The notes under the pieces were generated by a model. That model did no database searches. It worked only from the letters and a program-made list of their open reading frames with translations, and was not told the DNA's origin. A stretch of DNA of 64,000 nucleotides from an uncultured Clostridia bacterium (lineage in GTDB: Bacteria; Bacillota; Clostridia; Christensenellales; Borkfalkiaceae): assembly GCA_944368925.1 (NCBI GenBank), contig CALVXG010000005.1:124001-188000 (forward strand). Direction: 5' to 3'. A program made the translations under genes and the position numbers. Shown here in pieces: positions 1 through 64,000 of the stretch. Within the stretch, counting starts at the first letter, position 1, and every line of letters starts with the position of its first letter.

Positions 1-1161
1 CGCCGTTTCCCCCATGATCGGACGTTTCAGCGCGTCCCTGTTTCCGCCGCACCCGAAAACGCAGATCAGCCTGCCCGCGCAATGTCTGCGCAGCGCCGTG
101 AGCGATTTTTCCAGTCCGTCCGGAGTATGCGCAAAGTCCACAAAAATATCCGCCCCGCGATACCTCGCGATGTGTTCCAGCCTCCCGCTCACCCGCGGAA
201 GTCCCGCAAGCCCCGCCGCGATCAGCGGCACGGGCACCCCCAGCACTTTCGCGCATGCGGCCGCCGCCATCGCATTGTAGACGTTGTACAGTCCCGGCAT
301 GTGCAGGCGGATATCGTACAACTCGTCGAAAAGATTGATCACGAACGCGCTCCCGTCTATGTCCTCGCGGATATCCACCGCAAAGACGTCCGCAGGATTT
401 TCCAGTCCGTAACTGTACGCCTTTTCGCAAAACTTCCCGATTTTGCGCCCCTCTTCGTCGTCGTAATTCAGAACCGCAAACTTGCACCTGCCCGGCTGAA
501 ACAGCTTCTCTTTCGCCGCCGCGTAGGCGCCCATCGTCTTGAAAAAGTCAAGATGATCTTCCGTAAAATTTGTAAAGATCGCCGCTTCGAATTGTATCCC
601 GTCCGTCTTTCCGAAATACAGCGCGTGCGCCGAAACTTCCATCACCGCGTACTCGATGCCCGATTCCACCATGTCCGCAAAAATCTTGTACAAAAATACG
701 GGATCGGGCGTGGTCAGCTCGGGCGAGATCTCTTTGTTCGCATAGCGGATGCCCAAAGTGCCGATGTTCCCGCATCGGTACCCCGCCGCCGTCAGCACCG
801 ATACGAGCATGTGCGCCGTGGTCGTCTTCCCGTTCGTTCCCGTGATCCCGATCACCTTCAGCTTCTCTTCGGGATGCCCGTAAAAGGCGGAGGCGATCTC
901 GCCCGCCGCGCTCCGCCCGTCTTTGACGATCACCTGCGGCACCGAAAATTCCAGTTCCCGCTCCACGACCAGCGCGACCGCGCCCGCCGCCAGCGCTTCC
1001 GCCGCATACTCGTGCCCGTCGTGCTCGCCTCCCGCAAAACAGACAAACAAATCACCGCTCATGACGTGCTTGCTGTCCGTACTCACCCCCGTGATCTCCT
1101 TCTCCGCAAAGCGGACGCATCTTTCGCTGTGTACCTTCCGCAATAATTCTCCGAGTAACAA
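1..1161 (-). CDS. murE: UDP-N-acetylmuramyl-tripeptide synthetase MurE (C-terminus outside window)
   Basis: Cytoplasmic Mur ligase that adds the third stem-peptide residue (diaminopimelate or lysine) to UDP-MurNAc-L-Ala-D-Glu using ATP. Reading the minus strand gives 387 uninterrupted codons to the window edge. The N-terminal UDP-binding domain (about 1-100) is followed by the Mur ligase P-loop GTNGKTT at residues 108-114, a TTPD motif and the start of the C-terminal ligase domain (FVDFAHTPDGLEKSL). Start is TTG at 1161, with AAGGAG seven bases upstream that overlaps the stop of the preceding PBP gene, so the two are translationally close. Family members are about 480-500 residues, so roughly 100 are missing. 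The residue specificity motif (DNPR or equivalent) lies outside, so DAP versus Lys cannot be decided. Confidence 0.95.
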   Translation of the reverse strand, partial: MLLGELLRKVHSERCVRFAEKEITGVSTDSKHVMSGDLFVCFAGGEHDGHEYAAEALAAGAVALVVERELEFSVPQVIVKDGRSAAGEIASAFYGHPEEKLKVIGITGTNGKTTTAHMLVSVLTAAGYRCGNIGTLGIRYANKEISPELTTPDPVFLYKIFADMVESGIEYAVMEVSAHALYFGKTDGIQFEAAIFTNFTEDHLDFFKTMGAYAAAKEKLFQPGRCKFAVLNYDDEEGRKIGKFCEKAYSYGLENPADVFAVDIREDIDGSAFVINLFDELYDIRLHMPGLYNVYNAMAAAACAKVLGVPVPLIAAGLAGLPRVSGRLEHIARYRGADIFVDFAHTPDGLEKSLTALRRHCAGRLICVFGCGGNRDALKRPIMGETA

Positions 1162-1172
1162 AATTCTGCTCC

Positions 1173-2984
1173 TTATGTTTCATACGGGGCTATGTTTTTC
1201 AGTTCGATGATGCCCCTGAATATTTCCGCCGCCGCAGGCGCCGCCACTACGCTCCCGTAATACGCCCCCTGCGGTTCGTCCACAATCACCAACGCCAGAT
1301 ACTGCGGGTCGTTCGCAGGGAAAAATCCCAGAAAAGAAGATACGTACTTCCCCTGCGCGATCGCTCCGTTTTCAAATTTCTGCGCCGTGCCCGTCTTTCC
1401 GCCGACCCTGTATCCCTCAATGTACGCCTTGCTCCCGCTTCCGTTTTCGACCACCCCTTCCAGAAGCGACGCCAAAAGCCTCGACGCTTCCTCGCTGATC
1501 GTCCGATTCTTCAGAATCGGCTCGATCTGCTCGCGGATCTTTCCGTCCGAAGAGTAAATTTCTTTCACCAGCCGCGGCTGATAATAATATCCGCCGTTCA
1601 CCGCCGCCGCGCCCGCGCAGGCAAGCTGCAACGCCGTCACCGCCACCGTCTGCCCGAACCCGATGCGCGCCAGATCGCAATCGCGCACCGCACTCTCCGA
1701 AACAAGCATCCCCTGCGCCTCTCCCGAAAAATCGATCCCCGTCGGTTTTCCGAAATTGAATAGTTCCAGATAATCGTAGAACGTCTCCGTACCGAGCGAC
1801 AGCGCTATGTCCGTAAAACACGGGTTGCAGCTGTTGTTGAGCGCTTCCGCCAACGTCTGGTTGCTGTGCTTGCCGTTTGCGTGCGTGCTCCAGCACTTGA
1901 TCGTCGTTCCGTCCACCGTACGCGTCCGCGAACTGTTGAAATGGTACTGCAATGAATATGCCGCAGGGTTTCCCTGCAGATATTCTTCAATATTCGCCGC
2001 CGCCGTCACGATCTTGAACGTCGAACCAGGTTCATAAATATCCGAGATCAGATTGTTTCGCGAAAGCTCGTTCAAAAGTTCGGGGTCGTCGCGCGGTATG
2101 TCATTGAGATCATACGACGGACTCTCCGCCATCGCCAGAATGTCAAACGTGTCGGGATCCAGCACCACGATCTGCGCATTCACGGGCGAATGCTCTTCAT
2201 ACAGTTTCTGTGCCGCCGCTTCCGCCAGTTGCTGAATCCCGTAATCTATCGTCAGCCGCAGATTCAACCCGTCCGCCGCAGGATAATAGACCGCCGTTCC
2301 TTCCACTTCCGCCCCCACAAGGTCCGCAGGATATGCGATCTCCCCGTTTACCCCCGCGAGGTATTTGTCGTAATATTTTTCCAGACCCGTCAGCCCGCTC
2401 CCGTCCGACGAGGTGAACCCGAGCACGCGCGAAAGCGTCGTCCCGAACGGGTAAACGCGCGAATTGTCCCGCGCGTAATATACCCCCGGAAGGTCGTACT
2501 CTTCCAGCCGCGCCGTCATCTCCTTTCCGACGCGCCGCACGAGCGTGATCTCGGAAACTCTCTTTCCCGTCAGTTTTTCGTACACTTCCCTCTCGTCCAA
2601 CGAAAAAATTCCCGCCAGAATTTCTGCCGTGTACGCTTTGTCTTTCACCGCGTTCGGCCGCACAAACACCGAATAGGACGCATCGTTTTCCGCCAGCACC
2701 ACCCCGTTCGCGTCCGTAAGCTCTCCCCGCGCCGCGATCACGGGTATCTCGCGCGTCCATTGTCCGATCGCTTTTGCCCGAAGTTTTTCCCCCTCCACGA
2801 CCTGCACATAAAAAAATCTGCCGAAAATTGCCAAAAAAAGAAAGGCCATTGCCAGCATTGCGGCAAATAACCTCTTTCGTAAAAGCGTTGCGGACACTGC
2901 GCCCGCCGTATGTTTTGTCTTTCCGATCTCTCTTTTCCTTCCTTTCTGACATAAAAAAATCGGTCTGCCCACAGCCCTAACCAA
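1173..2984 (-). CDS. ftsI: Class B penicillin-binding protein, FtsI/SpoVD type, without PASTA domains
   Basis: Septal peptidoglycan transpeptidase anchored by one N-terminal membrane helix (about residues 39-62 of the longest frame). A PBP dimerisation domain (about 65-240) precedes the transpeptidase domain with the three catalytic motifs: STFK at 321-324, SCN at 385-387 and KTG at 530-532. The chain ends shortly after the transpeptidase fold, so the C-terminal PASTA domains of SpoVD or Bacillus PBP2B are absent. The start is uncertain. The longest frame opens with TTG at 2984 inside a terminator-like hairpin; GTG at 2972 or GTG at 2897 (just before LLRKRLF) are alternatives, and none has a convincing ribosome binding site. 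It sits between the FtsL-like gene and murE, the classical dcw position. Confidence 0.9.
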   Translation of the reverse strand: MVRAVGRPIFLCQKGRKREIGKTKHTAGAVSATLLRKRLFAAMLAMAFLFLAIFGRFFYVQVVEGEKLRAKAIGQWTREIPVIAARGELTDANGVVLAENDASYSVFVRPNAVKDKAYTAEILAGIFSLDEREVYEKLTGKRVSEITLVRRVGKEMTARLEEYDLPGVYYARDNSRVYPFGTTLSRVLGFTSSDGSGLTGLEKYYDKYLAGVNGEIAYPADLVGAEVEGTAVYYPAADGLNLRLTIDYGIQQLAEAAAQKLYEEHSPVNAQIVVLDPDTFDILAMAESPSYDLNDIPRDDPELLNELSRNNLISDIYEPGSTFKIVTAAANIEEYLQGNPAAYSLQYHFNSSRTRTVDGTTIKCWSTHANGKHSNQTLAEALNNSCNPCFTDIALSLGTETFYDYLELFNFGKPTGIDFSGEAQGMLVSESAVRDCDLARIGFGQTVAVTALQLACAGAAAVNGGYYYQPRLVKEIYSSDGKIREQIEPILKNRTISEEASRLLASLLEGVVENGSGSKAYIEGYRVGGKTGTAQKFENGAIAQGKYVSSFLGFFPANDPQYLALVIVDEPQGAYYGSVVAAPAAAEIFRGIIELKNIAPYET

Positions 2985-3006
2985 GGGCCGCCCGCGAGAC
3001 CGATTT
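2953..3006 (-). terminator. Terminator-like hairpin between the ftsL-like and PBP genes
   Basis: On the minus strand a perfect 10-bp stem (AAATCGGTCT / AGACCGATTT) encloses a smaller GCCC/GGGC hairpin and is followed by a run of seven T. It lies just after the stop of the FtsL-like gene and overlaps the earliest possible starts of the PBP gene, so it would reduce or regulate transcription inside the dcw cluster. Confidence 0.7.
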
Positions 3007-3027
3007 CGTTCGTAAATCTTTCAGTTT

Positions 3028-3837
3028 TCAGCCGCGTACCATTCCCAGCTCCGCTTCCGCACGGCTGATAACGGACGCGTCGCTCGTAAGCTCCGCGATT
3101 TCGTCTTTCAGCGCCTGCGACTGCGTCATCACCGCGTTCAGCTCCGCTTCCCGCGCCGCAATGCTCGAATCCAGATTGTTCAGCACGCTCGTATTGATAA
3201 TGATCAGCGCCAGCACTACCGCCACTACGATCGCGTAAACACACATCAGCAGTTTCCCCTTCGCCGTCATCGAGTAGCCCTTTTTCTCTTCCTTGACAAC
3301 ACGCTGTTCGTCGCGGTACAGATCGCTGCGGTACTGGATCGTCGTCATCGTCGGCGTCAGATCTTCGCTCACTTCCTCTGCATACGCGGCTGTCGGTTGC
3401 TCATATACCGGCTGTTCATATACAGGCGCTTCATACACAGGCGCTTGCGGTTCTGCCACCGCCGCACGATTGTTGATCGGCGAATCCGCACGGAATATGT
3501 CTTCCGTTACCCGCTGATGCGCAAACTGCGGCACCTGCTGCTGTTCCTGCTCACGCTCCGGATACAGCATGGCGCGCGCATACGATTCAGGCGAATCGTA
3601 TACCGGCTCCGCATAGTTCTCCTGTACAGGCGCTTCCCCCATGATCTCTTCTGCTTTCTTAAGATCAGGGTTGATCAGCTTTTTATAATTGTCCGATATG
3701 CGAGAATTAAAATTCAGAGCCTTCTGCTCTTCTGTCATTTCGGCAGGCTCCGCCCCGCCGCTCAGCTTTCCGTATGCTTTCAGCGAACTGTCCGTACGTT
3801 CATCCGTCCTTATCCTTTCCAAAACGCCCGTTGCCAT
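3028..3837 (-). CDS. FtsL/DivIC-like division protein with long disordered N-terminus
   Basis: 269 residues. Residues 1-185 are polar and low in complexity, with a short tandem motif of the PVYEAPVYEQPVYEQP kind. One transmembrane helix (around 197-218, VYAIVVAVVLALIIINT) is followed by a short coiled coil rich in Ala, Glu and Leu that ends in ELGMVRG. That topology, and the position between rsmH and the transpeptidase gene, is that of FtsL, which together with DivIC and FtsQ/DivIB bridges FtsW/FtsI at the septum. FtsL proteins are normally about 100-130 residues; the extra length is all in the cytoplasmic tail. Sequence conservation of FtsL is low, so the assignment rests on topology and context. 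Confidence 0.7.
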   Translation of the reverse strand: MATGVLERIRTDERTDSSLKAYGKLSGGAEPAEMTEEQKALNFNSRISDNYKKLINPDLKKAEEIMGEAPVQENYAEPVYDSPESYARAMLYPEREQEQQQVPQFAHQRVTEDIFRADSPINNRAAVAEPQAPVYEAPVYEQPVYEQPTAAYAEEVSEDLTPTMTTIQYRSDLYRDEQRVVKEEKKGYSMTAKGKLLMCVYAIVVAVVLALIIINTSVLNNLDSSIAAREAELNAVMTQSQALKDEIAELTSDASVISRAEAELGMVRG

Positions 3838-3862
3838 GTTGCCTTTCTCCTTAAATATATTC

Positions 3863-4798
3863 TCAAACCTTCTCCGCTATTCTCAATTTCGCACTTTTGG
3901 AGCGGGAATTGTCCGCCAATTCCTCTTCCGTCGCCGTCAGCGGCTTTCTTGTTATAATCTCAATCTCTTTCTTCTTCCCGCATACGCACACCGGCAGACT
4001 CTTGTCACAAATACAATCCGTCGCCATGTCGCGGAATACGTTTTTCACGATCCTGTCTTCCAGCGAATGAAAGGTGAGGATACAGATCCGCCCGCCCTTT
4101 TTCAATCGCCTCGTCAGTCCGCGGACCGCTTCTTCCAGCCCGCCCAGTTCGTCGTTCACTTCGATCCGGATCGCCTGGAACGTCTTCCGCTCGCACGGCC
4201 CATTGTGCCGAAACTTCGCAGGTATGCTTTCCTCTATGATCCGCTTTAATTCACCCGTTCGGGTGATCTTCCCTTTCTGCCGCGCCCGGACTATGTTCGC
4301 CGCGATCTTCTTCGCAAATCTCTCTTCCCCGTATGCGTCTATGATCTTCGCAAGCTGCTCCTGCGTGTACCCGTTCACCACGTCCTCCGCCGAAAATGCT
4401 GCCTGCGCATTCATCCGCATATCCAACGGCGCATCCTGCATGTAACTGAACCCCCGCGAAACTTCGTCCAGCTGAAAACTCGATACCCCGAAATCCAGCA
4501 TAACTCCGTCCAGCTTGTCCGTCCCGTCCTCTTCCAGAACCGCCGCAAAATCTTTGTAGTTGCCCTTGTATATCCTGAACCGACCCGCAAATTCCGCAAG
4601 CCGCTTTCCCGCCGCTTCGATCGCACAATCGTCCAGATCCGTCGCAATCAGCCGTCCGCTCGGCGCCGTCCTCTTCAATATCTCGTACGAATGCCCGCCG
4701 CCGCCGACCGTGCCGTCAAAATACACGCCGCCGTCTTTCAGCTTCAACCCCGCCATACACTCTTCCAGCATGACCGGCTTATGTGAAAACGCTATCAT
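3863..4798 (-). CDS. rsmH: 16S rRNA (cytosine(1402)-N(4))-methyltransferase RsmH (MraW)
   Basis: SAM-dependent enzyme that N4-methylates C1402 in the decoding centre of 16S rRNA. It begins with the family signature HKPVMLEECM, followed by the SAM-binding glycine loop FDGTVGGGGHS (residues 28-38) and IATDLDD. LDFGVSSFQLD and the C-terminal LTFHSLEDRIVK motif are both present. 311 residues is the usual length. Its ATG overlaps the last codon of mraZ (ATGA), so translation is coupled. The short gap to the downstream FtsL-like gene supports a single operon. Confidence 0.97.
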   Translation of the reverse strand: MIAFSHKPVMLEECMAGLKLKDGGVYFDGTVGGGGHSYEILKRTAPSGRLIATDLDDCAIEAAGKRLAEFAGRFRIYKGNYKDFAAVLEEDGTDKLDGVMLDFGVSSFQLDEVSRGFSYMQDAPLDMRMNAQAAFSAEDVVNGYTQEQLAKIIDAYGEERFAKKIAANIVRARQKGKITRTGELKRIIEESIPAKFRHNGPCERKTFQAIRIEVNDELGGLEEAVRGLTRRLKKGGRICILTFHSLEDRIVKNVFRDMATDCICDKSLPVCVCGKKKEIEIITRKPLTATEEELADNSRSKSAKLRIAEKV

Positions 4799-5235
4799 TC
4801 TTTCGCCTTTTTCAGCGCGTTCAGCTTCGCAAACACAGAACTGATATTCATGTTCGCCGCATTCTTCGCAAACCGCTCCGCAGGCTCTATCCGCAAGTAA
4901 GACGCCGCCCCCGTGATTACGATCTCTTTGTCGATCTTCGCGTACTCCTTCAGCTCCGCGGGAAGTACGATCCTCCCCTGGTTGTCTTCGCTGACATCGT
5001 ATACCATCCCGGTGAAGAGTGCGATCGCGTTCTGCGCTTCTTCATCAAAAAATGAAGCTTCCCCGAAAGAATCCAGGATCTTCTGGTACTCTTTCTGCGG
5101 CATCACATAAACGCTTTCTCCCGGTCCGAACGCCAGCTTGTAATCCGCGCCCAGTTCCGCTTTGAACTTCGCAGGAATGCGTATTCTGTTTTTATCGTCC
5201 AACCGGTTGTTGAACCTTCCGTTGAAAGAATACAC
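4795..5235 (-). CDS. mraZ: Transcriptional regulator MraZ
   Basis: First gene of the division/cell-wall cluster. MraZ is a DNA-binding protein of the AbrB/SpoVT fold that binds its own promoter and controls the dcw operon. Two SpoVT-AbrB-like halves are visible: residues 1-50, with DDKNRIRIPAKF, and about 75-120, with DNQGRIVLPAELKEYA. These are the paired DxxGR and LPxxLR motifs of the family. Start is GTG at 5235, close to a purine-rich AGAGGGAAG. 146 residues matches the family. Three direct repeats overlap the promoter upstream and probably form its own operator. Confidence 0.97.
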   Translation of the reverse strand: MYSFNGRFNNRLDDKNRIRIPAKFKAELGADYKLAFGPGESVYVMPQKEYQKILDSFGEASFFDEEAQNAIALFTGMVYDVSEDNQGRIVLPAELKEYAKIDKEIVITGAASYLRIEPAERFAKNAANMNISSVFAKLNALKKAKE

Positions 5236-5265
5236 CTTCCCTCTCCCCCCGTTGTTGATGTATTC

Positions 5266-5294
5266 ATTATATCACCACTTTTGACCACTGTCAA
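5266..5294 (-). promoter_or_regulatory. mraZ promoter (TTGACA, 17 bp, TATAAT)
   Basis: On the minus strand a perfect -35 hexamer TTGACA (plus coordinates 5289-5294) is separated by 17 bp from a perfect -10 TATAAT (5266-5271). The distance to the mraZ GTG is about 30 bp. The spacer contains two of the three AGTGGT repeats. Confidence 0.9.
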
Positions 5295-5299
5295 CCACT
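5274..5299 (-). promoter_or_regulatory. Three MraZ-type boxes, 10-bp spacing
   Basis: AGTGGT occurs three times in direct orientation on the minus strand, at 5294-5299, 5284-5289 and 5274-5279, exactly one helical turn apart and interlocked with the -35/-10 of mraZ. Direct repeats built on GTGG are the known binding pattern of MraZ proteins, so this is very likely the autoregulatory operator. Confidence 0.8.
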
Positions 5300-5362
5300 T
5301 ATTCTATTTTTTTTGGTGAATTTTATTATTTTTTCAGCACCGTTTCAGCACTTTTGTGAAAA

Positions 5363-5380
5363 AATAAACGTTCGTTTATT
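5363..5380 (-). terminator. Short hairpin at the murI stop codon
   Basis: AATAAACG and CGTTTATT are separated by two bases and include the murI stop codon. On the minus strand the repeat is followed by a T run. It could serve as a weak terminator for murI. Confidence 0.5.
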
Positions 5381-6116
5381 CTAAAAACACCCTTTCATAG
5401 ACCATTTTGTTCTTATTTTTGTCGTTTCCTACGAAAATCGGCGGAATTTTGTCGATTTTTCGCGAATTTTCAGAACATATGTTCAATATATTCTGCAAGT
5501 GGTCAGCCGTCCCTGAAATTCCGTCAAAAACGGGACATCCGTAGTAGTTCCGTATGCGCTCTTTCAAAAATACGTAGTGCGTGCAGCCAAGCACCACCCC
5601 GTCGAATTTTCCTTGCGGCAAGTGACGGGACAAATCGACCGCATCAAAATCGGGAGCCGCCCTCTCGATCGCCCCTGCAAGTTCGTCCGGTGCGTACGGC
5701 ACGATCTTCACACGCTTCCCGTTTTGCCCGATCAGTTTCTTTACGCGCGCGTTGCTTAAAGTCGCGCGCGTGGCCGCAAGAAGAATCGTCCCCCCGGGCA
5801 CAGACTCGGCCGCGGGCCGAAGCGCCGGCTCGATGCCCACGATCGGAAAATCATATTCCTTTCTGAGCGCATCCACACACTCCGCCGTCACCGTGTTGCA
5901 CCCGATCGCCGCCGCACGAAGCGGATACGACGCAAGAAGATTAAACGCCTCCTTCGTCAAATGCAATATCTCCCCTTCCGTCTTCCCCCCGTACGGCGCG
6001 TTCGCATTGTCCCCCAAATAAAGACACTTCTCCCCCGGACACAGGCACTGAAATTCTCCCAGCAAATTCAATCCGCCTATCCCGCTGTCGAAAAACGCTA
6101 CGTACCCTTCCGCCAT
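5376..6116 (-). CDS. murI: Glutamate racemase
   Basis: Cofactor-independent racemase that makes D-glutamate for peptidoglycan. The family landmarks are all visible: DSGIGGLNLL near the N-terminus, APYG, the first catalytic cysteine in GCNTVT (about residue 74) and the second in LGCTHYVFL (about residue 178). Length (246) is slightly short for the family (about 260-280). It is convergent with nothing nearby; upstream it is divergent from rpsT, with about 150 bp between the starts. It supplies the D-Glu added just before the MurE step encoded in the neighbouring cluster, although it lies upstream of the mraZ promoter and is a separate unit. Confidence 0.95.
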   Translation of the reverse strand: MAEGYVAFFDSGIGGLNLLGEFQCLCPGEKCLYLGDNANAPYGGKTEGEILHLTKEAFNLLASYPLRAAAIGCNTVTAECVDALRKEYDFPIVGIEPALRPAAESVPGGTILLAATRATLSNARVKKLIGQNGKRVKIVPYAPDELAGAIERAAPDFDAVDLSRHLPQGKFDGVVLGCTHYVFLKERIRNYYGCPVFDGISGTADHLQNILNICSENSRKIDKIPPIFVGNDKNKNKMVYERVFLE

Positions 6117-6196
6117 TTTTTGCCCCCTCTTTTTTCCTTTTCCGAAAAATATATGAAATTTCAGAAGAATAAATTACACATTTCGGCAAAAAACAG

Positions 6197-6225
6197 TTTA
6201 CAAGCCGATTTTTTTATGATAAAAT
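6197..6225 (+). promoter_or_regulatory. rpsT promoter (TTTACA, 17 bp, TAAAAT)
   Basis: A near-consensus pair, TTTACA at 6197-6202 and TAAAAT at 6220-6225 with a 17-bp spacer, stands about 43 bp before the rpsT start. An AAAGGAG ribosome binding site lies at about 6254-6260. Confidence 0.75.
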
Positions 6226-6267
6226 AGCTGAGATATTAAATGAGTAACCATTGAAAGGAGAAGCAAA

Positions 6268-6669
6268 GTGCCTAACATCAAATCTGCGAAAAAACGCGTG
6301 GTCGTAAACGAAAAGAAAAATTCTCAGAACAAAATGATCAAAACTTCCGTCAAGACCGCCATCAAAAAGTTTAATGCAGCTTTGGCCGCAGGCGACGCGG
6401 AAGCTGCCGAAAAGCTGCTGCCCGAAACCGTTTCTGTCATCGATTCCGCTGCAAGCAAGGGAATCCTCCACAAGAACAACGCGGCAAACAAAAAGTCTGC
6501 ATTGGCGAAGAACCTCAACGCCCTGAAAGCAAACCCGAAAGCTGCCGCTTCGGAAGAAGTCAAAGCGGAAGAAGTCAAAGTAGCGGAACCCGCTGCTCCC
6601 GCTGCGGAAGCCCCTGCTGAAGAAAAGCCCAAGAAAACCAGGGCCAAAAAAGCAGAAAAAGCTGAATAA
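6268..6669 (+). CDS. rpsT: 30S ribosomal protein S20 with a C-terminal Ala/Lys/Glu tail
   Basis: Primary 16S rRNA-binding protein of the small subunit. Residues 1-87 form the complete S20 three-helix protein: MPNIKSAKKRV at the start, the KTAIKKF helix, and the conserved ASKGILHKNNAANKKS segment. Normal S20 proteins end there. This one carries about 45 more residues composed almost only of Ala, Lys, Glu and Pro and ending in KKTRAKKAEKAE. Start is GTG at 6268 behind AAAGGAG, with its own promoter and a strong terminator, so it is monocistronic. The tail is highly charged and probably disordered; no function is assigned to it. Confidence 0.95.
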   Translation: MPNIKSAKKRVVVNEKKNSQNKMIKTSVKTAIKKFNAALAAGDAEAAEKLLPETVSVIDSAASKGILHKNNAANKKSALAKNLNALKANPKAAASEEVKAEEVKVAEPAAPAAEAPAEEKPKKTRAKKAEKAE

Positions 6670-6681
6670 TTCCTGAATCAT

Positions 6682-6715
6682 AAAGAACGCAGTTTTTTTA
6701 CTGCGTTCTTTTTTT
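6682..6715 (+). terminator. Rho-independent terminator of rpsT
   Basis: An 11-bp perfect stem (AAAGAACGCAG / CTGCGTTCTTT), a T-rich 8-nt loop and a following T run, 12 bp after the rpsT stop. Confidence 0.93.
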
Positions 6716-6779
6716 CTGCCCTTTCGTCTGCCTGCCTCGTCCCTGCATTTCATCGCACACTTTATCCGTCCTTTCACGG

Positions 6780-6818
6780 CCGCCCGACGGAATGGCGTTT
6801 TGCTCTGCCGTCGGGCGG
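6780..6818. repeat. Perfect inverted repeat, left border of the tandem array
   Basis: CCGCCCGACGG (6780-6790) and CCGTCGGGCGG (6808-6818) are perfect inverted copies with a 17-nt loop. The segment between them ends in TGCTCTG, which is also found just before the right-hand hairpin at 6998. Confidence 0.8.
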
Positions 6819-6820
6819 GT

Positions 6821-6970
6821 TTCTTGTCCGCACCGAGGGGCGGTTTTGTCCGCGCCGTGGGGCAGCTTTTCCCCGCCGAGGGGCGGCTTTTGTCCGCACC
6901 GAGGGGCGGCTCTTGTCCGCACCGAGGGGTGGCTTTTGTCCGCACCGAGGGGCGGCTTTTGTCCGCGCCG
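6821..6970. repeat. Tandem repeat, seven copies of a 22-23 bp unit
   Basis: A unit close to TTGTCCGCACCGAGGGGCGG plus CTT is repeated seven times. Its central G falls at 6826, 6848, 6870, 6892, 6915, 6938 and 6961. Copies 2, 3 and 7 are divergent and the others near-identical. Successive units are 22 or 23 bp, not multiples of three, so it is not a coding repeat, and there are no unique spacers, so it is not a CRISPR array. Confidence 0.9.
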
Positions 6971-6996
6971 AACGCAATAAAATTTGCTTTATGCTC

Positions 6997-7040
6997 TGCC
7001 GTCTTATCGGGCAGAAACGCCCGATAAGACGGCATTTTTT
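6997..7040 (+). terminator. Strong hairpin with T run, right border of the tandem array
   Basis: A perfect 16-bp stem (6997-7012 with 7019-7034), loop AGAAAC, then six T. This is an ideal intrinsic terminator on the plus strand although no gene ends here. Whatever transcript it stops would start in the repeat region or come from read-through of rpsT. Confidence 0.85.
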
Positions 7041-7071
7041 CCGCGCTGCACGGCGCAAATATTTCCTGTCC

Positions 7072-7101
7072 GCGCGCCCTTCTCGGGTGCGCGGACTTTT
7101 T
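7072..7101 (+). terminator. Second terminator-like hairpin
   Basis: TCCGCGCGCCC pairs with GGGTGCGCGGA around a TTCTC loop and is followed by CTTTTT. The stem is slightly imperfect. Confidence 0.5.
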
Positions 7102-7146
7102 CCGAAAAAAATCGGGGCGCGACGGGAAAAATTATGCGCAAATCGT

Positions 7147-7174
7147 TTGTATTTTCGACAAAATTGTTTATAAT
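7147..7174 (+). promoter_or_regulatory. Likely potABCD promoter
   Basis: A perfect TATAAT at 7169-7174 has a weaker -35 (TTGTAT at 7147-7152, 16-bp spacer). It lies about 60 bp before the potA start. No operator was recognised. Confidence 0.6.
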
Positions 7175-7233
7175 GTATTTATTGACATATATTTGGTCGC
7201 ACGCGCGGCAAAGGACGCTTACAGGGTAAAAAA

Positions 7234-8745
7234 ATGGCAGAATTGAAAAAAGAAGAAAAAATCATTGAAATCGTGAACGTCTCGAAGATTTTCGACGAGA
7301 CCGCGGCCGTACAGGACATCAGTTTTTATGTCCGCAAAGGTGAGTTCATCACCTTCCTCGGCCCCTCCGGATGCGGCAAGACCACGACGCTGCGCATGAT
7401 CGCAGGGTTCGACATTCCGACTTCGGGCAAGATCCTGCTCGGCGGCAAAGACATCACCAACCTGCCCCCGAACAGACGCCCCGTCAATACCGTATTCCAG
7501 CGCTACGCCCTCTTTCCGCACTACAATATCTACGACAACATCGCGTTCGGGCTGAAGCTGAAAAAAATCCCCGTCACCTACAGAAACGACAAGGACGAAA
7601 CATACACGAAAATGCAAAAGCTCACCCGCAAGGAAATCGACGAAAAAGTGCGCGCGGCCCTTGCCGTCGTCGATCTGGAAGGCTTTGAAAAACGCAGCGT
7701 TTCCACTCTGTCCGGCGGACAGCAGCAGCGCGTCGCCATCGCGCGCGCCATCGTCAACGAGCCGGAGATCCTCCTGCTCGACGAGCCTTTGGGCGCGCTC
7801 GACCTCAAAATGCGCAAAGAAATGCAGATCGAACTCAAAGAGATGCACCGCAAACTCGGCATCACTTTCATTTACGTGACCCACGACCAGGAAGAGGCGC
7901 TCACCATGAGCGACACCATCGTCGTCATGAAAGACGGGCGCATCCAGCAGATCGGCACCCCTACGTCCATCTACAACGAACCCGCCAACGCGTTCGTTGC
8001 CGACTTCATCGGCGACAGCAATATTCTCAACGGCACGATGGTCGCAAAGTATACCGTGCGCTTCTGCAATAAAAACTTCAAATGCGTCGACGATTACGAG
8101 AAAAACGAAAAAGTCGACGTCGTTGTGCGCCCCGAGGACATCGTCATGACCGACCCCGACAAAGGCATGCTCAAAGGCCGCGTCGTCAGCGTCGTGTTCA
8201 AGGGCGTCCACTACGAGATCACCGCCATGGTCGGCCGCTCCGAAATGGTCATTCAGAGCACGCAGAGCCGCAACGTGGGCGATATCATCGGCATGGACAT
8301 CGAACCCGATAACATCCACATCATGAAAAAAGAATTCACCGTAAACCAGTACGACGGCTACATCACCAAAAAGAACACCGTCGTCTTCGGCGACGGCGAA
8401 TTCGATTGCGACGTCACCACCCTCTACCCCGGCTCCCACCTCGACGAGGAAGGCTACCTCATCACCGCCGACGGCGAAAAGATCGACCTCACCGACGTGG
8501 ACGTCACCGTCGAAGTCGGACTCGAAGACATCGAGATCAGCGACAACGCCGACGAGGGCGGCGCACGCGGCCACATCGTTCAGCTCATCTATAAGGGCGA
8601 CCACTACCAGTACATCGTGCGCACCGAGGAAAACGAGGAAGATTACGTCTTCGATATCCCAGACCTTTGGAACGAAAACGACTACGTAAGCATCAAGATC
8701 AAACCCGAAAATATCCACATGCGCTTAAAACAGGAGATCAAATAA
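7234..8745 (+). CDS. potA: Spermidine/putrescine ABC transporter ATPase PotA with duplicated C-terminal module
   Basis: Energy-coupling subunit of a polyamine importer. The NBD carries Walker A GPSGCGKT (43-50), the Q-loop FQRYALFPH, signature LSGGQQQR, Walker B ILLLDEP and the H-loop YVTHDQEEA. The helical subdomain contains an insert of about 25 residues after KLKKIPV. PotA proteins are normally 350-380 residues. This one is 503 because the C-terminal TOBE-type module (about 292-375) is followed by a diverged second copy (about 420-501); both share the pattern EDI, G-x-V-x-x-x-[FY]KG-x-HY and P-[ED]-NIH. First gene of potABCD, spaced by 1 bp from potB. Confidence 0.95.
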   Translation: MAELKKEEKIIEIVNVSKIFDETAAVQDISFYVRKGEFITFLGPSGCGKTTTLRMIAGFDIPTSGKILLGGKDITNLPPNRRPVNTVFQRYALFPHYNIYDNIAFGLKLKKIPVTYRNDKDETYTKMQKLTRKEIDEKVRAALAVVDLEGFEKRSVSTLSGGQQQRVAIARAIVNEPEILLLDEPLGALDLKMRKEMQIELKEMHRKLGITFIYVTHDQEEALTMSDTIVVMKDGRIQQIGTPTSIYNEPANAFVADFIGDSNILNGTMVAKYTVRFCNKNFKCVDDYEKNEKVDVVVRPEDIVMTDPDKGMLKGRVVSVVFKGVHYEITAMVGRSEMVIQSTQSRNVGDIIGMDIEPDNIHIMKKEFTVNQYDGYITKKNTVVFGDGEFDCDVTTLYPGSHLDEEGYLITADGEKIDLTDVDVTVEVGLEDIEISDNADEGGARGHIVQLIYKGDHYQYIVRTEENEEDYVFDIPDLWNENDYVSIKIKPENIHMRLKQEIK

Positions 8746-8746
8746 C

Positions 8747-9559
8747 ATGCAACGTTTTCATTTTTCACGCAAACAGCTCTGCATTCCCTACGGTTTGTTC
8801 CTCGCGCTGTTCGTCGTCATTCCCATGCTTCTTATCCTGTTTTACGCCTTCACCAAAGAAACCGACGGCAATCTGTCCTTTTCATTCTCCAACTTCATCG
8901 GTTTCTTCACCAGCCGCGCAAAACTTTCTACCTTGCTCATGAGCATCACCATCGCCATCATCTCTACCGCGCTGTGCCTTCTCATCGCTTATCCCATCGC
9001 TTACATCCTCGCGCGCAGCTCCTTCCGCAAGAAAAACGTCCTGCTCATGATCTTTATCCTACCCATGTGGATCAACTTCGTGCTCCGCATCACCGCCCTG
9101 CGCGAACTCCTCGATCTCATCGGCTTGCTGGAATCACAAAATTACCTCAATACCCTCATCGGCATGGTCTACGACTTCCTGCCGTTTATGATCCTGCCCC
9201 TCTATACCACTTTGGAAAAAATCGACAAGAGCTACCTCGAAGCCGCTGCCGACCTCGGCGGAAATAAGTTCACCGTCTTTACAAAGGTGACTTTCCCACT
9301 CTCCATGCCCGGCGTCATCTCCGGTATCACCATGGTCTTCATGCCGTCCATGACTAACTACGTCGTCAGCGATACCCTCAGCAACTTCAATATCACCATT
9401 CTCGGTAAACTCATCGACGAATACTTCACTACCTACGATAACTGGCATATGGGCTCCATGATCTCCATCATTCTGCTTTTGATCATCTTCCTCACCATGC
9501 TCGCTACCGGCGGTTTCAAAGACAACGAAAAGGAGGCCCGCGGGACTAACTTATGGTAA
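8747..9559 (+). CDS. potB: Polyamine ABC transporter permease PotB
   Basis: Inner-membrane permease of the MetI-like fold. 270 residues with about six hydrophobic helices, beginning with FLALFVVIPMLLILFYAF. The EAA cytoplasmic loop that docks on PotA is seen as LEAAADLGGNKFTVFTKVTFPLSMPG (around residues 165-190). PotB/PotC heterodimers form the translocation path; this copy is the first permease and overlaps potC by seven bases, which indicates coupled translation. The ribosome binding site CAGGAG lies in the end of potA. Confidence 0.95.
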   Translation: MQRFHFSRKQLCIPYGLFLALFVVIPMLLILFYAFTKETDGNLSFSFSNFIGFFTSRAKLSTLLMSITIAIISTALCLLIAYPIAYILARSSFRKKNVLLMIFILPMWINFVLRITALRELLDLIGLLESQNYLNTLIGMVYDFLPFMILPLYTTLEKIDKSYLEAAADLGGNKFTVFTKVTFPLSMPGVISGITMVFMPSMTNYVVSDTLSNFNITILGKLIDEYFTTYDNWHMGSMISIILLLIIFLTMLATGGFKDNEKEARGTNLW

Positions 9560-10347
9560 AAAAGATCTTATCCGTCGCCATCTGCGCGATCGTTCTCTTA
9601 TTCGTGTACGCCCCCATTCTCCTGCTCGTCGTCTATTCCTTCGACAGCTCCAAAATCATCAATATCCACGAATTTTCTTTCTCCTTCGAGCTCTATAAAC
9701 AGCTCTTCCGCGACCAGAAAATCATGCAGATCCTCTTCAATACCGTCTGGCTCGCTTTCGCCGCCGCCGGCCTTTCCACCATCCTCGGCACCGCCGGCGC
9801 GATCGGGATCTTCTACAGCCGCAAGCGCGTCGCCAAACCGCTCAACGCCGTTTCCCAAATCCCCGTCATCAACGCCGAGATCGTTACCGCCATCTCCCTC
9901 GCCCTGCTCTTTTCCATGGTCGCTCTCTACCGCACTTACTTCTCCCTCATCGTCGGGCATATGGTCCTGTGCACTCCCTTCGTGGTTCTCTCCGTCCTTC
10001 CGAAATTAAAACAGATGGACTCCAATACCTACGAAGCCGCCCTCGACCTCGGCGCAAGCCCCGCCCAGGCTCTCTTTAAAGTCGTGATCCCGCAGATCTT
10101 CTCCGGCATTCTCGCCGGTTTCATGCTCTCCGTCACGCTCTCCCTGGACGACTACATCATCACCGCTTTCACAAAACCCAAAACCTTCGATACGATCAGC
10201 ACCTACGTCTACAACGCGGTCAAAAACGGAACCAACAGTTCCACCCCCGCCCTGCGCGCTTTGTCCGCCCTCATCTTCGTCGTCATGATCGTCATCTTAC
10301 TCGTCATCAACCTGCGGGCAAGAAAACCTGCAAATAAAGGAGCCTGA
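9553..10347 (+). CDS. potC: Polyamine ABC transporter permease PotC
   Basis: Second MetI-type permease of the importer, 264 residues. It begins with a signal-anchor-like helix (ILSVAICAIVLLFVYAPILLLVVYSF) typical of PotC, and has the EAA loop YEAALDLGASPAQALFKVVIPQIFSG (around 155-180) followed by a DDYIITAF segment characteristic of the PotC/YdcV group. The stop is followed within 5 bp by the potD start, and the ribosome binding site AAAGGAG overlaps the potC end. Confidence 0.95.
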   Translation: MVKKILSVAICAIVLLFVYAPILLLVVYSFDSSKIINIHEFSFSFELYKQLFRDQKIMQILFNTVWLAFAAAGLSTILGTAGAIGIFYSRKRVAKPLNAVSQIPVINAEIVTAISLALLFSMVALYRTYFSLIVGHMVLCTPFVVLSVLPKLKQMDSNTYEAALDLGASPAQALFKVVIPQIFSGILAGFMLSVTLSLDDYIITAFTKPKTFDTISTYVYNAVKNGTNSSTPALRALSALIFVVMIVILLVINLRARKPANKGA

Positions 10348-10352
10348 TCCCT

Positions 10353-11846
10353 ATGAAACGCTTTTTATCTGTCTTTGCAGCCTTTCTTCTGCTATTGCCT
10401 CTCCCGCTTACCCTCGCCGCATGCTCTTCCTCTTCCGAGAAACAGGTGCTGCGCGTCTATAACTGGGAAGACTATATCAGTCAGCCTTCCGCCGACGAAG
10501 ACCCCGAAGACGCCGCCCCCGACCTCATCGCAGAATTCGAAAAAGAATACGGCGTTACCGTCGAATACTCCACCTTCGGCACCAACGAGAATATGTACAA
10601 CGAACTCAAAATCAACGCCGCCGGCTACGACCTCGTATGCCCCTCCGATTACATGATCATGAAAATGATCAACGAGGACATGGTCGAACCCTTCAGCGAT
10701 GAATTCGTACAAAACGGTACCTATTCCTCCTACGCATCCCCTTACATCAAAGAGCTCTTCGAAGAAAACGGCTGGACCCGCTACGCCGCCGCTTATATGT
10801 GGGGCACGATGGGCTTCGTCTATAACCCCGCCTTCGTCGACGCCGAAGACCTCTCTTCCTGGGCAGGCATCTGGGACAGCAAGTACGCGAAAAAATCGAC
10901 CATCAAGGACAGCGTGCGCGATTCCTATTTCCTGGGCGTCGCTTACGTCTACCGCGACGAGCTCACACAACTTGCCGATGACTACGCCGCAGGAAAACTG
11001 GACGCCGACACGTACAGGAAAACCCTCGAAACGATCATGAACCGCACCGACGAGGACACGCGCAGCCGCGTCAAGGACGCGCTCCTCGAACTCAAACCCA
11101 ACCTCTACGGCTTCGAGGTCGACAGCGGCAAACAGGACATGATCACGGGAAAAATCACCATCAACTTCGCCTGGAGCGGCGACGCAGTCTATTCCATGGA
11201 CGAGGCCGAAGCTTCCGAAACCGGAAACCCCGTCTACCTCAATTACGCCATTCCCAAAGAATGCACGAATATCTGGTTCGACGGCTGGGTCATGCCCAAA
11301 GGCGCCAACACGGAACTCGCCGAAAAATTTATCGACTTTCTGTCCCGCCCCGAAAATGCCGTCGCCAACATGAATTTCATCGGCTATACCAGTGCCGTCG
11401 GCGGCGACGCCGTCTTCGACGAAATGGTCAACTGGTACGACGAATCTGCCGACTCCGAAAACCGCGGCTACGACGAGGACGGTAACGCTTTGGAAAAATA
11501 CGACCTCAACTATTTCTTCCGGGGCACGGGAAATTACGACGACTACACGATCTACATTTCCGAAGACAACCTCCACCGCCAGCTCTACGCGCAATACCCC
11601 TCCTCTTCTGAATCGGACAACGTCATCCTCCGCAGCGCCATCATGAAAAACTTCACCAACGAGGAAACCGCGGCCGTCAACGAAATGTGGGAGGAAGTTA
11701 AGGGTCTGCCTATCCCCGTCTGGGCTTACATCGTCATCGCCGTCATTGCGGCCGGCATTGTCGTCATCGCCCTCACCTACGTCTATAAGGGCAAGAGAAA
11801 AAACGCGGCACCTAAAAAAGGGTATCACCGCGTATCTTCCAAATAA
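10353..11846 (+). CDS. potD: Polyamine-binding lipoprotein PotD with a C-terminal membrane helix
   Basis: Extracellular spermidine/putrescine receptor. A lipoprotein signal peptide ends in LAAC (Cys24). The mature protein begins with LRVYNWEDYI, the hallmark of PotD/PotF, and contains DLVCPSDYMI, MWGTMGF and NFAWSGDA, as in the family. Canonical PotD is about 350 residues. Here there are extra segments and, unusually, a C-terminal helix (about 455-478, VWAYIVIAVIAAGIVVIALTYVY) followed by a positive tail KGKRKN. The protein would therefore be held in the membrane at both ends. No frameshift is seen. It closes the pot operon. Confidence 0.93.
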   Translation: MKRFLSVFAAFLLLLPLPLTLAACSSSSEKQVLRVYNWEDYISQPSADEDPEDAAPDLIAEFEKEYGVTVEYSTFGTNENMYNELKINAAGYDLVCPSDYMIMKMINEDMVEPFSDEFVQNGTYSSYASPYIKELFEENGWTRYAAAYMWGTMGFVYNPAFVDAEDLSSWAGIWDSKYAKKSTIKDSVRDSYFLGVAYVYRDELTQLADDYAAGKLDADTYRKTLETIMNRTDEDTRSRVKDALLELKPNLYGFEVDSGKQDMITGKITINFAWSGDAVYSMDEAEASETGNPVYLNYAIPKECTNIWFDGWVMPKGANTELAEKFIDFLSRPENAVANMNFIGYTSAVGGDAVFDEMVNWYDESADSENRGYDEDGNALEKYDLNYFFRGTGNYDDYTIYISEDNLHRQLYAQYPSSSESDNVILRSAIMKNFTNEETAAVNEMWEEVKGLPIPVWAYIVIAVIAAGIVVIALTYVYKGKRKNAAPKKGYHRVSSK

Positions 11847-11910
11847 TTCCTTTCCCGATTGCATCTTCACGCGCGGGATCGGTTCTTAACAAATCAAAAA
11901 TCTGTTTTCG

Positions 11911-11939
11911 GGCGGCCGCAAAATATTTTTACGGCCGCC
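11911..11939. repeat. Inverted repeat between potD and the flavoprotein gene
   Basis: GGCGGCCG (11911-11918) and CGGCCGCC (11932-11939) flank an A/T-rich loop. There is no T run after it on the plus strand, so it is at best a weak terminator. It sits 18 bp before the next start codon and could affect its expression. Confidence 0.5.
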
Positions 11940-11957
11940 GCAAGGACTTTTATTACT

Positions 11958-12815
11958 ATGAAAAAACTCGTAATTTTGGGACAGGGTCCCGCAGGTATCT
12001 CCGCAGCTCTCTATGCCGTCCGCGGCGGCGCCGACGTCACGGTAGTCGCCAAAGACATGGGCGCGCTCGCCAAAGCCGATAAAATCGAAAATTACTACGG
12101 ATTCGAACACGGTATTTCGGCGAAAGAACTCATCGAAACAGGAATAAAACAGGCGCAGAATCTGGGCGTAAAAATTGTCAAAGGCGAAGTTTGCGGCATC
12201 GAATTTGCCGCGGACGGCTACAAAGTAAAACTCGCGGACGGCAGCACGCTTACCGCAGGCGCCGTCATCATCGCCGTCGGCACTTCCAGAAATGTCCCGC
12301 CCATTGCCAATATCGAAAAATTCGAAGGCAAGGGCGTTAGTTATTGCGCGATCTGCGACGGATTCTTTTTCCGAGGGAAAAAGGTCGCCGTCATCGGTAA
12401 CGCCGCTTATGCGCTCAACGAATACCACGTTTTGAAAAACATCATCGACGACGTCACCATCCTCACGAACGGTGCCGCCCCTACCTTTGACGATCCTGTC
12501 TGCAATACCAAAAAGATCCAAAGTTTTGAAGGCGGCGAAACGATCGACGAAGTCGTCTACGCCGACGGCACGCGCGAACATTTCGACGGCGTGTTCATCG
12601 CGTGCGGCTCCGCGGGCGCTTTCGAACTTTCCAAAAAATTGGGCATGGAAACGGCCAACAACAAAATCGTCACCGACGAGAACCGCGCAACGAACATTCC
12701 CGGAATCTATGCGGCGGGCGATTGCGTGAAGGGTCTGCAACAGATCGCCAAAGCCGTTTACGACGGCATGGTAGCCGGCACGCAGGCATTGAAATATCTC
12801 AAAACTCTCGGCTGA
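11958..12815 (+). CDS. Thioredoxin reductase-like flavoprotein, probably ferredoxin-dependent (FFTR type)
   Basis: 285-residue FAD protein. The N-terminal dinucleotide motif GQGPAGISAALYAVRGG binds FAD, the redox-active CAIC lies in the middle domain as in thioredoxin reductases, and the C-terminal AAGDCVKGLQQIAKAVYDG motif contacts FAD. The NADPH signatures of classical TrxB are missing: the GGGDSA loop reads GNAAYA and no HRRxxxR follows. Loss of both, with a short chain, is the described hallmark of clostridial ferredoxin-linked flavin thioredoxin reductases, so reduced ferredoxin is the likely electron donor. Start chosen at ATG 11958 behind AAGGA; an upstream in-frame extension has no family similarity. 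It follows the pot operon but is probably independent of it. Confidence 0.85.
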   Translation: MKKLVILGQGPAGISAALYAVRGGADVTVVAKDMGALAKADKIENYYGFEHGISAKELIETGIKQAQNLGVKIVKGEVCGIEFAADGYKVKLADGSTLTAGAVIIAVGTSRNVPPIANIEKFEGKGVSYCAICDGFFFRGKKVAVIGNAAYALNEYHVLKNIIDDVTILTNGAAPTFDDPVCNTKKIQSFEGGETIDEVVYADGTREHFDGVFIACGSAGAFELSKKLGMETANNKIVTDENRATNIPGIYAAGDCVKGLQQIAKAVYDGMVAGTQALKYLKTLG

Positions 12816-12953
12816 CAGGAAGGAGCTGTTTCCCTCTTTACACATAGTTTTCCCCTTTTGCGGTCATCACGAAAACGGTGACAAAGCCGCGGAAAAACAG
12901 ACTAAAAAAGAGTGTCTGCTTATCGCGTTTTAGCTTAAAACAATTCGGTGAAC

Positions 12954-12996
12954 AAAAAGGCCGCCGCAAAGCAACTTGCTTTGCGGCGGCCTTTTT
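12954..12996. terminator. Bidirectional terminator between the flavoprotein gene and pflA
   Basis: A very long perfect stem (about 21 bp, core GGCCGCCGCAAAGC) with a one-base loop region, A-rich on the left and T-rich on the right, works in both directions between two convergent genes. The 138 bp between the flavoprotein stop and this hairpin shows nothing else recognisable. Confidence 0.88.
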
Positions 12997-13069
12997 CTTA
13001 CTCTTTGAAGAAAGCGCAGACTCCATGAATAAGTGTGCCTATTTACCAAAAAACGGGAAAAACGCCATA

Positions 13070-13091
13070 TTATGTCAGACATAATACTCTG
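13070..13091. repeat. Copy 1 of a 22-bp dispersed repeat with a palindromic core
   Basis: The core TTATGTC-A-GACATAA is an inverted repeat (here extended to 9 bp arms, 13068-13086), followed by TACTCTG. An identical 22-bp copy is at 39944-39965. Both lie just downstream of the stop codon of a minus-strand gene. Confidence 0.85.
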
Positions 13092-13099
13092 TAAATTCC

Positions 13100-13783
13100 T
13101 TAAATTACAGAATCGGCAAACAATTTTTCTGCTTTTTCGACGTCTTTCGGTTCTGCTTCCCGCACATCAGCATAAGGGAACGGACGGGAAAGTTCGCGGT
13201 ATTTTTCTTCGCACAGCTTGCGGAAGGGCAAGAATTTCATGGCGGAACCCGGCCAAAATTCTTTTATAAATTTCGCAAGCGCGGTAATTTTTTCCTTCGA
13301 ATCGTTTTTACCGGGAACGAGGACATTCGTAAGCTGCACCTCTTTCCCCTGCCGCAGACATTCCGCGAAGAAAGGTGCGTAAACCGTAAGGTCGTCCTCT
13401 TCCTGGTTCTTTATATCGCAAAGAATCGAATCGGAAGCTGCGATCAGTTCGCTGTCACAGATGTGCCCGTTTGTTTCGACGCAGACGTGTATTTTGTTTT
13501 CGTGCAAAGCGTTTGCCAATTCAAGATAGAAATCTTTCTGCAAGAACGGTTCCCCTCCCGAAAGAGTGACTCCGCCCCTGCGAAAATACCCCTTGTAACG
13601 GAGCAGTTTCGTAACAAGCTCGCCGACCTCCGTTTCTTTGCCGCTTTTAAACAACGTCTCCGGATTATGACAAAACGGACAACGAAGGTTGCACCCGCTG
13701 AAAAATACGATACAACGCAACCCCTTTCCGTCTACTCCCGACCCGCAATACACAGAATCGATCCGCCCCGTCTTCCCTGCCAT
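13100..13783 (-). CDS. pflA: Pyruvate formate-lyase activating enzyme
   Basis: Radical SAM enzyme that installs the glycyl radical on PflB. The [4Fe-4S] site CNLRCPFC (CxxxCxxC) is at about residues 31-38, preceded by the activase signature DGKGLRCIVFFSGC. The glycine motif GGVTLSGGEP (about 70-79) and VCVETNGH follow. 227 residues is close to the usual 240-260. It lies directly downstream of pflB on the same strand, but the 175-bp gap holds two strong inverted repeats, so it may be expressed at a lower level than pflB. Start ATG at 13783. Confidence 0.95.
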   Translation of the reverse strand: MAGKTGRIDSVYCGSGVDGKGLRCIVFFSGCNLRCPFCHNPETLFKSGKETEVGELVTKLLRYKGYFRRGGVTLSGGEPFLQKDFYLELANALHENKIHVCVETNGHICDSELIAASDSILCDIKNQEEDDLTVYAPFFAECLRQGKEVQLTNVLVPGKNDSKEKITALAKFIKEFWPGSAMKFLPFRKLCEEKYRELSRPFPYADVREAEPKDVEKAEKLFADSVI

Positions 13784-13813
13784 TTCTCTTTCCTCCGTTC
13801 TTTTATGCCCTGT

Positions 13814-13835
13814 GCCCCGAACCTGCGTTCGGGGC
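13814..13835. repeat. Inverted repeat upstream of pflA
   Basis: GCCCCGAAC and GTTCGGGGC, 9-bp perfect arms with a 4-nt loop, lie about 31 bp before the pflA start. A second hairpin (GCCGCATT / AATGCGGC, 13875-13895) follows. Both have the shape of transcript-stabilising or attenuating hairpins. Confidence 0.6.
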
Positions 13836-13918
13836 AGGATAAGATTTTAAACGCCTTCGCCTTTCATTAACTCCGCCGCATTCTGCAAATGCGGCGCAGT
13901 TTTTATGCAACAAAATAG

Positions 13919-13948
13919 GCCGCGCCGCTTGACGTCAAGCGGCGCGGC
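13919..13948 (-). terminator. 30-bp perfect palindrome after pflB
   Basis: A fully self-complementary 30-bp sequence (arms GCCGCGCCGCTTGAC) starts 10 bp after the pflB stop. On the minus strand it is followed by CTATTTTG, giving an intrinsic terminator of very high stability or a processing hairpin between pflB and pflA. Confidence 0.75.
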
Positions 13949-13958
13949 GTCGTCTTGT

Positions 13959-16175
13959 TTATACGCGTTCGTGGTACGTACGTTTCAACACTTCCAACTG
14001 ATGTGCTTTCGAAAGCTTGTGGAAATTGACGGCATATCCCGACACACGGATCGTGATATTCGGATACAATTCCGGATGCTCCATCGCCGCGACCAGCTTC
14101 GCCCTGTCGAGAACGTTTACGTTCAGATGGTGCGCGCCCTGTCCGAAATACCCGTCCAGCATATCCGTCAGATTTTCCGCACGGTCTTCCCTGTTTTCTC
14201 CGAGTGCGGACGGCACGATCGAGAAGGTATTGGAAATTCCGTCCCTGCAATATTCATATGGTAATTTCGCAACCGAGTTCAGAGAAGCCAAAGCCCCGCT
14301 CAAATCACGATTATGCATCGGATTGGCTCCCGGCGCGAACGGTTCACCGGCTGCTCTTCCGTCCGGAGTCGCGCCTGTCTTTTTACCATAAACAACGTTG
14401 GACGTGATCGTAAGAACAGACAGCGTATGGATTGCCCCACGATATGCCGGCGTCTTCTTCAATTCATCGGAAAACTCACGAAGTAAATCTTTTGCAATAT
14501 CATCTACACGGTCGTCGTCGTTGCCGTATTTGGGGAATTCGCCTTCGATCTTGAAATCACAGATGATCCCCTGCTCGTTGTACACGGGCGTCACCTTTGC
14601 ATACTTGATCGCGGACAGCGAATCCACCGCAACCGAAAGCCCCGCCACGCCGCAAGCCAGGAAACGCTCTACTTCCGTATCATGCAGAGCCATCTGGATC
14701 TTTTCATACGCATACTTGTCGTGCATGTAATGAATCACGTTCAGCGTGTTTACATACAGTCTGCACAGCCACGCCATATATTTATGGTACGCTTCGCGCA
14801 CTTCCTTGTAATCCAGTACACCCTCAAAATTCTTTCCTTCGGGAGCGAGCTGGTTTCCGCTCTTCTCGTCCTTTCCGCCGTTCAACGCCAACAGCAAGAG
14901 CTTTGCAAGGTTGCAACGCGCTCCGAAGAACTGCATCTGCTTGCCGATCTTCATCGCCGATACGCAGCAGGCAATGCCGTAATCGTCACCGTAAATCGGA
15001 CGCATCAGATCGTCGTTTTCATATTGAATGGAATCGGTATCGATCGACACTTTCGCGCAGAATTTCTTGAAAGGTTCGGGCAGGTTTTCCGACCAAAGAA
15101 TGGTAAGGTTCGGCTCCGGTGCCGCGCCGAGATTGTACAGCGTGTTCAAAATACGGTAACTCGTCTTCGTGACCAGCGTCCTTCCGTCTTCACCCATCCC
15201 GCCGACACTTTCCGTCGTCCAAGTAGGATCCCCGCCGAACAAATCGTTGTACTCGGGCGTACGAAGCTGACGCGTGATCCGAAGTTTGATCACAAAATCA
15301 TCGATCAGCTCCTGCGCTTCTTCTTCCGTAAGCGTCCCGTTTTCCAGATCGCGCTCGATGTAAATATCCAAAAACGTGGAAACACGCCCAAGACTCATCG
15401 CCGCGCCGTTCTGCTCCTTGATCGCCGCAAGATACGCAAAATACGTCCATTGAATCGCCTCTTTCGCGTTCTTCGCAGGGCCGGAGATATCCACTCCGTA
15501 CATCATGCCCATCTCTTTCAGCTTTTTCAAAAAGTCGATCTGCTTGTACAATTCTTCCAGCGTGCGGATATTCTGTTCGTCCATCAGCTTTTCGCCGTAC
15601 GCCTTTTTGTCTTTCATCTTTTCTTCGATCAGCTTGTCGACACCGTACAGCGCGACCCGACGGTAATCACCGATGATCCTGCCGCGCCCGTATGCGTCCG
15701 GAAGCCCCGTCAAAAGCCCTGCATGCCGCACAGCCTTCATTTCGTCCGTATAGACATGGAACACTGCGTCGTTGTGCGTCGTCTTGTAGCTGAACTCCGT
15801 TTCCACCAGATCCGAAAGTTTATACCCGTATGCCTCGCACGCCTGACGCGCCATGCGGATTCCGCCGAACGGGTTTACACCGCGCTTTAACGGCGCATCC
15901 GTCTGCAACCCGACAATGATCTCGTTTTCTTTGTCGATATACCCCGCAGGATACGTCAAAAGCGACGATACGCGCTCCGTATCTACGTCCAGCACGCCGC
16001 CCTTGTCGCTCTCCTTTTTCAAAAGAGCGTTCACTTTCTCCATCAGCTTCTTCGTCCGCTTTGTCGGCCCGCAAAGAAATCCGTCATCCCCTTCATAGGG
16101 CGTATAATTCGTCTGTATAAAGCCTCTTACATCAATCCTGCTCTCATAGGCGCCTTTCTTAAATTCTTTGCTCAT
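13959..16175 (-). CDS. pflB: Formate acetyltransferase (pyruvate formate-lyase)
   Basis: Glycyl radical enzyme that converts pyruvate and CoA to acetyl-CoA and formate in anaerobic fermentation. 738 residues, as in the family. The active-site cysteine pair is seen in [15 protein letters not shown], and the glycyl radical loop RVSGYAVNF lies 22 residues from the C-terminus with the radical Gly in the RVxGY motif. Start ATG at 16175 behind GAAAGGAGA. A ZTP riboswitch with a terminator, and a consensus promoter, precede it. This links formate production to one-carbon/folate demand, in line with the purine operon next door. Confidence 0.98.
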
Positions 16176-16200
16176 TCTTCTTCGTCTCCTTTCCGAGAAT

Positions 16201-16237
16201 AAAAAAGCCCGGACAGCATCTTTCTCTGCTGCCCAGG
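16201..16237 (-). terminator. Regulated terminator in the pflB leader
   Basis: On the minus strand GGGCAGCA pairs with TGCTGTCC around a purine-rich loop, followed by six T. The 5' arm is the GCCTGGGC-type 3' domain of the ZTP riboswitch, so ligand binding and termination are mutually exclusive. Confidence 0.85.
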
Positions 16238-16320
16238 TGGTCGGCTATCTGACACTCTCCGCTCCCCTGCAGTAAACCTGCCAATTCCACCAGTCGCGAA
16301 AAGTCGTTTCGTTCGGATAC
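16205..16320 (-). ncRNA. ZTP (pfl-motif) riboswitch
   Basis: The leader of pflB contains the conserved blocks of the pfl RNA motif in order: CGCGACTGG (minus strand, plus coordinates about 16289-16298), GCAGGGGAGCG, and CCGACCACCTGGGCAGC (16228-16244). This class senses ZTP/ZMP, the alarmone of 10-formyl-THF shortage, and normally activates expression. The third block overlaps the terminator stem, giving an ON switch: ligand bound, terminator not formed, pflB transcribed. Assignment is from recalled consensus, not from a covariance search. Confidence 0.88.
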
Positions 16321-16355
16321 ACAATATCTTGTGCCGTCTTGCTTTTTATGTACAC

Positions 16356-16384
16356 AGTATACCCGATTTTTTATAGTTTGTCAA
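16356..16384 (-). promoter_or_regulatory. pflB promoter (TTGACA, 17 bp, TATACT)
   Basis: TTGACA (plus 16379-16384) and TATACT (16356-16361) with a 17-bp spacer, immediately before the riboswitch. Confidence 0.88.
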
Positions 16385-16502
16385 CAAAATTAAGGCACTA
16401 TTCCGCGCCATTTTTGGCGGCAATTTCAAAGCACGCAATCTGCGTATCTTTTGCGCGCCTACATTCCTCCAATATAAAACCAAAACAGTTGAATCAGACA
16501 GA

Positions 16503-16528
16503 AAAACGGTTGAGTTTTCTCAACCGCT
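16503..16528 (-). terminator. Terminator of the monooxygenase-like gene
   Basis: CGGTTGAG and CTCAACCG with a TTTT-type loop, followed on the minus strand by TTTTTC. It lies about 40 bp after the stop of the gene at 16570-16902. Confidence 0.75.
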
Positions 16529-16569
16529 CTTCACTTTTTCCCTTTATCTATAAAATCGCGTTTGTTTGG

Positions 16570-16902
16570 TCAGCTTTTTATAAACTTTTTATCCTTTTCG
16601 GGGATGCCGCCATCATCCGCCAGGAAGCGCTCTACCCGCATGTGCAGAGAATATTTTTCGCGAAGCGCGGCGATTTCCTGCATCATTTCGGAAGCATGGT
16701 GTCTGTCCAGCGCTTCCGCATTTTCCCAACGGTCGATCAGAAGCACCGTCTCCTTATCTTCCGCGGGAAAAAAGTATTCATATTGTCTGTTCCCTTTCTC
16801 CGCGCGGATACGCGCCACGATCCCCTGTTCGAGCATCTCCCGCGCGAACGCCGCTGCGCTCCCGTTTTCACCCGTATAATAAATATTTACGACAATTTCC
16901 AT
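16570..16902 (-). CDS. Antibiotic biosynthesis monooxygenase (ABM) domain protein
   Basis: 110 residues with the dimeric alpha-beta ferredoxin-like ABM fold: an N-terminal strand MEIVVNIYY, a helix ending in EQGIVARIRAEKGNRQYEYFF, then ETVLLIDRWENAEALDRHHAS, which contains the typical W-x-x-x-x-x-L-x-x-H pattern. Such proteins are small quinol monooxygenases or heme/aromatic-binding proteins. Substrate cannot be told. It lies downstream of purL on the same strand but is separated by a strong hairpin at 16925, so it may have its own promoter. Confidence 0.75.
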   Translation of the reverse strand: MEIVVNIYYTGENGSAAAFAREMLEQGIVARIRAEKGNRQYEYFFPAEDKETVLLIDRWENAEALDRHHASEMMQEIAALREKYSLHMRVERFLADDGGIPEKDKKFIKS

Positions 16903-16924
16903 TCCTTACCCCCGCTTAAAATTC

Positions 16925-16953
16925 TGCCGCACAGCGCGGTGCGCTGTGCGGCA
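16925..16953 (-). terminator. Terminator of the purine operon
   Basis: A perfect 13-bp stem (TGCCGCACAGCGC and its complement) with a 3-nt loop immediately after the purL stop, followed on the minus strand by GAATTTTAAG. Confidence 0.8.
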
Positions 16954-16960
16954 TATCTTT

Positions 16961-19900
16961 TTATTTAAAATACTTGACGCCGCTTTCGAACAGTTTCATG
17001 TCGAAATTGCCGCAGCAGTTCTTATAAAGGTTCTCGCCCGTACGCTCCGTGTGGCCCATTTTTCCGAACACTCTGCCGTCGGGAGAAGTGATGCCTTCGA
17101 TCGCCCAAGCCGACCCGTTCGGGTTGAAGGGATATTCCATCGTAGGCTTACCGCTAAGGTCGCAATACTGCGTCGCGATCTGTCCGTTTGCCGCAAGTTT
17201 TTCCAATTCTTTGGAAGGCGCCACGATTCTGCCCTCGCCGTGCGATACGGGCACCGTGAACACGTCCCCGACCTTGCAGGCCGAAAGCCACGGCGATTTA
17301 TCCGATGCGACACGAATGTCAACAAGCGTGGATACGTGGCGGGATATATTGTTATACGTCAGCGTAGGACTTGTCGCTTTCAAAGGCAGGATCTCGCCGT
17401 ACGGGACAAGCCCCAGCTTGATCAAAGCCTGGAATCCGTTGCAGATACCGAGAACAAGGCCGTCGCGCTCGTGCAACAGTTTCATGACCTGCTCCGCGAT
17501 GCGCGGGTTGCGGAAAGTCGTCGCAATAAATTTGCCGCTTCCGTCCGGCTCGTCGCCACCCGAGAACCCGCCCGGGAATGCAATGATATTGGCGCGCGCG
17601 ATTGCGTCCGCAAACGCTTTCACGCTCTCTTCAATATCCGCCGCGCTGCGGTTTTTCAGCACCACGATTTCGCTTTCCGCCCCTGCAAGATTGAACTTGC
17701 GCGCCGTATCTAGCTCGCAGTTCGTGCCGGGGAACACGGGGATAAATACGCGCGGTTTTGCCGCTTTCGTCGAAATATTCGTGTAACGTGTACTCGTTTT
17801 GAAGTCGACGTCCTTCGCTTTGCCGTTAGCGGAAGCATGGTTGGGGAATACGCTTTCCAGCGCTCCGCAGAACGCCGATTCCGCTTCCGAAAGCGTAACT
17901 TTTTCCTTGTCGTACACAAAGTCCGCTTCCGTCGTTTCCCCGACGTAGATCTTCGGACAATGCAATGCGTCCGCATCGTCGAGCGCGACCAGAATTTCGC
18001 CGTAATGCTCGGACAACAGACAGTCGACATCCCCTTCGAAACGGAATCCGAAACCGTTGCCGAGACAAGATTTTACCACCGCCGAAGCGATGCCGCCGTT
18101 TTCCACGACCGTCGCAAAGCGAATGTTCTTGCTGAGAATGTTGCGATGGATCTCGCGGTACATTGCGGCCAATTCCTTGAAATCGGGAATTTTATCAAAG
18201 TCCTTGTGCATCGGGATCCAGTAAATTTTCTGTCCCTTTTCCGTCACGACGTTCGTGATCAGCTCGCTCGCCTTCGCAGGTGCCAACGCAAAAGAAATCA
18301 GCGTAGGAGGTACGTCGATATGCTCAAACGTACCGCTCATACTGTCTTTCCCGCCAATCGCGCCGAGCCCCAGGCCAATCTGCGCGTACAATGCTCCCAA
18401 AAGCGCCGACAGCGGAACGCCCCAACGCTTCGGATCGCTGTTCAAGCGCATGAAAAATTCCTGGAACGTCAGGCGGATCTCATCGTAATCGCACCCGCTC
18501 GCGATCAGCTTCGCAACCGAGGTCACAATGCTGTAAATGGCGCCCGTGAAAGGACTACTGCTCATAAGCTCCGCGCAATACCCGTACGCGGAAACCGTCG
18601 CCACGTCCGTTTCGCCGCCGCAGATCTTCGCCGCCATCGAGATGGCAGGCGTGAGCTGTCTCTTTCCGCCGAAGGGCATATACACGCTGCGCGCGCCGAT
18701 CGTCGAGTCGAACATCTCCGAAAGGCCTTTCTTCGAGCAAACATTCAGACGGGCGAGCGATGCGAGAAGATCTTCACGGAATTCTTTGCGCTTCAGATCG
18801 AAATACGGCGTTACGTTATCGTCGATTTCCGCCGAAATTACCTGCTTGACACCGTTCGTGTCCAGGAAATCGCGGGAAATATCGACGATCGCCCTGCCCT
18901 TGAACATCATTTTCATGCGACGATCGTCCGTTACGACCGCCACAGGCGTCGCCGCAAGGTTTTCCTGCGCCGCCAGGCGGATAAATTCGTCTTTGTCCTT
19001 CTCGTCCACGACGACCGCCATGCGCTCCTGCGATTCCGAGATCGCAAGCTCCGTTCCCGAAAGCCCTTCGTATTTGAGAGGGACTTTGTCCAGATCGATC
19101 ACCAGCCCGTCCGCCAGTTCACCGATCGCGACCGATACACCGCCCGCACCGAAGTCGTTGCACTTTTTGATCTTGCGCGTGACTTCTTTATTCAAAAACA
19201 GTCTCTGCAGTTTGCGCTCCGTGAGCGGATTACCCTTCTGCACTTCCGCTCCGCACGTCTCCACCGAATGCGCGTCGTGCGCCTTCGAAGACCCCGTCGC
19301 ACCGCCGCAGCCGTCGCGCCCCGTCTCGCCGCCCAAAAGAATGATGATATCCCCTTTCTTCGGCTTTTCGCGGTACACCATGTCCCTGCGTGCGCCGCCG
19401 ACCACAAAGCCCGTTTCCAGACGCTTCGCTTTGTACCCCGGATGATACACTTCGTCGACAATGCCCGTCGCGAGCCCGATTTGGTTGCCGTAGGACGAAA
19501 ATCCCGCCGCCGCCGTCTTCGTGATCACGCGCTGCGGAAGTTTGCCGGGAAGCGTGTCCTCGATCTTTTCGCGCGGATCCGCGCTGCCCGTAACGCGCAT
19601 CGCCTGGTAGACATATGTCCTGCCCGACAGCGGATCGCGGATCGCTCCGCCAAGACAGGTCGCCGCGCCGCCGAACGGCTCGATCTCCGTCGGATGGTTG
19701 TGCGTCTCGTTCTTGAACATCACGAGATATTTTTCCGTCTTTCCGTCTATCTCGGCATCGATACAGATCGAACATGCGTTGATCTCGTCCGATACGTCCA
19801 GATTGTCCAGCCTGCCCTCTTTTTTCAGCTTCTTGACCGCAATCGTCGCAATATCCATGAGACAGGGATATTTGTCCGCACGCTTTGCGTTGAATTCGTT

Positions 19901-20656
19901 AAATAAATCTTTGTAAAGCCCGTATGCCTTTTCGATATGCCCGTTGTCCGAATGTATGGTCACGTCTTTGAGTTCCGTCGCAAACGTCGTGTGACGGCAA
20001 TGATCCGACCAGTACGTGTCGATCACCTTGACTTCCGTCTCCGTCGGGTTCCTGCCCTCTTTCTTGAAATAATCGCGCACAAAGACGAGATCTTCCACGC
20101 TCATCGCAAAACCGTTCTTTTTGTGGTACTGCGCGATCTCGTTCACGGACATATCGATAAAGCCCGCCACTTCCGCCACGTCGTGCGTCTGCATCTTCGC
20201 ACGCGCCAACGTTTTCGGCTTCTCCAACGATACCTCCGAGCTCTCCACAGGGTTTATAAGATGCTTCTTGATCCGCTCCAGCTCCCCGTCCGTAACTCCC
20301 TTGACACCGAATACGCGCGCACATTTGATCAAAGGACGGTTTTTCTGCGTCAGAAGCTGCACGCATTGCGCCGCACTGTCCGCCCGCTGGTCATACTGCC
20401 CGTCCAAAAATGCGATCGCAAATACCTTGTAATCTTCGTCCAGCGGCAACTCTTCCCGATATACGTTGTCCACGGGAGGTTCGGAAAATACATTCACGAT
20501 CGCGCCTTCCAGCTCCTCTTCGCTGATGCCTTCCACGTCGTAACGCAGGATCTCGCGCAGCTCTTCCACGCCGATCCCAAGCTGCGTCTCCAGATCCTCC
20601 CGAATCTTCTTCGCCTGTAAATTTTCCTTTTTCTCTACATAAATTCTGTATATCAT
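16961..20656 (-). CDS. purL: Phosphoribosylformylglycinamidine synthase, single-chain (PurL)
   Basis: Fourth step of de novo IMP synthesis: FGAR + Gln + ATP to FGAM. A single polypeptide of 1231 residues combines a PurS-like N-terminus (IYRIYVEKKENL), two AIRS-like halves (with YWSDHCRHTTF and GGKDSMSGTF) and a C-terminal class I glutaminase (FPGTNCE, GICNGFQ with the catalytic Cys, and SHGEGR). This one-chain clostridial type replaces the PurS/PurQ/PurL complex of Bacillus. Start chosen at ATG 20656, seven bases after the purD stop; a longer frame from 20734 would run inside purD. Last gene of the operon. Confidence 0.96.
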   Translation of the reverse strand: MIYRIYVEKKENLQAKKIREDLETQLGIGVEELREILRYDVEGISEEELEGAIVNVFSEPPVDNVYREELPLDEDYKVFAIAFLDGQYDQRADSAAQCVQLLTQKNRPLIKCARVFGVKGVTDGELERIKKHLINPVESSEVSLEKPKTLARAKMQTHDVAEVAGFIDMSVNEIAQYHKKNGFAMSVEDLVFVRDYFKKEGRNPTETEVKVIDTYWSDHCRHTTFATELKDVTIHSDNGHIEKAYGLYKDLFNEFNAKRADKYPCLMDIATIAVKKLKKEGRLDNLDVSDEINACSICIDAEIDGKTEKYLVMFKNETHNHPTEIEPFGGAATCLGGAIRDPLSGRTYVYQAMRVTGSADPREKIEDTLPGKLPQRVITKTAAAGFSSYGNQIGLATGIVDEVYHPGYKAKRLETGFVVGGARRDMVYREKPKKGDIIILLGGETGRDGCGGATGSSKAHDAHSVETCGAEVQKGNPLTERKLQRLFLNKEVTRKIKKCNDFGAGGVSVAIGELADGLVIDLDKVPLKYEGLSGTELAISESQERMAVVVDEKDKDEFIRLAAQENLAATPVAVVTDDRRMKMMFKGRAIVDISRDFLDTNGVKQVISAEIDDNVTPYFDLKRKEFREDLLASLARLNVCSKKGLSEMFDSTIGARSVYMPFGGKRQLTPAISMAAKICGGETDVATVSAYGYCAELMSSSPFTGAIYSIVTSVAKLIASGCDYDEIRLTFQEFFMRLNSDPKRWGVPLSALLGALYAQIGLGLGAIGGKDSMSGTFEHIDVPPTLISFALAPAKASELITNVVTEKGQKIYWIPMHKDFDKIPDFKELAAMYREIHRNILSKNIRFATVVENGGIASAVVKSCLGNGFGFRFEGDVDCLLSEHYGEILVALDDADALHCPKIYVGETTEADFVYDKEKVTLSEAESAFCGALESVFPNHASANGKAKDVDFKTSTRYTNISTKAAKPRVFIPVFPGTNCELDTARKFNLAGAESEIVVLKNRSAADIEESVKAFADAIARANIIAFPGGFSGGDEPDGSGKFIATTFRNPRIAEQVMKLLHERDGLVLGICNGFQALIKLGLVPYGEILPLKATSPTLTYNNISRHVSTLVDIRVASDKSPWLSACKVGDVFTVPVSHGEGRIVAPSKELEKLAANGQIATQYCDLSGKPTMEYPFNPNGSAWAIEGITSPDGRVFGKMGHTERTGENLYKNCCGNFDMKLFESGVKYFK

Positions 20657-20663
20657 TGCGCTT

Positions 20664-21950
20664 TCATTCCTCTGCGTTGTATTTGATCCCGATATCCTTG
20701 CGGTATTGCATTCCGTCAAAGTGTATCTTTTCAATGTTCTTATACGCCTTTTCTCTCGCTTCTTTCACCGTCTTCCCCTTCGCACATACGCCGAGTACCC
20801 TGCCGCCGTTCGTCTTGAGAACGCCGTTCTCCATCGCCGTCCCCGCATGATACAAGAATACGTCTTTGTCCAAATCGCCGATCGTGATCTCCTTGCCTTT
20901 GGCATATTTCTGCGGATATCCGCCGCTCGCAAGCACCACGCACACGCAGGCGCCTTCTTCCCATTCGATCTTGACATCCGCAAGCCGCTCGTCCGTCACC
21001 GCCTGGAAAATCTCCATCAGATCCGTTTTCAGCATCGGAAGCACTACCTGCGTCTCCGGATCGCCGAAACGCGAATTGTATTCCACGACCTTCATCCCCT
21101 CCGGCGTGCGCATCAGCCCGAAGTACAGAACTCCCTTGAACGGCCTGCCTTCCGCATTCATCGCATGCACCGTCGGCAAAAGGATCTTTTCCATCACTTC
21201 GTCCGCGATCTCTTTCGTATAGAACGGGCAGGGCGTAAACGTTCCCATGCCGCCCGTGTTCAAGCCTTTGTCTCCGTCCAGCGCCCGCTTATGGTCACAG
21301 CTCGGGATCATCGGCACGATCGTCTTACCGTCCGTAAACGTCAGCACGGAAACTTCTTCCCCGGGCGTAAACTCCTTGCCCTTCAGAAATTCTTCCACAA
21401 CGATCTTGTTGCCCGCCGCTCCGAACGCCTTGTCCAGCATGATCTGCTTCAATCCGTCCTTCGCCTGCTGCAGATCCTCACAGATCAGCACGCCCTTGCC
21501 AAGCGCAAGCCCGTCCGCCTTCAAAACCACGGGGAATTTTCCCTTTTCCACGTATGCGAGCGCCTTTTCGTAATCGTCGAAAATTTCATACGCCGCCGTC
21601 GGGATCCCGTATTTTTTCATCAGCCCTTTCGCAAACGCCTTGCTCGACTCGATCTGCGCCGCCTTCTTGTTCGGCCCGAACACGCGGTGCCCGCGGCTTT
21701 CCAGTTCGTCCGCAAGTCCCAGCGCCAAAGGATCGTCCGGCGCAATGACCGTATATTCCACGTCCTTATGCGCGTCCACCCAGTCGCCGACCGCTTTCAA
21801 GTCGCAATAATCTACGTCCACACATTCGGCAAGCTGCGCGATCCCCGCATTGCCTTTCATGCAATATATCTTATCCACCAAAGGACTCTTCGCAAGTGCC
21901 GCTACGATCGCATGCTCCCTGCCGCCGTTCCCGATTACAAGTACGTTCAT
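20664..21950 (-). CDS. purD: Phosphoribosylamine-glycine ligase (GAR synthetase)
   Basis: Second step of purine synthesis, an ATP-grasp ligase joining glycine to phosphoribosylamine. The N-terminal NVLVIGNGGREHAI signature is followed by the ATP-grasp core with FPVVLKADGLALGKGV and, near residue 290, the motif FGDPETQ. 428 residues is typical. It starts 12 bp after the purH stop, with a tight gap to purL downstream. Confidence 0.97.
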   Translation of the reverse strand: MNVLVIGNGGREHAIVAALAKSPLVDKIYCMKGNAGIAQLAECVDVDYCDLKAVGDWVDAHKDVEYTVIAPDDPLALGLADELESRGHRVFGPNKKAAQIESSKAFAKGLMKKYGIPTAAYEIFDDYEKALAYVEKGKFPVVLKADGLALGKGVLICEDLQQAKDGLKQIMLDKAFGAAGNKIVVEEFLKGKEFTPGEEVSVLTFTDGKTIVPMIPSCDHKRALDGDKGLNTGGMGTFTPCPFYTKEIADEVMEKILLPTVHAMNAEGRPFKGVLYFGLMRTPEGMKVVEYNSRFGDPETQVVLPMLKTDLMEIFQAVTDERLADVKIEWEEGACVCVVLASGGYPQKYAKGKEITIGDLDKDVFLYHAGTAMENGVLKTNGGRVLGVCAKGKTVKEAREKAYKNIEKIHFDGMQYRKDIGIKYNAEE

Positions 21951-21962
21951 CGCATTCGCCTC

Positions 21963-23147
21963 TCAGTGATGGAACAGGCGCATTCCCGTAAACGCCATGA
22001 CCATGTTGTATTTGTCGCACGCCTCGATCACGAGATCGTCACGCACCGACCCGCCCGGCTGCGCCACATACGACACGCCGCTCTTTCTCGCGCGCTCGAT
22101 GTTGTCCGAGAACGGGAAAAACGCGTCGCTTCCCAATGATACCCCCGTGATCTTCGAAAGATACGCTTTCTGCTCCTCTTTCGTGAACGGTTCGGGACGT
22201 ACCGCAAAGTATTTCTTCCAGACGTCGTCACCCAAAACGTCCTCGCATTCGTCCGAAAGATAAATATCGATAATGTTGTTTTTGTCCGGCCTGCCTACGC
22301 CTTCCGCAAACTGAAGGCCGAGCACTTTGTCGCTCTGGCGCAAATGCCAAAGATCCGCTTTCGTGCCCGCAAGCCGCGTGCAATGGATACGCGACTGCTG
22401 CCCCGCACCCACGCCGATCGCCTGCCCGTCCGCAGCAAAGCATACGGAGTTCGACTGCGTGTATTTGAGCGTGATCAGCGCTATGATCAGATCCGTCACC
22501 GCATCTTCCGGCAGCGTCTTGTTCTTCGTCACGATGTTTTTCAGAAGATCGGCATTGATCTTGAATTCGTTCCTGCCCTGCTCGAACGTGACGCCGTATA
22601 CCTGCTTATGCTCGATCGGATCGGGTTTGTAATCTTTGTCGATCCTGACAATGTTATACCCGCCCTTGCGCTTCGCTTTGAGAATTTCCAGCGCTTTCGC
22701 CGTATAGCCGGGCGCAATGATCCCGTCCGAAACTTCGCGCTTGATGATCGTCGCCGTCACTTCGTCGCATACGTCCGAAAGAGCGATCCAGTCGCCGAAC
22801 GATGACATTCTGTCCGTTCCCCTTGCCCGTGCATACGCACATGCCAAAGGCGAATCGTCCAACCCCTCGATATCGTCAACAAAACAAGACTTCTTCAGCC
22901 GTTCCGAAAGTTTCTTGCCGACCGAAGCACTCGTAGGACTGACGTGCTTGAACGACGTCGCCGCTACCTGACCCGTGCTTTCCTTTATTTCTTTCACCAG
23001 CTGCCAGCTGTTGAATGCGTCCAGAAAATTGATGTACCCGGGCTTACCGTTCAGGATCTCGATCGGCAAATCTTTCCCGTTTTCCATAAAGATACGCGAC
23101 GGCTTCTGATTCGGGTTGCAGCCGTATTTCAACTGAAATTCTTTCAT
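21963..23147 (-). CDS. purH: AICAR transformylase, stand-alone (PurH C-terminal domain type)
   Basis: Ninth step: transfers formyl from 10-formyl-THF to AICAR. 394 residues corresponding to the transformylase part of PurH, without the N-terminal IMP cyclohydrolase (MGS-like) domain. The family motifs TSFKHVSPTSA (with the catalytic K-H) and YTQSNSVCFAADGQAIGVGAGQQSR are clear, as is DAFFPFSDNIERA. The missing cyclohydrolase activity is supplied by the adjacent PurO-family gene upstream. This split arrangement is shared with archaea and several Clostridia. Confidence 0.95.
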   Translation of the reverse strand: MKEFQLKYGCNPNQKPSRIFMENGKDLPIEILNGKPGYINFLDAFNSWQLVKEIKESTGQVAATSFKHVSPTSASVGKKLSERLKKSCFVDDIEGLDDSPLACAYARARGTDRMSSFGDWIALSDVCDEVTATIIKREVSDGIIAPGYTAKALEILKAKRKGGYNIVRIDKDYKPDPIEHKQVYGVTFEQGRNEFKINADLLKNIVTKNKTLPEDAVTDLIIALITLKYTQSNSVCFAADGQAIGVGAGQQSRIHCTRLAGTKADLWHLRQSDKVLGLQFAEGVGRPDKNNIIDIYLSDECEDVLGDDVWKKYFAVRPEPFTKEEQKAYLSKITGVSLGSDAFFPFSDNIERARKSGVSYVAQPGGSVRDDLVIEACDKYNMVMAFTGMRLFHH

Positions 23148-23159
23148 CGCTCTTTCTCC

Positions 23160-23879
23160 TTATTTATTCTTATTTACAAGTACTTTTTCATACTTGCCGC
23201 TCGCAAGATCCGTATAGCGCACATACAGAGAAATCTTGTTGTTTTCGTTCAGATTATTCCATAACGTATCTGCAAATTCATGAATATCATCCGGGATCTG
23301 AACCCGCTCAGGCTCTCCCGTAAACGTAGGGATCGGATTTCCGTCACAATTGTAGGTGTGGATAAAATGTCCCAACCCGCACCGCGGCTCATAAGAGAAC
23401 GTGTAACGGTTGCAGGAGCTGCCCGCCGCATCCGCACTCTTCAAAATGCTCAGTTTGTATGTAAAATCACCGTTTGCAAAATCCAAAATTCCGCTGATAC
23501 GCGGCGTGAAATTCGGGGCGTCCGGTTCAAAACAGCGCGTCTGCAATGCCTCTTCAAACGTCTTCCCGTTCATGAGATAATCGTACACCGTGTCCGTCTG
23601 ATCGCCGTTCGTCACGATCACGCTGCTCTTCGCCTTGCGAACGGGCGAATAGATGATCAGCGAAGGATCTTCGACCTTGCTCGCGTCAAAGGGATAAATC
23701 GTGACAGCGTCCCCCTCTTCTTTGAACACGCGGTTGCGGCTGTTCTCGCTCCTGCCCATGATAAAATACGCAAATACCGCTTTCTTGCCGTCCTCGCTCT
23801 TGCCGATCACGATCCCGCGGCCGACATAACTGTTATCCTTGATCAGTTCGCCGATATCCGATACAGAATATATATCCAT
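23160..23879 (-). CDS. purO: IMP cyclohydrolase, PurO family
   Basis: Final step: FAICAR to IMP. 239 residues. Recognisable PurO landmarks are the N-terminal YVGRGIVIGKSEDGKKAVFAYFIMGRSENSRNRVF (in pieces), SVIVTNGDQTD, and EPRCGLGHFIHTY near residue 175. PurO is best known from archaea but also occurs in Clostridia next to a transformylase-only PurH, exactly as here (12-bp gap). It is the functional replacement for the missing N-terminal domain of PurH. Confidence 0.9.
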   Translation of the reverse strand: MDIYSVSDIGELIKDNSYVGRGIVIGKSEDGKKAVFAYFIMGRSENSRNRVFKEEGDAVTIYPFDASKVEDPSLIIYSPVRKAKSSVIVTNGDQTDTVYDYLMNGKTFEEALQTRCFEPDAPNFTPRISGILDFANGDFTYKLSILKSADAAGSSCNRYTFSYEPRCGLGHFIHTYNCDGNPIPTFTGEPERVQIPDDIHEFADTLWNNLNENNKISLYVRYTDLASGKYEKVLVNKNK

Positions 23880-23940
23880 TATTGTACCCCGTTGATTTTT
23901 ATTTTCACGCTCACGCGTCCGTTTGCTTTTTGCGCTCCGC

Positions 23941-24558
23941 TTATTCGCAAATGCGCACCTTTCTTCCGTCTTTGATGACTTTTCCCGTCGTTAAAAGCCG
24001 CACCGCTTCGGGCAACGCCCTGTGTTCCTCTTCCAGTATGCGCGCCTGCAGCGTCTCGGGCGTATCGTCTTGTGCGACCGCAACCGCTCTCTGCAATAAA
24101 ATCGCTCCGCTGTCATAATGCTCGTCTACAAAATGCACGGTCAGCCCCGATATCTTTACCCCGTACTCGATCGCTGCCTTATGTACGTTCAGTCCGTAAT
24201 ACCCTTTTCCGCAAAAGGACGGGATCAGGGACGGATGAATGTTGATGATACGATCGGGATAAGCGCGGATCAGATTTTCCGGAACCATCGAAAGATACCC
24301 TGCCAGCACAATATAATCCACGCCGCGCGCCTGTAATTCCGCTATCAGCTTTCCGCCCAACGCTTCCGCATCCGCAAAATCTTTTCTGCTGCAGACGATA
24401 CTCTCAATACGATGTTTTTTCGCGCGCTCGATCGCATAAATTCCGGGCTTAGACGCAACAAGGAGAGAGATCTCGCAAAAGTTCTCTCTCTCGTTCGCAT
24501 CGATGACGGATTGGAAATCACTGCCTGAACCGCTCGCAAAAACCGCTATCCGCTTCAC
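23941..24558 (-). CDS. purN: Phosphoribosylglycinamide formyltransferase PurN
   Basis: Third step: 10-formyl-THF-dependent formylation of GAR. 205 residues with [18 protein letters not shown], the catalytic Asn-His-Asp set visible in [11 protein letters not shown] and [13 protein letters not shown], and [16 protein letters not shown] near the C-terminus. The start codon overlaps the last codon of purM by four bases, so the two are translationally coupled. Together with PurH it makes the operon a heavy consumer of formyl-THF, which fits the ZTP switch on pflB nearby. Confidence 0.97.
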
Positions 24559-25583
24559 TTGATGATTACCCCTTTGCCCTTGACCGTCTCACCGATCACA
24601 TATGCCTTTTCGCCCGTAGATTCCAGCACGCGGATCGTTTCGTCCGCATCTTTCTTATCTACGCATACGACCATACCGATCCCCATGTTGAACGTGTTGT
24701 AGATCTGATCGTCCGTCGTCTCCGATTTTTCACGCATGATGCGGAAAATCTCGGGAAGCGGATACGAATCTTTGCGGATCTCACAGCCGATCCCTTCGGG
24801 GAAAATGCGCGGAACATTCTCGATGAACCCGCCGCCCGTTATGTGCGCGATCCCCTTCACCTTCACTTTCGTGATCAGATTCAGTATGCTCCTGACATAA
24901 ATTTTCGTCGGCGTCAAAAGTACGTTCAATACTTTGTCTTTCAGCCTGTCGTCATAACGGTCCAAATCGTGCGAATGCAGATTGTCCCCGAACAGTTTGC
25001 GCACCAGCGAATACCCGTTCGAATGAATCCCGCTCGACGCAAGCCCGATCAAGACGTCTCCCGCTTTTATCTCCTTGCCGTTGATGATGTCCTTCTTGTC
25101 GACGATCCCTACGGCAAATCCCGCTATATCGTACTCCCCGTCCGGATAAAATCCCGGCATTTCCGCCGTCTCGCCGCCGATCAGCGCGCAGCCCGACTGA
25201 CGGCAGCCTTCCGCAACACCCGAAACGACCGTCGCCACCGTCTCCGGCGACAGTTTGCCCGTCGCAAAATAGTCCAGGAAAAACAGCGGCTTCGCCCCCT
25301 GGCAGACAATATCGTTCACGCACATCGCCACCGCATCGATCCCGATCGTGTCGTGCTTGTTCGCCAGAAATGCGTATTTGAGCTTCGTGCCGACGCCGTC
25401 CGTCCCGGCTACCAACACCGGTTCGCTCATCTTCTCGCCCGCAATCGAATAAAATCCGCCGAAAGAACCGATGTCGCCCAGCACGTTCCCGTTAAACGTC
25501 GTCTGAACATGCTTCTTCATCAGCTCTACCGCTTTGTAACCGCGCTCTACGTCCACCCCGCTGTCCTTGTAGGATATAGCCAT
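24555..25583 (-). CDS. purM: Phosphoribosylformylglycinamidine cyclo-ligase (AIR synthetase)
   Basis: Fifth step: ATP-dependent ring closure of FGAM to AIR. 342 residues beginning [16 protein letters not shown], with [29 protein letters not shown] and [13 protein letters not shown], all standard PurM motifs. It starts 18 bp after the purF stop with AAGGAGAGAGG upstream. Confidence 0.98.
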
Positions 25584-25601
25584 AACCTCTCTCCTTAATG
25601 A

Positions 25602-27026
25602 TCATTCAAATTTGTGTTTGTCCGCTACGTAATCGTCCATCGGGTACGGGTACCCCGCATCGAAACACCCCGTACAAAAATCCAGATGCGCTTTCTTACA
25701 CGTCTCTTTCAGTTCGTCCACCGTCAGATAATGCAGAGAATCTGCGCCTATGTACTGACGGATCTCCTCCACGCTCTTGTTCGCACCTGCAAGCTGCGAG
25801 TACGACTGCATGTCGATCCCCAAATAACAAGGATGCTTCACCACCGGCGAACAGATCATCATGTGCACTTCTTTCGCACCCGCGTCCCGCAGCATCTTCA
25901 CAATCTTTCGGCTCGTCGTGCCGCGCACGATCGAATCGTCGATGATGATCAGCCGCTTCCCGCTGATGTTCGCCCGCAGCGCGTTCATCTTCACGCTGAC
26001 CGAATTTTCACGCATGCTCTGGTCGGGCTGTATAAACGTGCGCCCGACATAACGGTTCTTCGCCAGCGCTTCCACATACGGAACGCCCGAAACTTCCGAA
26101 TACCCGCGCGCCGCCACGACCGCCGAATCCGGAACGCCGCTCACAATGTCCGCCTTGACAGGATAATGCTTCGCAAGAATCTTGCCCGCTTCCTTGCGCG
26201 CTTCGTACACGCTGCACCCGTCAATGATGCTGTCCGGCCGCGCAAAATATACATACTCGAATATGCACGCCGCCGTACAGGGCGCCTTCGGCAAATAGTA
26301 CGAACGCATCCCTTCCGAATCTACGACCAGCACTTCGCCCGGCTCAATGTCGCGCACGACTGTCCCGCCGACCGCGTCGATCGCGCACGTCTCGCTCGCC
26401 ACGATCACGTCGTCCAGGCTCTTGCCCATCACCAGCGGACGGATCCCGTACGGGTCACGCACGGCGATCAACTTGTCCGCCGTCATCACCACCAGTGAAA
26501 ATGAGCCCTTAAAGCGCTTCCCCGCTTCCAGTACCCCTTTCACGATGTCCCCGTCGCTGTATTTGTTGATCAGAAGCGCCATCACTTCCGAATCGATGCT
26601 CGTCTGAAATACCGCGTCGCCGCGGATCAGCTCCTCGCGAAGCTGCTTCGTGTTCGTCAGATTCCCGTTGTGCGCCAACGCCATCTTCCCGCACTTGCCC
26701 GTAAATACGATCGGCTGCGCATTCAACAGCGAACTCGCCCCCGTCGTCGAATACCGCACATGCCCGATGGCAATGTCTCCCTCCGGCAACGTGTCCAGAT
26801 TCCCGTTCGCAAATACTTCGGGAACCAGTCCCATTCCCTTGAAATACCGTACTTTGTCCGCGTACGCAACCGCAATACCGCTCGATTCCTGTCCGCGATG
26901 CTGCAATGCGTACAATCCGTAATAAACAGTATGCGCTACGTCCCGCGTCTCCGTACTGTACACGCCAAACACACCGCATTCTTCATGCATACCGTCAAAC
27001 GGCAGTTTTCCGTCCCGAAGATACAT
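25602..27026 (-). CDS. purF: Amidophosphoribosyltransferase
   Basis: Committing step of purine synthesis: PRPP + Gln to phosphoribosylamine. A 16-residue propeptide precedes Cys17 in HEECGVFGVYS, the N-terminal nucleophile after processing. The glutaminase domain is followed by the PRPP-binding loop seen in LIIIDDSIVRGTTSRKIV. Cysteines in the C-terminal part, including CTGCF, are those of the Bacillus-type enzyme with a [4Fe-4S] cluster, which is oxygen-sensitive and suits an anaerobe. 474 residues. Confidence 0.98.
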   Translation of the reverse strand: MYLRDGKLPFDGMHEECGVFGVYSTETRDVAHTVYYGLYALQHRGQESSGIAVAYADKVRYFKGMGLVPEVFANGNLDTLPEGDIAIGHVRYSTTGASSLLNAQPIVFTGKCGKMALAHNGNLTNTKQLREELIRGDAVFQTSIDSEVMALLINKYSDGDIVKGVLEAGKRFKGSFSLVVMTADKLIAVRDPYGIRPLVMGKSLDDVIVASETCAIDAVGGTVVRDIEPGEVLVVDSEGMRSYYLPKAPCTAACIFEYVYFARPDSIIDGCSVYEARKEAGKILAKHYPVKADIVSGVPDSAVVAARGYSEVSGVPYVEALAKNRYVGRTFIQPDQSMRENSVSVKMNALRANISGKRLIIIDDSIVRGTTSRKIVKMLRDAGAKEVHMMICSPVVKHPCYLGIDMQSYSQLAGANKSVEEIRQYIGADSLHYLTVDELKETCKKAHLDFCTGCFDAGYPYPMDDYVADKHKFE

Positions 27027-27041
27027 TCTCTTTTCTCCGCC

Positions 27042-27749
27042 TTACTTGCCGGTCAGACGGGCAAATACTTCTTTGTATGCGTCTTCTACGCCGCCCATGT
27101 CCCTTCTGAAACGGTCTTTGTCCAGCTTCTCGCCCGTCGTCATGTCCCAGAAACGGCAGGTATCCGGCGAAATTTCGTCCGCCAAAATAATCTGGCCCTT
27201 GAAACGCCCGAACTCCAGCTTGAAATCGATCAGATTGATGTTCAGCGTCTTGAAAAACTCTTTCATGATCTCGTTCACTTTGAGCGCCATGTTCTTGATC
27301 GTCTGGATCTCTTCCGGCGTCGCAAGCTCCATCGCCAATGCCTGCGAATCGTTGATCAGAGGATCTCCGAGCTCATCGTTCTTATAGCTGAATTCCAAAA
27401 CCGTTACCGGCAGTTTCTTCCCTTCCGGAACGCCGTAACGCTTGGAAAAACTGCCCGCCGCCGTATTGCGGATGATCACTTCCAACGGCACGATCTGCAC
27501 TTTCTTCACCGCCGTCTCACGGTCGGAAAGCTCCTCTACATAGTGCGTCGGAATCCCGTGCTGCTCCATGATGCGGAACATCATGTTGCTCATCTTGTTG
27601 TTGATCACGCCCTTCCCCGCAATCGTCCCCTTCTTCAGGCCGTTGAATGCGGTCGCATCGTCTTTATAATCGACAATCACAACGTCCGGATCGTCCGTCG
27701 CAAATACCTTCTTCGCTTTTCCTTCATACAGCTGTTCGAGCTTTTTCAT
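27042..27749 (-). CDS. purC: SAICAR synthetase
   Basis: Seventh step: joins aspartate to CAIR. 235 residues with the signatures [14 protein letters not shown] at the N-terminus, VEVIIRN-type [13 protein letters not shown] in the middle, and [13 protein letters not shown] and [14 protein letters not shown] in the C-terminal half. Gap to purF is 15 bp. purB, the next enzyme, is not in this window. Confidence 0.98.
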
Positions 27750-27796
27750 ATCTATTCAATCCTCCAAAAATTTTAACGTTTTTATTCTCCGTAAAA

Positions 27797-28294
27797 TCAA
27801 AGCGCCTTCAATTCTTCCTGCAATGCCGCATCGTCCGCTTCGATCTTCTCCGCCATCGCTTTCTTGAACTGCTTTAACTGCTCTGCGATCTGCGGATACT
27901 TCACACCCAAAATCTGCAGCGCCAAAAGCCCCGCATTCTCCCCGCCGTTGACGCCTACCGTCGCCACAGGGATCCCCGAAGGCATCTGCACGATCGAAAG
28001 CAGACTGTCCAGCCCGCCCATCATGTCCGTCTTCACGGGAAGCCCGATCACAGGCAGAACCGTGTACGCCGCCATCACGCCGCCGAGATGCGCTGCCTTC
28101 CCCGCCGCACAGATGATCGCCTCGATCCCGTTCTTCTCCGCTTCTTTCGCAAACCGATGCGCTTCGTCCGGCGTTCTGTGCGCAGAAATTACACGCACTT
28201 CCGTTTCCACCCCGAACTTCTTCAAAACCGCTACCGCCGGCTTGACTACCGGAAAATCCGATTTGCTGCCCATTACGATCGCTACCTTCGCCAT
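27797..28294 (-). CDS. purE: N5-CAIR mutase / AIR carboxylase PurE
   Basis: Sixth step of purine synthesis and first gene of the operon. 165 residues with VAIVMGSKSDFPVV, the catalytic VISAHRTPD and the GGVMAAYTVLPVIGLPV segment. Start chosen at ATG 28294, six bases after an ideal GGAGGT; a longer in-frame extension overlaps the divergent gene and has no similarity. No purK is present in the operon, so either purK lies elsewhere or the enzyme is the class II type that carboxylates AIR directly; this cannot be settled by eye. A GCGGC-GAAA-GCCGC hairpin lies right before the ribosome binding site. Confidence 0.96.
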   Translation of the reverse strand: MAKVAIVMGSKSDFPVVKPAVAVLKKFGVETEVRVISAHRTPDEAHRFAKEAEKNGIEAIICAAGKAAHLGGVMAAYTVLPVIGLPVKTDMMGGLDSLLSIVQMPSGIPVATVGVNGGENAGLLALQILGVKYPQIAEQLKQFKKAMAEKIEADDAALQEELKAL

Positions 28295-28382
28295 ATACCT
28301 ACCTCCCGCGGCTTTCGCCGCAAAAAAATTTTTTCGGTTAAAAACAACCCGCCCTGCACATACTCTGTACAAGGAGTTTCTT

Positions 28383-28679
28383 ATGTTTTTACTCTACATT
28401 CTCTTCGGAGCTTACCTGCTCGCCGTCAATGTCTACGCCTTTATGCTCGTCAAAAATCAGAAAAAAATTTGCGAGGAACGCGGCCACGCTCGCTGCAGCA
28501 ATTCAAAATTGCTCGTCGCTGGCTTTCTCGGCGGAGCCGTCGCCGCTTACGCCGCTCTCTTTATCCTCAAATTCAAAACCGATAACGTCCTGCTGATGGT
28601 GCTTTTGCCCGTCCTTTCCGTCCTCAACGTCTACCTGATCGTCCTTTTGTTCCGGAATTCTTTCTTTATCCCCGTCTGA
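28383..28679 (+). CDS. Small membrane protein, DUF1294-like
   Basis: 98 residues. Three hydrophobic segments are visible (about 2-22, 45-64 and 68-92), with a Cys- and Arg-containing polar loop between the first two. The second segment followed by FKTDN recalls the G-A-x-L-G-M...F-x-H-K-T pattern of DUF1294 proteins, of which the length is also typical. Start ATG at 28383 behind AAGGAG, divergent from purE with only 88 bp between the two starts. The function is not known. A CATACT element lies just upstream, similar to those at the small genes near 56.7 kb. Confidence 0.6.
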   Translation: MFLLYILFGAYLLAVNVYAFMLVKNQKKICEERGHARCSNSKLLVAGFLGGAVAAYAALFILKFKTDNVLLMVLLPVLSVLNVYLIVLLFRNSFFIPV

Positions 28680-28682
28680 AAA

Positions 28683-28932
28683 GCAAAAAGACAGGAGCAT
28701 AACGGTGCGCACTGTCACACCGCTCGCTGACCTGCCTTACGGTTCCTGTTCGGGTATAATTCTCTCTTGCACCGCCGACGGGTACACCGAGCCGACACTC
28801 ATCCCTTTCGTCGGTTCCTCTGTACGCAAACCACAATCGCTTGCGATTTTTCCGTTCGGTTCTCTCAACATAGGCCCTTTCCTCTGCTTCCGTGCAAATC
28901 ATCCGCAAACGCATTCCCTGCGTTTCTTCCTA
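28683..28932 (-). ncRNA. Candidate structured RNA of unknown class
   Basis: The 377 bp between the small membrane gene and mscL hold a minus-strand unit of about 250 nt. A promoter (TATACT, plus 28938-28943) is at one end and a terminator-like stem (ACAGGA ... TCCTGT, then TTTTT, about 28683-28747) at the other. Inside are several complementary segments: ACATAGG/CCTATGT, AAACGCA/TGCGTTT, AATCGC/GCGATT, CCGAC/GTCGG and GGTGTG/CGCACC. I could not match it to tmRNA, RNase P, SRP, 6S, T-box or a known riboswitch. An 82-codon ORF (28666-28914) runs through the same strand, starting at ATG with only GGGA directly before it, so a small protein gene is the alternative. Confidence 0.45.
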
Positions 28933-28937
28933 TGTAC

Positions 28938-28966
28938 AGTATACCATAAAACGCCGTTTTTCGAAA
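28938..28966 (-). promoter_or_regulatory. Promoter of the candidate RNA
   Basis: TATACT (plus 28938-28943) with a weak -35 TTTCGA (28961-28966) at 17 bp. Confidence 0.55.
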
Positions 28967-29023
28967 CTGTTTGACGCCACTTTTTCAAAAATATTTTTTC
29001 CCCGCTCCGCCTTTTCCCAAACA

Positions 29024-29052
29024 AAAACACCCGCTCGGCCGCGGGTGTTTTC
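29024..29052 (-). terminator. Terminator of mscL
   Basis: ACACCCGC and GCGGGTGT pair around TCGGCC, and the minus-strand continuation is a T run. It lies a few bases after the mscL stop. Confidence 0.85.
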
Positions 29053-29057
29053 TTTCA

Positions 29058-29615
29058 TCATTTTTTGTTTGTTTCGTCCGTTTTTTCACGGTTCTCCTTC
29101 AACAGATCCCGTATCTGCGCCAACAATGATTCCACCGTCTCTGCGGGTACCTGCGGCTCCGCCGCCTGCGCTTGCGCTGCCTGTTCGGCTGCCGCAGCGT
29201 CCGCCGTCTCTTCCTGCTTTTTCACAAGACGGTTGCGCAGTTCTTCCGCCGTTTCACGCATCCGACGCTGCGCGTTGCGCACGATCCGCAATACCGTAAA
29301 GATCACAAACGCATCGATCAGGAAAGTCAATATCGCCATGATCAGGTTTCCGTAATTGAGCGTGATCGCCTGCGTGATCACTTCGCCCGCTTCGTTCAGC
29401 TCTTCCGCTCGCAACACCACCACCAGCTCGCTGAAATTTCCGTCTATCAACAGGGCAATCAACGGCTTGATAATATCGTTTACAAGACTGTTCACAATCG
29501 CCGTAAACGCCGCGCCTACAACGACCGCTACCGCAAGATCCACAATGTTCCCGCGCGATATGAACGCTTTGAAATCTTTCCAGAATGTGCTCTTTTGCCG
29601 CTCTCTCTTTTTCAT
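29058..29615 (-). CDS. mscL: Large-conductance mechanosensitive channel MscL
   Basis: Pentameric membrane channel that opens on hypo-osmotic shock. The N-terminal amphipathic helix and TM1 ([36 protein letters not shown]) are highly typical, followed by the periplasmic loop and TM2 (around 90-115, [23 protein letters not shown]). MscL is usually about 130-150 residues; here the cytoplasmic tail is extended to 185 residues with an Ala/Gln/Glu stretch and a final amphipathic helix ([14 protein letters not shown]), the part that corresponds to the C-terminal bundle. It follows the HAD gene by 11 bp. Confidence 0.96.
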
Positions 29616-29626
29616 GACTTTTTCTC

Positions 29627-30457
29627 CTATGTATATTCTTTTATATGCTCTGCAATAAATTTACAGACTGCATCTTCCTCCGAATACCCGATCACGCCGC
29701 TCGCCGTCTTTTTCAGCTCCGGCACAGCGTTTTGCACCGCATAACTCTCGTCCGCCATCGCAAACAGCGACCGATCGTTCCGCCCGTCCCCGAAACATAC
29801 CACGCGCTCCGCGTTGAGTATCTCTTTCAGCTTTTTCGCAGCTTCTCCCTTCGACGTTCCCTCCGGCATGATCTCGCACCAATAGTCCGTCCGGTACGTC
29901 TCCTGCTCGTAAATACAGCGGATATCCAGGCTGCTTTCCACTTCCTCATGCAGCTTATCCAGATCTTCTTTCTTCCCGATACAGGTAAAATAAAAGATAT
30001 CCTCGCCCCGAAGCTCTTCACGGCTGCGGATCGGATGCAGGCGCCTGTCGCCCTTCCTGCGCTCCAGATAACGCAAAACCCCGCTCGTCTCTTTCCCTTC
30101 GATCCACGAGACGTGCTCCTCGCCGCCGCAAAACGAATACGCCAGCGGCCAAACGTCAAAGCGTGCAAACAGCTCTTTCAGATACGCAAGCTGCCCTTCG
30201 TTAAAATGCTTGTTGTACAGCTTCTCCTGCGTCGAAGGCTCCATGATCAGCGCTCCGTTGTAGAGAATGACGGGCAGATTCTGCCGTAACCCCCAACACG
30301 CCTTCGCCGCCGAATTCAGCGACCGCGCCGTCGCGTACGTAAATTTGAGCCCCTGCCCGTCGATCATACCGTTCAGATGCTCTAAACTGTATTCGGATAT
30401 CCTTTCTTTCGACGTCAGAAGCGTTCCGTCCAGGTCGGAAATAACCAATGTCTTCAA
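29627..30457 (-). CDS. HAD-superfamily phosphatase, Cof type
   Basis: Sugar-phosphate or phosphate ester hydrolase of the Cof/YwpJ subfamily (class IIB cap). Motif [10 protein letters not shown] lies at residues 7-15 of the chosen protein, motif II is in YATARS, the lysine of motif III in KGEAAKKL, and motif IV is the GDGRND near residue 225. About 276 residues from the TTG start at 30457, which has AAGGG at a suitable distance; the longer frame reads into the promoter. Substrate is not predictable. Co-transcribed with mscL. Confidence 0.88.
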
Positions 30458-30489
30458 TGCAACGAACCCTTCCCTTTTCGCTCCGTCAC

Positions 30490-30518
30490 AGTATACCACA
30501 TCCTTCGCTTTTTTACAA
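30490..30518 (-). promoter_or_regulatory. Promoter of the HAD-mscL unit
   Basis: TTGTAA (plus 30513-30518), 17 bp, TATACT (30490-30495), about 33 bp before the HAD start. Confidence 0.8.
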
Positions 30519-30595
30519 CAATTTGAACGGGGTTTTCTTTCGGCGGCTTTGCCCCTCTCTTTCGCCCGACAAAAGAATTTTTTCTCTTTCCGTCA

Positions 30596-30634
30596 AAAAC
30601 GGCCGCACCATTTATTGTATGGTGCGGCCGTGCC
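30596..30634 (-). terminator. Terminator of the ABC importer operon
   Basis: A 13-bp perfect stem (ACGGCCGCACCAT and complement) with a 7-nt loop, followed on the minus strand by TTTTTG, just after the ATPase stop. Confidence 0.9.
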
Positions 30635-30637
30635 GTT

Positions 30638-31336
30638 TTATGCTTTTTCCTGTCCGAGCAGCGCCCGAATGATCTCTTCCCTGTATTTTGACGGCGCCCC
30701 GTACGCGCGCGGCACGTCACCCTCGGCGGCAATGTCCGCCGCGATCTTTCCGCCTTTCAGAACAACCGCCCGATGAGACAGCATGTACGCTTCCTCCGCG
30801 TCGTGCGTCACGAAGACCGCCGTTCGGTTTTCCTCTTTCCAGAGCTTGCAAAACACGTCGATCAGCCGTATCTTCAACCCCGTGTCCAAAGACGAAAAAG
30901 GTTCGTCCATCAGAATCAGCTCGGACGGATACGCAAACGCCCGCGCAATCGAAACACGCTGCGCCTGCCCTCCCGAAAGCTCCTTCGGATACGCATCCGC
31001 CTTTCCCGCAAGCTCGACCTTCTCCAAAACGTCCATGATCTTGTCCCGATCGGCGTCCTTGCCCAGCACATACCGTATGTTGCCGTATACCGTCAGATTC
31101 GGCAAGAGCCGCTCTTCCTGGAAAATGTACGAGATGCGCGGCGGCACGTTGGAAATCTTCCCCTCGTACGGCGTAAGCGACGCCAGCATGTTCAGAAGCG
31201 TCGTCTTCCCGCACCCGCTCTCGCCCAACAGACAGGTGATCTTCCCGCCCTCGATCTCGAGCGAAAAATGATCGTAGACCTGCGCCTTCGCATAGTTTTT
31301 CCCGATATTCTCCAATCGGATATTCTTCATTTCCAT
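30638..31336 (-). CDS. ABC importer ATPase, nitrate/sulfonate/taurine (SsuB/TauB) type
   Basis: NBD with Walker A GESGCGKT (about 38-45), Q-loop IFQEERLLPNLTV, signature LSGGQAQRVSIAR, Walker B LILMDEPFSSLD and the switch histidine in VTHDAEEA. Start ATG at 31336 (or 31330), overlapping the end of the permease gene, so the two are coupled. The family transports sulfonates, nitrate/bicarbonate, aromatic acids or thiamine precursors; the binding protein in this operon does not settle which. Confidence 0.93.
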   Translation of the reverse strand: MEMKNIRLENIGKNYAKAQVYDHFSLEIEGGKITCLLGESGCGKTTLLNMLASLTPYEGKISNVPPRISYIFQEERLLPNLTVYGNIRYVLGKDADRDKIMDVLEKVELAGKADAYPKELSGGQAQRVSIARAFAYPSELILMDEPFSSLDTGLKIRLIDVFCKLWKEENRTAVFVTHDAEEAYMLSHRAVVLKGGKIAADIAAEGDVPRAYGAPSKYREEIIRALLGQEKA

Positions 31337-32082
31337 CGGATCACCGCCCTGCCGACCAAACGTATCGCCCATTCGCACACCACCGAAAGAATCACCGCCG
31401 CGATCGTGAGCGCAAACAGATCCTGCGTCTCCAAAAGCGCCTGCGAAAAATTCATCATGCTCCCGATGCTCGCCGTCGTATGCGCCAGCGCCTCCGCCGC
31501 GATTACCAGCTTGATGTTCAGCGAAAATCCGCTCGCCGATCCCTCAAACAACCCCGGCGCCATGTTCGGAAGATACAGCTTCCATATCCTTTCCGCCATG
31601 CTCACCCGATACACCGCACTCATCTGCACAAGTTTCGCATCGATCGAAGAGACCGCCGCCGAAAACGACGAGTACAGCGTCGGAAAAATTACGATGATCG
31701 CCACTACCGCGGGCGCGATCTTCGGGTTCAGCCAGATGATCAGTATCAGAATCACCGACATCGTAGGCACCGATCGTATGAACGCAATGAACGGATCGAT
31801 CAGTTTGCGCGCATAGCGGTATCGGTTCGCCAGCAACGCAAAAACAATCGCCGGCACAAAAGAAAATACAAACGAATACAAGGACCGCCACATCGTATTC
31901 CCGATCGCACGCCAAAAGGACGCTTCGCCGAAATAGGCGAAAAACGCGCGAAGCGATTCCGACGGTGACGGCAAAATCAGCGATGCGTTGATCGCCAGCG
32001 CGGCAATCCACCACGCAAGAAAAATCGCCGCCACCACCAGAATCGGAAATATACAGTTGATCAGCCTCTTGTAAACTTTCAT
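31327..32082 (-). CDS. ABC importer permease, SsuC/TauC type
   Basis: 251 residues with six predicted helices and the BPD-type EAA loop (around 160-180, VYRVSMAERIWKLYLPNMAPGL). N-terminal LINCIFPILVVAAIFLAWWIAAL and the pattern LILPSPSESL are typical of the nitrate/sulfonate permease family. It starts 9 bp after the binding-protein stop. Confidence 0.93.
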   Translation of the reverse strand: MKVYKRLINCIFPILVVAAIFLAWWIAALAINASLILPSPSESLRAFFAYFGEASFWRAIGNTMWRSLYSFVFSFVPAIVFALLANRYRYARKLIDPFIAFIRSVPTMSVILILIIWLNPKIAPAVVAIIVIFPTLYSSFSAAVSSIDAKLVQMSAVYRVSMAERIWKLYLPNMAPGLFEGSASGFSLNIKLVIAAEALAHTTASIGSMMNFSQALLETQDLFALTIAAVILSVVCEWAIRLVGRAVIRWK

Positions 32083-32091
32083 CTCAAACCG

Positions 32092-33147
32092 TTATGCGGT
32101 GTATTCGATCCCGTTCTGCTTGAGCAGATATTGCAGCAGCTGTATGGTCGTAGCCGCCGTCGTGTTCACCGTCTTGCCCCTCAGATCTTCCAATGTCTCT
32201 ACACTGCTGTTTACCGCCGCAATATACAGATTCCCGAATACGTGCGTCGAAACGAGCTGAATGTCCGAACCCTTCGAAAAGACCGTCGCCGCGCCGATCG
32301 TAGGCATGATGGCAAGATCCGCATCTTTCTGCGTGTTGAAGATCGCTCCGATCTGTCCCGCAGGAACAATGTGGAAATTCACCGTGTATCCTTCCGGAAG
32401 AAGATCCGCATCCGTAAATACGTTCGCTACCGCCAACGCCGGCGTGCCGTCCGGAAGATAAATATCGACAACCGTATCCGCTACCGCGTCCGCGGCCGCC
32501 GTTCCCGTATAGTAAAAGCCTTGCGCAGGCGCATTCCCGCTCAGACGCTGGATATAATCATCCACCGACGCCTTCACGTCCGCCGCGCTCTGGTAAGAAA
32601 GATTGCAGCGCTCCACCGTCTCCGCCGTATACGTCTTGCCCGCAAGCGTTGTCGTATATCCGTCCGCGTGCGCCGTGTTGTACGCCGCAAGCGCCTCCAC
32701 AAACGAAGTCCTGTTCGCCTCGTCTGCCAGCCACGTACCGTTACCCGCAAGCGCCGTCCCGAACGCCGAAATAAATTCCGTGTTCGACTTTGCAAACGAG
32801 CCGCGCGCAATCAGCGATGCCTGCGGATATCCGTCAAACCCCGTGATCTCCTTCCACTCTTTCTGGAAATCGATCGCCACTTCGATCTGCGGTACAAGCC
32901 CCTGCCCGTTCGTCAGCGACGGCTCACCCAGCACACCGTATGCTTCCGTCTCGTTATTCTGCGCCTGTTGCAAGAGCGCCACGATGTCCGACTCCTTGTC
33001 GTAAGACTGCAAAACGACCGCTTTCTTCTCCGTCGTTCCGTCCGTACCGCCGTTGTCTTCCTTTCCCGTTTCGCCGCAGGACACCACTACCGCCGCCGTC
33101 GCGATCACCATCGCCAACGCAAGCAGAATTGCCAATACTTTTTTCAT
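32092..33147 (-). CDS. Solute-binding lipoprotein of the NrtA/SsuA family with apparently permuted lobes
   Basis: 351 residues with lipoprotein signal and lipobox VVVSC (Cys24). The order of family segments looks circularly permuted. Residues 43-80 (QSYDKESDIVALLQ, GVLGEPSLTN), 92-103 (IDFQKEWKEITG) and 205-214 (NAPAQGFYYT) correspond to what is normally the second half and C-terminal end. Residues 226-351 (LPDGTPALAVA, ADLAIMPT, NLYIA, LRGKTV, LLKQNGIEY) correspond to the normal first half. The protein stops exactly where the canonical chain would cross into the second half. Single ORF, no frameshift, operon context intact. Ligand unknown. Confidence 0.85.
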   Translation of the reverse strand: MKKVLAILLALAMVIATAAVVVSCGETGKEDNGGTDGTTEKKAVVLQSYDKESDIVALLQQAQNNETEAYGVLGEPSLTNGQGLVPQIEVAIDFQKEWKEITGFDGYPQASLIARGSFAKSNTEFISAFGTALAGNGTWLADEANRTSFVEALAAYNTAHADGYTTTLAGKTYTAETVERCNLSYQSAADVKASVDDYIQRLSGNAPAQGFYYTGTAAADAVADTVVDIYLPDGTPALAVANVFTDADLLPEGYTVNFHIVPAGQIGAIFNTQKDADLAIMPTIGAATVFSKGSDIQLVSTHVFGNLYIAAVNSSVETLEDLRGKTVNTTAATTIQLLQYLLKQNGIEYTA

Positions 33148-33200
33148 TTCCGTTTGCTCCTTTGCTTATTTTTCTCAAACTTGTGCGCGCTGCGGGCCGC

Positions 33201-33449
33201 TCAATATTTCGAAAACAAGGTCTTCGCCGAAATTCCCTCGATCATCCCCAGTTTGCCCGTCAACGCGTTGATGACCTCCTGCGGTGCGTCGATCACAATC
33301 GTGTGGACAAACACGTTCTTCGATCTGTACGGAATTCCCATCCTGCCGACAATGTATTCCCCGAATTCGTACAACAACGCGTTCATCTTCTCCGCACTGT
33401 CCATCGATTCGTTGATGATACTGACAACAGCCAACCTCGTCTCCGCCAT
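33201..33449 (-). CDS. TM1266-type putative regulator (iron-only hydrogenase system regulator family)
   Basis: 82 residues from ATG 33449, which is preceded by GGGAGG and seven T. The sequence ETRLAVVSIINESMDSAEKMNALLYEFGEYIVGRMGIP followed by HTIVIDAPQEVINALTGKLGMIEGISAKT is typical of the TM1266 family, small ACT/NikR-C-like domains named from their occurrence with [FeFe]-hydrogenase maturation genes. Here it heads an ABC importer operon, so a ligand-sensing role in that transport system is a reasonable inference. A regulated leader precedes it. There is no hydrogenase gene in the window. Confidence 0.82.
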   Translation of the reverse strand: MAETRLAVVSIINESMDSAEKMNALLYEFGEYIVGRMGIPYRSKNVFVHTIVIDAPQEVINALTGKLGMIEGISAKTLFSKY

Positions 33450-33570
33450 AAAAAAACCTCCCTTTTGCACGCCAAGCAAAAAGGAGGATAAAATTCCCTT
33501 TCCGAAAAGTTCGTTTTGTATCTTCCCTTTTACCGTCGGGCGTACCCTTCGACTCAAGTTTAAATCTGTG
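33450..33570 (-). promoter_or_regulatory. Leader with hairpin that both terminates and hides the RBS
   Basis: About 115 nt between promoter and start codon. The last part forms a 12-bp stem (plus 33457-33468 with 33476-33487) whose 3' arm contains the GGGAGG ribosome binding site and which is followed by seven T and then ATG. Upstream, an AAAAGGGAAGA stretch can compete for the 5' arm. This is the layout of a riboswitch or protein-controlled attenuator. The aptamer class was not recognised. Confidence 0.65.
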
Positions 33571-33574
33571 TGTT

Positions 33575-33603
33575 ATTATAGACACTTTTTCCCAAAAACG
33601 CAA
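33575..33603 (-). promoter_or_regulatory. Promoter of the TM1266-ABC importer operon
   Basis: TTGCGT (plus 33598-33603), 17 bp, TATAAT (33575-33580). Confidence 0.8.
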
Positions 33604-33822
33604 GCATTCTCACCCTCTTGTCCCTCATTTTTATACAAAAATATACCGCCGCTTTCGTCTCCTTTTCCTACCCGTGCTTTTCATATACATTCCTCCATCT
33701 TTTGCGATTTCTTTTTTATCGCAGAATGTATAAAAAAGCACATTTTTTCTGCCGCACGGACGCAAGAATGCGCTGAAACGCCCTTCCCGCATAAAAATTA
33801 TGGCGATGCACAAACTTTGGGT

Positions 33823-33987
33823 ATGTTCCGAAAAATTATTCTGATCGCCATGATCGCCGTGATCCTTGCGGCCGTTTTCCTCATTACCATGAGTTTTTCC
33901 GACGAACAGGCCCATTCGCGCGTCCGCCGCTTTCTGCATTGCCCCGTCAGCGTTACCGCCTGCATAAACACGCCTTACTCCGTTTGA
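33823..33987 (+). CDS. Possible 54-residue membrane peptide
   Basis: MFRKIILIAMIAVILAAVF starts a single hydrophobic helix, followed by ITMSFSDEQAHSR and a short tail. It recalls the first helix of VanZ-like proteins, which end in an F-S-x-Q motif, so it may be a remnant of such a gene. No good ribosome binding site or promoter is visible. Low confidence; the remaining 33604-34052 shows no other gene. Confidence 0.25.
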   Translation: MFRKIILIAMIAVILAAVFLITMSFSDEQAHSRVRRFLHCPVSVTACINTPYSV

Positions 33988-34052
33988 GCTGTGTTCCCGC
34001 CCTTTGCCCGATCGCAATTTTGCGTTAAAGGAAAAAGACGCAGAACCGAAAA

Positions 34053-34190
34053 AAAGGCCGCCGTCCGAAAAATGTTTTGCGGACGGCGGCCTTTGCCCTG
34101 CAAAATTTGTCGGGTGATACCGCCCGACAAATTCTTTTGTTCGGGGTTTACAAAATACGCCGCCGCGCAAATTTTTGCGCGGCGGCGTTC
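34053..34190 (-). terminator. Three consecutive hairpins after htpG
   Basis: Three perfect inverted repeats follow the htpG stop: 15-bp arms at 34157-34188, 11-bp arms at 34104-34133 and 15-bp arms at 34053-34094. The last is followed by seven T on the minus strand and is the most convincing terminator. Confidence 0.85.
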
Positions 34191-34209
34191 TTGTTTTTTA
34201 CGGCTCCGA

Positions 34210-36078
34210 TCAGCCGATAAACTTATTCAGAAGTTCCATGTTGTTGGACGTGAAGTCCTGCATCTCTTCGGGAGAGAGTTTCTTGTAGGAAAGCATCGCC
34301 ATGTAATAAATCTGGTTTGCCACAAACTTCTGCTTGTCCGCATCCAGTCCCGTAAACGCCTGCACCGCAGGGTTCGCCGTGTTGATCACGATCGTCATGT
34401 CTCTGTCGGCATCGGCGCCCGCAAGCCCGTAAAATGCGTTCATCTCTCCGAAACGGCGGGAAAATTCCGATACGTTGATCACCGCAGGGATCGCGTCGCT
34501 CTTGAATTTTTCCGCTTTCACCGCGATCGTCGTGTTTTTGAGCGCCGCTTTGAACGCTTCCACCAGCGCTTTGTCGTCGTCGGCATTGCTCTCGCCCGCT
34601 TTCAGCGCAGCGTCCACGTCCGCATCGATGCGCAGGAATTTGTATTTGCCCGTCTCCTTGTATTCGAGATAGCTCACAAAGTGCGGATCGATAAACGTAT
34701 CGCAGACAATAGCGTTCAGGCCCGCATTCTTGAACATCGAAATGTACTGCGCCTGTCCCACTTCGTCCGATACGTAATAGATCGTCGCCGCTTCCTTCGG
34801 TTCTTCTTTCTTTTCTTCGGCTTTCTCTTCCGCCTTTCCTTCCGCTGTCTCTTCCGTCTTGCCCTCTTCCGCTTTTCCGACAAATTCCTGCAACGTCTTG
34901 TACTCGCCGTTCAGGTCTTTATAGACAATGATGTCCTTGACTTTGGAATAGAAATCTTCGTCCTTGATGCAGCCGAGCTTGATAAATACGGAAATATCGT
35001 TCCAGCAGCTGCAGAACTTTTCGCGGTCTGTCTTGAACAGCCCCGTCAGTTTGTCCGCTACTTTCTTCGTGATGTGTTTGGAAATCTTCTGCACCTGGCG
35101 ATCGTTCTGCAAAAAGCTCCTCGACACGTTCAGAGGAATGTCCGGGCAGTCGATCACGCCGTTCAAAAGTAGCAGGTATTCGGGGATCACTTCCTTAATG
35201 TTGTCCGCAATGAAAACCTGGTTGCAATACAGCTTCACTTTCCCGCGTTCCAGCTCTACTTTGCTCTTCACCTTCGGGAAATACAGGATCCCTTTCAAAC
35301 GGAACGGATAGTCCATATTCAGATGGATCCAGAACAGCGGATCGTGGAAATCATGGAACGTCTTGCGGTAAAATTCCTTGTATTCCTCGTCCGTGCAGTC
35401 TTTCGGGTTCTTCAGATACAGAGGCTGCGTGTCGTTGAGCGCCTTGTCGTCCTTACCCGTATAGTTCAGATAAATGTTGTACGGCATGAACGCGCAGTAT
35501 TTCTCGATCAGCGAACGGATCCTGCCTTCGTCCAAAAATTCTTTCTCTTCATCCGCAATGTGCATGACGATCTTCGTGCCGCGATCCTGCTTGTCGCATT
35601 CCTCGATCGTGTACGTGTTCTCGCCGTCCGATTCCCAACGTACTCCTTTCGCGTCCGCTTTATACGATTTCGTGAAAATCTCGATGTCATCGGAAACCAT
35701 ATACGCCGAATAGAATCCCAAACCAAAATGCCCGATGATCCCTTCGCCGCCCGCTTTTTCATACTTGGACAGAAAATCTGCCGCTCCCGAAAAAGCGATC
35801 TGCGTTATATATTTTTCCACTTCCTCTTCGGTCATGCCCAGGCCGTTGTCTTCCACCGTCAGCGTTTTCGCGTCCTTGTCGATTCCAATCTTGATGCAAT
35901 ACTCTGCGCCGTCTTCCTGCGCTTCCCCCATTCCGACAAGTTTCTTGAATTTCGTGATCGCGTCCACACCGTTCGCTACAATTTCACGAAGAAAAATATC
36001 CTTGTCCGAATACAACCACTTTTTGATAATAGGCATCATGTTTTCGCTTGAAATGCGAATATTTCCTTGTTTCGCCAT
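34210..36078 (-). CDS. htpG: Molecular chaperone HtpG (Hsp90)
   Basis: ATP-dependent dimeric chaperone, 622 residues. The GHKL ATPase domain carries FLREIVANGVDAITKF (helix with catalytic Glu), DNGLGMTEEEV, and GHFGLGFYSAYMV; the middle domain shows FPKVKSKVELERGKVKLYCNQVFI and SRSFLQNDRQVQKI. An unusual lysine/glutamate-rich insert (about residues 395-425, built from KAEE-like repeats) separates the middle-domain parts before IYYVSDEVGQAQY. The gene starts only 55 bp after the ispH-rpsA stop, with a terminator hairpin between, so it is either read through or served by a very close promoter that I could not identify. Confidence 0.97.
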   Translation of the reverse strand: MAKQGNIRISSENMMPIIKKWLYSDKDIFLREIVANGVDAITKFKKLVGMGEAQEDGAEYCIKIGIDKDAKTLTVEDNGLGMTEEEVEKYITQIAFSGAADFLSKYEKAGGEGIIGHFGLGFYSAYMVSDDIEIFTKSYKADAKGVRWESDGENTYTIEECDKQDRGTKIVMHIADEEKEFLDEGRIRSLIEKYCAFMPYNIYLNYTGKDDKALNDTQPLYLKNPKDCTDEEYKEFYRKTFHDFHDPLFWIHLNMDYPFRLKGILYFPKVKSKVELERGKVKLYCNQVFIADNIKEVIPEYLLLLNGVIDCPDIPLNVSRSFLQNDRQVQKISKHITKKVADKLTGLFKTDREKFCSCWNDISVFIKLGCIKDEDFYSKVKDIIVYKDLNGEYKTLQEFVGKAEEGKTEETAEGKAEEKAEEKKEEPKEAATIYYVSDEVGQAQYISMFKNAGLNAIVCDTFIDPHFVSYLEYKETGKYKFLRIDADVDAALKAGESNADDDKALVEAFKAALKNTTIAVKAEKFKSDAIPAVINVSEFSRRFGEMNAFYGLAGADADRDMTIVINTANPAVQAFTGLDADKQKFVANQIYYMAMLSYKKLSPEEMQDFTSNNMELLNKFIG

Positions 36079-36096
36079 AGTGATTCCTCCCTATAA

Positions 36097-36124
36097 TCAA
36101 AAACCCCGCACAGCGGCGGGGTTT
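36097..36124 (-). terminator. Terminator/attenuator between ispH-rpsA and htpG
   Basis: AAACCCCGC pairs with GCGGGGTTT, followed on the minus strand by TTTTT. Note that downstream genes on this strand have lower coordinates, so the order is htpG upstream at 36078 after this hairpin. Confidence 0.8.
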
Positions 36125-36133
36125 GAATTTTTA

Positions 36134-38266
36134 TCAGTCGTTGTTTTTGTTCTGGTTCTCCAGCATCTCCGCAATGGACGCTCCGCCGATTCCGCCTTCC
36201 GTCCATTCTCTGAACTCGTCGTCCTCTCTGTTTTCGCGAGGCTGACGCGCTCTCCTGGGTTTGCGGTCACCCTTGTCTTCGCCGTTGTTGTTCTCACGGC
36301 GCGTACGCACTTTCGTCACTTCCGGTTCGGGCAGCAGCGCTTTGATGGAAAGCGTCATCTTCTTGTTCGCAGGATCCAAAACAAGAATCTTCGCGTCGAT
36401 CTCTTCACCGATCGTCAGTACAGACGTCGGATTCTCCAGCCATTCATGCGAAATCTGAGAAACGTGAACCAGACCGTCCACCCCGTTCTCTACTTCCACA
36501 AATGCGCCGAACGGTACAATACGGACAACTTTGCCGTGTACAACGTCGCCTTCCGCATATTTTTCCGCTACCAGATCCCAAGGCTGGGGCTGGAGCTGTT
36601 TATATCCGATCGAAACTTTCTTGTTCTCTTCGTCTACTTTGAGTACCTTGAACTGGTATTTCTTGCCGATCTCCAGTACGTCGGTAACGTTCTTCGCACC
36701 CGACCAGGACAGATCGGAAATGTGCGCGAGGCAATCGAATCCGTTCACCGATACGAACGCACCGAAATTCGTAACGCGCTCCACTTTGCCTTCCACGACG
36801 TCGCCGACATGGATATTCGCAAAGAATTCCGCTTCTTTTTCCGCTTTCGCAGCGTCACGCGCCGCCCTTTCCTCTTCCAGAATCACGCGCTGCGACGCGA
36901 TGATCTCTTTCTTGCGGTCAGATTTTTTGATCTCGAGAGCTTTCAGACGCAGTTTCTTGCCTACGTACTTGTCCAACTCCTTCACATATCCCATGCGGAT
37001 CTCTTTCGCAGGTACGAACACCGAATACGTTCCCATAGACGCCGTCAGTCCGCCCTTGTTGAAGCCCGTGCACGTAACGTCGAATTCCTCGCCGTTCGCG
37101 ATCGCTTCGATCTTCCCTTCCTCTTCCTTCATCTGCTTGATGATCTTCTGGGAAAGTTTCACGGGGTTTGCAGGCGATACGACCATCACTTCGATCTCTT
37201 CGCCTACTTTCGCCGCATAATCTTCGGGTTTGTATTCGTCGCATTCGATCTCGTCTTTTTCAAGCAAGATTTCCTTTTTAAAATTCGGCAACAACACAGC
37301 CACGCCCTCGTCCGACGCCGAAGAGATGATCGCGCTCACCAACTGACCTTTCTTCAATTTTGACTGCCCGTTGTCCATCTGCGCAACGACATCTGCCATA
37401 CTCGTTTCGACTTCGTTCGTTGCCTTTACTTCCGTGTTGTTATCCATCTTAAAAAGAACCTCCTGCGTTTGCGTGTGCGGAGTCGATGCTCCGGACACAA
37501 TGCCTACATTTTTAAAATTTTTTATTTTTTGATATTCGAAAACGTCGGGATCGGATATCCGAAATACGTTCGCACAACGGCTTTTACAAATTTCATACAG
37601 CTTGTTCGTATTGCTGCTGTTCGTTCCGCCGATCACGATCATCGCATCGCTGTGCCGCGACAATTCCTCCGCCTCTCTCTGACGCTCTTTAGTAGTATAA
37701 CAAATTGTTTTGAAAATCTCAACTGTTTTTTCGCAAATGTTTTCAATATTTTTAATAATTTTTACAAATTTTTCTTCCGAACAGGTCGTTTGCACCACGA
37801 CGGACACATTTTTGTCCTTCAGCGGCAAAATTTCCTCTTCGTCGCCGCGCTCCACGACCACCGCGCCGCCTTCGCACCAGCCGCAGATCCCGATCACTTC
37901 CGGGTGCTTCTTCTCCCCGACAACGACCACCGTCCTGCCCTTTTGCGATTCCTTTTCCGCAATTTTCTGCGTCCTGCGCACAAACGGACAGGTGCAATCG
38001 ATCACCTTGATCCCTTTCCGCTCGCACTCCGCGTACACGCTCTTTGCCACGCCGTGCGAACGCAAAATCAGCGTCGCTCCCTCCGGCACTTCTTCCGCAC
38101 TCTCCACCGTGCGGATCCCGCGCGCCTCCACCGCCTGCGTCACGCCCGGATTGTGGATCAGCTCGCCAAGCACGTACGTGTTCTTTGCGTCGATCGTCAT
38201 CGCCGTGTCCACCGCGTGCTGCACGCCGCGGCAAAACCCGCTGCTCTCCGCAACCGTTATCTTCAT
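36134..38266 (-). CDS. ispH: Fused 4-hydroxy-3-methylbut-2-enyl diphosphate reductase and S1 RNA-binding protein
   Basis: 710 residues. The first ~280 are IspH (LytB), last step of the MEP isoprenoid pathway, an iron-sulfur enzyme: GFCRGVQHAVDTA with Cys12, the CTCPFV cysteines, and GGTNSSNTNKLYEIC. The remainder is ribosomal protein S1-like with four S1 domains; the last two (GDVVEGKVERVTNFGAFVSV and GDVVHGKVVRIVPFGAFVEV) are canonical, the first two degenerate. The C-terminal tail is rich in Arg, Glu and Asn. This fusion is known from Clostridia. It follows plsC by two bases and is part of the HI0933-cmk-plsC group. Confidence 0.96.
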   Translation of the reverse strand: MKITVAESSGFCRGVQHAVDTAMTIDAKNTYVLGELIHNPGVTQAVEARGIRTVESAEEVPEGATLILRSHGVAKSVYAECERKGIKVIDCTCPFVRRTQKIAEKESQKGRTVVVVGEKKHPEVIGICGWCEGGAVVVERGDEEEILPLKDKNVSVVVQTTCSEEKFVKIIKNIENICEKTVEIFKTICYTTKERQREAEELSRHSDAMIVIGGTNSSNTNKLYEICKSRCANVFRISDPDVFEYQKIKNFKNVGIVSGASTPHTQTQEVLFKMDNNTEVKATNEVETSMADVVAQMDNGQSKLKKGQLVSAIISSASDEGVAVLLPNFKKEILLEKDEIECDEYKPEDYAAKVGEEIEVMVVSPANPVKLSQKIIKQMKEEEGKIEAIANGEEFDVTCTGFNKGGLTASMGTYSVFVPAKEIRMGYVKELDKYVGKKLRLKALEIKKSDRKKEIIASQRVILEEERAARDAAKAEKEAEFFANIHVGDVVEGKVERVTNFGAFVSVNGFDCLAHISDLSWSGAKNVTDVLEIGKKYQFKVLKVDEENKKVSIGYKQLQPQPWDLVAEKYAEGDVVHGKVVRIVPFGAFVEVENGVDGLVHVSQISHEWLENPTSVLTIGEEIDAKILVLDPANKKMTLSIKALLPEPEVTKVRTRRENNNGEDKGDRKPRRARQPRENREDDEFREWTEGGIGGASIAEMLENQNKNND

Positions 38267-38268
38267 TT

Positions 38269-38916
38269 TTATTTGCGTTCCTTCCCGCGTTTTTTCTTCG
38301 CCTGCTTCTCCGCTTCGATCTTCGCAAGATAATCGTGCTTCGTCGCCAGCATCCGCTCGCGGATACGCTCCTCCGCCTGTTCGTAATCTTCCGCCGTCAT
38401 CTTCCGATCATAAAAATCCGTAAGATCGATCGGATCGCCCACGATGATCTTCGTGCGGATAAAAAGCCGCGTCTTGCGAAGACACATCACAGGATACACC
38501 GGCACCTTCGCTTTGATCGCAAACAGAGCCGCCCCGCCCTTCAAAGGCAGAAGCTCCACGTCTTTCGTCTTGTTGCGCGTCCCCTCGGGAAACATCGAGA
38601 TCTTCTCTCCCTTCTTCAGATACCGCAGCGCCGTCATGACTGCCTTCGCGTCCTGCCCGTCGCGCGAAACGGGGATCGCTTCCACAATGTCGCAAAGATG
38701 CGCCAGGAACTTGCTCTTGTACAATTCTTTCTTCGTGATAAAGTGCACCTTCTCTTTCGTCGTGCACGCCATGTGCACAATGTCCCAGATCCGATAATGA
38801 TTGCCCACCAGCACGCACGCCCCGTCTTTCACTTTCTCTTTCCCGATCAGCTTATACGGGAATACGATCTGCACAAACCCGTTTACTACTTTCTTTAAAA
38901 AACCGTACGTCAGCAT
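38269..38916 (-). CDS. plsC: 1-acyl-sn-glycerol-3-phosphate acyltransferase
   Basis: Membrane-associated enzyme that makes phosphatidic acid. 215 residues with the catalytic NHYRIWD (HX4D form) at about 39-45, the substrate-binding FPEGTRN near 110, and VPVYPV. The C-terminal end is strongly basic (KQAKKKRGKERK). Its ATG overlaps or abuts the stop of the upstream AroH-Cmk gene (1 bp), so they are co-translated. The same gene pair plus ispH-rpsA is a frequent clostridial order. Confidence 0.94.
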   Translation of the reverse strand: MLTYGFLKKVVNGFVQIVFPYKLIGKEKVKDGACVLVGNHYRIWDIVHMACTTKEKVHFITKKELYKSKFLAHLCDIVEAIPVSRDGQDAKAVMTALRYLKKGEKISMFPEGTRNKTKDVELLPLKGGAALFAIKAKVPVYPVMCLRKTRLFIRTKIIVGDPIDLTDFYDRKMTAEDYEQAEERIRERMLATKHDYLAKIEAEKQAKKKRGKERK

Positions 38917-38917
38917 C

Positions 38918-39919
38918 TTAAACCTTTTCCTGTATCTTTTTCCGTATATACGCCAGCACTTCGCCGACCGTCATGTCCGACGTGTCAACCAGCTCCGCAT
39001 CGTCCGCCTTCCGCAGCGGTGAAAATTCACGCGTGGAATCGTTCCGATCACGCTCTTCGATCTCCTCCTGCAGTTTCTTCAGATCGACCGAATACCCCTT
39101 TGCCTTCAATTCATCGTAACGCCGCTTCGCCCGCACCGCGCTCGTCGCCGTCACGTAAAACTTGAATTCGGCATCCGGCAAAACGTGCGTGCCGATGTCG
39201 CGCCCGTCCAAAACGCAGGACTGCTCCCCCGCGATCTTCCGCTGCATCTCGACCATCTTCTCCCGCACGCACCGAAGCGCCGATATGCGCGACGCCGCCA
39301 TCGAAACTTCCGGACGGCGTATCGCCTCCGATACGTCCTCGCCGTCCAGCACCGTGCGCTGCGTCCCGTCCTTATATTCGATCTTAAGATCCAGCCCGTC
39401 CATCAGCGGACGCACCGTCTCCTCCGTGATCTCTTTCACATTCTCTTTGACCGCCTTGAGCGCGCACGCCCTGTACATCGCACCCGTGTCCAAATATAAT
39501 ATGTGAAGCTCTCCCGCCAGAAGTTTCGCCACCGTGCTTTTCCCGCTCCCCGAAGGCCCGTCCAAAGCCACGGCAAATTTCTTTAAATCTTTGCGCAGAT
39601 TCGCCGCGCCGCGAAGATACACGTGCCGCACGTTCCCGCATTCCGCAAACAGGAGCACCCTTAAACAAAGCGGCAGCGCCCCGTCGATCTCCGGCTCGAG
39701 AGAGGAATACAGGGCCGCCTGCGTAAAGCCCGCCTCGCGCGCCGCTTTCGCGGGATACAGGGAATGTATGTCCGACGTGTTCGAAAAAAGTATGCAGAGG
39801 ATCTCCTCCTCCCGCAGTCCGTTTCTCTTCACGATCTCTTCCAAAAGTTCTTTGACGGCACCCCGTATCTCCTCGGGCGTGTCCGCCGCGACCGTCGTCG
39901 CTCCGCGAATCGCTTTCAT
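38918..39919 (-). CDS. cmk: Fusion of AroH-type chorismate mutase and cytidylate kinase
   Basis: 333 residues. Residues 1-112 match the AroH-type chorismate mutase of Bacillus: MKAIRGATTV at the start, FSNTSDIHSLYPAKAAREAGF, and RHVYLRGAANLRKDL. The catalytic set is retained (Arg5, Glu77, Arg87, Tyr101; equivalents of Arg7, Glu78, Arg90, Tyr108). Residues 113-333 are a complete CMP kinase with P-loop GPSGSGKST (121-129), YLDTGAMYRA, and VLDGRDIGTHVLPDAE. There is no stop or frameshift at the joint. It therefore joins prephenate synthesis and pyrimidine nucleotide supply in one chain. ATG 39919 behind AAGGAG. Fourth partner in the group with plsC and ispH-rpsA. Confidence 0.93.
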   Translation of the reverse strand: MKAIRGATTVAADTPEEIRGAVKELLEEIVKRNGLREEEILCILFSNTSDIHSLYPAKAAREAGFTQAALYSSLEPEIDGALPLCLRVLLFAECGNVRHVYLRGAANLRKDLKKFAVALDGPSGSGKSTVAKLLAGELHILYLDTGAMYRACALKAVKENVKEITEETVRPLMDGLDLKIEYKDGTQRTVLDGEDVSEAIRRPEVSMAASRISALRCVREKMVEMQRKIAGEQSCVLDGRDIGTHVLPDAEFKFYVTATSAVRAKRRYDELKAKGYSVDLKKLQEEIEERDRNDSTREFSPLRKADDAELVDTSDMTVGEVLAYIRKKIQEKV

Positions 39920-39943
39920 CTTTTTCTCCTTATTTATGCCTGT

Positions 39944-39965
39944 TTATGTCAGACATAATACTCTG
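39944..39965. repeat. Copy 2 of the 22-bp dispersed repeat
   Basis: Identical over 22 bp to 13070-13091, core TTATGTCAGACATAA. It lies between the HI0933-type gene and the AroH-Cmk gene, 25 bp before the start codon of the latter. Confidence 0.85.
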
Positions 39966-39982
39966 CAATCTTTAAAAAATAC

Positions 39983-41209
39983 TCAATTTATGCTGTTTCC
40001 TGCGGCAAACCCCGTAGAAAACGCGATCTGCAAATTGAACCCACCCGTAAAGGCGTCCACGTCCAAAACCTCTCCGCAAAAGTACAATCCTGCTACGTTT
40101 TTACTCTGCATCGTCTTCGGGTCGATCTGCCGCACGTCGACGCCGCCCGCCGTCACGATCCCTTCCCCCATCGGCCGCAAGCCGATCGGCCGCAAAGAAA
40201 ACCCTTTGAGGACTTTTAAAAGCGTGCGGCGGCTTTCCTTCGTCAGAGAGTTGACGGGCAGATCTTCCCGTATTTTTGCCTGCGCCAACACGGGCTGAAT
40301 GAGGCTCTTGGGAAGCAGTTCGTCCAAAGCATTCCGCATCTGCTTGTTCTTGTATTTATCGAAGTCGCGAAGCAGGCGCTTATCCAGCGTCTCTTCGTCA
40401 AGCGCGGGTTTAAGATCGATGTACAGACGGATTTGGGAAAAGTCCGTCGTGTCGCTTAAAAGACTCGAAAGGGACAGGACGATCGGGCCCGATACGCCGA
40501 AATGCGTAAAGAGCATTTCGCCGAAAAAACCGCCAAGCTCCTTCTCCTGTCTTTCCGCAACGATGCGCACATTTTTGAGCGTCAGTCCCTGCAAATGCGA
40601 AAGGCCCTCCGTCTCGCAGACGATCCCGCAAAGCGCCGCACGCAGCGGCGTCACTTTCAGCCCGAAATCTTTTGCGATCCGATACCCGTCGCCCGTACTG
40701 CCCGTTGCAGGATACGAAACGCCGCCCGTACACACGATCACACAGTCAAAGCAAGATTCGCCCCCGGCCGTGACAAGACTGAAACGCCCGTCCTGCATTT
40801 TTTCGACCTTTTCGACCCCTTCCTCAAAACGAAAACGCACGCCGCTTTCCCTGCAATAATGTTCCAGACATTTCGTCACGTCGCTCGCCTTGTCCGACGC
40901 GGGAAACACGCGGTTTCCCCTCTCCACTTTCAAGGGCAGGCCGCCGTCTTCCAGAAAACGCATCATGCGCGCGGGCGGAAAGGTGTATGCGCACCCCGTC
41001 AGAAATTTTCGGTTGCGGACGACGTTCTCCAAAAAGCCCTCCGGCGTCGTGTCGTTCGTGACGTTGCACCTGCCTTTGCCCGTTATATAAATCTTTTTGC
41101 CGGCTTTCTCGTTTTTCTCGAAAACCGTCACTTCGTTTCCCTTTTGCGCCGCCGCGTACGCCGCCATCAATCCCGACGCACCGGCTCCGATCACCGCTAC
41201 CTTCTTCAT
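39983..41209 (-). CDS. HI0933/YhiN-family flavoprotein
   Basis: 408 residues. N-terminal FAD-binding motif GAGASGLMAAYAAAQKGNEVTVFEKNEKAGKKI, typical family segments ITGKGRCNVTND and GGVSYPATGSTGDGY, and the C-terminal TAGGVDVRQIDPKTMQSK followed by GLYFCGEVLDVDAFTGGFNLQIAFSTG. Members are NAD(P)/FAD-dependent oxidoreductases; BaiN of bile acid 7-dehydroxylation is one characterised relative, but the reaction of this protein is unknown. First gene of a unit with AroH-Cmk, plsC and ispH-rpsA. Confidence 0.9.
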   Translation of the reverse strand: MKKVAVIGAGASGLMAAYAAAQKGNEVTVFEKNEKAGKKIYITGKGRCNVTNDTTPEGFLENVVRNRKFLTGCAYTFPPARMMRFLEDGGLPLKVERGNRVFPASDKASDVTKCLEHYCRESGVRFRFEEGVEKVEKMQDGRFSLVTAGGESCFDCVIVCTGGVSYPATGSTGDGYRIAKDFGLKVTPLRAALCGIVCETEGLSHLQGLTLKNVRIVAERQEKELGGFFGEMLFTHFGVSGPIVLSLSSLLSDTTDFSQIRLYIDLKPALDEETLDKRLLRDFDKYKNKQMRNALDELLPKSLIQPVLAQAKIREDLPVNSLTKESRRTLLKVLKGFSLRPIGLRPMGEGIVTAGGVDVRQIDPKTMQSKNVAGLYFCGEVLDVDAFTGGFNLQIAFSTGFAAGNSIN

Positions 41210-41277
41210 TCTTTCCGTTCCCGCTCTCTATACCGCCGCGCTCTTACCTGCGCTTTCGATCAATCCTTGCACCTTTC

Positions 41278-41333
41278 TTGCGCCGCGGTTTCCTCTTTTA
41301 AAGAAAAAACCGACGCCTTTTTTGCGCCGCGGT
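41278..41333. repeat. Short direct repeat upstream of the HI0933-type gene
   Basis: TTGCGCCGCGGT occurs at 41278-41289 and 41322-41333, 44 bp apart. No promoter was recognised in the 41210-41360 interval. Confidence 0.5.
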
Positions 41334-41363
41334 CTTTACCGCAAAAATCTTTATGACAAAGAG

Positions 41364-41391
41364 CAGCGAAAGCCGCTATGCGGCTTTCGCT
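41364..41391 (-). terminator. Hairpin after the oadA stop
   Basis: GCGAAAGCCGC and GCGGCTTTCGC form an 11-bp stem with a 2-3 nt loop 20 bp after the oadA stop. There is only a weak T run. Confidence 0.65.
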
Positions 41392-41412
41392 GACCGATCG
41401 TTCTTCCTTTGA

Positions 41413-42831
41413 TTATACGGGATAGACTTTGTTGGCATTGTCCGCCAGGTTTTTGTCCACGCCCTCTTTTGCCGCTTTGCGCCACTTGAAAAAGTTGAGT
41501 GCGACCTGTCCGAATACCGCGTAGGAAAGCACGTCTTCTTCCTGCTCCATGTACTCCGCGATCTCCGATTTGAACTGCTCGTATTCCGGTTTCAGATCGT
41601 CCGCGGGACGGTACGTGATACGCTTTTCGTCGCCGATGCACTTTTTCACCACTTCCGCGTTCGGCTCTGCGGGAAGTTTACCGTATTCGCCGCGCAACAG
41701 GCCCTTGAATTCCTTCGTGACCATCTTGTAACGCTCGCCCGCGAGCACGTTCAGAACGGCCTGTGTGCCGACGATCTGCGACGAAGGCGTAACCAGCGGA
41801 GGATATCCGCAATCTTTGCGGACGTTCGGCACTTCTGCCAGCACTTCGCCGAGTTTATCCGACTTGTTCTGCTGTTTGAGCTGCGAAATGAGGTTGGAAA
41901 GCATGCCGCCCGGTACCTGGTAGATCAGCGCGTTGATATCGATCGAAAGCACCTTCGGCGAGAGGAATCCGTCCTTTTTCAGACGCTCCGCCACGCCCTT
42001 AAAATGCTCGACGATCGGAAGAAGTTTCTGAATGTCGATGCCCGTGTCGTAAGGCGTGCCCGCAAGCGTCGCCACCAACGGCTCGGTCGCAGGCTGGCTC
42101 GTTCCGTTCCCGAGCGGAGACAATGCCGTATCGACAATGTCTACCCCCGCTTCGATCGCTTTCAGGTTCACCATATCGCCCGTGCCCGCCGTATTGTGCG
42201 TATGCAGATGCACTTTCGTTTCCGGCTTCAATTCTTTTTTCAGCTGCGATACGAGATCGTATGCCGTGTACGGCAGCAACAGGTTCGCCATATCCTTGAT
42301 GCAGATATTGTCGGCGCCCATGCTCTCCAGCTGCTTTGCAAGTTTTACGAAATACGCCGTCGTATGCACGGGGCTCGTCGTATAGCTGATCGCCGCTTCG
42401 CAAATCCCGCCGTATTTCTTGATCGCCTTCATCGACGTTTCCAGATTGCGGGGATCGTTCAGCGCATCGAACACGCGCACGACCTTTACGCCGTTTTCGA
42501 TCGATTTCGCTACAAACTTCTCTACAACGTCATCCGAATAATGACGGTACCCCAACAGGTTCTGCCCGCGCAGAAGCATCTGGATCGGCGTCTTTTTCAA
42601 GTGCTTGCGCAGAGTGCGCAGTCTCTCCCACGGATCTTCGTTCAGAAAACGCAGGCACGTATCGAACGTCGCTCCGCCCCACGCTTCCAACGAATAATAC
42701 CCGATTTCGTCCAACTGCTCCAATACGGGGAGCATCTCGTCCAAACGCATACGCGTCGCCGCCTGCGATTGGTGCGCATCACGCAATATCGTATCGGTAA
42801 TCAATACCTTTTTGTTCGCTTTATTTGCCAT
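41413..42831 (-). CDS. oadA: Oxaloacetate decarboxylase alpha / pyruvate carboxylase subunit B (5S-type carboxyltransferase)
   Basis: 472 residues, the carboxyltransferase with a DRE-TIM barrel. It shows DTILRDAHQSQAATR, EAWGGATFD, MLLRGQN, the metal-binding HLHTHNTAGTGD, and GTSQPATE. This is the module that moves CO2 between oxaloacetate and biotin. No C-terminal biotinyl domain is attached; the biotin carrier is the separate gene at 44093. It is the last of five genes: carboxyltransferase (12S-like), gamma, biotin carrier, beta, and this one. Confidence 0.94.
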   Translation of the reverse strand: MANKANKKVLITDTILRDAHQSQAATRMRLDEMLPVLEQLDEIGYYSLEAWGGATFDTCLRFLNEDPWERLRTLRKHLKKTPIQMLLRGQNLLGYRHYSDDVVEKFVAKSIENGVKVVRVFDALNDPRNLETSMKAIKKYGGICEAAISYTTSPVHTTAYFVKLAKQLESMGADNICIKDMANLLLPYTAYDLVSQLKKELKPETKVHLHTHNTAGTGDMVNLKAIEAGVDIVDTALSPLGNGTSQPATEPLVATLAGTPYDTGIDIQKLLPIVEHFKGVAERLKKDGFLSPKVLSIDINALIYQVPGGMLSNLISQLKQQNKSDKLGEVLAEVPNVRKDCGYPPLVTPSSQIVGTQAVLNVLAGERYKMVTKEFKGLLRGEYGKLPAEPNAEVVKKCIGDEKRITYRPADDLKPEYEQFKSEIAEYMEQEEDVLSYAVFGQVALNFFKWRKAAKEGVDKNLADNANKVYPV

Positions 42832-42894
42832 CGCTTTTCTCCAATTTTAAATCGTTCACCGCGAACCCCTCAAGGGCCCGCCCCTTACGGCTTA

Positions 42895-44079
42895 TCAGCC
42901 GCCGAAGCAAGCAAGCAAGAACCCTGCCGCCACGGCCGACCCGATCACGCCCGCTACGTTCGGCCCCATCGCATGCATCAGCAGATGGTTGCTCGGATCG
43001 CTTTCACGCCCCACATCTTCCGATATGCGCGCCGCCATCGGCACCGCCGACACGCCCGCCGACCCGATCAGTGGATTGATCTTGCCGCCGCTCAGCTTGT
43101 TCATCAGCTTCGCCATCAGCAAGCCGCCGACCGTTCCGAAACAGAACGCTGCCAGACCCAACAGAATAATGTACAATGTCTGCAACTGCAGGAACGTTGT
43201 TCCCAATGCCTTGCACCCGACCGATATTCCGAGGAAGATCGTGATCGTGTTCATCAACCCGTTCTGCGCCTGCGAGGACAGTCTGTCTACCACGCCGCTC
43301 TCTTTCATCAGGTTCCCGAGCATCAGCATGCCCAACAAAGGAATCGCGTCCGGCAGCAGCAAGCCCACTACCAGCGTCACAAGGATCGGGAATATGATCT
43401 TTTCGATCTTCGTCACTTCACGAAGCTGCTTCATCTTGATCGCACGCTCTTTCTTCGTCGTGCACAGCTTCATGATCGGCTTCTGTATGATCGGGATCAG
43501 CGCCATATACGAGTACGCCGCAATCGCGATCGTCGACAGAAGATCTTCGTTCGTAAACTTCGAAAGCGCCTGCGTCAGATAAATCGCCGTCGGGCCGTCC
43601 GCCCCGCCGATAATACCGATCGACGCCGCCGCCGCTGCATCAAATCCCAAAAGCACCGCACCGATAAACGTCAGAAATACGCCCAGCTGCGCCGCCGCTC
43701 CGATCAGCATGCTCTTCGGGTTCGCAATCAGCGGCCCGAAATCCGTCATCGCCCCGATCCCCAAAAAGATCAGAGGAGGATAAATTACTTTATCCACACC
43801 GATGTACAAATACCGCAACAATCCCCAGTTCGCACTGTTGTTCGGATCGTCACCCTTGACCCACAACACTTCCTTTGCCCCGGGTATGTTGATCAGAAAC
43901 ATACCGAATGCAATCGGCAGCAACAGAAGCGGTTCAAACTTCTTCACGATTGCAAGATACATCAGAACAAAGGAAACCGCGATCATCACATAGTTCTGCC
44001 AGTCGCTCTGGAAAAGCCCCGACGATTCCCATAAGTTCTGAAACATCTCGCCGATATTTACTAGTAAATTCGCCTGCAT
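42895..44079 (-). CDS. oadB: Na+-translocating decarboxylase beta subunit
   Basis: 394 residues, very hydrophobic, about nine membrane helices. It contains the family segments [47 protein letters not shown] with the essential Asp-containing GGADGPT, and the C-terminal [18 protein letters not shown]. The subunit decarboxylates carboxybiotin while moving Na+ outward. OadB, GcdB and MmdB cannot be separated by sequence, so the physiological substrate is set by the carboxyltransferase partners. Confidence 0.94.
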
Positions 44080-44092
44080 CGCACCACCTGTA

Positions 44093-44449
44093 TCAGCCGA
44101 TTACGGCAAGCAAAGCGTTCGTCTCAACGTTGTTCCCGACCGCCGTCTTGAAGGATACTTTCCCGTCGCAGGGCGCCGTGATATCGTTGTCCATCTTCAT
44201 CGCTTCCAAAACAAGGATCGCCTGGTCTTTCTTCACCGTGTCTCCCTCTTTCACAAGGAATTTCTTGATAAGACCCGGAAAAGGAGAAAGTACTTTCTCG
44301 CCCGATACCGCCGCGGGCGCTGCCGCAACTTTCGCCGCAGGTGCCGCAGGAGCCGCCGCTACCGTGCTCACTACCGCCTGTTCCGCTCCGACTTCCTCTA
44401 CGCCGACTTCATAACTTTTACCATCAATAGTAACGACAAATTTACGCAT
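44093..44449 (-). CDS. Biotin carboxyl carrier protein
   Basis: 118 residues. A short N-terminal part ([18 protein letters not shown]), an Ala/Pro linker and a biotinyl domain with the biotinylation motif EAMKM at about residues 83-87 (Lys86). The final LLAVIG is typical. It is the mobile arm between the carboxyltransferases and the membrane pump, corresponding to MmdC/GcdC or the 1.3S subunit of transcarboxylase. Spacing of 13 bp from both neighbours. Confidence 0.95.
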
Positions 44450-44462
44450 CTTTCTTTTCTCC

Positions 44463-44843
44463 TTATAATCTCTTGATTCTCTTTACTTTGAATTCACACT
44501 TGCTCTTTTCGCCTTCATAATACGCCGCAATCGCCGCAACGATCGCAACCCGTACTTCCGCAGAAATTTCTCCGTCCGCAGCCGCGACGGTATCCTCGGC
44601 CTTTTCCGCCTCCGCTTTCGCTCCGGCTTTCTTCGCCGCTTCCCGCTGTACCGACTTTATGATCTTGCCGTACACCCAGACAAAAAATATCAGGATCACA
44701 ATCCCCACAAATGTAACCGCAAACCCCAGCAATGCGTACACCAACGCTTCACCGATGTTCAGCCACGTGATCGGAAATCCGTCGTCCGATATCTGCGGGC
44801 GCTCCGCCAATAAATTCATCAATGGCATCAATAACGCTGTCAT
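44463..44843 (-). CDS. oadG: Na+-pump gamma subunit (OadG/MmdD family)
   Basis: 126 residues with one membrane helix (around 30-53, LVYALLGFAVTFVGIVILIFFVWVY) and a charged Ala/Glu/Lys linker that leads to EVRVAIVAAIAAYYEG, the conserved C-terminal helix of OadG-like proteins. It organises the carboxyltransferase on the beta subunit. The sequence is low in conservation, but topology, end motif and operon position are clear. Confidence 0.85.
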   Translation of the reverse strand: MTALLMPLMNLLAERPQISDDGFPITWLNIGEALVYALLGFAVTFVGIVILIFFVWVYGKIIKSVQREAAKKAGAKAEAEKAEDTVAAADGEISAEVRVAIVAAIAAYYEGEKSKCEFKVKRIKRL

Positions 44844-44850
44844 AGTCGCC

Positions 44851-46239
44851 TCACTTCAATAGCATCTGCAACGACGCTACCAGATACTGCTTCACATACT
44901 GCGGCTCGATTATGTTGTCCACATACCCGTTCTTCGCAGCATTCACCGGATCCGAATTCTCTTCCGCATACTTTGCCGCAAGTTTTGCCTTGTCCGCTTT
45001 CTTCTCCGCGGCAAATTCGATCTCCGCTCCCTTCTCACTGTCAAACAACGCGATCTTCGCATCCGCAAACGCGTAACTGTAATCAAACCCCGCAGACTTC
45101 GCCGCAAGCAACGTGTACCCCAAGCCGATCGCACTCCCGTATACCACGCTGATCTTCGCATTGTCCAAAAGATCGTACGTCTCGAACAGCTTGAAAATAT
45201 TCTTCATCACAAGACTGTTCTGCGCATCCAGATCCGCACGGATCCCCTGCGCATTCACAAAGCTCACGAACGGAAGACTGTAATACGCCGCAAATTCCGC
45301 AAACGCCGTGATCTTCGCCACGTTGTTCTCGTTCAGGCTCACCGGCTCTTCCCCGTCCGTCACGACCGCCGCAACCGATATGCCGCCCACGCGGCCCAGC
45401 ACACAGCGCACTTCCGGCGAACAGCTCTTCCCGACTTCAATATATGTGTCTTTGTCAAATACCGCCGCGATCAGATCGTCCGCCCCGCACTTTTCGTTCA
45501 ACGCAGGAAACGCCGCGTTCAGATCCGCTCCGTTTTCCACAACCACGGAACTGAAATCCGGAAGGACGTCCATGATCTTCGCAATCGTCCCGCGTACATC
45601 CGCCATGCTCTCCGCTTCAAACGAAACAAGATTCGTCTTGCCGAGCGCTTTCGCTCCGCCGACTGCCTCTTTCGCCAGATTCTTCCCGCTCTTCGCGGAG
45701 ATGACCAAAGGACTGTCCGCCGCAAGCACCCCGTTCTTCATGAAAAACGTGAAATCCGCACACGCCGCCAACAACGCGCTCTGCCCGTATACTTCCCCGT
45801 TGATCACCGCATACTGCGGCACGACGCCGTGCAGCTTCGCCGCCTTGCTCAACAGCTTCGCTATCCCTTCCAATACCGTAACACCTTCGCCGATCTGTAC
45901 GCCCAGACTGTTCAGAATGTATACGACCGGCGTGGAATTCTTCTCCGCAAGGTCAAGACATTTGAGAATCTTTTCACAATTCCGCGCGCTCACGCCGCCC
46001 GACAATACGTCGAAATTCTGCGCCGCTACGTACACGGGATTCCCTTCTACCGTGGCAAAACCCGTCACTACGCCCTCGCCGGCTGCCTCTTCTCCATAAA
46101 AATCATTTTTGGAAAAACTGAAACCTGCAAGTTCAACAAAACTGTCCTCATCGACAAGCTCCGCAATCGCCTTGCGAACTGCTTTCCCCTCGGCAAGCAC
46201 TTCGTTCCGCCTCGATTGGAGCAAATTGATTTTATCCAT
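44851..46239 (-). CDS. Carboxyltransferase, methylmalonyl-CoA decarboxylase alpha / 12S type
   Basis: 462 residues of the crotonase-like carboxyltransferase family (MmdA, GcdA, PccB, 12S transcarboxylase). It contains the paired halves with GFATVEGNPVYVAAQNFDVLSGGVSARNCEKILKCLDLAEK and, in the second half, FVSFVNAQGIRADLDAQNS and SAIGLGYTLLAAKSAG. It is about 50 residues shorter than typical MmdA (~510), mainly at the N-terminus. The acyl-CoA substrate is not readable. First gene of the operon; ATG 46239 behind GGGAGG. Confidence 0.83.
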   Translation of the reverse strand: MDKINLLQSRRNEVLAEGKAVRKAIAELVDEDSFVELAGFSFSKNDFYGEEAAGEGVVTGFATVEGNPVYVAAQNFDVLSGGVSARNCEKILKCLDLAEKNSTPVVYILNSLGVQIGEGVTVLEGIAKLLSKAAKLHGVVPQYAVINGEVYGQSALLAACADFTFFMKNGVLAADSPLVISAKSGKNLAKEAVGGAKALGKTNLVSFEAESMADVRGTIAKIMDVLPDFSSVVVENGADLNAAFPALNEKCGADDLIAAVFDKDTYIEVGKSCSPEVRCVLGRVGGISVAAVVTDGEEPVSLNENNVAKITAFAEFAAYYSLPFVSFVNAQGIRADLDAQNSLVMKNIFKLFETYDLLDNAKISVVYGSAIGLGYTLLAAKSAGFDYSYAFADAKIALFDSEKGAEIEFAAEKKADKAKLAAKYAEENSDPVNAAKNGYVDNIIEPQYVKQYLVASLQMLLK

Positions 46240-46279
46240 AATACCTCCCAGATAAGTATTCCAATTCTAACCATGCAAT

Positions 46280-46308
46280 ATTATAGCGTATTTGCACTGA
46301 AAAAGCAA
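46280..46308 (-). promoter_or_regulatory. Promoter of the decarboxylase operon
   Basis: TTGCTT (plus 46303-46308), 17 bp, TATAAT (46280-46285), 40 bp before the first start codon. Confidence 0.82.
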
Positions 46309-46463
46309 TTTTTTGTTTCAAAGATTTTTCACCTTTCTCTTAATTTTTTATCCTTTCATCTCTTTGCCTTTTGTATACCCCTCTTATCGCGCCTCCGTAC
46401 CATCCGACACCCCAACTTTAATAAAGAAATTTTACCAAATTTTTCGACTTTCCGCGAAAATAT

Positions 46464-46492
46464 TTGCTTTTTCTCCGATTTTATAGTAAACT
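46464..46492 (+). promoter_or_regulatory. tRNA-Arg promoter
   Basis: TTGCTT (46464-46469), 17 bp, TAAACT (46487-46492), 14 bp before the mature tRNA. Confidence 0.75.
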
Positions 46493-46506
46493 ATATCCCG
46501 TAACTT

Positions 46507-46581
46507 ACTTCCGTAGTTAAATGGATATAACAGCCCCCTCCTAAGGGGCCGTTCCGGGTTCGATTCCCAGCGGGAGTACCA
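46507..46581 (+). tRNA. tRNA-Arg (anticodon CCT)
   Basis: 75 nt including an encoded CCA end. Acceptor strand ACTTCCG pairs with CGGGAGT (one G-U). The D stem is GTTA/TAAC. The anticodon stem GCCCC/GGGGC carries loop CTCCTAA with anticodon CCT, reading AGG. The T arm has TTCGATT as its loop and one mismatch in the stem. Confidence 0.95.
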
Positions 46582-46619
46582 AAGTCCCCGTCTGACGAAA
46601 GTCAGACGGGGACTTTTTT
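46582..46619 (+). terminator. Terminator of tRNA-Arg
   Basis: A perfect 15-bp stem with a GAAA tetraloop and a T run, directly after the CCA end. Confidence 0.95.
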
Positions 46620-46677
46620 GTACGCTTTCCGTTTTATCCGTTCTCGTTCATGCTCTGTTTCCGTTTTCGGACATAGA

Positions 46678-46714
46678 AAGCCGCCCCTGCGGGCGTAAGC
46701 TCCGCGGGGGCGGC
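46678..46714 (-). terminator. Terminator of the exporter-mrp operon
   Basis: GCCGCCCC pairs with GGGGCGGC around an internal GCGG stem, followed on the minus strand by TTTCTAT. It lies about 80 bp after the mrp stop. Confidence 0.75.
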
Positions 46715-46793
46715 CGTTGTATTCAATTTGTCCGCCCGCGTCAAAATGCGGCGGGCGCGGGCAATGCTTTCGCATTATCTGCATTCGCAAGGA

Positions 46794-47603
46794 TCATTCG
46801 ATGTTCTTGAAGAGATCGCTCAGATAGTCCCCTTCGAAGAGCTCGATCAAGCCGCTGTCCGCACACTGCGTGAGCGTAGGATCGAACGGAATGCGCGCGA
46901 CGCTCTTTACGCCGTATTCCTTCGCCAGCTCGTCCGCGCGGCTCTGCCCGAAAATTTCGATCTTCTTCCCGCAATCGGGACATTTCACATAGCTCATGTT
47001 CTCCACGATTCCCAAAATCGGAATGTTCATCTTCTGCGCCATGTTCGCCGCTTTCTTTACGATCATCGATACAAGATCCTGCGGCGTCGTCACGAGAATG
47101 ATCCCGTCCAGCGGCACCGACTGGTAAATGCTCAGCGGCACGTCTCCCGTTCCAGGAGGCATGTCCACAAACATATAGTCCACGTCGTTCCAGATCACGT
47201 CCGTCCAGAACTGCAGCACCGTCCCCGCGATCACCGGTCCGCGCCAGATCACAGGATCCGTATCGTCTTCCAGCAATACGTTCATGGACATGACCTCTAT
47301 GCCCGTCTTGCTGATCACGGGGAAAATTCCGATGTCGTTCCCCGTCGCCTTTTCCTTGATCCCGAACATTTTCGGGATCGACGGCCCCGTTATGTCGGCA
47401 TCCATGATCGCCGTCCTGAACCCGTTCCGCTCCGCCGTCACCGCCAAAAGCGAGGTGGTCAGCGATTTTCCTACGCCGCCCTTTCCGCTTACGACCCCGA
47501 TCACCTTTTTGATCTTGCTCAGCTCGTGCGGCGCCTTTTTCATGTCCCGCTCCGCACAATCTTTTCCGCAGCTTCCGCAATCATGCGTACAATTTTCTGC
47601 CAT
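46794..47603 (-). CDS. mrp: Mrp/NBP35-family P-loop ATPase (iron-sulfur carrier)
   Basis: 269 residues. The deviant Walker A GVVSGKGGVGKS (about 37-48) and the family blocks DADITGPSIP, WRGPVIAGTVLQFWTDVIW and DMPPGTGD are all there. An N-terminal cysteine cluster (CTHDCGSCGKDC), as in NBP35, and the central CPDCG pair hold or transfer an Fe-S cluster. Such proteins load [4Fe-4S] clusters onto targets. Last gene after two exporter subunits and a tautomerase, 20 bp after the latter. Confidence 0.95.
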   Translation of the reverse strand: MAENCTHDCGSCGKDCAERDMKKAPHELSKIKKVIGVVSGKGGVGKSLTTSLLAVTAERNGFRTAIMDADITGPSIPKMFGIKEKATGNDIGIFPVISKTGIEVMSMNVLLEDDTDPVIWRGPVIAGTVLQFWTDVIWNDVDYMFVDMPPGTGDVPLSIYQSVPLDGIILVTTPQDLVSMIVKKAANMAQKMNIPILGIVENMSYVKCPDCGKKIEIFGQSRADELAKEYGVKSVARIPFDPTLTQCADSGLIELFEGDYLSDLFKNIE

Positions 47604-47623
47604 ACCTTTCTACCTGCCTCTCT

Positions 47624-47860
47624 TTACAATAAATCCTTCGGATCATATTCCGCTTTTTTATACACTTTGTCCGGTTTGTCCGTGATCTCTTCCTTAAACA
47701 CTCCCTGCCACTCCTGCGCGTCAAAATCTTCGATCGTGCACGTGACATAATGCTCCGAACACCCCAACTCTTTCGTCAGCGTCTTTACGAGCGCCTGCGC
47801 AAGATTTTTCTTCTGCTCTTCCGTCCTGCCTTTCAGCATCTTTACCGATATGTGCGGCAT
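47624..47860 (-). CDS. 4-oxalocrotonate tautomerase-family protein
   Basis: 78 residues. Begins with Met-Pro, so Pro is the N-terminal residue after Met removal, the catalytic base in this superfamily. The MPHISVKMLKGRTEEQKKNLAQAL pattern is typical. The C-terminal part (DAQEWQGVFKEEI) is longer than in 62-residue 4-OT proteins and resembles the PptA-like group. Substrate not known. ATG 47860, 14 bp after the exporter gene. Confidence 0.87.
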   Translation of the reverse strand: MPHISVKMLKGRTEEQKKNLAQALVKTLTKELGCSEHYVTCTIEDFDAQEWQGVFKEEITDKPDKVYKKAEYDPKDLL

Positions 47861-47874
47861 CCTTCCTTTCTCCT

Positions 47875-49668
47875 TTACTGGTTTAAGCTCTTGTATAGAT
47901 TATAATACAAACCGTGCGCTTTTAGCAACTGTTCGTGGCTGCCTTCTTCCGCAATTCCTTTGTTTGCGATAAAAAGTATGCGGTCTGCGTTCCGTATCGT
48001 CGAAAGACGGTGCGCCACAATAAAGGATGTCCTGCCCTTCAAGATGATCTCCAATGCCTGCTGGATCAGCTTTTCCGTGTCGGACGAGATCGAACTCGTC
48101 GCTTCGTCCAAAATCACGACCGACGGATTCTTTACGATGATGCGCGCAAAACTGATCAGCTGCTTTTCGCCCGCCGACAACCCCTCGCCGCGCTCTTGCA
48201 GCATCTCGTTGTACCCGTGCGGCAACCGCTCGATGCACGCGTCCGCAAAGATCGCTTTCGCCGCCGCTATGCACTCTTCGTCCGTCGCGTCCGGCCTGCC
48301 GTAACGTATGTTTTCCAGCACCGTCCCCTTGAAAATAAACGGATCCTGCATCAGAACGCCGACTTTCTCGCGCAACGATTTCAGTCTTATTTTGCGCACG
48401 TCCTCTCCGTCTATGCGTACGCTCCCTTCCTTCACGTCGTAAAACCGCGTCAGAAGATTGATCACCGTCGTCTTGCCCGCTCCCGTGGGCCCCACCAGCG
48501 CGATCCGCTCACCAGGCTTCACGTGCAGATCAAAATGCTCCAATATGTTCACGCCCTCGTCATAGCAGAACGTCACGTCGTCAAAATCGATTTGTCCCCG
48601 CACCTTGTCCAGCTCCACGCTGTCCTCGCTGTCCGCTATGCTCACGGGCGCGTCGATCGTCTCAAAGATGCGCTCCAGATTCGCCGACACCTGCGCAAGA
48701 TTCTGTATGATCGCCGAAAGCTGCGTCAAAGGCGTGGAGAACAATCCCATATAGTTCAGAAACGCCAGCACAACGCCCGTCGTGACGCCCATCACTCCCT
48801 GCTGCATCAGCAAAAACGCCACCGCATACAAAAGCAGCGTACCGAAATTCCAGAATATGCCGACCACGGGCGAGTTCAGTTCGTTGCGCGCGACGATCTG
48901 CTTCCAGGTGTCCGAACAGTCCTTCTGCAAATCATGATAGACCTGCTCGTTGTACGTCGTGCGGTTGTAGTTCTGTATGATCTTCTCCCCCATGATCGAT
49001 TCCAGTATGAACGCCGTACGGTTGGAATCTTTGGCACGGTTGCGGCGGAACAGCTTGCGGATCGTCCTGCGGATCAGAAAAACTCCCAACGTAAGAGGCA
49101 CGATCGCCGCATAGATCACGAGGGTCAGAATCGGGCTCAGCACTAACATGAACACCGTCACCACCACGATCTTCACAACGTTCAGCACAAAGTTCATCAG
49201 ATAGTTCGTGAAAAACTCCGAAAGCTCCGTTATGTAACTCGTCACGCGCACCACGATCTTCCCCGAAGGACGGTTGTCAAAATAATCAAAAGGCAACGTC
49301 TGCAGCTTGTAAAAAATATCCCTGCGTATGTCCGCTATGATCCCGTGACCGACCCTTCCGAGACTCCTTTGCTGAAAAAACGAGATAACGATCTCCGCAA
49401 ATCCGCACAAAATAAAGCCGCCGATCGCAAGAAAAAATTTGCCGTATACCCGATATTCGCTGTACTCGGGGATCACCGTGTCCACAATGTATTTCAAAAG
49501 CAACGGCGTGATCATCGACGATACCACCGACAGAAGCATGATCACCAGCACGAACACGAACAGCTTTTTGTGCGGCAGCGCATACCCCAGCAGGCGCCGC
49601 AGATTCTTGATGTCTATTTTCTCCTCTTCGACCGCTTCGTCCTGAAAATAGGTGTTTCTCTCTGCCAT
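47875..49668 (-). CDS. ABC exporter half-transporter, catalytic partner
   Basis: 597 residues: N-terminal six-helix type IV exporter domain (about 35-320) and NBD with Walker A GPTGAGKTT, signature LSAGEKQ (degenerate but functional type), Walker B VVILDEATSS with intact catalytic Glu, and the H-loop VAHRLSTI. It starts 3 bp after the partner gene, whose NBD lacks the catalytic Glu, so the pair forms a heterodimer with one active site. These are multidrug, lipid or peptide exporters; the substrate cannot be inferred. Confidence 0.93.
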   Translation of the reverse strand: MAERNTYFQDEAVEEEKIDIKNLRRLLGYALPHKKLFVFVLVIMLLSVVSSMITPLLLKYIVDTVIPEYSEYRVYGKFFLAIGGFILCGFAEIVISFFQQRSLGRVGHGIIADIRRDIFYKLQTLPFDYFDNRPSGKIVVRVTSYITELSEFFTNYLMNFVLNVVKIVVVTVFMLVLSPILTLVIYAAIVPLTLGVFLIRRTIRKLFRRNRAKDSNRTAFILESIMGEKIIQNYNRTTYNEQVYHDLQKDCSDTWKQIVARNELNSPVVGIFWNFGTLLLYAVAFLLMQQGVMGVTTGVVLAFLNYMGLFSTPLTQLSAIIQNLAQVSANLERIFETIDAPVSIADSEDSVELDKVRGQIDFDDVTFCYDEGVNILEHFDLHVKPGERIALVGPTGAGKTTVINLLTRFYDVKEGSVRIDGEDVRKIRLKSLREKVGVLMQDPFIFKGTVLENIRYGRPDATDEECIAAAKAIFADACIERLPHGYNEMLQERGEGLSAGEKQLISFARIIVKNPSVVILDEATSSISSDTEKLIQQALEIILKGRTSFIVAHRLSTIRNADRILFIANKGIAEEGSHEQLLKAHGLYYNLYKSLNQ

Positions 49669-49671
49669 CGC

Positions 49672-51498
49672 TCAGCCCTCCCCGACCGCGTCCAGCACGG
49701 CCTCGGATATGTCTGCGTCCGAATTGTCTTCTTCCGTCGTCTGCATTTTGTATATTTCCGCAAACCTGCCGTTCTTTTTCACCATCTCCGCAAACGTGCC
49801 GCGCTCGATGATCTCCCCGTCCTGCATGTACAGAATTTCGTCGCAGTCCGCCACGCTCGATACCCTGTGCGCCGCGATCAGTATGGTTCGGTCGGGATAA
49901 TTTTCCTTGATCGTCTGCATCAGCTTGCGCTCCGTCGTCGCATCCAGCGCGCTCGACGCATCGTCCAGCACCAGCACGGGCGCATTTTTCAAAAGCGCTC
50001 GCGCGATCGAGATCCTCTGCTTCTGTCCGCCCGATAGCCCGAGCCCCTTTTCGCCCACGATCGTCTCGAATCCCTGCGGCAGCGAACGTATGAACCGCCC
50101 CGCCTGCGCCTGCTCCGCCACGCGCATCACCGTCTCTTTGTCTATGTTCGGCGCATAAAACGCAATGTTCGCGTCGATCGTGTTCGAGAACAGGAAAACA
50201 TCCTGGAAGACGTACGCAAATTCGTTGCGAAGATCGTCCAGCTCAAAATTGCGGATGTCTTCCCCGTTGATCTCGATATCCCCGCTCGTCACGTCGTAAA
50301 TGCGCACCAGCGATTTGAGCAGAACGCTCTTCCCGCTCCCCGTGCCGCCCATGATCCCGACTTTCTTTCCGTACGGAATGCTGAGCGATACGTTCTTGAG
50401 AAGAAACTTTCCGTCTTCCGCCACCGATATGTTCTTCACTTCTATGTTCGGCACCGACCTGATCTTATCCGGCTTGTTCGGCTCCGGTATCTTCGTCTTG
50501 CGCTCCAAAAATTCCCGCACGCGGCTGCCCGATACCAAGCTGTACTGGAACTGATAACTCGCATTGCTGATCTGCGTAAGATAATCCATGATCCGCAAAA
50601 CATATGTGACGCTTGCCGTCATGATGCCGATCCCGAACTTGCCCCAGAAAACCATCAGCGTCCCGATCACGATCGTCGTTATGTACGCAAATTGCCGTAT
50701 CGTGTTGAAAATCATCCCGAACTTCGCCGATACGTCCACCTGGTCACAATACGCCTTTCGGAAATTTTCGTTTACACGGTCAAATTTGTTCTCCTCCAGC
50801 TCCTCGTTCGCAAACGACCGCACCAACCGCACCGCATCGATATTCTCCTGCACCGTCAGGTTCATCTCCGCGTTCCGCTTTCGGATCTCCGTCGATACCC
50901 GCCGCGCCGCCTTCATGTACTTCGACAGCGCAAACAACAAAACGGGCGCCATCACCGCAGGCAAGATCAGCATGTACGCACTGTTCATCGCAAGAATGAT
51001 GCACGTCACGATCAATACATAAAAGCCGTCTCCTATCAGCAAAAGAACACGGCAATATAATTCTTTGAATGTGATAATGTCCGACGAGAGAGTCGCCAGC
51101 AAATCGCCCGTATTGTACGACGCTACGGTCGAGCTGTCCAACTCCACAAGTTTTTTGTACGATATATCGCGAAGCTCGTTTTCAAACGCAAGCCCGTTGT
51201 ACTGGAATAGTACGTTCCGCAAGTATATGATCCCCTCACGAAAGACCTCCAATCCGCCATATACGCACGCAAGAACAATAAAAAGTTCCTTCGTTTCGGG
51301 TTCTCCGAATCTGAGCAGAAAATCAAATACACCGTCGCTCTTCATCCCCTGAAAATTGAGAATGTAATCCACAAACATCGCGCCGATCAACGGCAACAGT
51401 ATATCGACCGTAAGTCCGATAAACCCGATCAGCTGACAAAATACCGCACACGGGACATGCTTCTTCCAATAACGCCACCCGAATCGGAATACACTCAT
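49672..51498 (-). CDS. ABC exporter half-transporter, degenerate-site partner
   Basis: 608 residues with exporter transmembrane domain (about 15-310) and NBD: Walker A GGTGSGKS, signature LSGGQKQRISIAR, and a Walker B ending in VLVLDDASSALD, where the usual catalytic Glu is Asp, a common mark of the degenerate half of heterodimeric exporters. First gene of the operon. A promoter is 32 bp upstream. The C-terminal tail after FAEMVKKN is longer than usual and acidic (TTEEDNSDAD). Confidence 0.93.
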   Translation of the reverse strand: MSVFRFGWRYWKKHVPCAVFCQLIGFIGLTVDILLPLIGAMFVDYILNFQGMKSDGVFDFLLRFGEPETKELFIVLACVYGGLEVFREGIIYLRNVLFQYNGLAFENELRDISYKKLVELDSSTVASYNTGDLLATLSSDIITFKELYCRVLLLIGDGFYVLIVTCIILAMNSAYMLILPAVMAPVLLFALSKYMKAARRVSTEIRKRNAEMNLTVQENIDAVRLVRSFANEELEENKFDRVNENFRKAYCDQVDVSAKFGMIFNTIRQFAYITTIVIGTLMVFWGKFGIGIMTASVTYVLRIMDYLTQISNASYQFQYSLVSGSRVREFLERKTKIPEPNKPDKIRSVPNIEVKNISVAEDGKFLLKNVSLSIPYGKKVGIMGGTGSGKSVLLKSLVRIYDVTSGDIEINGEDIRNFELDDLRNEFAYVFQDVFLFSNTIDANIAFYAPNIDKETVMRVAEQAQAGRFIRSLPQGFETIVGEKGLGLSGGQKQRISIARALLKNAPVLVLDDASSALDATTERKLMQTIKENYPDRTILIAAHRVSSVADCDEILYMQDGEIIERGTFAEMVKKNGRFAEIYKMQTTEEDNSDADISEAVLDAVGEG

Positions 51499-51529
51499 AC
51501 AAGTTCCCTCACTCGTTGATTGTGTCTTT

Positions 51530-51557
51530 ATTTTACTTAATATTTTTCATTTGTCAA
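51530..51557 (-). promoter_or_regulatory. Promoter of the exporter-tautomerase-mrp operon
   Basis: TTGACA (plus 51552-51557), 16 bp, TAAAAT (51530-51535). The surrounding DNA up to 51650 is very A/T-rich and shows no gene. Confidence 0.8.
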
Positions 51558-51711
51558 CGTTTTGAATTAACTTTTTTATTTTATTTTTTTATTCAACGAT
51601 TTTTACAAATATGTCTGTTAAAATTGCACTCTGAACGCTCATATTTGCACTATTTTTCAATGCCCGCCTAAAAGCCCGTCCCTGTAGATGCGCCCGTCTT
51701 CGGCAATACAA

Positions 51712-51750
51712 AAAGGAGGCGGGCGGCGCATTCTGCGCCGCCCGCCTGAT
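51712..51750 (-). terminator. Terminator of the FtsX-regulator operon
   Basis: AGGCGGGCGGCGCA and its complement, a 14-bp stem with a TTC loop, followed on the minus strand by CCTTTTTG; directly after the DtxR-type gene. Confidence 0.9.
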
Positions 51751-51772
51751 AAAGTTTTGCATGGCAAGCCGC

Positions 51773-52159
51773 TCAGGCTTTTTCTTCTTTGAAAGCCTGC
51801 GCCCTGCCGTTGAATTTTTTGATCGCCGCAAACGTGGCATCGCTGATCAGATGCTCCATTCTGCACGCGTCCGTTTCGGCCGTCTTTGCGTCGACGCCCA
51901 ATCTTTCCAGAAACGCCGTCAATTCCTTATGCTTGGCAAACACCTGCTCCGCATATGCCGCACCGCTTTCGGTCAGATGAATATGATTGTCGACGACGTT
52001 TACGTATCCCTTTCCCGTCAGAATGCGCATCGCCTTCGTGACCGCGGGTTTGGACACTTTCAGTTCCCGCGCCACTTCCACCGAATGCACGTCTTTTTGC
52101 CGCGCCGAAAGCCGAAGGATCGCTTCCAGATAATCTTCGCCCGATTCGTTGTCTATCAT
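51773..52159 (-). CDS. DtxR/MntR-family metal-dependent regulator
   Basis: 128 residues from ATG 52159. N-terminal winged helix-turn-helix (SGEDYLEAILRLSARQKDVHSVEVARELKVSKPAVTKAMRIL in outline) followed by the dimerisation/metal domain with HIHLTESGAAYAEQVFAKHKEL and DACRMEHLIS, where Glu, Cys and His lie at the usual metal-ligand positions. No SH3-like C-terminal domain, as in MntR. The start overlaps the stop of the MarR-type gene (ATGA), so the two regulators are made together. Confidence 0.88.
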   Translation of the reverse strand: MIDNESGEDYLEAILRLSARQKDVHSVEVARELKVSKPAVTKAMRILTGKGYVNVVDNHIHLTESGAAYAEQVFAKHKELTAFLERLGVDAKTAETDACRMEHLISDATFAAIKKFNGRAQAFKEEKA

Positions 52160-52623
52160 TCCTCTCCCTCCGCTTTGTCCGGCCTGCATTTTTTCGGATC
52201 CAGCAATACGTTGCAGTCTACCGTCTTCTTCAGAAGACGCGTCAGATCCAGTATGTCTTCCTCGCCCAGCACTTCGACATACAAGTCGAAATACTTCAGC
52301 AAAAAGTCATACTTCTCCTTCAGCGCGCGCCGTCCCGCTTCCGTCAGCATTACGTCCATCTTCCGACGGTCGTCCGACGCGATCTCCATCTCGACATACC
52401 CCTTGCCGCGCAGCGCGCGCAAAATGTTCGCCGCACGCGCCCTGCTCACTTGCAGATTGTCGCTGATCTGCGAAGGCGTCACCCTCTCAACCCCGCAGGT
52501 GTTCAGATACCACAGCGCCGCCGTTTCTCCTTCCACAAATTCCTGCAAATGACCGATGATGTCCATCTTCGTCATCCGCCACAATTCACGGATCAGTCCG
52601 TCCCTCACTTCTCTTTTATCCAT
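52156..52623 (-). CDS. MarR-family transcriptional regulator
   Basis: 155 residues with a winged helix core: VTPSQISDNLQVSRARAANILRALRGKGYVEMEIASDDRRKMDVMLTEAG in outline, containing the DDRRK wing typical of MarR. Two cysteines near the C-terminus (VDCN, KKCRP). It lies between the ABC transporter genes and the DtxR-type gene and probably controls its own operon. Ligand unknown. Confidence 0.88.
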   Translation of the reverse strand: MDKREVRDGLIRELWRMTKMDIIGHLQEFVEGETAALWYLNTCGVERVTPSQISDNLQVSRARAANILRALRGKGYVEMEIASDDRRKMDVMLTEAGRRALKEKYDFLLKYFDLYVEVLGEEDILDLTRLLKKTVDCNVLLDPKKCRPDKAEGEE

Positions 52624-52641
52624 TTCTGCGAATTCCTCCGC

Positions 52642-55272
52642 TCATTCGTTGGATTTCAATGACTCCGCCATATTGATCCTGTTCAGCTTTATCAGCATAA
52701 AGGCGTACACCAGCGCCGCAAACGCCAGCGTCAGCAAAAACGCCCACAAATAACTCCAGCCGCTGATCACCCTGCCGAACATCATCGCCACGCTGTTCAC
52801 CCTGTCTATGATAAACAGATGCAACAGCATACCGAGCAACAGCCCGAACAGCGTTCCCGCTATCGTCAGAATGGCGCTTTCACGGTAAATATACCCCGCA
52901 ACTTCCCATTTTCTGTACCCGAGAACCCGCAGCGTCGCAATTTCACGCCTGCGCTCGTCTATGTTGATGTTCGTCAGATTGTACAGCACGATTGCCGCCA
53001 ACGCTCCCGCGCTGATCACAAGAATCGCTATGACAAGCCCCATCGTCGAACTCAGCCCTTCCATCGTTTCCTGCGAAGAATACGTGAATTCCACGCTCTG
53101 CACTTCCACTCCGTTCGTGCCGTTCCCCGAAAGGATCTCTTTCGTGATCTCATCCGTCTCGCTCTCCGCCGCGCCCGATTTCACCAAAAGTACGTTGTGC
53201 GACTCCACAGCACCGAACAGAGATTCATATGCCGTCTTGCCGATATACACATAGCTCCCCGTATAGTTCTCACAAACGGCACTTACCTTTACCGCCACGG
53301 GCGTTCCGCCCGAATGACTGTAATAGATCGTGTCCCCCGCTCCGATCCCGTATACGATCGCTATATTCTCCGGCAATACGACGGAACCCGCTTCCTCCGA
53401 CGTCTTTATTATAGCAGAATTTTTCCGTTCGTGCAAGCTGACAAACGAATTAAATTGCGAATCGTCTTCCACCACGTACAGATCCACCGTCTCGCTGGAA
53501 GCGCCGCTCCCCTCGCCGAGTATCAGCCGCCCGCTCTCCATGTACACAGGCAGATATTTCTCTCCTTCCTGCTCCGACCCGCCGATAAATTCGCGCAGCG
53601 CTCCGTCCGCATCCGCAACGTCGCCCGTATACTCGATCACCGTATCGTACAGCAAAACTTTTCCGTATTGCAGCTGTGTAACCGCGTTGACCGAATCGTT
53701 CAATCCGAAACCCGTCAGAATCAGCGCCGTACAACCCATGACCGACACGATCGTCAAAATCATGTTCTTTTTGTAACGGAATATGTTGCGGATCGTCGCC
53801 TTCCATTTGAATTTCAACGGCTTCCACAAAAATCCGACCCGCTCCAACAAAATGCGCTTGCCGGGCTTCGGCGCCTTCGGCTGCATCAGATTGGAAGGCT
53901 TCTCTTTCAGCGAATTGCGGCACGCTCCCCACGTCACGAGAACCGTTCCCAAAAGCGCTATGCCGAATACCGCTACCGCAAACACCCAGCTGAACCCCAG
54001 CGACAGCGACGGCAGTTGATACATCGTCTCGTACGCACGCCAGAACACCGACGGCAGCAACGCAAATCCGCACAAAATACCGCCTATGCAACCGATGATG
54101 CTGGCAAGACAGCAATAGATCAGATATTTGCTCATGATCCTGCCGCGGCTGTACCCCAGCGCCTTGAACGTACCGATCTGTATCCTGTCTTCGTCGACCA
54201 TGCGCGTCATCGACGCCAGCGCCACCAGCGCCGCCACAAAAATAAAGAATACAGGGAATATCCCCGCTATGTTTTCCACTTTCTCCGCGTTCAGATCAAA
54301 GCTCACATAACTTACGTTCGTGCTCGCCCGATCCAGTACATACCACTGCGCATCCGGAATGCCCGCCAGCATCTCTTTTTGCTCCTGCGTCAGCATCCCG
54401 CCCAGCTTATCCGCAAGGCCGCGCAGATTTTCCACTACCTTGTTCAGCGAGGCACTCTGTGTCTTTCCCAACGCTTCCAGTTCGTTCGCCTTTTCCAGTA
54501 CGTAATTCTTGTAACCGTCGCGGAATCGGCTGTACCCGTCCGCGCCCTTTATCCTGATCCAGCAATCTGTGCATACGATCTTCGCCGTGTCTTCCCCGAG
54601 AAGAGGATTCTCAAAATAGGAAAACAAACTTCCCTCTTTCTGCAGATCGTACATGTCTTCCGAATACCCGTACACGACCGTCCCGATCGCTCCCGTCCCG
54701 AGCGAGGTCGTCTCCCGACCGTCCAAATAATAGTAATCGGGCGAGGTCACGATCCCCACGACTTCAAATTCCGTCTGCTTATAGACGTCCCCGTACGTCG
54801 ATTCGTCCGTGTCCAACACAAGTTTCGTCCCGATCTGTATCTTTTCGAATCGGTTCGTCGAACGGATCGCCACAACTTCGTCCGCACCCTTTTGCGGCAG
54901 CCTTCCCTCCGTCAGCGTCAACGTGTTCAGATACCCGCCGTCAAGATCCAGCCCGACAAACCTGCCCACAACTTCCTTCCCGTTTATTTCGATCTGCGCA
55001 TCCGTGGATATGACTTCCGTCACGTCCTCGACAACTTCCGATCCCTTCAGCGCTTCCACGTCTTCCTGCGTCAGCCCGAGCGTTCCCTTTACCGTAACGT
55101 CCGATGCGTTCAGTCGGGTATAATACCCGTCCATCGTGTTCTTCATGTCCGGCGTCGCCTGCATGACACCGATCAGAAATCCGACCCCCAGCGCGATGAT
55201 CGCCATGATCGCAATAAATCTTCCGAATCCCGTCGTAAATTCTTTCGCTATGTTTTTATTGAATTTTTTCAT
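52642..55272 (-). CDS. FtsX-type ABC transporter permease (MacB-like, double)
   Basis: 876 residues. An N-terminal membrane helix (about 17-36) and a large extracellular domain lead to a first FtsX domain (around 330-470), then a second membrane segment, another extracellular domain with repeated E-V-V and G-x-G-D motifs, and a C-terminal FtsX domain ending in helices with ATLRVLGYRKWEVAGYIYRESAILTIAGTLFG. Such permeases with LolD-type ATPases move lipoproteins, export peptides, or act as sensors without classical transport. Gap of 33 bp to the ATPase gene. Confidence 0.92.
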   Translation of the reverse strand: MKKFNKNIAKEFTTGFGRFIAIMAIIALGVGFLIGVMQATPDMKNTMDGYYTRLNASDVTVKGTLGLTQEDVEALKGSEVVEDVTEVISTDAQIEINGKEVVGRFVGLDLDGGYLNTLTLTEGRLPQKGADEVVAIRSTNRFEKIQIGTKLVLDTDESTYGDVYKQTEFEVVGIVTSPDYYYLDGRETTSLGTGAIGTVVYGYSEDMYDLQKEGSLFSYFENPLLGEDTAKIVCTDCWIRIKGADGYSRFRDGYKNYVLEKANELEALGKTQSASLNKVVENLRGLADKLGGMLTQEQKEMLAGIPDAQWYVLDRASTNVSYVSFDLNAEKVENIAGIFPVFFIFVAALVALASMTRMVDEDRIQIGTFKALGYSRGRIMSKYLIYCCLASIIGCIGGILCGFALLPSVFWRAYETMYQLPSLSLGFSWVFAVAVFGIALLGTVLVTWGACRNSLKEKPSNLMQPKAPKPGKRILLERVGFLWKPLKFKWKATIRNIFRYKKNMILTIVSVMGCTALILTGFGLNDSVNAVTQLQYGKVLLYDTVIEYTGDVADADGALREFIGGSEQEGEKYLPVYMESGRLILGEGSGASSETVDLYVVEDDSQFNSFVSLHERKNSAIIKTSEEAGSVVLPENIAIVYGIGAGDTIYYSHSGGTPVAVKVSAVCENYTGSYVYIGKTAYESLFGAVESHNVLLVKSGAAESETDEITKEILSGNGTNGVEVQSVEFTYSSQETMEGLSSTMGLVIAILVISAGALAAIVLYNLTNINIDERRREIATLRVLGYRKWEVAGYIYRESAILTIAGTLFGLLLGMLLHLFIIDRVNSVAMMFGRVISGWSYLWAFLLTLAFAALVYAFMLIKLNRINMAESLKSNE

Positions 55273-55305
55273 GACTGCATCCCCTCCCGGTTGTACGCCC
55301 GCCGC

Positions 55306-56007
55306 TTACCACTCGATCACAGACACGTCCGCAGGATTTTCGTTTACCTCTTCCGCCGATACCTTGCCGTTCTTGATGTGAATCACCCTGTCCGCCATCT
55401 GCGTGATCGCCTGGTTGTGCGTGATCACGATGACCGTCTTCTTGTTATTCCTGCACACGTCGTGCAGAAGCTTCAAAATACTCTTGCCCGTTTCATAATC
55501 CAGCGCCCCCGTCGGCTCGTCGCACAGCAACAGCTTCGGATTCTTCGCGATCGCCCGCGCGATCGATACCCTCTGCTGCTCGCCGCCCGAAAGCTGCGCA
55601 GGAAAATTGTTCATGCGATCCCCCAATCCGACATTTCTGAGCGTCTCCTCCGCGTCCAACGGATTCTTGCAGATCTCCGACGCAATCTCTACGTTCTCCT
55701 TCGCCGTCAGATTCTGTATCAGATTGTAAAACTGAAACACAAACCCGACGTCATACCGCCTGTAATCCGTCAGCTTCTTTTCGTTAAACGCACTCACTTC
55801 CACGCCGTCTACAAAAATCTTGCCGCCGCTCACTTCATCCATGCCGCCCAACATGTTCAGAACCGTCGTCTTCCCCGCGCCGCTCGGCCCCACAATTACG
55901 CAAAATTCCCCTTTCTCTATCGTAAAACTTACGCCGTCTGCCGCCTTGATCTTCGTACTCCCCATCGTGTAAACTTTGCTTACATCCTGAAATTCAACAA
56001 ACCGCAT
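55306..56007 (-). CDS. ABC transporter ATPase, LolD/MacB type
   Basis: 233 residues from ATG 56007, which is eight bases after GGGAGG. Motifs: Walker [10 protein letters not shown] (about 37-45), Q-loop [15 protein letters not shown], signature [14 protein letters not shown], Walker [13 protein letters not shown], and the VITHNQAI switch. The [10 protein letters not shown] segment and short chain are typical of the MacB/LolD family. First gene of a four-gene operon (ATPase, permease, MarR, DtxR) with its own strong promoter. Confidence 0.95.
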
Positions 56008-56027
56008 AACGTCCTCCCTGTCATGCC

Positions 56028-56048
56028 CGGTCATATCTTTTATGACCG
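56028..56048 (-). promoter_or_regulatory. Inverted repeat in the leader of the FtsX operon
   Basis: CGGTCATA (56028-56035) and TATGACCG (56041-56048) flank TCTTT. It lies between the promoter and the ribosome binding site and could be an operator for the MarR or DtxR protein of the operon, or a hairpin in the leader. Confidence 0.5.
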
Positions 56049-56109
56049 AGTAACCTTTTATTATGACAATAGTGCAAATAATTTCTACTGCTAACTATCT
56101 TATGCTATC

Positions 56110-56138
56110 ATTATATGCCGTTTGCATAAAAAAGTCAA
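56110..56138 (-). promoter_or_regulatory. Promoter of the FtsX-regulator operon
   Basis: TTGACT (plus 56133-56138), 17 bp, TATAAT (56110-56115). Confidence 0.85.
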
Positions 56139-56301
56139 GGCCAGCCGTGTTAATTTTTCGTGAAAAATATCAAAAGACGTTGCACAGATCGATCACATTC
56201 TGCCACTTGCTTTTCCTGTTTCGCTTGACAAAAAAACGCGCCCCCTAAGCGGCGCGCCCTATGATTTGTTTTTCTGAAAAAACGCCCCCCTACTTCCTAA
56301 G

Positions 56302-56329
56302 TGCCCGCCGAAATATTTTAAGGCGGGCA
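56302..56329. repeat. Inverted repeat in the 56.1-56.4 kb gap
   Basis: TGCCCGCC and GGCGGGCA flank an A/T-rich loop. The rest of 56140-56370 holds a short GC-rich hairpin near 56236-56260 and no gene. Confidence 0.5.
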
Positions 56330-56370
56330 AAAAACGTAAGAAATGCAAATCGTTAAAAATGCGAAATAAA

Positions 56371-56425
56371 AAGGAACGGCAGAGAGCGGCGCGCCTTTTG
56401 CGCATTGCTCTCTGCCGTTCCCGCT
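56371..56425 (-). terminator. Terminator of the DUF378 gene
   Basis: GGAACGGCAGAGAGC and its perfect complement form a 15-bp stem, followed on the minus strand by TTTTTATTT, about 16 bp after the stop. Confidence 0.88.
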
Positions 56426-56440
56426 GCTCCTTTATTACGT

Positions 56441-56674
56441 TCAGGCGCGGTCGTCGCGTCTGTTCGTAAAACGAAGAATACCGTTTGCGAAGACGGTATA
56501 CACAATCAGCCAGATGGCAGCCAACGCTATGATCACGTATGTGATGATCGCGCCCACGCTGCGTTCCCCCATGAAAATCGCAGACACAAGGTTAAAATTG
56601 AAAATGCCGTACAATCCCCAGTTCACCGCACCCAGCAGGACGAGAATGTACGAAACAAGATTGGCAATAAACAT
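56441..56674 (-). CDS. DUF378 small membrane protein
   Basis: 77 residues from ATG 56674, preceded by AGGAGGT. The sequence begins MFIANLVSYILVLLGAVNWGLYGIFNFNLVSAIFMGE and has two membrane helices, the second around 45-65; the L-V-x-x-G-A-x-N-W-G-L pattern is the DUF378 (YuzA-like) signature. Function unknown. A longer frame upstream shows no similarity. A CATACT -10 with a GTATA -35 upstream suggests expression by a forespore-type sigma factor (see the promoter entry). Divergent from the 43-residue gene. Confidence 0.87.
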   Translation of the reverse strand: MFIANLVSYILVLLGAVNWGLYGIFNFNLVSAIFMGERSVGAIITYVIIALAAIWLIVYTVFANGILRFTNRRDDRA

Positions 56675-56695
56675 ATCGCTTTTACCTCCTGCGAG

Positions 56696-56724
56696 CAGTA
56701 TGCGCAAATCCGCCCGCTTTATAC
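56696..56724 (-). promoter_or_regulatory. Possible sigma-F/G promoter of the DUF378 gene
   Basis: GTATA (plus 56720-56724), 17 bp, CATACTG (56696-56702), close to the forespore consensus GHATR and CATHHTA. Confidence 0.45.
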
Positions 56725-56777
56725 GCGCCGACCGCGCTTTCTGTTTTATTTTTCTCCTCGCGAAATGCCGCCGCCTG

Positions 56778-56807
56778 TTATAAAAAAACGCTTTCCTGTG
56801 CATACTC
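56778..56807 (+). promoter_or_regulatory. Possible sigma-F/G promoter of the 43-residue gene
   Basis: TTATA (56778-56782), 18 bp, CATACTC (56801-56807). The -35 deviates in its first base. Confidence 0.35.
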
Positions 56808-56842
56808 CTTTATATAAAACTTCTCCGACGGAGGAAATCATC

Positions 56843-56974
56843 ATGCCGAAAAAGAAAAAAGAAAAGGTCAAAACGCTCACCGAAGAACAGTACAATCAAT
56901 ATTTAATGGCTCTCAAGGACGAGCGGCCGACCATGCTCATCGACAAAAACGGAAAACGCACGCCGCAAAAATAA
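56843..56974 (+). CDS. 43-residue basic protein
   Basis: MPKKKKEKVKTLTEEQYNQ starts a short, highly charged chain ending in KNGKRTPQK. No family was recognised. Evidence for a real gene: GGAGGA eight bases before the ATG, a plausible promoter 36 bp upstream, and an intrinsic terminator directly after the stop. The gene is divergent from DUF378. The composition (many Lys, no Cys, one central hydrophobic patch YLMAL) is compatible with a small nucleic-acid-associated or spore protein, but nothing proves it. Confidence 0.6.
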   Translation: MPKKKKEKVKTLTEEQYNQYLMALKDERPTMLIDKNGKRTPQK

Positions 56975-56986
56975 CGGCGCAAACAC

Positions 56987-57026
56987 GGACGGATAAAAAT
57001 TTTAAAAGATGCTCCGTCCTTTTTTA
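56987..57026 (+). terminator. Terminator of the 43-residue gene
   Basis: GGACGGA and TCCGTCC with an A/T-rich 19-nt loop and a six-T run. Confidence 0.75.
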
Positions 57027-57031
57027 TGACA

Positions 57032-57071
57032 CAGGCGGCGGCGCCCGAATTTTTCGGGCGCCGCCGCCTGC
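57032..57071 (-). terminator. Terminator of the second exporter operon
   Basis: GGCGGCGGCGCCCGAA and its complement form a 16-bp stem, adjacent to the stop of the ABC gene at 57075. The minus-strand T run is weak (TGTGTC), so it may act mainly as a 3' stabiliser. Confidence 0.65.
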
Positions 57072-57074
57072 CGT

Positions 57075-58868
57075 TTACTGCGCAAACTGCGAGTTATACA
57101 AACGATAGTAAAAGCCTTGTTTTTCCATCAGCTGTTCGTGCGTTCCCTGCTCGATCACCGCGCCGTGATTCATGACGAGAATCAGATCCGCGTCCAAAAT
57201 CGTGGACAGCCGATGCGCCACGATAAAGGACGTCCTGCCCTGCATGATCTTTTTGAACGCTTTCTGTATACGCATTTCCGTCATCGTGTCGATGTTGGAA
57301 GTCGCTTCGTCCAAAATCAGCATGGGCGGATTCGCAAGCATCACGCGCGCAATACACAACAGCTGCCGCTCGCCCTGCGAAATATTGACGTTCCCCGTCA
57401 GTACCGTGTCGTATCCTTTTTCCAGGTTCCTGATAAAAAAGTCGCAATACGCCGCTTTCGCCGCCGCTTCGATCTGCTCGCGCGAAGCGCCTTCGTTTCC
57501 GTACGCAATGTTCCACGCCACCGTCTCGCCCGCAAGAAAACTTTCCTGCAAAACCATGCCGAACATCTTTCGGTATTCGTCCAAAGGGATCGTCTTTGCG
57601 TCGATCCCATCCACATAGATCGTCCCCCCGTCCAGATCGTAAAACCGCATCAGAAGATTGATCAGCGTCGTCTTGCCGCAACCCGTCGGCCCGACGATCG
57701 CGATCTTGCTCCCCGCTTTTACGTCCACGTTAAGATTTTCGATGAGCTTTTGCGCGGGATCGTAAGAAAATCTCGCATTTTCGATGCGGATATCCCCGCG
57801 AACCTTTTCGATGCGGTTTTCCCCGTCCAGCTTTTCGCCCGGTTCGTCCACCACTTCGAAAACGCGCGCCGCCGAAGCAAACGCGTTCTGCAGCTGCGTG
57901 ATCACGTTGGAAATTTCATTGAACGGCTTCGTGTACTGGTTCGCGTAACTCAAAAACACCGAGAGCATGCCGACCGTAAATCCGCTCAGCGTCAGCGCCC
58001 CCAACTCTAAAACGCCGCCCGACTCCGCACTCAGAATACAGAAAATCGCTCCCAGCACGCCCACTACCGCGTAGATCACCGCGTTCACGAACCGCGTGCT
58101 CGGATTGGTCAGCGCCGAATAGTACTGCGCCCGCCAGCCGATATCGTACAGCCGCGCGTCGATCTCTTCGAATTTGTCGCAGGAAGCGCGCTCTTCGTTG
58201 AACAGTACAACCGTCTTCTGCCCGCCCAACATCTCTTTCACGTGCGCCGCCAACTCTCCCTGCACCCGCACTTGCTTTGTAAAACTGCGGAACGTCCGCT
58301 TGGTGATGAACGCCGCCACAAACAACGAAAGAGGCGTCAGTATTACCACCACCAATGCGATCAGATAGTTGATCACAAACATCACGACCAGCGTCGCCAA
58401 AATCGTCATCACGCCCGTAAACAACTGCGCCACACCCTGCAAAAGTCCGTCCGAAACAATGTCTACGTCCGTCACCACGCGCGCCATCACGTCGCCCTGC
58501 GCGTGCGTGTCAATGTATTTCACCCGCGAACCCGTAAGGCTCTGAAACGCATCGCGGCGCAAGTCTTTTACCAACTTATAGCAGAGGCTGTTGACGCAGT
58601 TCCCCAGCAATTTCTGCGAAAGGGAGGCCAGCAGCACGCACAGCGCAAACCCGACGACGAGCAGCCAGACTTTTTCAAACAGCTTGCTTTCCTCGAACAT
58701 GGCGTCGATCGCCCAGCCCGACAGCACCGGCCCCACCAGCACAAACGCCACGTACAAGATACTGAATATGACCGCGCCCGCCACATAGCCGCCGTACGGC
58801 CTGACGTAAGTCAGCAGACGGCGCGTGATCCCGCTCTTGAACTTCTTTTTGGATAAATCTCTGCCCAT
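57075..58868 (-). CDS. ABC exporter half-transporter (catalytic partner), second pair
   Basis: About 597 residues from ATG 58868, four bases after the stop of the partner gene. Six-helix exporter domain with YIDTHAQGDVMARVVTDVD, a coupling region common in this class, and NBD with Walker A GPTGCGKTT, signature ISQGERQLLCIAR, Walker B MLILDEATSNID with intact Glu, and the H-loop VAHRLSTI. The signature LSGGQ is replaced by ISQGE, as in many catalytic halves of heterodimers. The first two codons of a longer frame lie inside the upstream gene. Substrate unknown. Confidence 0.92.
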   Translation of the reverse strand: MGRDLSKKKFKSGITRRLLTYVRPYGGYVAGAVIFSILYVAFVLVGPVLSGWAIDAMFEESKLFEKVWLLVVGFALCVLLASLSQKLLGNCVNSLCYKLVKDLRRDAFQSLTGSRVKYIDTHAQGDVMARVVTDVDIVSDGLLQGVAQLFTGVMTILATLVVMFVINYLIALVVVILTPLSLFVAAFITKRTFRSFTKQVRVQGELAAHVKEMLGGQKTVVLFNEERASCDKFEEIDARLYDIGWRAQYYSALTNPSTRFVNAVIYAVVGVLGAIFCILSAESGGVLELGALTLSGFTVGMLSVFLSYANQYTKPFNEISNVITQLQNAFASAARVFEVVDEPGEKLDGENRIEKVRGDIRIENARFSYDPAQKLIENLNVDVKAGSKIAIVGPTGCGKTTLINLLMRFYDLDGGTIYVDGIDAKTIPLDEYRKMFGMVLQESFLAGETVAWNIAYGNEGASREQIEAAAKAAYCDFFIRNLEKGYDTVLTGNVNISQGERQLLCIARVMLANPPMLILDEATSNIDTMTEMRIQKAFKKIMQGRTSFIVAHRLSTILDADLILVMNHGAVIEQGTHEQLMEKQGFYYRLYNSQFAQ

Positions 58869-58870
58869 CG

Positions 58871-60583
58871 TTACGCCCTCGTCTGCGAATCGCATATCTC
58901 GCGGTACAGCGGACAGTTTTCATACAGCTCCGCATGTTTGCCGCTCCCCACTACCTTGCCGTCTTCCATGACGTAGATCACGTCCGCACCGCGGATCGAC
59001 GACGCGCGCTGGGAAATAATGATCGTCGTAAGATCTGTCAGTTCGGAAATATTCTTGCGCACCTGCGCGTCCGTCGCAAAGTCCAGCGCCGAACAGCTGT
59101 CGTCCAGAATCAGGATCGCAGGCTTTCCGACCACCGCGCGCGCTATCGTAAGACGCTGGCGCTGCCCGCCCGAAAAGTTCTTGCCCGCTTCCGTCACCGC
59201 CTGGTCAAGCCCGCCCTTTTCGTTAATAAAATCATACGCGCACGCCGTCTTCAACGCCTCGTTCATCTCCTCGTCCGTCGCATCCGACTTGCCCCAGCGC
59301 AAATTCGACCGCACCGTGCCCGAAAACAACACCGCGTTCTGCGGCACAACCCCGAACAGCTGCCGCAACGCAAACATCGGATATTCCTTTACGTCTCTGC
59401 CGAATATCTTCACCCGCCCGCAGCTCGCATCGTACAGCCGCGGCAGCAGATTCACCAGCGTGCTCTTCCCGCTGCCCGTACCGCCGATCACGCCTACCGT
59501 CGCTCCGCGCGGAATCGTAAGCGTGACCCCCGTCAGCGAATACTGCTCCGTGCCCGCGTACGAAAAACTTACGTTTTCCATCTCCACCGCAGGTTTCGTA
59601 AAATCTGCCTCCGCGTCCTCTCCGTCCGCAAGGCAAGATTTGAGATCGAATACCTCGCTCACGCGGTTCATCGACGCATACCCCTTCGTAAACAGCGATA
59701 TGAGATTGGATATGACGATCATCGCGTTCAGAATCTGCGCCATGTAGTTTATGAGCGCCACGATGTCGCCGCTCGAAAATCCCGCAGGCGTATGCACCTT
59801 GAAATCGCAGAACGCAAGGATCAGCGCCACACCGAAATTCACGATCGCGTACGTCAGAGGATTCAGCCACGCCGATATCTTCCCGATCCGAAGCGAATTG
59901 TCCAGCATGTCCTCCGCCGCCGCATCAAAACGCGCCCGCTCGCCTTCCCGCCTGGAAAACGCCCGCACCACGCGCGCCCCTTCCAGATTTTCGTTCGTGA
60001 TCTGCGTGAGCCTGTCCAGCTTTTTCTGGTTCTTCGCATAGCACGGCACCGTCTTGTGCATGATCACCCACAGCACGAGCCCCACCAGTACGGAAATCAC
60101 CGTCACGAGCAGGCCGATCTGCCAGTCTATGACAAAACAAAGCACCACCGCGCCCGCCGCAATAAACGGCGCCCGCACCACGAGCCGTATGATCATCGCA
60201 ACCGAGCTCTGCATCTGGTTCACGTCGTTCGTCGTGCGCGTCACCAGCGACGCCGTCCCGATCTTGTCCAGCTCCCGATAACTCAGCGTGTTGATATGCC
60301 GAAACAAAGCGTTGCGCACGTTCGTCCCGAATCCCTGCGACGCAATGGACGCGCTCCGTTGGCAAAAAATAGCACAGCCGAACCCGACCGCACCCATCGC
60401 CAGCATCACGCCGCCGCCCGCAAGCACATACCCGATGCTCCCGCGCGCCGTGATCCCCACGTCGATAATGTTCGCCATCACCAGCGGAACAAGAAGCTCC
60501 AAAACCGCCTCGATCCACTTCGACGCAGCTCCCAATATGCAATACCACTTGTATTCCCTTAAATAAACCAGATACCTTTTCAC
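58871..60583 (-). CDS. ABC exporter half-transporter (degenerate-site partner), second pair
   Basis: 570 residues. Exporter transmembrane domain with LDKIGTASLVTRTTNDVNQMQSSV, and NBD with Walker A GGTGSGKST, signature FSGGQRQRLTIARA, and Walker B ILILDDSCSALD, where the catalytic Glu is Asp. Start is GTG 60583 behind AAGAGAG. Same gene order as the exporter at 47.9-51.5 kb: degenerate half first, catalytic half second. The two pairs are separate operons and not recent duplicates, judging by their different signatures. Confidence 0.92.
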   Translation of the reverse strand: MKRYLVYLREYKWYCILGAASKWIEAVLELLVPLVMANIIDVGITARGSIGYVLAGGGVMLAMGAVGFGCAIFCQRSASIASQGFGTNVRNALFRHINTLSYRELDKIGTASLVTRTTNDVNQMQSSVAMIIRLVVRAPFIAAGAVVLCFVIDWQIGLLVTVISVLVGLVLWVIMHKTVPCYAKNQKKLDRLTQITNENLEGARVVRAFSRREGERARFDAAAEDMLDNSLRIGKISAWLNPLTYAIVNFGVALILAFCDFKVHTPAGFSSGDIVALINYMAQILNAMIVISNLISLFTKGYASMNRVSEVFDLKSCLADGEDAEADFTKPAVEMENVSFSYAGTEQYSLTGVTLTIPRGATVGVIGGTGSGKSTLVNLLPRLYDASCGRVKIFGRDVKEYPMFALRQLFGVVPQNAVLFSGTVRSNLRWGKSDATDEEMNEALKTACAYDFINEKGGLDQAVTEAGKNFSGGQRQRLTIARAVVGKPAILILDDSCSALDFATDAQVRKNISELTDLTTIIISQRASSIRGADVIYVMEDGKVVGSGKHAELYENCPLYREICDSQTRA

Positions 60584-60612
60584 GTTTGGGCTCTCTTCAC
60601 AAGTTTTTATTT

Positions 60613-60641
60613 ATTATATAAGTTTCCCGCGCGAATTGCAA
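60613..60641 (-). promoter_or_regulatory. Promoter of the second exporter operon
   Basis: TTGCAA (plus 60636-60641), 17 bp, TATAAT (60613-60618). Confidence 0.82.
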
Positions 60642-60669
60642 GCGACTTTCGCCCCCGCCGCACAAAAAA

Positions 60670-60699
60670 ACGGAAAGGGAAACATTTTTCCCTTTCCGT
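60670..60699 (-). terminator. Terminator of spoIVA
   Basis: ACGGAAAGGGAAA and TTTCCCTTTCCGT with a 4-nt loop, then seven T on the minus strand; 46 bp after the spoIVA stop. Confidence 0.9.
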
Positions 60700-60744
60700 C
60701 TGCGCGCCCTCATGCGCGCGTTCTTCTCTTTTTGGTCGTCCCGT

Positions 60745-62004
60745 TTACAGGAGAATACAGATGACGCCGCCCTTCCCCTCGTTGACGATGCGCGTCATCG
60801 CTTTGCGAAGTTTCACCCGCGCGTCTTCGGGGATCGTCTTTTCCAAAAGCCCCTCGCGCGCCATGTCCTTGAACGTCTTGCCGAACATATCCGTGTTCCA
60901 AAGCGCGTCGGGATCCTTTTCATAGCTGTCGAGCATGCCCTTGGCGATCTCCTCCCCGCGCGCTGCTTCGCCCGCGACCGGGCTCACCTCGCTCTGCACG
61001 TCCACCTTGATCACATGGTAGGCGCACGCCTGCGCACGCAGGCGTATCCCGCTGCGCGTGCCGCGTTTGAACATCTCGGGCGAACACAGCTTCATGTCCG
61101 CGTCCGTCGGAACGCTTACCCCGTAACCGTATTCTTCCGCCCTGCGGAACGCCGCGCCGTATTTGTCGTAAAACGTCTTCGCTTCCCCCAGCGCACGCAC
61201 GTACGCCATCAGCTTCAGATCGTCCGTGATCTCGACCCCGCATTCCTCGCTCAATACCCTGTAAAACATTCCTTCCTTCGCGCAAAGGGTGCACTTCGCT
61301 ACCCCGTCCGCCATGTCCGTCTCACAAGATTCGCAATACACGTCGCCCTCTCCGAACGCGTCCGCAAGTTTTCCGCAATCTCCCATGCGCTCCACTTTCG
61401 GCGTGATTTCACGGATACGTGTCAGTATTTCCGCGACGATCTTGCTCTCCGCCGGCAATACACGCATCCACTCGGGAATGCAAAAATCCATCCTCGAGAC
61501 GGGAAAGGACAGCAACAACCGCGAAAGGAATGCGTCGGCGTCCAGTCCCGCGCGAAGATCCGCCGAAAGCACGGGTACCCCGTACTTTTCCGCAAGCGCC
61601 GCTTCCAGACCCTCGCATTCCGCCGACCCCGGCGCCGCGCTGTTGATCAGCACCGCAAACGGTTTTCCGCCCTCGCGCAGCTTTGCGGCGAGCGCTTCTT
61701 CCTGTGCTACCAGTTCACTGCGGCCGCTGCCGAAACTTCCGTCCGTAACGACGAGCACCGCCGCCGTATACCCTTCCGCTTTTTCGCCGTGCGACTCTTC
61801 CGCCCACGCTTCCAGATCCCCGCGCTCCGTCCGTATGTTCCCGCGCACGCAGAGGTCTTCCTCCCCCTCCGCCGCCGCGTTCAGCACAGAAGACGCAAAC
61901 GCGCGCACAAACGCGCTCTTGCCCGTTCCGCCCGCGCCCGCCACGCACAGGCCGAAATGCCCGCCCGTCCGCGCAAACAGACCTTCGTAAATTTCCTTCG
62001 ACAT
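60745..62004 (-). CDS. spoIVA: Stage IV sporulation protein A (SpoIVA), short variant with a cysteine module
   Basis: 419 residues from ATG 62004 (GGGAGG nine bases upstream). SpoIVA is the ATP-driven coat-basement protein that coats the forespore. Family match is clear at both ends: IYEGLFARTGGHFGL with Walker A GAGGTGKS (23-30), VVTDGS (86-90), GKPFAVLINS, and the C-terminal IRLRAQACAYHVIKVDVQSE, ALWNTDMFGK and RIVNEGKGGVICILL. Compared with Bacillus SpoIVA (~492 residues), about 65 residues between Walker A and TTDGT are missing, including the Walker B-like DCVGY. A four-cysteine segment (Cys224, 227, 238, 241) replaces part of the middle domain. Confidence 0.88.
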   Translation of the reverse strand: MSKEIYEGLFARTGGHFGLCVAGAGGTGKSAFVRAFASSVLNAAAEGEEDLCVRGNIRTERGDLEAWAEESHGEKAEGYTAAVLVVTDGSFGSGRSELVAQEEALAAKLREGGKPFAVLINSAAPGSAECEGLEAALAEKYGVPVLSADLRAGLDADAFLSRLLLSFPVSRMDFCIPEWMRVLPAESKIVAEILTRIREITPKVERMGDCGKLADAFGEGDVYCESCETDMADGVAKCTLCAKEGMFYRVLSEECGVEITDDLKLMAYVRALGEAKTFYDKYGAAFRRAEEYGYGVSVPTDADMKLCSPEMFKRGTRSGIRLRAQACAYHVIKVDVQSEVSPVAGEAARGEEIAKGMLDSYEKDPDALWNTDMFGKTFKDMAREGLLEKTIPEDARVKLRKAMTRIVNEGKGGVICILL

Positions 62005-62133
62005 AAAAAAACAGCCTCCCATATACCAAATACGTTGGATATACGGAAGCTGTTCCCTTAGCCCCCGTATCCGCCTGTTACAGTTCAGTATATGAGTGCT
62101 GTTTTTGAAAAATGACAACTTTTTCGAAATCTG

Positions 62134-62862
62134 TCAGGCCGCATCCTTCTTGCCGTGCGATAACTTCCGCACGCTCGTATGATGCTCTTCGCCCGCCAAA
62201 AGCGCCATGATATTCTTTCTGTGCGCAAACCACGTAAGAAAACAATCCAAAAGCAACAGCAAAAAGATCACCGTCACAAATACTTCCGTCAGCTCTCCCG
62301 CATACCTTAGCCAGAATACCACGCCCTGCACCGCCGTCAGAAGCGATACGCCCAAAAGCGATCCCATCGAACCCCATTCGCTCGCCCAAATATAAAAGAG
62401 GGTCAAAAGCAGAATCGCAAGCACGATAAAGATCATCCACCAGTATTCACAGCAGAGCGCAAACGAATACATCCCCAACGTCGAAGCGATCCCCTTCCCG
62501 CCTTTGAAGTGCATCGTAACGGGATAGATATGCCCTATGATCACCGATACGCCGCATACGTACCGCGCCAAGTCCCCGACAAGCACGTCCGTGCCCGCAA
62601 AGACATACCCGCGGAAAATCAGATGCGCGATCAACAGCGGCAATCCGCCCTTGACCATGTCGCAAAAAAGCGTCAGCGCGCCGATCTTCAGCCCGAACTG
62701 ACGGCTCATGTTCATCGTGCCCGGATTCCCGCTCCCCATCTTGCGCACGTCCTTGTGCTTGATCTTCGAAATCAGCAGTGCAAAATTAAAACATCCCACA
62801 AAATAGGATACCACCGCCATCACGATGAACCAATACCAAATCTCTCCGAATGCGATCTCCAT
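62134..62862 (-). CDS. plsY: Acyl-phosphate:glycerol-3-phosphate acyltransferase PlsY
   Basis: First step of phosphatidate synthesis with acyl phosphate as donor. 242 residues, several membrane helices, and the three conserved motifs: SGNPGTMNMSR (motif 1), HFKGGKGIAST (motif 2), and a motif 3 region near WASEWGSMGSL, which is divergent from the usual E-x-x-S/T form. Loops between helices are longer than in the ~200-residue bacterial norm, mainly around residues 80-95 and 170-185. It starts 25 bp after the der stop; no gpsA lies between it and spoIVA. Confidence 0.93.
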   Translation of the reverse strand: MEIAFGEIWYWFIVMAVVSYFVGCFNFALLISKIKHKDVRKMGSGNPGTMNMSRQFGLKIGALTLFCDMVKGGLPLLIAHLIFRGYVFAGTDVLVGDLARYVCGVSVIIGHIYPVTMHFKGGKGIASTLGMYSFALCCEYWWMIFIVLAILLLTLFYIWASEWGSMGSLLGVSLLTAVQGVVFWLRYAGELTEVFVTVIFLLLLLDCFLTWFAHRKNIMALLAGEEHHTSVRKLSHGKKDAA

Positions 62863-62887
62863 AACCTTTCTCCGAATTACTCTCGCG

Positions 62888-64000
62888 TCAGACGGTCACG
62901 CCCACGTCTCCGTCGGTACGGTTTCGCGTCACGATGCGTATCGGCGTACCCGTAAAATCAAAAGACCTGCGCAATACGTTTTCCAGATACCGCCTGTATG
63001 AAAAATGCAGCAGCGCCTCGTCGTTCACGAACAGCACAAACGTCGGCGGACATACCGACGGCTGGGAACAATAATAGATCTTCAGCCGCCTGCCGTTGTA
63101 CGACGCAGGCTCATTCGTGCGCACCGCGTCCAAAATCAGGTCGTTCAGCGTACCCGTCGATATGCGGCGGTTCGCATTTTTATACACCGTTTCCGCCACT
63201 TTCAAGACCTTCTCCGCACGCTGGCCCGTCTTCGCCGATACGTACACCGATTTGAAATAGTCCATAAAGCTCAGATCGGCTTTCAGCTTTTCTTCAAATT
63301 TGTTGATCGTGTTCGTATCCTTTTCGATCAGATCCCATTTGTTCATCACGATCACTGAAGGCTTGCCCTGCTCGTGCACGTACCCCAAAATCTTTACGTC
63401 CTGCTCCGTCAGCCCCTCGCTGCTGTCCACCACCGCGAGGCATACGTCCGCACGCCGCACCGCGTCAAATGCACGCAGGACGCTGTAATACTCCACGTCG
63501 TCCGTCACGTTCTTCTTTTTGCGGATCCCCGCCGTGTCGATCAGAAGATATTTCTTCCCGTCCAGTTCAAACGGCGTGTCGATCGCATCCCGCGTCGTCC
63601 CCGCCATGTCCGTCACGATCGAACGCTCAAACCCGAGCAGACGGTTCACAAGCGAGCTCTTCCCCGCGTTCGGCTTCCCGACCACCGCAATTTTCAGACG
63701 GTCGGACTCCTCTTCGTCTCCGCTTTCAAAATGCGAGACCACTTCGTCCAGCACGTCGCCGATCCCCTGCGAATGCTCCGCCGATACCGCGATCGGTTCC
63801 CCGAGCCCCAACGCATAGTATTCGAACAGTTTATCCTGCGAAAAATTGTCCACTTTGTTGATCGCAAGCACCACGGGTTTGCGGCTGCGGCGCAGCTTTT
63901 CCGCCACGTCGTAATCGGAAGAAGTCAGCTCCTCTTTCCCGTCCAGCAACAATATGATCACCTGCGCCATCTCGATCGCAAGATCCGCCTGCCGCAATAT
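62888..64000 (-). CDS. der: Ribosome assembly GTPase Der (N-terminus outside window)
   Basis: Tandem-GTPase for 50S assembly. The open frame runs into the window edge, so the first G domain is mostly missing; only its G4 (NKVD) and G5 parts are present. The second GTPase domain is complete: GKPNAGKSS (P-loop), DTAGIRKK (G3) and NKWDLIE (G4). The C-terminal KH-like domain is also complete (SYRRYLENVLRRSFDFTGTPIRIVTRNR). A methionine seen at 63997 in the frame is an internal TTG and not the true start. Followed by plsY, as in many Firmicutes. Confidence 0.96.
   Translation of the reverse strand: MLRQADLAIEMAQVIILLLDGKEELTSSDYDVAEKLRRSRKPVVLAINKVDNFSQDKLFEYYALGLGEPIAVSAEHSQGIGDVLDEVVSHFESGDEEESDRLKIAVVGKPNAGKSSLVNRLLGFERSIVTDMAGTTRDAIDTPFELDGKKYLLIDTAGIRKKKNVTDDVEYYSVLRAFDAVRRADVCLAVVDSSEGLTEQDVKILGYVHEQGKPSVIVMNKWDLIEKDTNTINKFEEKLKADLSFMDYFKSVYVSAKTGQRAEKVLKVAETVYKNANRRISTGTLNDLILDAVRTNEPASYNGRRLKIYYCSQPSVCPPTFVLFVNDEALLHFSYRRYLENVLRRSFDFTGTPIRIVTRNRTDGDVGVTV

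Follow-up and report, generated by a model that had tools for sequence, protein, structure and literature searches.

The gene at positions 32092..33147 (minus strand) of the window, by which we mean the whole 64,000-nucleotide stretch of DNA analyzed here, raises the question of whether its product has a rearranged chain, and if so, how that rearrangement came about. The gene encodes an ABC substrate-binding lipoprotein (SBP) of 351 amino acids, as judged from its open reading frame (ORF) and from PDB and profile searches. Its host is a gut bacterium whose genome groups with Candidatus Borkfalkia, a genus that NCBI places in Christensenellales. The initial annotation of this DNA had proposed a circular permutation in which the second half of the normal chain, standing behind a signal peptide and lipobox, precedes the first. 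Profiles, canonical relatives, and synteny all bear this out.

A core profile of 305 positions was built from 141 canonical proteins and doubled for permutation-aware alignment. The window protein aligns to it as a single piece (259 bits) that spans 302 of the 305 positions, with its N-terminus at core position 133 and its C-terminus at 129. Both canonical parts are nearly whole and are swapped, with the old termini joined by a linker. The signal peptide and lipobox, recognized from the sequence (residues 1-24, with the lipobox cysteine at Cys24; 33076..33147, minus strand), are followed by a spacer between the lipid anchor and the folded part (residues 25-37; 33037..33075). Next comes Block B, the canonical second part (core 133-304; residues 38-212; 32512..33036), which ends with the old C-terminal QGFY. 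A linker (residues 213-224; 32476..32511) that connects the former C-terminus with the former N-terminus of the mature chain then leads into Block A, the canonical first part (core 4-129; residues 225-350; 32098..32475). The spacer, linker, and both blocks, all on the minus strand, were delimited by core-profile alignment. The first 35 codons, containing the signal peptide, align to the start of a canonical gene (L008). The new C-terminus directly follows LLQYLLKQNGIEY, and the chain was opened at a point between a helix and the strand that follows it in the canonical protein. The C-terminus had been expected at the crossing between the halves, but it actually lies within what we assign below as lobe 2, some 40 core positions away from each hinge.

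A phmmer search against the PDB pairs query residues 223-311 with residues 3-90 of 3hn0_A, the sole significant match, and a weak second piece pairs residues 168-203 with 227-262 of the same chain, in reversed order. Block profiles seeded with the query and rebuilt on relatives also place B before A in the query (E-values of 5e-45 and 2e-42). The canonical family profile matches 3hn0_A over residues 5-278 (E-value of 8.7e-34). This protein, named “Nitrate transport protein” (NMT1/THI5, SsuA-like), has the canonical order, relative to which the window protein shows a rotation of about 130 core positions. The Pfam NMT1 match to the window protein is limited to residues 274-349 (E-value of 3e-4, just above the cut-off), and the NCBIfam SsuA match is limited to residues 288-341 and falls below the cut-off. 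Because domain profiles detect only part of permuted proteins, similar cases may be missed. The window protein has homology to NMT1/SsuA-like SBPs over both lobes, and it shares with them a lipoprotein signal and an operon with an ABC permease and ATPase, but it departs from their canonical chain order. A prediction by AlphaFold2 from a shallow three-sequence alignment gave a pLDDT of 39.7 and a pTM of 0.35. As judged by these alignments, the window protein is a circular permutant of a 3hn0/NMT1-like SBP.

A permuted order, which the initial annotation had suggested seeking in homologues, was found in 69 loci. The genomes searched comprise partly overlapping sets from the genus (40), order (396), family (301), class (391), and phylum (299), and many of them are drafts. 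Within the window genome, the protein query gives one full match and three more that reach the signal-peptide end only, and the canonical profile finds one distant canonical SBP elsewhere (G000:C4, E-value of 7.9e-15). Among 60 relatives and the window genome, five genomes (G027, G012, G034, G033, and G021) carry a match colinear with the query. Permuted relatives at 61-68% identity are present in Ca. Borkfalkia stercoripullorum (L034) and Ca. Borkfalkia avistercoris (L035), with almost no difference between the two copies. An SBP match is present in 37 of the 40 genomes searched from the genus, and all 37 loci were fetched; 30 are canonical, six are complete and permuted, and one (L240) is permuted and cut by a contig end. 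In this truncated gene (genome G009), about 240 residues precede Block B in frame.

The doubled core profile was aligned to 234 ORFs, leaving 229 unique after removal of five duplicates. Christensenellales contributes 163 unique fetched loci, 69 permuted and 94 canonical. The permuted forms span 13 genera of the order, and both orders occur in 10 of these. Outside the order, none of the 66 fetched loci is permuted (58 are complete and canonical, and eight are partial without a swap), and no genome there has two swapped pieces among the matches listed. Because loci in the order were fetched partly by likeness to the permuted query, and those outside were mostly the top matches of the canonical profile, sampling is biased and neither permuted count represents a frequency.

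Several candidates for further permutations or copies were rejected. The partial matches outside the order (L200-L204 and L207-L209) contain no moved segment, and L201-L204 and L207 end at core position 304 with no room behind. Three of them (L201, L202, and L203), canonical and from other families of the phylum, carry about 100-190 residues before core 33-42, perhaps a fused or diverged part. Early starts, such as that of L088 at core 116, involve positions that lie in the signal peptide. No fetched locus has two family ORFs, against the idea that the permuted gene is an extra copy beside a canonical one.

The 69 permuted loci of the order fall into four breakpoint classes, called P130 (49 loci, with the class including the window protein by virtue of its ends at 133 and 129), P178 (15), P90 (four), and P26 (one, cut after about 25 core residues). 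In nearly all permuted proteins printed, the junction consists of the old C-terminal strand (DDFFY-like), a short linker (median of 12 residues among 68 permuted proteins), and the old N-terminal strand (VYxPDGAP-like). One protein (L048) is without the FFY motif at this point. Lobes were assigned by mean-field co-variation among 226 sequences (209 effective), which provides a noisy map rather than a structure. Forty of the top 50 pairs fall inside the assumed lobes (1-90 plus 180-305, and 91-179) versus 58% expected, giving a p value of 9e-4 when pairs are simply counted as if independent. In addition, pairs 88-183, 87-182, 86-184, and 85-185 are within the top 60 and resemble an antiparallel hinge. 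A scan of lobe borders scores 70/204 and 88/164 slightly above 86/184, and thus the borders are imprecise. On this reading of the co-variation map, P90 and P178 would cut near the interlobe hinges and P130 would cut inside lobe 2.

The surroundings of the gene reveal where the swap took place. Downstream of the SBP gene in the window, all on the minus strand, are genes for an ABC permease of canonical order (BPD_transp_1 by Pfam; 31327..32082), an ABC ATPase whose ORF, supported by Pfam, overlaps that of the permease (30638..31378), a HAD-type hydrolase (29627..30499), and an MscL-like channel (29058..29615). The last two were named by eye and recognized as neighbors from their ORFs and synteny. 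Upstream on the same strand is a gene for a putative regulator of the TM1266 family (33201..33557), identified by family searches and synteny. We compared 10 genomes of the window genus, five with each chain order. Permease, ATPase, and MscL genes follow the SBP gene in the same order in all 10, the HAD gene is present in nine (it was not found in L261), and the regulator gene stands ahead of the SBP gene in six, with the contig ending there in L260 and L263. Because permease, ATPase, and MscL genes flank both forms in all 10 genomes, we conclude that the swap occurred in place.

The same arrangement is visible in DNA alignments. In genus g146, a permuted locus (L066) and a canonical locus (L108) align in four blocks at 71-78% identity, corresponding to the upstream flank, B, A, and the downstream flank, with A and B swapped. 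Each of 14 further permuted/canonical pairs has swapped blocks and a matching downstream flank, and the upstream flank matches in nine. Two comparisons also gave matches out of register, one in upstream DNA (L041 versus L060) and one of 12 codons (L001 versus L008).

A careful tree of 101 rows, hand-picked from 178 that qualified and aligned with the breakpoint columns left out, contains 20 topology changes, of which 16 are forced by starred (well-supported) branches. Its deep branches are partly unresolved, and the 5-95% range among bootstrap trees is 20-22 changes. A quick tree of all 178 rows has 24 permuted/canonical changes, or 26 across all labels. A single clade is rejected both for P90 (all four rows; p-AU of 2.5e-49) and for P178 (seven rows in the tree, of 15; p-AU of 9e-11), and each of these classes is found in two families. 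The window clade (L001, L005, and L006) is nested among canonical proteins of its own genus. A single origin of this clade and L007 is not clearly rejected (p-AU of 0.058), and L014 and L015 represent a permutation event separate from the window clade.

Among 68 permuted rows, the two halves have their best canonical matches within a single family in 65 and within a single genus in 42; in the window clade, the halves agree on the genus. An origin as a chimera of two paralogues is therefore excluded for the window clade, but not for all permuted proteins. The 26 rows whose halves have their best matches in different genera are mostly from g26 (15) and g29 (five), and these genes may be mosaic.

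Some changes appear to run in the opposite direction. Two canonical proteins (L142 and L153) sit within an otherwise P178 clade. In another canonical-order protein (L120, from f3 g67), a joined-ends strand and linker precede the first strand, and that strand is absent at the C-terminus. Its 95% identical relative L216 is shorter by exactly this N-terminal joined-ends stretch, which is 60 bp long in L120 and is bounded by 10-bp direct repeats. From these sequences, L120 is likely to be a permuted gene that returned to canonical order. The supporting node (99/68) is not starred, and the direction of this change is therefore likely only. At least one topology change in Christensenellales is thus probably a return.

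Taken together, we consider it highly probable that the window SBP lipoprotein was permuted in place and that the same gene has changed topology repeatedly in Christensenellales, at four sites. With less assurance, we favor the broader proposal that this gene is a hotspot of frequent and reversible permutation, having switched topology at least 16 times in one order at four sites, including within genera and with one return that left a fossil. If this is true, chain order evolves here nearly like an ordinary character.

These conclusions need to be weighed against other explanations. The two lobes of Type II binding proteins, among which we presume the NMT1-like window family to belong, are alike, and a swap might be only apparent if similar halves disguised a normal lobe order. 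This reading, which the initial annotation had named as what could overturn its proposal, is ruled out by the profile order in 69 loci and is very improbable on other grounds: Canonical relatives of the same genus match the halves of the window protein at 47-68% identity, each half to its own counterpart and in the opposite order, and no similarity of one half to the other was seen among the matches listed. It is equally hard to credit an artefact of assembly or binning. Drafts are numerous among these genomes, but several species share the permuted order at 52-68% identity, with complete ORFs, common flanks, and low dN/dS. A nonfunctional, decaying gene is almost as implausible, even though fold and binding are only predicted, because dN/dS is far below one, the operon and lipobox are retained, and the window SBP is the only close family member found in its genome. 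Values of dN/dS are 0.04-0.34 in nine of 10 permuted pairs (the tenth is saturated) and 0.09-0.14 in three canonical-order pairs, which indicates that both forms are under purifying selection. A simple lipobox pattern picks out 65 of the 69 permuted proteins; the four exceptions are two near-matches, L006, which a contig end truncates, and L066, whose start is mis-set. Sequence profiles, closely related canonical proteins, synteny, and low dN/dS support the circular permutation of an SBP that is under selection and, as originally proposed, probably functional.

The route to the permuted gene is a separate matter. We favor, as the likely route, that the part encoding the mature protein was duplicated in tandem and was then trimmed at either end. 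This retains the idea of duplication and deletion put forward in the initial annotation, but the two-copy gene that the idea invokes is not represented: None of the 264 fetched family ORFs is a two-copy or A-B-A-B gene, leaving the route without its main intermediate. The fossil in L120 is only suggestive as a trace of such an intermediate. That same lack of a two-copy gene would suit fission followed by fusion, in which separate half-genes are rejoined in the other order, a route described for other families in the accessible text of one source (PMC3320104). We regard it as unlikely, given that the signal peptide is still in front, that a short linker connects the old ends, and that half-genes standing apart were not noticed among the fetched loci, where no dedicated search for halves alone was made. 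Slightly less unlikely, though still doubtful, is that the recurrence on trees reflects a few ancient permutations followed by many reversions, or by transfer of alleles between lineages. The apparent reversion with a fossil in f3 g67, the canonical L142 and L153 inside an otherwise P178 clade, and the differing best genera of the halves in 26 of 68 rows would fit this account. In contrast, all 58 complete loci outside the order are canonical, and a single clade is rejected for P90 as well as for P178, each class being present in two families. Because a reversion is itself a circular permutation, recurrence stands even then.

Under the favored reading of in-place permutation, our working model is that the window protein, which serves an ABC importer with one permease and one ATPase, is most likely an ordinary clamp-type binding lipoprotein with relocated chain ends, as predicted from sequence. 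The fold and two-lobe clamp would be unchanged, and the substrate would still be caught between the lobes. The chain ends, and with them the lipid anchor, would have moved from lobe 1 to lobe 2, so that lobe 2 rather than lobe 1 would now be tethered. One reason why permutation might be tolerated is the lone permease gene, which implies a symmetric permease dimer; the lobes could dock on it in either orientation. A possible gain is that the lipid anchor comes to sit on the other lobe or at a hinge.

Natural circular permutation is mostly inferred from distant pairs, and the published permutations of methyltransferases and saposins are older. Here, one syntenic gene differs between congeneric species at about 80% identity (g146), unlike in those families. 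According to the accessible part of one report, permuted DNA methyltransferases and saposin/swaposin proteins are explained by permutation by duplication (PMC3320104). Our literature search for naturally permuted binding proteins, in which subscription journals are thinly covered, returned only one case among the matches listed. This is Tp0684 (MglB-2) of Treponema pallidum, a naturally permuted, lipid-anchored ABC glucose-binding protein classified as “Type Ic/Cluster Bc,” which, in the text available from that study, has relatives of like topology in Gram-positive bacteria and is proposed to be adapted to anchoring (PMC4990184). As far as that text describes it, Tp0684 shares with the window protein a natural permutation of a lipid-anchored ABC binding protein, and its fold, a sugar-binding one of Type I, occurs in a single permuted topology. 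In contrast, the window family is NMT1-like, with four cut sites, repetition within genera, and a probable reversal. None of the six PDB sequences matched at an E-value of 0.01 is an MglB-type (Type Ic) protein. In 10 genera, both chain orders are found side by side, at one locus where this was compared and in some cases at about 80% identity, which makes the steps, cut-site rules, cost, and possible gain of permutation directly testable.

The neighboring genes provide several minor observations. A literature search for TM1266 together with an ABC transporter found nothing. Rfam gave no match in the 27-39 kb region of the window, and across 20 loci it returned nothing beyond a T-box in L170 and a truncated tRNA in L154, so that no hint of the substrate emerged. 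Among 61 SBP loci (59 without duplicates), the permease gene was found in 61 and the ATPase gene in 51, and short flanks lie behind some of the misses. The putative regulator of the TM1266 family (iron-only hydrogenase system) heads the ABC operon in 50 of these 61 loci; it was not found in the second group of permuted loci in the genus (L257 and L264). In g28, genes resembling those for a response regulator and a histidine kinase (named by eye) lie upstream of the SBP gene in L252, L253, and L254. Because these two genes stand beside both the permuted L252 and the canonical L253 and L254, they are a further sign that the two forms occupy one locus.
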